IMG/VR virus record: IMGVR_UViG_3300044675_003504
Location: 1 to 25,698 of that record
DNA: 25,698 nt
DNA from: a virus
Direction: 5' to 3' (one strand)
The notes beneath the pieces are model-generated. The model made no database searches, was not told where the DNA came from, and was given only the letters and a program-made list of their open reading frames with translations. The position numbers and the translations under genes were made by a program. Positions 1-25,698 of this stretch are shown one piece after another. Position 1 is the first letter of the stretch; each line of letters opens with the position of its first letter.

Positions 1-743
1 TCGGTAGGCAGATTGCCAGTTGTTGCACCCTTGGCAACATAAAGTTTTGCGCCATAGGTAACAAGTTCATTAATTTTGTATGCAGTTCCACCGCTGTAGG
101 CACCAATAAATTTGATACCAGAGTTCATTAGGCTCCAGTAAGTGGCATTTGTTGGTATGTTGCCAGTGCTGGTCAGAATATTGATGTAAACGTTACCGCC
201 GTAAGAAACTACGTCGCCAGGAAGATATGTTGTGCCGTTAGCGTAGTTACCTAAACCACGGATACCCTCTGTAAGAATATCCCAGTAGGTGGCATTTGTT
301 GGTACGTTTCCTGTTGTAAGTTGCTTAGCAATATAAGACTTTGCACCATAGGTGACAATGTCATTCATCTGATAGGCAGTAGCCCCTGAATAACTTCCTT
401 CGTACTGAATACCGTCAGCAAATTGTGACCAGTAAGTAGCATTTGGAGGAAGGTTGCCAGTTGTATCGGCAATAGCAATATAAACAATACCGCCGTAAGC
501 AACGCCATCGCCTACTTGGTATGTTGTTGCGTTGTTGTATTCGCCCTCAAACTTGAGGCCTGAAATCATCAGTGCCCAGTAGTTAGTGTCTGTTGGAGTG
601 TGTGCTGCTTCTGCTAGTGTGTAGGTGTAGATGTAGACGTTACCGCCATACTTGACAATATCGTTTACTTCGTAAACGGTTGCTGAGTTATATTCTCCCG
701 CCCAATAAAAGCGAAGTTTTCCCAGATCGATAATCTGTGTCAT
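1..743 (-). CDS. Tail-fibre-like protein of tandem carbohydrate-binding-type repeats (3' end outside window)
   Basis: The minus-strand frame is open from ATG at 743 to the left edge, so the C-terminus is missing (247 codons visible). After a short N-terminus (MTQIIDLGKL) the protein is a chain of ~49-residue repeats. Each has the pattern G-x-Y-x3-T-x-Y-x2-x-D-x-V-x-Y-G-x2-x-Y, then TTGN(L/I/V)P and NATYW. The YW that closes each unit recurs every 147 bp, near nt 573, 426, 279 and 132. Four units are complete and a fifth is cut by the edge. The Tyr/Trp pattern resembles chitin/cellulose-binding modules of the CBM5/12 type that tail fibres and glycosidases carry. Similar single modules sit inside the 1719-aa fibre of this window. 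It is the last visible gene of the fibre operon, one base after the preceding stop. Glycan binding at the host surface is inferred; a catalytic domain could follow outside the window. Confidence 0.75.
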   Translation of the reverse strand, partial: MTQIIDLGKLRFYWAGEYNSATVYEVNDIVKYGGNVYIYTYTLAEAAHTPTDTNYWALMISGLKFEGEYNNATTYQVGDGVAYGGIVYIAIADTTGNLPPNATYWSQFADGIQYEGSYSGATAYQMNDIVTYGAKSYIAKQLTTGNVPTNATYWDILTEGIRGLGNYANGTTYLPGDVVSYGGNVYINILTSTGNIPTNATYWSLMNSGIKFIGAYSGGTAYKINELVTYGAKLYVAKGATTGNLPT

Positions 744-744
744 A

Positions 745-981
745 TTACACTACCTCCAACAGTAGGCGAGTTTTGGCGTTTGAGTTCCAATCAAAATTTA
801 ATGTATTACGAGTAAACAACCACTGCTTGTAGTCATCTTCTCGCAAAAGGTCTGCATCTGGAACACGTACAGGGCTTCCATCATTGATTTTTTCTACAGT
901 CAAGCGTGCAGTATCGACATCGTACCTAAACCCGTAAAAGGTCTGGTTGGCGATATCGTCAATGCTAGGAAAAACTGCCAT
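745..981 (-). CDS. Small structural-region protein, 78 aa, unknown function
   Basis: A 78-aa soluble protein (MAVFPSIDDIANQTFYGFRY...) with no signal peptide, membrane segment or recognisable motif. It is Asp- and Arg-rich and contains a central KQWLFTRNTLNFDW stretch. It lies one base upstream of the CBM-repeat gene and one base downstream of the 194-aa gene, in the same orientation. Genes of this size occur among the fibre genes of actinophages, so a role as a small virion or fibre-attachment component is plausible. That rests on position alone; I do not recognise the family. Confidence 0.7.
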   Translation of the reverse strand: MAVFPSIDDIANQTFYGFRYDVDTARLTVEKINDGSPVRVPDADLLREDDYKQWLFTRNTLNFDWNSNAKTRLLLEVV

Positions 982-982
982 G

Positions 983-1567
983 TTAGTTTACACCTTCCTG
1001 TACAGATATTACCACATCAAAGGCGTTTTCTACCCCTGAAATAGCATACAATCTATCTGTAGCAACTATTGAAAATGGGTTTTCAATAATTTCTAGTTTT
1101 GCTCCATTTTCAACTCTGACATCTTTGGCTAGATAAAAAATAGTATCTGCGGCTGTTGCTAATCCGACTGGGCTGACCGCAGTTGAGGATACGTTAGCGT
1201 TGGTTTTAGCGTATCTAAAAGTTGTAGTTGTTGGCACTGAAGTAATCGTATAAGTGCCGTTAAAGGTGGCGTCTACACCAGATATAACCACACTGTCTCC
1301 AGCAAAAAGGTTGTGAACGGCAGAAGTTGTTAGGGTTGCTACGTTTGAGGTCAGCGCCTTATTTGAGACAGAGGCTGTTACGCTCTTTTTTACGTAGACA
1401 GAAACAGGCAAAATCCCACCTGTTCTATTGGCAACTTGAAGCCCAGAGACGACAGACTTCTTCGTAGCGGTATAAAGTAATTGCTCCGAATCTCCTACAT
1501 TTCTTACTGCTGTAGTAGATAAAACGCCACCGATATCTGTGGCTGACTTATTAGCGTATCCTGGCAT
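983..1567 (-). CDS. Virion-type beta-sandwich protein with an inserted Ig-like module, 194 aa
   Basis: The ends of this protein (residues ~1-65 and ~134-194) read as one small all-beta domain: an N-terminal half with LLYTATKKSVVSGLQVANRT and a C-terminal half with DRLYAISGVENAFDVVISV. Between them lies a Thr/Val/Ser-rich module (~66-133) with HNLFAGDSVVISGVDATFNG and TYTITSVPTTTTF. Such modules are shared by many unrelated phage structural proteins and look immunoglobulin-like. The start is ATG at 1567 with AGGT about 10 bases upstream. The neighbouring 108-aa protein looks like a related domain without the insert. A decoration or fibre-accessory role is inferred from the fold type and operon position. 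Confidence 0.72.
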   Translation of the reverse strand: MPGYANKSATDIGGVLSTTAVRNVGDSEQLLYTATKKSVVSGLQVANRTGGILPVSVYVKKSVTASVSNKALTSNVATLTTSAVHNLFAGDSVVISGVDATFNGTYTITSVPTTTTFRYAKTNANVSSTAVSPVGLATAADTIFYLAKDVRVENGAKLEIIENPFSIVATDRLYAISGVENAFDVVISVQEGVN

Positions 1568-1578
1568 TTTTACCTAAC

Positions 1579-1905
1579 CTATACATCTAACTGGTCTATG
1601 CCAGCAATTATGAAGGAAACATTTGCGGTGCTTGCCTGAACACGAATAACGTCAGTGCTAATAACAGGAAAGCGAATAGTCTCATAAGTATTAGAAATAG
1701 TAAGTGGCAGGTTGTAGGCAACATAGCCACGACCACTTTCTGTATCAGAGCCTAAAGGTGAGACCCAGACGGAGATAAGAGCATTTTCTGTATTTGATTT
1801 ATTTGTTGCAATAACAGAAATAAGAAAAGTGCTGTCGCTTGTGAAAGCAGTATTAGCGGAGTTAGCAGCAGGATTGACAATTGCTAAGCGTTCAATCGCA
1901 GGCAT
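1579..1905 (-). CDS. Small beta-rich structural-type protein, 108 aa
   Basis: A 108-aa protein rich in Ser, Thr, Val and Asn. It starts MPAIERLAIVNPAANSANTA and continues as alternating hydrophobic/polar strands (FLISVIATNKS, ALISVWVSPLG, ETIRFPVISTDVIRV) to a C-terminal FIIAGIDQLDV. The layout resembles the two flanks of the neighbouring 194-aa protein without its inserted module, so the two may be paralogues. The start ATG has AGGAG about 7-8 bases upstream. Its start lies one base beyond the stop of the 219-aa fibre gene. A virion surface or fibre accessory role is inferred from neighbours; no catalytic motif is visible. Confidence 0.72.
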   Translation of the reverse strand: MPAIERLAIVNPAANSANTAFTSDSTFLISVIATNKSNTENALISVWVSPLGSDTESGRGYVAYNLPLTISNTYETIRFPVISTDVIRVQASTANVSFIIAGIDQLDV

Positions 1906-1906
1906 A

Positions 1907-2724
<818 letters not shown>

Positions 2725-2731
2725 CTCTCTC

Positions 2732-3630
2732 CTATGCCGTCGCTAACGCAATTTTTCCAGCATTACCAACAGCAACTGCGCTGTTAGCAAGTTTCACAAC
2801 TGCATTAATATTTGTTGTTCCAAAAGAAGAACTTCTTTGGGTCCAACCAGAGCCATTAAAAGATGTGGCAAGTGTTCCAGAGTTACCACAAGCAACATAG
2901 GAATCTGAGTCATATGAAACATCTAAAATATCTGATGTTCCAAATGAAGAAGTCTGTAAAGTCCAATCTGTTCCATTTTCAGAAGTTGTCAGTTTTCCGT
3001 TTTGACCTGTTGCTACATAAACTGAACCACCGCGAACTACAGAGTAGATGTTTGAAGCACCAAAAGACGAGACTCTTTGAGTCCAAGTTAAGCCATCTGT
3101 AGATGTTGCTAGTTTTCCTGAATTACCTACAGCCACATATAAACTGTTTGTAGCAGTAATGTCTTGAATAAAAGATGTACCAAATGAAGAACTTCTCAGT
3201 GTCCAAGTTATTGTGTCAGTAGATGTTGCCAATTTTCCATCTGCTCCTACTGCAACGTATAGTCCAGCACCTGAAGAGTAGGTAAATCCAGCAACTGCAC
3301 TTGTTCCAAAAGGAGATGTTCTTTGAGTCCAAGCAAGTCCATTAGTTGAGAAGGCAATCTTTCCAGAGTTACCTCCAGCCAAGTGGATATTATTTACATA
3401 TGCCACAGACTGGATTCCAGTAATCCCAAAAGAAGAAGTTCTTAGAGTCCAAGAAGTAGCATTTGTTGATGTAGCAAGTTTTCCATCATTGCCAACAGCA
3501 ACAAATAAAGTTCCATTGTGTGTAAGGTCATTGATATTGCTTGACCCAAAAGGTGAGGTCTGTTGAGACCATGAGGATGCGGTAAAAGGGATTTCTACAG
3601 CGTTGTAAATTCCATGTTGAGCAATAAGCA

Positions 3631-3631
<1 letters not shown>
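2732..3631 (-). CDS. Seven-repeat beta-propeller (BNR/Ycf48-like) virion protein
   Basis: The protein consists of seven repeats of ~41 residues, each opening with W(S/T)-x2-x-S-(S/P)-FG and containing (V/C)G-N/A-x-GK-x-(A/T)-x-ST. This matches BNR/Ycf48-like propellers and predicts a seven-bladed disc. Propellers in phage fibres usually form receptor-binding or scaffold knobs. I start it at ATG 3631-3629, which overlaps the preceding stop as TAATG and has GGTGA upstream, the same coupling seen at the terminase and at the 57-aa membrane gene here. A longer form from ATG 3661 adds ten residues ([10 protein letters not shown]) but lacks a clear ribosome site. The strong mutual similarity of the repeats points to recent duplication. 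Confidence 0.82.
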
Positions 3632-11168
<7,537 letters not shown>

Positions 11169-11335
11169 TAGCGCTCCAAGTTACTAGTTCTCGACAAAGG
11201 ATGAACGAGATATAATCGACAGGTCTTTGTATATTTTACGGCTTTTTACGCACCTCTACTTAAGAGTTAGCGCACAAATACCACAACTTAACTAAGTCTA
11301 CTGTCAAATTATAGGCCCTTATTGTAGTTTCTTAC
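11169..11335. promoter_or_regulatory. Intergenic leader of the fibre operon with possible minus-strand promoter
   Basis: This 167-base spacer separates the metallophosphoesterase stop from the giant fibre start and codes for nothing obvious. On the minus strand TTGACA (11302-11307) is a perfect -35 box, but the hexamer 18 bases on, TGGTAT, is a poor -10. A 12-base palindrome lies at 11287-11298. The other clear element is the fibre gene's GGAG. I see no strong hairpin with a U-tract, so read-through from the upstream genes is possible. Confidence 0.3.
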
Positions 11336-12574
11336 CTATCTTTTGATTCTTAAAATGCTCAAATCCCGCCTTGGGTCATAGTCTCCGCCAATAACCATAG
11401 TCAAAACTCCAGGGTGCGAATCAAGACCTCTCCTGTCTTTGAACCACCCAGACCCGCCATCAAGGGTAGGGCATTGTGCCCAAAAACGAGTACCAATATC
11501 TAAAGAATTAAAATGGTGATAGTGCCCAGAGAGCCAAACATCGCAGTTGCCTAGAGGAGTTTGGCCTACAGCCTGTCCAGATAGGTAATTTATAACATTT
11601 TTTCCGCTTATTTGGTGTCCGTGAAAAAGACCAAGCATTGTTCCGTTGATGTCTACAGATAAAGTTTGATTTCCTGGAGAAGGAAATCTAAACTCAATAT
11701 GACCCAGATTAGGGTTTTCTGCACAAGCATCTTGAACAGCACTTGCAATTTCTACGTTCCAACCATCGGCTGGGTCTACGGCTACATCACGAGTAACTTC
11801 GTCATGGTTTCCATTAACTACTGGAACTATGATGCGGTCAGCCAGTGGTGCAAATGCTTTGATTTGCTCCATAAGTATGCGTCGTGCCACACGAGTTTGC
11901 TCTGTCATACCTAAGTCAGAAGCGTATTGACTCTGTAATTTTCCCTTCTGAGAAGTATTACCCTCAACGTGGTCTCCAAGTAGAGGTATAACAACGGTAC
12001 CGATATTTCTTCCTATTTTACGAAGTTCTTTTAATCTGTGGATGGATTCATCTGTCATCTGCATAACCCTGTCAACAAATTCTGGAGTTCCTCCTGTAGG
12101 AGTCTTTTTACCAATCTGCTGATCACTTACTGCAAAAACATAAGCCAACTCTCCATTAGTTGTTTTAGGTTTTGAACTAGGACGCCATTTTTTAATTTCG
12201 CCTACAAGTTGCTCTAAATCAAGTTCTTTTTCTCTGAGTACAAGACCTATAGGCTTAAGGCTGACTCTTGCTGCTTCAAGAAAATCTCCAGCGTGATTTT
12301 GCCATCTTGATTTTCGTAGGGAAACAATCTCCCAAGAGTTGGGGTCTAAATCAAATTCTTTTAGAATTTCTGCGGCATCTGGTATTTCACCAGCAGGTCT
12401 TGGTTTTGAAACTACAAACCCACCAGACTCATCTATCTCCATGCGAGGTCGCCATGCTTCTGGAGTATTGGTTGCTCTTATGTCAGAGCCATTGGGTCCA
12501 GGACTAATTAGTGAAACTAAACGCTCTGCAAAAGACTCATCCTGTGGTTTAGACTTTTTAGAGTTATCAGTCAT
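11336..12574 (-). CDS. Calcineurin-like metallophosphoesterase (Mre11/SbcD-type), 412 aa
   Basis: A metal-dependent phosphoesterase core follows a ~140-residue N-terminal extension. Motifs in order: D151-x-Q153 in FAVSDQQIGK, GDHVEG 200-205, GNHDE 255-259, FHGH 317-320 and GHYHH 350-354. This is the dimetal signature of the calcineurin/Mre11 family, except that motif I has Gln where cellular enzymes have His (DxH). Phage relatives probably act as DNA nucleases or phosphodiesterases; the substrate here cannot be read from sequence. The N-terminal half (WEIVSLRKSRWQNHAG) may be a DNA- or partner-binding extension. The gene starts two bases after the stop of the 99-aa gene, so the two are probably co-translated. 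Confidence 0.85.
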   Translation of the reverse strand: MTDNSKKSKPQDESFAERLVSLISPGPNGSDIRATNTPEAWRPRMEIDESGGFVVSKPRPAGEIPDAAEILKEFDLDPNSWEIVSLRKSRWQNHAGDFLEAARVSLKPIGLVLREKELDLEQLVGEIKKWRPSSKPKTTNGELAYVFAVSDQQIGKKTPTGGTPEFVDRVMQMTDESIHRLKELRKIGRNIGTVVIPLLGDHVEGNTSQKGKLQSQYASDLGMTEQTRVARRILMEQIKAFAPLADRIIVPVVNGNHDEVTRDVAVDPADGWNVEIASAVQDACAENPNLGHIEFRFPSPGNQTLSVDINGTMLGLFHGHQISGKNVINYLSGQAVGQTPLGNCDVWLSGHYHHFNSLDIGTRFWAQCPTLDGGSGWFKDRRGLDSHPGVLTMVIGGDYDPRRDLSILRIKR

Positions 12575-12576
12575 TT

Positions 12577-12876
12577 TTAGTTACCAGTTTTTGTCTTTTG
12601 GATGGCTTTCCTTATTTCACTATTCTTTCCAATAAAACAACGACACTGCTTGCTTCTATGAAGTCTTACAGAAGCAAATGCTATGTCATACCCTTCTGTT
12701 AGTAAAATCTCATGTATCGCTCTATTGGAGATTCCACTAGGCTTAGATGGCGTTGACATAATTACATCTAACGCTGTCTTGTCTTTTTCATTAAGTCCGC
12801 TGAGTATTTTTGAAATACCGCAAGGCAGTCCAGGTGCTGAAGGCTCTAACTTATCAAGTCTTTCTGCAAGTCCCAT
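12577..12876 (-). CDS. Small putative DNA-binding (helix-turn-helix-like) protein, 99 aa
   Basis: The middle of this 99-aa protein reads as a compact helical domain (SNRAIHEILLTEGYDIAFAS) followed by a basic VRLHRSKQCRCF segment. That is the layout of a small winged-helix or HTH DNA-binding protein. AGGTGAGAT lies just upstream of the ATG at 12876. Its gene directly precedes the metallophosphoesterase with a two-base gap, a pairing I associate with actinophages, so it may guide or regulate that enzyme. Inverted repeats at 12900-12925 and 12933-12945 lie immediately upstream and could be its own operators. The HTH assignment is by pattern only. Confidence 0.68.
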   Translation of the reverse strand: MGLAERLDKLEPSAPGLPCGISKILSGLNEKDKTALDVIMSTPSKPSGISNRAIHEILLTEGYDIAFASVRLHRSKQCRCFIGKNSEIRKAIQKTKTGN

Positions 12877-12899
12877 ATCTCACCTTTTCTTGTAATCAC

Positions 12900-12925
12900 A
12901 ACAATGCTTATAAAGAAGCATTGTT
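12900..12925. promoter_or_regulatory. Perfect 10-bp inverted repeat (AACAATGCTT/AAGCATTGTT)
   Basis: The arms 12900-12909 and 12916-12925 are perfect reverse complements around a six-base loop, 24 bases upstream of the 99-aa gene's ATG. On the minus strand no U-tract follows, so it is a poor intrinsic terminator. An operator or a 5'-UTR hairpin is more likely. It lies next to a second palindrome at 12933-12945. Confidence 0.55.
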
Positions 12926-12932
12926 TAGTGAC

Positions 12933-12945
12933 TGTTAGTCTAACA
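12933..12945. promoter_or_regulatory. Palindrome TGTTAG-T-CTAACA, operator candidate
   Basis: Six-base arms form perfect inverted repeats around one central base, eight bases beyond the 10-bp hairpin. A minus-strand TACAAT (one mismatch from the -10 consensus) lies just upstream, so a regulator bound here would sit at the expected transcription start of the 99-aa/metallophosphoesterase unit. Confidence 0.4.
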
Positions 12946-13013
12946 AGAAAATGTATTGTATGTATTAACTTACAGGGTGTGTCTTACTTGTCTTTTTGTA
13001 TATTTATATAGTA

Positions 13014-13361
13014 TTATGCTGTACGCTTTTTAGATGCTCTTACTGGTTTTTTATCTAATGATTCTTGATGAGACTGAACCATAATCATAACTAACTCTTT
13101 AATTATTTTAAGTTCTGTTGAATTACCCTCAGTATTTTTCTCTACCCTGTTAACTTTATCTGCCAATGAGCCTCCATCATTTGGCCAAAGTTGATATTCA
13201 ACTTTACCCATTCTGTCTGATAGGGTTCTGCCATTCTCGTCTGTTCCTATAGCATCGTCTATACGCTTAGCAACTTTATACATTGCAAAGAAAAAACTGC
13301 CTATAGCGGTTGCAGCACCGATAGAGAACAAGACTGTAGAAAGCATCATATTATCTGACAT
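13014..13361 (-). CDS. One-helix membrane protein with coiled-coil tail (holin-like candidate), 115 aa
   Basis: Residues ~8-28 (STVLFSIGAATAIGSFFFAM) form one transmembrane helix. A charged, probably helical/coiled-coil segment follows with KVEYQLWPNDGGSLADKVNR, and the C-terminus is strongly basic (KKPVRASKKRTA). The LWPNxGxSLxDxVxR pattern is frequent in small actinophage membrane proteins of the DUF2746-like type, often placed near lysis genes. A role in lysis or membrane attachment is possible, but no endolysin is visible in the window. No clear Shine-Dalgarno precedes the ATG. Overlapping inverted repeats start six bases upstream and may control it. Confidence 0.7.
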   Translation of the reverse strand: MSDNMMLSTVLFSIGAATAIGSFFFAMYKVAKRIDDAIGTDENGRTLSDRMGKVEYQLWPNDGGSLADKVNRVEKNTEGNSTELKIIKELVMIMVQSHQESLDKKPVRASKKRTA

Positions 13362-13554
13362 GGGATGACTATTTCTCTAGTAGGGAATAGTCACTATTGT
13401 TCCATAGTTGAATATAACTTATTTTTTAATTTTATGCATCTAGTGGGTTTCGGCAGACTTTTTTCCTCTAAGGATGTATAGTCTCCTTATTGACGAAATG
13501 ACACAAATTCGCCAAAAACTGCTTATATATTTTGGCTAAGGGGAAGGAATAGTT
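13362..13554. promoter_or_regulatory. Divergent control region between the membrane protein and the replication genes
   Basis: This 193-base stretch separates divergent transcription units. At its left end are nested inverted repeats: GACTATT at 13367-13373, AATAGTC at 13386-13392 and ACTATT at 13393-13398, i.e. three copies of one half-site. On the plus strand TATAGT (13477-13482) preceded by TG makes an extended -10 candidate. It overlaps a 21-codon frame (ATG 13474, stop TAA 13537-13539) with AAGG before it, a possible leader peptide. A purine-rich AAGGGGAAGG serves the GTG at 13555. Promoter assignment is by eye only. Confidence 0.4.
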
Positions 13555-13785
13555 GTGGAAATTACTCAACAAAAACGAATGAGCATAAGAGCCACGGCTA
13601 TTAGATATGGGATTCCTCCACGAGTTGTTTCACGGGCAATTTGGTGTGGGGAATTATCGGCAATCAGGACCACCACAGAAACTGGCAGAGAACGCATTTA
13701 TATTTTGAATGACGATGCTGAGAAATGGTTTAACTCCCTTGCTCTTCCTGCTGACACTTCTGTTTCTGTTGGTGGTGCTGAATGA
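13555..13785 (+). CDS. Helix-turn-helix DNA-binding protein (excisionase/MerR-like), 76 aa
   Basis: A 76-aa basic protein. Residues ~9-60 (RATAIRYGIPPRVVSRAIWCGELSA, then TETGRERIYILNDDAEKWF) have the order of the HTH_17/excisionase family: a recognition helix followed by a small wing carrying an Arg. Such proteins act as excisionases, replication regulators or repressors. The start is GTG at 13555 with AAGGGGAAGG upstream; an internal ATG at 13579 would drop eight residues and lacks a ribosome site. Its TGA overlaps the primase ATG as ATGA, so it is translationally coupled to the replication protein. That argues for a role in replication initiation or its control at least as much as in excision. 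Confidence 0.75.
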   Translation: MEITQQKRMSIRATAIRYGIPPRVVSRAIWCGELSAIRTTTETGRERIYILNDDAEKWFNSLALPADTSVSVGGAE

Positions 13786-16427
13786 GTTCACACGACTACG
13801 CAACTGGAAAATTAGGACCATCTGCTCAGTGGTACGCATCTCAAGGATGGAAAATTCTTCCATGCCACGGAATTACTTTAGATGGAAGATGTACTTGTAA
13901 TCAGCCACACGCTGAGCCAAAAGATAAGGGCAAGCACCCAGCCATTAACAAGTGGAATACAGATGCAACCTCTGACCCAAACACACTCACTCGCTACTGG
14001 GAACAAAATCCTGAATACAACATTGGTGTTTCTTGTCGCTCTTCTGGATTTTTAGTAATTGATATCGACCCTCGTGGCGGTGGAACAGAATCTTTTGAAA
14101 AGTTTGAACAACTTGTTGAGGGCGCATTGCCACCAACAGTTGAGGCAATTACTGGTGAATACACAATCGGTGGCGGAAGAATTCTTCGTGGTCGCCATCT
14201 TTACTATAAGTGTGATGAATCAGAAGATTTAGTAGGAAATCTTAGTAAGGCAGGTTTAAGAGGAATTGATATTAAGCACAACGGGTATGTGCTTATTGCT
14301 CCTTCGCGCCACTTTTCTGGTCAGTGCTACGAGTGGGTTTCTGGGCATCGTCCTGATGAAATTCAAATGGCGGAAGCACCAGAAGAACTTCTAAAGTTTT
14401 TACGCAAGCGTGGTAATAGTCGTGGAACAACTTCTGTTGGAACTGGCGACTGGGATTCTATATTTGAAGATTTAGAATTTTCAGGAAAAAAAGTAGACAT
14501 TGATAAAATTCTTGAAGAAGGAATTGAAGAAGGTGGACGTGCAATTGGTCTTTACGAACTTGCTTGCGCTTTAGCAAATAAGTTTCCAGTAAATACTGAG
14601 GCAGGTCGTTTAGCAGTTGAGTCTTTGATGATTCGTTTTAACGCAGAGAAGGTTCGTCCTCCGATGCCGTTAGAAGGAACTAATAGCGTAATGATGCACA
14701 CTAGACGTGCAATTGAGTTTGTTATAAAAAATCCTAAGATTGACAGGATTTGGCCTGGTGCGCAGGAGTGGGCACAGAAGTCTCAAGAAGAATCACGTTC
14801 AGTTACTACTGAAAAAACTACTTCTACAGATTCTGTAGCGCCTATGCTTGGTGTAGTTCAGCCACCTCCAATAGCAATCAACACTAGAAGTACAGCAATT
14901 CTTGAAGCAATATCTGAAGGTAAGACAACTTCTCAAGCGCTCTCTGCTGATAACTTAAATATTCCTGGTGATGTTGACGCCATATCCTCGGAGGATGGTG
15001 GAGTTGAGGCAACAAGAAGTTTTACAGATATTGGTAATGGACGTCGTCTTGTTGATACATACCAAAGTGTAATTCGCTACACAGAGGGTCTTGGGTGGTT
15101 TCATTGGAATAACGGGTACTGGACTCCTGACCCAGAGTCTTTAGAGATTCGTGAATTAGCAAAGCGCATACCAGCGATGATTGCTTCAGAGATTGACCAT
15201 TACAAGGGTGATGACAGCAAGCAAGGAGAAGTAATTAAGTGGGCGCAGCAGTCAAAATCTTTATCACGTATTCGCTCGACAATTGATACTGCAAACTCTG
15301 ACCCACGAATTATTGTTCCCGTTGAACACTGGGACCGAGATGAAAATTTATTAGGAGTTATGAATGGTGTAGTTGATTTGAGAACTGGAGAACTACTCAA
15401 AGATAGACCAGACTTATTTATAACTCGTCGTGCTCCTGTTGGATACATTCGTGGAGAAAAAAATACACGCTGGGAACAATTTCTTGATTATGCAACTGGT
15501 GGAGATAAAGAGTATCAAGACTGGCTTCAACGTGCGGCTGGATATTCAATTACTGGTTCTCGTAAGTTTGACATTATGTTTTTGGTTTATGGTCCTGCTG
15601 GTTCAGGTAAGAACACTTTTGTAGAAGCGATTGTTAAGTGTTTAGGAACTAGACAATACGCATGGCCTCTTGACTCAAGCATTCTTGCTCAGGGTGATGG
15701 AAAAGCAAACAATACTGACTTGTACCACTGGGCAGAAATTCGTGGACGCAGACTTGTGTGGGTGGATGAACTTCCAGATAGCGAGCGTCTAAAAGAAAAC
15801 TCTGTAAAGAAACTTACAGGTTCATCTGAAATCTCTGCTCGCTCTCCTGGAGAAAAACCATTTACATTTGAGTCAAAGGCTAAACTTTGGGTGTCTACTA
15901 ACCACCGTCCTATCATTACAGATGATGCGATGTGGCGTCGTATTCGGCCAATCCCATTTGTTCATGTGCCAGAAAAACCTGACCCTGACTTAAAAGAATA
16001 CATTTTTGATTCTGAAGGCGGTCTTCCTGCGGTTCTGTCGTGGGCTGTTGAAGGTGCTATAAAACTGCTCGGTTCTAGTGCTCGTGACAGTCTTGGATGG
16101 TGTCGTGTAGTTAGCGAAGCAGCAGAAGTTTATAGAAAGAACGAAGACAGAATTGGTTTGTTCTTGTCAGAAGAAACTAATGAAAACGAATCTCACTCTG
16201 TTCCTGTAAAAGAGTTGTACACAACTTACAGAGCGTGGAGTGAAGAACGAGGTGAACGTCCTATGACTCAGGTGGCCTTTGACCGTAAACTTCGTGATAG
16301 AAACTTAAATGTTATTGGTTCTGGTGCTAGAGCATTGGTCAATGGAAGATCAATGATTCCTAGGGCTGTTCCGTCTGGAGAGATTGACTGGCAAGCAGCA
16401 GCACGTTTGTCTAGATACAATAATTAA
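13782..16427 (+). CDS. Bifunctional primase-polymerase / SF3 (D5-type) helicase, 881 aa
   Basis: The N-terminal ~200 residues are an archaeo-eukaryotic-type prim-pol: GKHPAINKW, then the metal pair D94-x-D96 in FLVIDIDPRGG, H139 in GRHLYYKCD and D163 in RGIDIKHNGYVLI. The central ~300 residues are linker and D5-N-like region. The C-terminal part is a superfamily 3 helicase: Walker A GPAGSGKN 604-611, Walker B with D662-E663 in WVDELPD, sensor N707 in WVSTNHRP and arginine-finger candidates R719/R720. The fused enzyme primes and unwinds DNA at phage replication forks. It overlaps the HTH gene by ATGA and is the only large plus-strand gene. Its stop overlaps the convergent terminase stop. Confidence 0.93.
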   Translation: MSSHDYATGKLGPSAQWYASQGWKILPCHGITLDGRCTCNQPHAEPKDKGKHPAINKWNTDATSDPNTLTRYWEQNPEYNIGVSCRSSGFLVIDIDPRGGGTESFEKFEQLVEGALPPTVEAITGEYTIGGGRILRGRHLYYKCDESEDLVGNLSKAGLRGIDIKHNGYVLIAPSRHFSGQCYEWVSGHRPDEIQMAEAPEELLKFLRKRGNSRGTTSVGTGDWDSIFEDLEFSGKKVDIDKILEEGIEEGGRAIGLYELACALANKFPVNTEAGRLAVESLMIRFNAEKVRPPMPLEGTNSVMMHTRRAIEFVIKNPKIDRIWPGAQEWAQKSQEESRSVTTEKTTSTDSVAPMLGVVQPPPIAINTRSTAILEAISEGKTTSQALSADNLNIPGDVDAISSEDGGVEATRSFTDIGNGRRLVDTYQSVIRYTEGLGWFHWNNGYWTPDPESLEIRELAKRIPAMIASEIDHYKGDDSKQGEVIKWAQQSKSLSRIRSTIDTANSDPRIIVPVEHWDRDENLLGVMNGVVDLRTGELLKDRPDLFITRRAPVGYIRGEKNTRWEQFLDYATGGDKEYQDWLQRAAGYSITGSRKFDIMFLVYGPAGSGKNTFVEAIVKCLGTRQYAWPLDSSILAQGDGKANNTDLYHWAEIRGRRLVWVDELPDSERLKENSVKKLTGSSEISARSPGEKPFTFESKAKLWVSTNHRPIITDDAMWRRIRPIPFVHVPEKPDPDLKEYIFDSEGGLPAVLSWAVEGAIKLLGSSARDSLGWCRVVSEAAEVYRKNEDRIGLFLSEETNENESHSVPVKELYTTYRAWSEERGERPMTQVAFDRKLRDRNLNVIGSGARALVNGRSMIPRAVPSGEIDWQAAARLSRYNN

Positions 16428-17839
16428 CGAACACCAAAAATTTTTCCACCACGAGTACCGTAGTTAGAGCCTTTGATTCCTTGAATTTTTCTAGAACCAG
16501 AAGACTTTGCGGTAAGCCTTCCACCAATAAATCCTTGCGGTGGCTTGATTAGCAGTGCTGTCATAGCGTGAACTAACGCATCAACTCTGTCTGGGGATTT
16601 TCCTTCTCCTGGAATCCAAGCAGTCATTTGGTCTTCTAGTTCTGCTAGATATCCAATATGGTGAATTCTTTGTTGTTCATAAGCAAGAACTACTGGCTCG
16701 GCACGAAGTTGTTTGCCGTGCTTTGAATGCACTTCAAATACTTTTACGTTCGGGTCAATGGCATTTATGGCATTTGTAACAAGGGCTCCACCTTGGTTTA
16801 CTTCAGCAACAACTGGAGCGCCCCAACGGCGAGCCATTTCAACAACTTTGTTTGCCCAAACTTCAGGTGAGCCATGAATTGTTGCATCTTCTAATACCCA
16901 AGCGTGGCGCTTATACAAATCTCTATCTGCTGTAGAAGCACAAACAACAATTCCGCAAGCATCTCTTGGGTTTTCAGCAACAGATGGATCAACACCAATA
17001 ACTCTGAGAGGGGCTTGTGGAGGAAGTATTCCTTGTCTTGATTCTGAAATCATTTCTAATGTCCACAATGCTCCTTCAATAGAATCAAGCATCTCTCCAT
17101 AAAGTTCCTGACGAGCAAGACGTGTTCCTTCGTAAACTCCCATAATTGTGTCTAGATAGGCACCACTTAAGTTCCCTGAATTGTCCATAGTTGAGCCGCG
17201 ACTAACAACAACTTTCTTTCCTTTTTTTGCTTCATCTAGCAATGTATAAAGTAGGGGAACACGCTTAGGTGTGGTAGTAATCATAATTTGAGGATTCAAA
17301 CCAAGACGAGTTCCAACACGCAAGTTATCAAATGCAGTCATACCCGCAGCATCTGGAGTCTGACGCCATGCGGCTACTTCATCTCCCCAAGCGTGTGTAA
17401 ATTGCGGACCACGGAGAGAGTCTGGCTCATCTGCTGTAAAGCAGGTTGCGGTATTTCCATTAGGCCAAGTCAATCGGCGCTTTGATGGTTCGTACAGTGG
17501 ACGCTCACTTGGTGGCGTCACATTCATAATTCCTGATTCACCTTCAACAATAACGTCTCGCACATCTGCTGCTGTACGAGCAACTAACGCAAAGCGACGT
17601 TGACCAGTGTTTGTGTATTTAGCAGTTTCTCTAACCCACTCTGCTGCTGCACGAGTCTTACCAGCACCACGACCAGCAAGATAAATCCAAATATTCCAAT
17701 CACCATCTGGTGCTATTTGCTCTGGTCTACCCCAAGATTTCCAGTCCCAGACAAGTGTTTCCATATCAACACCAGCAAGTGCTAATTTCTTTTCTTCATC
17801 TGGGAGAGAGGCAATAATCTCCATAAGACTTTTTGCCAT
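16424..17839 (-). CDS. terL: Terminase large subunit, 471 aa
   Basis: This is the DNA-packaging motor. The ATPase has Walker A GRGAGKT (56-62) in WIYLAGRGAGKTRAAAEW, and Walker B D153-E154 in THAWGDEVAAW. A TTTPKRVPLL segment (188-197) fits the coupling motif. The C-terminal RNase H-fold nuclease shows the acidic residues D284 in VIGVDPS, E346 in VVAEVNQGG and D420 in PDRVDALVHA. Length and motifs are complete. Its ATG overlaps the upstream stop as TAATG, with GGTGAG as ribosome site inside the upstream gene, coupling it to the putative small subunit. Its stop overlaps the convergent primase stop. No portal or capsid gene follows directly; those must lie outside this window. Confidence 0.95.
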   Translation of the reverse strand: MAKSLMEIIASLPDEEKKLALAGVDMETLVWDWKSWGRPEQIAPDGDWNIWIYLAGRGAGKTRAAAEWVRETAKYTNTGQRRFALVARTAADVRDVIVEGESGIMNVTPPSERPLYEPSKRRLTWPNGNTATCFTADEPDSLRGPQFTHAWGDEVAAWRQTPDAAGMTAFDNLRVGTRLGLNPQIMITTTPKRVPLLYTLLDEAKKGKKVVVSRGSTMDNSGNLSGAYLDTIMGVYEGTRLARQELYGEMLDSIEGALWTLEMISESRQGILPPQAPLRVIGVDPSVAENPRDACGIVVCASTADRDLYKRHAWVLEDATIHGSPEVWANKVVEMARRWGAPVVAEVNQGGALVTNAINAIDPNVKVFEVHSKHGKQLRAEPVVLAYEQQRIHHIGYLAELEDQMTAWIPGEGKSPDRVDALVHAMTALLIKPPQGFIGGRLTAKSSGSRKIQGIKGSNYGTRGGKIFGVR

Positions 17840-18297
17840 TACTCACCTTTTTGCAAACTGCGTTGCGCTCCATAATATAAAGGCGCTGCCGAACCTAGAC
17901 CTAATCCTTTGGCAATATCCTGTAAAGAAAATCCACTTTTGTATTCTTCAGCAAGTTGTTTGTGGTAGTTAGAAACATCTCCAGATTGTCTAGCAATTTT
18001 GACTCTTTCAACTGCCGATGGAAGTTCAGATTTGTTGGCTTTTTTCTGAGGCTTAATGTTAGATATAGAAACACTCTCCATAACTACTCTGCGACGCAGA
18101 CCAGGGTAGGCAACCTTTAGTGCTTTAGCCAGTTCTGGCAAACTGCCTCCTAGTGAGTAGAACTCAACCAGTAGCCGTGTGTATTCTCTACTTGCTTTAT
18201 GCGCTGGAGTGTTTTGAGACCTAGAGCCGTAGGCTTTTTTTGCAAGAGGAAAGAGAGGCTCTATCTTAGCCTTGTACTGCGCTACTAAATCTTCCAT
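17839..18297 (-). CDS. terS: Putative terminase small subunit (double HTH-like), 152 aa
   Basis: Two helix-turn-helix-like units are visible: residues ~38-72 (EYTRLLVEFYSLGGSLPELA, then LKVAYPGLRRRV) and ~108-145 (YHKQLAEEYKSGFSLQDIAK, then LGLGSAAPLYYGA). A basic linker (PQKKANKSE) separates them. HTH-containing small terminases recognise the pac/cos site and load the large subunit. The gene sits immediately upstream of terL and shares TAATG with it. I rank this mainly on position, size and HTH pattern; it could be another HTH regulator. Its ribosome site (ACGGAG) lies in one arm of the inverted repeat at 18305-18348, which may throttle its translation. Confidence 0.65.
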   Translation of the reverse strand: MEDLVAQYKAKIEPLFPLAKKAYGSRSQNTPAHKASREYTRLLVEFYSLGGSLPELAKALKVAYPGLRRRVVMESVSISNIKPQKKANKSELPSAVERVKIARQSGDVSNYHKQLAEEYKSGFSLQDIAKGLGLGSAAPLYYGAQRSLQKGE

Positions 18298-18304
18298 GCT
18301 TTAT

Positions 18305-18348
18305 CTCCGTTACGCTGCATTAGATACAATGGTTATAGCATAACGGAG
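18305..18348 (-). promoter_or_regulatory. Stem-loop covering the ribosome binding site of the terminase operon
   Basis: Arms 18305-18315 and 18338-18348 pair over 11 positions (CTCCGTTAYGC with its complement, one G-U wobble as RNA) around a 22-nt loop. On the minus-strand transcript the 3' arm contains ACGGAG, the ribosome site for the ATG at 18297, so folding would hide it. As DNA it could equally be an operator. Confidence 0.55.
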
Positions 18349-18364
18349 GTATTAGAGGGTTATT

Positions 18365-18538
18365 TTAGTCTTCTTCTCGGTCACGTCTGATTGGGTATGT
18401 AGACCACCAAACAACCATAGAAAATATGATTGCGTAGCCTACGATTGTCTTAGCAGACCCGTCAAGAACAAGCCAAGCAATAAACATACCTAGCAGTGTC
18501 CAGACTTGGTCCAAGACGTCTCTTAGGAAGTCTCTCAT
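18365..18538 (-). CDS. 57-aa two-helix membrane protein, holin candidate
   Basis: Direct translation from ATG 18538 to TAA 18365-18367 gives 57 residues: an N-terminal MRDFLRDVLDQVW, helix one about 13-26 (WTLLGMFIAWLVL), a short DGSAK turn, helix two about 31-47 (TIVGYAIIFSMVVWW), and a charged tail RRDREED. Two helices joined by a tight turn with a charged C-terminus is the classic class II holin layout. The ATG overlaps the surface-protein stop as TAATG. It is the next gene upstream of the terminase pair. A holin role is inferred from topology and position; a generic virion or host-membrane protein is the alternative. Confidence 0.72.
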   Translation of the reverse strand: MRDFLRDVLDQVWTLLGMFIAWLVLDGSAKTIVGYAIIFSMVVWWSTYPIRRDREED

Positions 18539-21500
18539 TATTTCACTCTCCTTGTTCTAGCATTTGTTTTTACTTTTTTAGTTGTTTTTACTTTGCGACG
18601 AGTTCCGCTTTCACGACCTACAGGTCCTCCAGCATCTCCTCCACCTCTAGGAGAAGAAGGACTACTTCCTCCACCAGCAGGTGCTCCACCGCCTGTGGGC
18701 GGTGCTGCTACCGCTAAAGCAGCAGCAACTGCTTGACCAACAACAACAGTTGCCAAAACCATTTTCTCTGCTTCTTCACGTTCTTCTTCAGACATATCTG
18801 CACCAAGACTTGCTAAAGCAAGCAAAGCCTGTGCAGGGTCAGTAAATATTGCATCTACCAATGCGCCTGGGTCAGCAATCAATTCTAGCGCCGCTGCTAC
18901 CTCAGCGACTATGACAATCTCATTGCCATTCTCATCTTGACGCACTTCAACAGGGGTCTCTGGAGGAAGGTCTTTATACTCAATTCCAGCATCTTGAATT
19001 TGTTCTTTAGTCAGATTTTCACCTGGCGCAACTGATTCAAGAAGAGCATCTGCAACTAGGTTTTTTTCAGCCTCTGTCAATTTTCCGTCAGCAGCAAGTG
19101 CATCTGAAAGATTATTTACTTCATCTTTAGTAACTTCACCATCTGCACCTAAAGCATCAAGAATATCTTCAGCATCTGAGGCACTTAATTTTCCATCAGC
19201 AAGAGCATCATCTACCGCAGCAACAATTTCTTCTTCTGTAACTTCAGCAGGTGGCTCTTCTGCTGGAGGTTCTTCTGCTGGAGGTTCTTCAGCAGGTGGC
19301 TCTTCTGCTGGAGGCTCTTCTGCTGGAGGTTCTTCAGCAGGTGGCTCTTCTGCTGGAGGTTCTTCTGCTGGAGGTTCTTCAGCAGGTGGCTCTTCTGCTG
19401 GAGGTTCTTCTGCTGGAGGTTCTTCAGCAGGTGGCTCTTCTGCTGGAGGTTCTTCTGCTGGAGGTTCTTCAGCAGGTGGCTCTTCTGCTGGAGGCTCTTC
19501 TGCTGGAGGTTCTTCAGCAGGTGGCTCTTCTGCTGGAGGTTCTTCAGCAGGTGGCTCTTCTGCTGGAGGTTCTTCTGCTGGAGGTTCTGGCTCTACAGGA
19601 GGTTCAACAGGAGGCTCTTCAGGTTCTGGTTCTGGCTCTACTGGAGGAGGTGGAGGTGGAGGTGGAGTTAAATCATCAACAAAAACTTGAGTAGCAACTA
19701 TGTCTGAATATTTAGCAAGTGAGTCATTATCTGAGCGAACACTAATTTGATAAGTAGTATCTAATCCACCAGTTGACTCAAAAAGGGATGCTGGAAGAAC
19801 AATGCTTGTATTGAGAGCATTTGCGTCTCCTGCATTTCCAGTTGCTACACCCCATCCGCTACTTCCAGTTGACCAAGAGATTGCGTAACGCTCTGGAGAA
19901 ATTACGCCAGGTGGTGGAGGGTCCCAAGAAACTTGAACATCACCATTACTTAATTGAGTAACAACAATATTTGTAGGTGGAGCAATAGGGCTTTGAAGAA
20001 TGACTTCTTGTGCCACAACGGTCTGAGCAGTTTGTACAGCCTGGATTGCTTCAACAGTTTCTGTAATTGCTGTTTGAGCAAGAGTTACTGCTGTGTCCAT
20101 TGCCTCTACAGCGTCTTCAGCATCTTGTAAATCTGCTTGAGCATCGGCTAAATTATCAGCAGCAGCGTCTTCTTCTGCTTCTAAGAATTCAAGTTCATCT
20201 TGCTCTGTCTCAACATTTGCTTCAGCAGTAGCCAATGTTTGAAGTTGCTGAGTAGTCGCTGATGACTGAGTAAACTCTGAGCCAGGAATAACTTCCCATG
20301 TACCATTATCTGTGTAACGCATAAGCGCTACCCAAGCGCCTCCGCCATTTTCGTAGTACCACAATTCAAGTGCTTTTCCAGTTCCAGCAGTAGTTGTGAC
20401 ATCGGCAGTTGAGCCTCCGCCACCCTTGTCATACCAGTCATTAATGACAAGTTCGCCATCAAGATAGAGTTTTACTCCATCATCTCCTGGAGCGTGTAAG
20501 TATTGAGTTCCAGTAGTTTGAGGAGTCCAAATTCCAGAGTACTTAACAACTACATCCTCTGTTCTATTACTTCCAGCAACTACACCTCCACCCCATTGTT
20601 CATCGATTCCATTTGTGTCAGTAGTTGTAAGAATTGGAGTTGCTCCTGCTGGAACTACAGGTGCAGCATTTTGCCCTTGAGTGTTGTAAACCTCTACCTT
20701 TAGTCCTGGAGTTGTGGCAGCATCTACTACTGCTTGAGCAGTGGCCTCGATAGTAACGGCTTGCGTTACTACTACCTCTTGAGCATCTACTGCTGCTTGT
20801 GCTCCCTGTAAAATTTCTGTCTTATCAGCAACCACTGCTGTCGCTGCTTCTACTGTAGGGGCAGTCTGAGCAAGAGTTACTGCTGTATCCATAGCAGTCT
20901 GCGCTGCTTCTACTGCTTCTTGCGCCTCAACAACAGCGTCAACAGCGTTATCAACTGCTGTAGAAACTTCAGGCTTTGTTAGTGGAAGGTTGTCTGCTGA
21001 AGTAACAATTGTTTCTAGTGTGCTGGAGACAACTTCTACAGCAGCAGCAGCAACAACAATTTGAGTTTGAGCAACAACTACAACTGCCTCTTCTACAGCA
21101 GAAGTTGCTTGCTCTGTTGAAGAAACAGCAGTGACTGTCGCTGTCTCAGCGGTGTTTTGCGCAGTGGCTGCTGTGTTTTGCGCAGTGGCTTGAGTTGTCT
21201 GTAGAGTCGCAAGAGTGCTTTGGGCCGTAGACAGTGTTGTAGTAGCAGTTGTTTCTGCTGTTTGTAAGGTAGTAAGAGTATTTTGTGCTGTAGATAATGT
21301 ATTTGCAGCAGCCTGGGCAGTTGCTACTAGAGCAGGGTCTGAAGTTGTCTTAGTAATTGTTATATTATCTACAACATAGTAATCAGCATCTTTTACAATA
21401 GTTACAGTATCTATATTTGTGCCAGTTACAGTCTCGGTGGATGTATATGAAACTGACTGTTGCTGAGGAGAGACGTTGTTATCCATAACCGTTGTGGTTG

Positions 21501-22425
21501 TGGTTCCATCTGCGTTTGTTGTAATAATTGGTGTATCACCGTTTTTAGCATAAACACCCATAACAACTTGAGTAACAGTTCCAGTATTTGATGGGTTTAC
21601 ATCAATAACAACATTGTCCGCTGGGTTAATAATTACAAGACCTGGTCCAGAGGTTTGAGGGGTGCCCCAGTTCCCACCAATAGAAACGCCAGTTGAGGAT
21701 GTAGAAGAGGTTACTGTTGTAGTCCCTGTTGTTATTGCTACAACGGTTGTTGTGTTATTTGTAAATGTTTCAACCGAGGTTGTAGTTGTGTTGGCAGAAT
21801 CTGCTGCTGCTTGTGCTGATGTTGCTGCTGTCTGAGCGGAGGCAACTACTGCCTCTTGAGAATCTACTGCTGTTGCTGCTTGAGTAAGAGTATTTTGTGC
21901 TGTTGCTACTACCGTTGTTTGGGCTGTAACTGAGGTGGTTGCTTGGGCCAAAGTTTGATTGGCAGTTTCCGATGTTGCAACTGCTGTTTGGGCTGTCGCA
22001 ACTGAAGTTGTTGCTTCTTGAGTAGCACTACTTGCTTCTTGTACTTGTGTAGTTGCGTCTGCTACTGCTTGTGTTGTTGTTTGAGATGGTTGTGGTATTG
22101 ATGCTACTACCTCCGCTATCTGTACGACTTTTTCTTCAAGTGTTGTTACAGTAGATGCTGCCGTTGCTACAGCAGTTGACGCTTCAGTTAGTGGGTCTTG
22201 CGTGGACTCCACTGAAGAGCCTGTTGGGATCACCTCCGACGACGCATTGGAATTTGCGTTGTTATTGGTTCCAGCATCACCCCCACTCGAAGATTGGGCT
22301 TCTTCAGCCACAGCGGTTGTTGAACTAAGTATCCCATAAATAAAAGAAAGTATTGGGACAGACAGAATATAAAGAAGAGTCCGCTTTTGGACCTTCTTTG
22401 TAATAACACGAGCGCGACAAAGCAC
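18538..22425 (-). CDS. Large secreted/anchored surface protein with PA14 and fibronectin III domains, 1295 aa
   Basis: A basic N-terminus plus hydrophobic stretch (TLLYILSVPILSFIYGIL) ending STTAVA|EE looks like a signal peptide cut after about A40. Then come ~530 residues of Ala/Thr/Val/Gln-rich helical repeats (TAQTAVATSE types). A PA14 carbohydrate-binding domain spans ~574-719 (APGDDGVKLYLDGELVINDW), a Glu/Ala coiled coil follows, then fibronectin III at ~814-916, a Pro/Glu stalk of about 22 EEPPA units (~942-1060), EF-hand-like ADGKLT repeats (~1061-1140), a hydrophobic segment (~1219-1242) and a Lys/Arg tail. The start is GTG 22425 with GGGAG ten bases upstream. There is no LPxTG. It resembles bacterial adhesins more than virion proteins; the function is unknown. 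Confidence 0.8.
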   Translation of the reverse strand: MLCRARVITKKVQKRTLLYILSVPILSFIYGILSSTTAVAEEAQSSSGGDAGTNNNANSNASSEVIPTGSSVESTQDPLTEASTAVATAASTVTTLEEKVVQIAEVVASIPQPSQTTTQAVADATTQVQEASSATQEATTSVATAQTAVATSETANQTLAQATTSVTAQTTVVATAQNTLTQAATAVDSQEAVVASAQTAATSAQAAADSANTTTTSVETFTNNTTTVVAITTGTTTVTSSTSSTGVSIGGNWGTPQTSGPGLVIINPADNVVIDVNPSNTGTVTQVVMGVYAKNGDTPIITTNADGTTTTTVMDNNVSPQQQSVSYTSTETVTGTNIDTVTIVKDADYYVVDNITITKTTSDPALVATAQAAANTLSTAQNTLTTLQTAETTATTTLSTAQSTLATLQTTQATAQNTAATAQNTAETATVTAVSSTEQATSAVEEAVVVVAQTQIVVAAAAVEVVSSTLETIVTSADNLPLTKPEVSTAVDNAVDAVVEAQEAVEAAQTAMDTAVTLAQTAPTVEAATAVVADKTEILQGAQAAVDAQEVVVTQAVTIEATAQAVVDAATTPGLKVEVYNTQGQNAAPVVPAGATPILTTTDTNGIDEQWGGGVVAGSNRTEDVVVKYSGIWTPQTTGTQYLHAPGDDGVKLYLDGELVINDWYDKGGGGSTADVTTTAGTGKALELWYYENGGGAWVALMRYTDNGTWEVIPGSEFTQSSATTQQLQTLATAEANVETEQDELEFLEAEEDAAADNLADAQADLQDAEDAVEAMDTAVTLAQTAITETVEAIQAVQTAQTVVAQEVILQSPIAPPTNIVVTQLSNGDVQVSWDPPPPGVISPERYAISWSTGSSGWGVATGNAGDANALNTSIVLPASLFESTGGLDTTYQISVRSDNDSLAKYSDIVATQVFVDDLTPPPPPPPPVEPEPEPEEPPVEPPVEPEPPAEEPPAEEPPAEEPPAEEPPAEEPPAEEPPAEEPPAEEPPAEEPPAEEPPAEEPPAEEPPAEEPPAEEPPAEEPPAEEPPAEEPPAEEPPAEEPPAEEPPAEEPPAEEPPAEVTEEEIVAAVDDALADGKLSASDAEDILDALGADGEVTKDEVNNLSDALAADGKLTEAEKNLVADALLESVAPGENLTKEQIQDAGIEYKDLPPETPVEVRQDENGNEIVIVAEVAAALELIADPGALVDAIFTDPAQALLALASLGADMSEEEREEAEKMVLATVVVGQAVAAALAVAAPPTGGGAPAGGGSSPSSPRGGGDAGGPVGRESGTRRKVKTTKKVKTNARTRRVK
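19248..19590 (-). repeat. 15-bp tandem repeat coding the EEPPA stalk, with 45-bp higher-order period
   Basis: About 22 units of 15 bp, each coding Glu-Glu-Pro-Pro-Ala, are arrayed without interruption. Synonymous variants (ggctcttctgctgga, ggttcttctgctgga, ggttcttcagcaggt) alternate to give a 45-bp super-unit, broken by a two-unit step near the end of the array. The pattern fits growth by slippage or unequal recombination; every change of one unit stays in frame. Confidence 0.9.
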
Positions 22426-22454
22426 GACGAGATACTCCCACCATAGGTAATCTC

Positions 22455-22501
22455 ATACAGAAATATCTGTATCTTCCAGTGCTTATTTTACAGTATGTAA
22501 A
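22455..22501. promoter_or_regulatory. Two palindromes between the recombinase and surface-protein genes
   Basis: ATACAGA-AATA-TCTGTAT (22455-22472) and TTTACA-GTA-TGTAAA (22487-22501) are perfect inverted repeats 14 bases apart, in an 84-base AT-rich spacer. They share an ACA/TGT core. They could be binding or crossover sites of the adjacent serine recombinase, or operators of the surface-protein gene, whose GTG lies 30 bases downstream on the minus strand. Confidence 0.45.
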
Positions 22502-22509
22502 TAAATAAA

Positions 22510-23172
22510 TTACTTTTTGTTGCGTAAATGTGCGTGACGAACCGTGGATGCGTGCCACTTTTTTCCACCAAGAGCAGTTGGTATAGCGTCTCTATTGAGA
22601 CCATTTGCTATCAAGTTATATGAAAGACCTAGACTTCTTTCTCTCTCAATTCTATCTTTAATTGATTCGTTTATTAGTGGTAGTGGGCCTAAGTCAATAC
22701 CCCAAACTTTTCCGTTAGTACGTCTATCTTGGTGAACATCTTTCTGACGAAGTGAAATCATTCCACGTTCCATCTCTGCCATCGCAGACATAATTGTTAC
22801 AACAAAGCGACCTTGATAAGTTGCAGTATCTAAACCTAAATCAAGAAGTGCTAGACGCCAGTTGTATTTATGTGAACGGTCAACAATGCTAAGAAAGTCT
22901 CTAGTAGAGCGAGCAAGTCTGTCTAGCCGTGTAACGAAGAGGGCTTCTGCTTCTCCTTTATCTAAACTGTTTAGTGCAGCAGTTAAGACTGGTCGCCCCG
23001 TAATGTTTTTTCCAGAGCGACCTTCTTCACGAAGCATTTCTACTTCATACCCTTGAGACTCCGCTGCATAGCGAAGTTGCTTCTCTTGGGCATCAAGGCT
23101 TACGCCATCGTCCACTTGCATCTGGGTAGATACACGGGCATAGCAGTAAGCAATCTTTTTCTTTTCAGTCAA
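22510..23172 (-). CDS. Small serine recombinase (resolvase/invertase family), 220 aa
   Basis: The catalytic domain is complete: S15 with R13 in CYARVSTQMQ, then LDAQEKQL, EEGRSGKNITGRP, the active-site RLDRLARS (82-89) and MAEMERG (131-137). The C-terminal ~60 residues (SLGLSYNLIANGLNRDAIPT, then WHASTVRHA) form the HTH-like DNA-binding part seen in resolvases and at the start of the Recombinase domain. At 220 aa it is far shorter than large serine integrases, so resolution, inversion or a mini-integrase role is possible. The start is TTG at 23172, sharing TTGA with the ThyX stop; the next Met would remove the catalytic serine. No duplicated att-like site is visible, apart from two palindromes beyond its 3' end. 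Confidence 0.88.
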   Translation of the reverse strand: MTEKKKIAYCYARVSTQMQVDDGVSLDAQEKQLRYAAESQGYEVEMLREEGRSGKNITGRPVLTAALNSLDKGEAEALFVTRLDRLARSTRDFLSIVDRSHKYNWRLALLDLGLDTATYQGRFVVTIMSAMAEMERGMISLRQKDVHQDRRTNGKVWGIDLGPLPLINESIKDRIERERSLGLSYNLIANGLNRDAIPTALGGKKWHASTVRHAHLRNKK

Positions 23173-23885
23173 GGAGCGACTCTTCCATTCTTTATAAAAG
23201 CATCGTGAGTTATAGGCATCAACTCTTTGAATATCTCCTCGTACTTCTCTGCAACCATTTCAATCTCCCTCTGGGGGTAGGAAGGAAAACGTTGACCCTC
23301 GACATTGCGACGAAGGGATAAGAAGTTCATCAGCGCACGAGCGTTCATAGTTACGTATGCAGATGAGTAAATTGTTAGTGGAAGGACTCCTCGTGCTACT
23401 TCACGAGCAACACCGCTTCGAAGCATATCCTCGTAATTTTGGTATGCCTCTTTACAAGTCCTTCTATAAGAAGTCAGAGTTATTGCCATCTGTTCTGCAT
23501 CTCCTGGCTCAAAGGTATACGCCCCTGGCTTTCCAATTTGAAGAAGTTTTCTATCTTGTCCAGGAATATAGAACTCTGGCTGTAAAACCCGATAACGCCC
23601 AGACTCTTCGTTGTAGGAAGCCATGCGATGGCGCATATGTTCACGCCAAACAAAGATGGGAGCCTTCACATAGAAGGTAAAGACAGAGTGCTCAAAAGGT
23701 GAGCCGTGTCTGTCTTTCATCAAGTAGCCAATAAGACCAGTAAGTTTCTTGTTATCGTCGTTGTCTTGATAGCCAACTGTGCGCTCGCCAATAGTGCTGA
23801 CTCTTGCTGCAAAAGCAATGTCTTGGTCTGAAGCGCTGTGTTTGACTAACTGAACATCAACATCGGATTTGAAGTTGATGTCCAA
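23169..23885 (-). CDS. thyX: Flavin-dependent thymidylate synthase ThyX, 238 aa
   Basis: ThyX converts dUMP to dTMP using FAD, NADPH and methylene-tetrahydrofolate. The signature RHRxxSxNExSxRY is intact as RHRMASYNEESGRY (85-98), preceded by HGSPFEHSVFTF (60-71), and followed by SLRRNVEGQRFPSYPQREI in the C-terminal substrate region. Length is normal for the family. It starts at TTG 23885, three bases after the previous stop, with a purine-rich GAAGAAGAG upstream; no in-frame ATG exists before the conserved core. It overlaps the recombinase start as TTGA. Phage ThyX raises dTMP supply for replication. Confidence 0.95.
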   Translation of the reverse strand: MDINFKSDVDVQLVKHSASDQDIAFAARVSTIGERTVGYQDNDDNKKLTGLIGYLMKDRHGSPFEHSVFTFYVKAPIFVWREHMRHRMASYNEESGRYRVLQPEFYIPGQDRKLLQIGKPGAYTFEPGDAEQMAITLTSYRRTCKEAYQNYEDMLRSGVAREVARGVLPLTIYSSAYVTMNARALMNFLSLRRNVEGQRFPSYPQREIEMVAEKYEEIFKELMPITHDAFIKNGRVAP

Positions 23886-23888
23886 GGG

Positions 23889-24149
23889 CTACTCTTCTTC
23901 TTTGTCTTTTACAATTCTAAAACTCTTGCCTTTGGCAAAATTGTTGATGGCTTTATCGTAAGTTCTATCAATAGGGCTCTTACTTCCCTTTTTAGAAGAC
24001 TTCTTAGTAAATACCTGAACTACTGCCTTTGCGACAGCGTAAGCCAGAACAACACCGAAGGCTCCAACAATAAACACCAAACCCCATCCAACAATGGATA
24101 AAGCCAATTCAAACGCTAACTTAAATGGATCTTGCCAGTTTAGGTTCAT
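23889..24149 (-). CDS. Small one-helix membrane protein, 86 aa
   Basis: Residues ~16-46 (LALSIVGWGLVFIVGAFGVV, then LAYAVAKAVVQVF) make one long or two short transmembrane segments. A strongly basic stretch (TKKSSKKGSKS) and a charged tail ending KDKEEE follow. By the positive-inside rule the C-terminal half should be cytoplasmic. ATG 24149 has AGGAA upstream. It is followed by thyX after three bases. The function is unknown: a holin-like or accessory membrane protein is possible. An imperfect palindrome at 24189-24210 and a -10-like TATAAG (24179-24184) precede it, so it may open its own transcript. Confidence 0.7.
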   Translation of the reverse strand: MNLNWQDPFKLAFELALSIVGWGLVFIVGAFGVVLAYAVAKAVVQVFTKKSSKKGSKSPIDRTYDKAINNFAKGKSFRIVKDKEEE

Positions 24150-24178
24150 ATTTCCTCGTTTTCTAGGGAGTATCCCTG

Positions 24179-24210
24179 CTTATAGTATACAGACTTAGAC
24201 CTAAGACTGT
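24179..24210 (-). promoter_or_regulatory. Candidate promoter with overlapping operator upstream of the 86-aa/thyX unit
   Basis: On the minus strand TATAAG (24179-24184) is a fair -10 box. Just upstream lies ACAGACTTAG-AC-CTAAGACTGT (24189-24210), an inverted repeat with nine of ten arm positions matching, where a repressor would block polymerase. No convincing -35 is seen. The rest of 24150-24277 holds only a short AGGGA/TCCCT palindrome (24165-24177). Confidence 0.4.
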
Positions 24211-24277
24211 ACAGATAATCTAACAATATCACACTCTTTCTAAGTGTCACATTGGACGATTTTTGCCTAAAAGACGT

Positions 24278-24400
24278 TTACTTTTTCTTTTCTAACTCTA
24301 ATAACCTCTTTTTTATATCCCTAAGCATAAACTTTACTAACACCCAGTCCAATGCCAAACCAAGTCCTAGCCCAAATAAAAACCAAAAATATTGATTCAC
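24278..24400 (-). CDS. 40-aa single-helix membrane peptide
   Basis: Direct translation from GTG 24400 to TAA 24278-24280 gives 40 residues: MNQYFWFLFGLGLGLALDWV, then LVKFMLRDIKK and a Glu/Lys-rich end. Residues ~4-26 form a transmembrane helix; the rest is a basic amphipathic tail. AAGGAG lies about nine bases before the GTG, inside the zinc-finger gene, and the GTG overlaps that gene's stop as GTGA. The good ribosome site and coupling make this a real gene despite its size. The function is unknown; tiny phage membrane peptides include antiholins, superinfection-exclusion and lysis modulators. Confidence 0.65.
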   Translation of the reverse strand: MNQYFWFLFGLGLGLALDWVLVKFMLRDIKKRLLELEKKK

Positions 24401-24507
24401 TTCTTATGCTCCTTCATATGTCGTGCAAGGGTATGGTGAGCAAAGCCCGAACGGACTTCAACTTCTTTATTACATACTGGACAGATAACTACTCGGTTTG
24501 CTGACAT
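24397..24507 (-). CDS. 36-aa zinc-finger-like peptide
   Basis: I start this at ATG 24507: MSANRVVICPVCNKEVEVRS, then GFAHHTLARHMKEHKK. C9-x2-C12 followed by H25-x4-H30 and H34 is a C2H2-type zinc-knuckle pattern, and the end is basic. The same frame is open further upstream to ATG 24663 (88 aa). That extension is Ser/Thr/Ala low-complexity and lies antiphase over the Cys-rich 55-aa gene, so I treat it as a shadow. The start lies four bases after that gene's stop. A nucleic-acid-binding or adaptor role is likely for a finger this short. Confidence 0.6.
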   Translation of the reverse strand: MSANRVVICPVCNKEVEVRSGFAHHTLARHMKEHKK

Positions 24508-24511
24508 TACT

Positions 24512-24679
24512 TTACTCACTACAGTCACACTTTGAATAAGGGTCAAAAGAGCAGAACTGGCATTCCATGCGCTCTTGGTGGGCTTTGCAGTAGTAGCGGA
24601 ACTGATGCTCGTCGCAGCAAACAAAGAGTTCGTCAATGATGTTGTAGAACTGGGTTGAGTCAATGGTTTTTGTAGTCAT
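24512..24679 (-). CDS. 55-aa Cys/His-rich protein
   Basis: Direct translation from ATG 24679 to TAA 24512-24514 gives a protein starting MTTKTIDSTQFYNIIDELF. It then has VCCDEHQFRYYCKAHQERM, ECQFCSFDPYSKCDC and SE. Seven cysteines (21, 22, 31, 40, 43, 51, 53) plus H25 and H34 are clustered as in small zinc-binding proteins; C40-x2-C43 is a typical knuckle. The frame spans the same DNA as the low-complexity N-terminal part of an 88-aa frame, and its metal-ligand spacing makes it the better candidate. It starts just downstream of promoter-like element A (24694-24735). The function is unknown. Confidence 0.68.
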   Translation of the reverse strand: MTTKTIDSTQFYNIIDELFVCCDEHQFRYYCKAHQERMECQFCSFDPYSKCDCSE

Positions 24680-24693
24680 AGCCTTAAGGTATA

Positions 24694-24735
24694 CCTATAG
24701 AATAGAAAAGTCAAATCTTTGCGCTCTAGGTCCGT
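24694..24735 (-). promoter_or_regulatory. Promoter-like repeat, copy A
   Basis: On the minus strand the block ACGGACCTAGAGCG (24722-24735) is followed after exactly 22 bases by TATAGG (24694-24699), then after 14 bases by the 55-aa gene's ATG, with AAGG in the short leader. Copy B at 25263-25304 has the same two blocks and spacing. The upstream block also touches the stop codon of the nuclease-like gene. Confidence 0.55.
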
Positions 24736-25256
24736 TAATCAATGAGGGAGACTTCAAGCCAAGAAGGGGGGGTTATGGGGGTAAGTAGGTTGGTTGGGTA
24801 GCGCCACCCGTCAATGGCTGGGTCCACGAATTCAGGGAGCATGGCATCTTCTGCGACTACATAGCCAAAGATTTCAACTTTTGTAAAATACTCTGGGTCA
24901 AGTAATTCGCATCCAACAATTGTCTTGCCTTTGTCTTTTTCCCAGATAGCAACAGCGTCACTTGTACGAATTGTTCGTACTTCAATCTTTTGGCCAACAT
25001 CTGCAAGATGTTTTCTGTATTCGTGAAACCTATTGCTGTATGTGTAGGAACCGCCCCATACTTGCTCGGTAACAAGAGCAACAGCGCATTCGGCAACAGC
25101 AGCACGAATAGAAGCATTGAGTTCGTGTTCCAGGCTTCCGTTCTGTTTGCCTTTGGCGTAGTTGGGCCTATCTACACTACCAAACTTGCGACGATAGCGT
25201 GTAGTTCCTACTCGTATACACTCGTCGATTTCGTCTTGAAGCATATTGAGAATCAT
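24735..25256 (-). CDS. PD-(D/E)XK nuclease-like phage protein, ~173 aa
   Basis: Counted from the TTG at 25283, the core runs ASIRAAVAECAVALVTEQVW, then HLADVGQKIEVRTIRTSD and AVAIWEKDKGKTIVG, then KVEIFGYVVAEDA and a YPTNLLTPI end. This order (an E in the first helix, D-x-G, an E-V-R strand, a (V/I)-x-G strand, GY/GW) matches a widespread phage family with restriction-endonuclease-like layout, in which EVR stands for the usual ExK. Activity is unproven. I use ATG 25256, because the TATAGT of copy B lies 6 bases upstream and would start transcription at about this A, giving a leaderless mRNA. The alternative TTG 25283 adds nine residues inside the promoter-like element. The function could be DNA processing or nuclease-derived regulation. 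Confidence 0.68.
   Translation of the reverse strand: MILNMLQDEIDECIRVGTTRYRRKFGSVDRPNYAKGKQNGSLEHELNASIRAAVAECAVALVTEQVWGGSYTYSNRFHEYRKHLADVGQKIEVRTIRTSDAVAIWEKDKGKTIVGCELLDPEYFTKVEIFGYVVAEDAMLPEFVDPAIDGWRYPTNLLTPITPPSWLEVSLID
24766..24798 (+). other. G-run cluster within the 3' end of the nuclease-like gene
   Basis: On the plus strand there is a run of seven G, then five G, GG, GG and GGG within 33 bases (coding Pro-rich TPPSW on the other strand). It could form a two- or three-tier quadruplex. It lies on the same side of promoter-like copy A as the larger tract at 25327 lies to copy B. Confidence 0.45.
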
Positions 25257-25262
25257 TTGACA

Positions 25263-25304
25263 ACTATACAATGAAAAGTTCAATTTTTCCCGCTCTAGGT
25301 CCGT
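25263..25304 (-). promoter_or_regulatory. Promoter-like repeat, copy B
   Basis: ACGGACCTAGAGCG (25291-25304), 22 bases, then TATAGT (25263-25268) on the minus strand, identical in layout to copy A. ATG 25256 begins six bases past the hexamer, so transcription would start at or next to the start codon. A TTGA[A]CTTTTC stretch is also shared inside the spacer. Confidence 0.6.
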
Positions 25305-25326
25305 AAACCGAAGAAGCCGAAAGGAT

Positions 25327-25380
25327 GGGGTTTAGGAGGGTTAGGGAAGGGGTAGGGGGTGTTTTAGGGTAAGGTTGGGG
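25327..25380 (+). other. G-quadruplex-type tract in the leader of the Ntn hydrolase gene
   Basis: Within 54 bases the plus strand carries runs of 4, 3, 3, 4, 5, 3 and 4 G separated by short A/T-rich loops, including one TTAGGG. Four or more G3+ runs with loops of up to seven bases meet the usual G4 criterion. The tract ends three bases before the ATG at 25384, so it would lie in the mRNA leader as well as in DNA. Confidence 0.7.
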
Positions 25381-25383
25381 CTT

Positions 25384-25698
25384 ATGACGACGGTAATTGG
25401 GATTCAGGGGGCTGGCTACTGCGTGCTGGCTTGCGACTCGCAAACAACAGGGGAAACTGGTCGTCCGTATGTGCATGACAAAGTAAAGAAGATTGTTGAG
25501 CGTGGTGAGTATCTAATTGCTGGCTCAGGGGATGCTGACGCTTGCGACATCATCCAGCACCTATGGGAGCCTCCAAAGCCTCCTCGCAAGAAAGATATGT
25601 ACAACTTTGTAGTTTCAAAGGTTGCCCCAAGCATCAAGGCTTGTCTCAAAGAAAAAGGCTATGAGCCAGATAAAAATGATAAAGAGGCTGGCTTTTTG
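25384..25698 (+). CDS. HslV/proteasome-beta-like Ntn hydrolase (3' end outside window)
   Basis: The visible 105 residues begin MTTVIGIQGAGYCVLACDSQ. Counting the Thr after Met as residue 1, D17 falls in CVLACDS as in proteasome beta/HslV subunits. A VKK motif (K35, two residues later than the usual catalytic K33) precedes IVERGEYLIAGSGDADACD, which matches the G-x3-D region of the family. Like HslV, no propeptide is needed: removal of Met alone exposes the catalytic Thr. The frame is open to the right edge; the family is ~170-200 aa, so roughly half is missing. It could be a phage protease for virion maturation or host protein turnover, or an Ntn-fold enzyme with another amide substrate. It is the only plus-strand gene at this end and divergent from the nuclease-like gene. 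Confidence 0.82.
   Translation, partial: MTTVIGIQGAGYCVLACDSQTTGETGRPYVHDKVKKIVERGEYLIAGSGDADACDIIQHLWEPPKPPRKKDMYNFVVSKVAPSIKACLKEKGYEPDKNDKEAGFL

Follow-up and report, generated by a model that had tools for sequence, protein, structure and literature searches.

A predicted proteasome-like threonine peptidase encoded by a relative of freshwater actinophage DSL-LC01

The window, as we call the whole stretch of DNA analyzed here (25,698 bases), is the entire virus record G000, and it ends inside a gene: an ATG at position 25384 opens a reading frame that stays open up to the end of the contig at 25698. The features of the locus are as follows.

16424-17839, minus strand: terminase large subunit, 76% identical to that of Actinomycetia phage DSL-LC01
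23169-23885, minus strand: ThyX thymidylate synthase
24735-25283, minus strand: neighboring ORF, divergent from the peptidase gene, with no Pfam match and in a PHROG of unknown function (phrog_18407)
25292-25307, minus strand: copy of a repeated intergenic element, upstream of the minus-strand ORF 24735-25283
25327-25352, plus strand: G-rich leader with a G-quadruplex-type run, GGGGTTTAGGAGGGTTAGGGAAGGGG, just upstream of the peptidase ATG; the window has no other motif of this kind
25384-25698, plus strand: 5' 105 codons of the gene for a predicted 174-aa threonine peptidase of group I, BPH/HslV type ("type A")
25387-25389, plus strand: codon of Thr1, the predicted catalytic nucleophile after removal of Met; invariant in 70 of 70 distinct relatives
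25435-25437, plus strand: codon of Asp17, which aligns with Asp17 of BPH and HslV; invariant in 70 of 70
25489-25491, plus strand: codon of Lys35, by alignment the equivalent of proteasome Lys33 and Td-BPH Lys37 (PMC5777263); invariant in 70 of 70
25528-25530, plus strand: codon of Gly48, by alignment the oxyanion-hole Gly (Td-BPH Gly50); invariant in 70 of 70

Because the record stops within the gene, the 3' part is missing from the window. The earlier note on this DNA sought the complete gene, and we found it in L005 (5999-6523; 174 aa plus stop). This contig (L005/L045; 17,695 bases) matches window positions 20000 to 25698 end to end, at a reported identity of 100%, and extends 11 kb past the window's right end; its peptidase gene differs from that of the window by one amino acid. 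Full-length peptidases are present in five contigs (proteins 97-100% identical) and include the second half of the Ntn sandwich, which rules out a fragment lacking that half of the fold. In relatives the gene begins at the same codon as in the window (ATG, GTG, or TTG), with no shared sequence ahead of it; we therefore place the start at ATG 25384 rather than at an in-frame TTG three codons upstream. PHROG_1040, "peptidase HslV family," was matched at E=6e-12 by the window fragment and at E=7e-28 by the full protein, which also scored 28.4 bits against Pfam PF00227 (Proteasome, peptidase family T1; cut-off, 22.4 bits). As sequence matches, these are far above chance.

The residues on which the earlier note built its case all read as it gave them: the MTTV start, D17, the lysine of VKK, and the GSGDAD loop (M-TTVIGIQ...ACD(17)S...VKK(35)I...AGSGDAD). 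Counting from the Met, T2, D18, K36, G49, G134, and G136 were invariant across 70 distinct sequences, in which S/T135, D161 (67 of 70), and T/S164 were also kept. The Ser of the GSG loop can thus be either Ser or Thr, and the relatives carry a C-terminal D-x-x-[TS] motif that is presumably akin to the Asp166/Ser169 pair found in beta subunits of the proteasome. Median pairwise dN/dS among the relatives was 0.12 (the pairs are non-independent), and at the sequence level the gene is under purifying selection. The earlier note had further described the lysine as lying two residues out of the usual register. Position 35 is correct, and yet it is not an oddity: the catalytic Lys stands exactly at 33 in family members L010 and L023 and is Lys37 in the solved Thiobacillus BPH (PMC5777263), so Lys35 is ordinary and a displaced lysine can be set aside as an unusual feature. 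T2, D18, K36, G49, and S/T135 map one-to-one on T1, D17, K37, G50, and S139 of Td-BPH, and from homology with L010, L023, and the Thiobacillus enzyme we infer that T1, D17, and K35 would converge.

An AlphaFold model (21 relatives; mean pLDDT, 90; pTM, 0.86) contains both halves of the Ntn sandwich and all of helices H1 to H4, and it is least confident in the loop of residues 21-40, just before the catalytic Lys. Foldseek searches of the PDB placed BPH, the betaproteobacterial proteasome homolog, first (5ovs/5ovt; TM up to 0.77), with HslV also among the top matches; the matches span the whole chain, and hence the predicted four-layer alpha-beta-beta-alpha fold is complete. In a viral library, phage "HslV" proteins came out on top. 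The family profile gave a similar picture against PDB sequences, hitting HslV and BPH at E=4e-11 to 1e-9, the BPH match covering nearly the entire length. Structure prediction and profile search against HslV and other Ntn hydrolases, both of which the earlier note had proposed, thus agree on BPH and HslV as the best matches to a full fold. We regard identity as a proteasome-like threonine peptidase as very nearly certain. With a complete fold, a complete active site, and purifying selection, the earlier reading of a phage-encoded proteasome/HslV-type Ntn hydrolase with Thr right after Met is upheld, and by sequence and model the protein is a catalytically competent, group I proteasome-like Ntn hydrolase.

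The protein is neither HslV proper nor a 20S beta subunit, as the curated models for each were missed by more than 100 bits: the NCBIfam HslV models at 23.0 and 23.2 bits (cut-offs, 157.75 and 137), the archaeal 20S-beta model at 27.7 bits (cut-off, 224), and the bacterial one at 14 bits (cut-off, 191.9). Its compact shape, without a C-terminal H5, instead fits the "group I" proteasome-like proteins (BPH/AAH/CPH/PPH) defined by Fuchs et al. in 2021 (PMC8665760). HslV has a short H2-S7 pore linker with a basic cluster, Arg86/Arg89/Lys90 (PMC5777263); alignment with E. coli HslV, by loop lengths and charges, revealed no such linker in the window protein, whose H2-S7 loop is longer and acid-rich relative to E. 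coli HslV, although only mildly net negative (4 acidic and 3 basic residues), and shorter than that of BPH. According to the models and the alignment, H3-H4 is also about 10 residues shorter than in HslV or BPH. Proteasome beta rings stack through this hairpin (PMC8665760), so that its shortening makes a double ring, such as the six-fold one of HslV or the seven-fold one of BPH, uncertain for the window type. When HslV and BPH references were included in a tree, they fell on very long branches, with BPH inside the phage group, and the deep placement is therefore not to be trusted.

By terminase sequence, the window phage is a relative of the freshwater actinophage DSL-LC01, and the next-closest terminases belong to Microbacterium and Gordonia phages. 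This kinship suggests that the host is probably an actinobacterium. Lake metagenome data were the source of the DSL-LC01 genome itself, and the phage was assigned to Actinomycetia by prediction (PMC10611076).

Several other elements occupy the window. The element GCTCTAGGTCCG is present in three same-orientation copies (window 24723-24738 and 25292-25307; L005 7988), each just upstream of a minus-strand gene, and for two of these the minus-strand reading continues into TTGAC/TTGAA and TATAG-like boxes; judging from this arrangement, it is probably a leftward phage promoter and not part of the peptidase gene. L048 and L053 likewise have G-rich peptidase leaders, whereas L007 lacks one. On the minus strand, positions 1907-11168 hold three long collagen-like (GPTGxTG) genes of up to 1719 aa, one of which (791 aa; 3631-6006, minus strand) matches phage tail-fiber families, and positions 18538-22425, upstream of the terminase gene, hold a GTG-initiated 1295-aa ORF whose product contains long (EPPAEEPPA)n repeats and matches no PHROG. 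An 881-aa Prim-Pol/D5-type primase-helicase is encoded on the plus strand (13782-16427), opposite to its neighbors, and a resolvase-type serine recombinase gene adjoins thyX (22510-23172, minus strand).

The adjoining gene that the earlier note took to be nuclease-like is the divergent ORF 24735-25283, and its lack of a Pfam match and its PHROG of unknown function give that description no support. The true HNH gene is the next one downstream, beyond the window (L005 6501-7049). Within the window's own clade the peptidase gene stands alone, with the HNH gene convergent downstream, and in Microbacterium phage Pumpernickel the HslV-like gene sits immediately beside thyX. The peptidase start codon overlaps the stop of the preceding gene in 75 of the 109 loci with an upstream gene. 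That preceding gene encodes a CHC2 DNA-primase zinc finger in 66 loci, a TOPRIM primase gene usually follows the peptidase gene directly or after one small ORF, and genes for a DnaB-like helicase, WhiB, and a sigma-like protein are no more than six genes away in these primase-module loci, most of which come from one clade of approximately 41-kb phages and are hence non-independent. Smaller clades (L020-L025, L036, and L085) also have the peptidase gene in this module, but the gene order differs. By gene order and overlap, the peptidase gene of the approximately 41-kb lake phages is translationally coupled inside a primase/helicase/sigma operon.

We lean toward an unfoldase-independent threonine peptidase that serves as an accessory enzyme during infection. 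Methionine aminopeptidase normally accepts Met-Thr and would remove the Met, exposing Thr1 as the nucleophile; Lys35 and Asp17 would then assist deprotonation of Thr1, Gly48 would sit in the oxyanion hole, and peptide bonds would be cleaved. Less certainly, a dedicated AAA+ unfoldase may be dispensable, with loosely folded or peptide substrates passing the acid-rich pore loop, as has been proposed for BPH. The most tentative step is the last, that early in infection this accessory enzyme may trim or clear particular proteins of the host or the phage rather than act on proheads. The early timing is suggested by cotranslation with primase, helicase, and sigma genes in sister phages, and the argument rests on those sister clades since the gene of the window's clade lies outside the replication operon. 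A role in host takeover, which the earlier note had put forward, may likewise be inferred.

The same fold could also perform a narrow, nondegradative task, such as a specific cleavage, an amidase step, or a connectase-like ligation, possibly as a single ring or a monomer. Connectase proves the fold capable of this (PMC8665760), the shortened ring-stacking hairpin of the window-type protein is consistent with it, and several distinct phage clades hold a single small gene of this kind without an evident partner. However, no connectase-type insertion covers the active site, helices H1 to H4 are all present in the model, and the active-site set is that of peptidases; we therefore consider such a task unlikely, if credible.

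Rather more doubtful is an HslV-like ring that uses a host or phage AAA+ unfoldase, as the earlier note proposed when it envisaged a proteolytic ring of the phage's own gated by a borrowed host ATPase. The fold and catalytic residues are the same as in HslV, and some large relatives do have general AAA-domain genes (for example DSL-LC01 27507-27929 and Pumpernickel 94429-94746), so that an ATPase partner is conceivable; in DSL-LC01, one AAA-domain gene adjoins an annotated "cobalamin biosynthesis" gene. Against this stand the 23-bit scores already given for HslV models with cut-offs of 137 and 157.75, and the missing short basic pore region. The AAA+ partner that the earlier note would have sought in neighboring DNA did not appear either: no AAA_2 (HslU/ClpX-type) gene exceeded the cut-off in 16 related phage records, a search in which 14 control genomes were positive, no HslU was found in 4 phage records, and no general AAA domain exceeded the cut-off in the approximately 41-kb phages. 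A published search for AAA+ partners of phage proteasome homologs came up equally empty (PMC8665760), and Table 1 of that paper has no HslV entry for Actinobacteria, which makes HslU unlikely in the inferred host. The idea of a borrowed ATPase is thus left without support.

A second proteasome-like homolog, which we call type B, is encoded in the 134-kb relative G006.

L185 10001-10570 (G006 about 78498-79067, minus strand): type B peptidase gene, active site intact

Scanning with this homolog yielded 44 loci (L183-L226). The type B protein has about 189 aa and a full-length H3-H4 hairpin, about 10 residues longer than in the window type, and its model resembles a BPH subunit (pLDDT, 91). Types A and B are about 32-34% identical, fall in separate clades (support, 100/97 on the A side and 82/82 on the B side), and each retain every catalytic residue. 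At least six records (G006, G022, G023, G025, G030, and G032) contain both, on the same strand and 33-38 kb apart; in G024, which has type B, no type A was found, and the window record has type A only. The window shares its layout of terminase and type A genes with 105-135-kb relatives, and in G006, G022, and G023 the orientation is also the same, so we predict that the window phage also carries type B, on the same strand, about 35 kb past the right edge of the window. Our literature search turned up no report of a phage with two such genes. It is conceivable that the 105-135-kb phages and the window phage make a two-component A/B proteasome, a co-assembling mixed ring unlike homomeric HslV and BPH. 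The presence of both genes is observed in the six or more records and co-assembly is speculation, and we give this idea slighter odds still.

Maturation proteases for capsids or virions are commonly encoded by phages, and the window does hold terminase and tail genes, but a role of that kind is very improbable, because no locus examined has a portal, scaffold, or capsid neighbor or places the gene in a capsid module, in keeping with the earlier note's view of a gene set apart from capsid genes and prohead context, and because the gene instead lies among primase genes in the approximately 41-kb phages and after thyX in Pumpernickel.

We return to the unfoldase-independent accessory peptidase and its occurrence. 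One pattern alone recovered at least 583 confirmed loci from freshwater phage contigs, in which this peptidase group is very common. Scans of genome contigs returned one relative, in a Gammaproteobacteria MAG, and a plasmid scan returned only distant homologs (22-28%) from rhizobia, Streptomyces, and Paraburkholderia, which rules out recent capture of a bacterial gene. One distant proteasome-like homolog, annotated as hypothetical and starting MTCIVG, lies on the Sinorhizobium fredii symbiotic plasmid pSfreGR64b (L128 5001-5546), between nifQ and iron-sulfur cluster assembly/nifS genes; genes related to it occur in 21 virus contigs.

A phage-carried proteasome-like enzyme is not new, being both published (PMC8665760) and annotated in databases. 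Since their description in 2021, however, phage proteasome homologs have been listed without function, partner, or genomic clue. Our results add one lineage locked into a replication operon and, in the window's lineage, a second active-looking homolog. The isolated Microbacterium and Arthrobacter phages, together with the A/B pair, offer concrete testable systems.

Among known systems, HslV (ClpQ) has the Ntn fold, T1/D17/K33, and the GSG loop in common with the window protein and differs in its short basic pore region. PPH and AAH resemble the window gene in belonging to group I, in occurring in tailed phages, and in that no AAA+ partner has been found (PMC8665760). PPH, at about 140 aa, lacks H2 (PMC8665760), whereas the window protein has 174 aa and a helix at 72-90 in the AlphaFold model, and membership in PPH is thereby ruled out. 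No actinophage AAH was found in the 2021 survey (PMC8665760), a statement on which the window gene may bear, should it prove to be an AAH. By profile (E=7e-28), PHROG_1040 and the annotated phage "protease" genes of Actinomycetia phage DSL-LC01, Microbacterium phages Pumpernickel and WaterT, Arthrobacter phage Pitbull, and BFVD entry A0A6J7XBU4 are of the same family, and we found no described function for such "protease" or HslV genes in the literature. These relatives have the same N-terminus and active site as the window protein, yet they are only 26-41% identical, and the BFVD match has the same predicted fold (TM, 0.86). The closest structural match is BPH (5ovs, 5ovt, and 5ovu), with equivalents of T1, D17, the catalytic Lys, the oxyanion-hole Gly, and the GSG loop. 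BPH departs from HslV in the same direction, with a longer, acid-rich H2-S7 loop; its catalytic Lys is likewise shifted in sequence, it covalently binds epoxomicin, and it is without a known partner unfoldase (PMC5777263). It differs from the window type in having a longer H3-H4 stretch and a longer pore loop, in being only about 24% identical by structural alignment, and in being a cellular rather than a phage protein.
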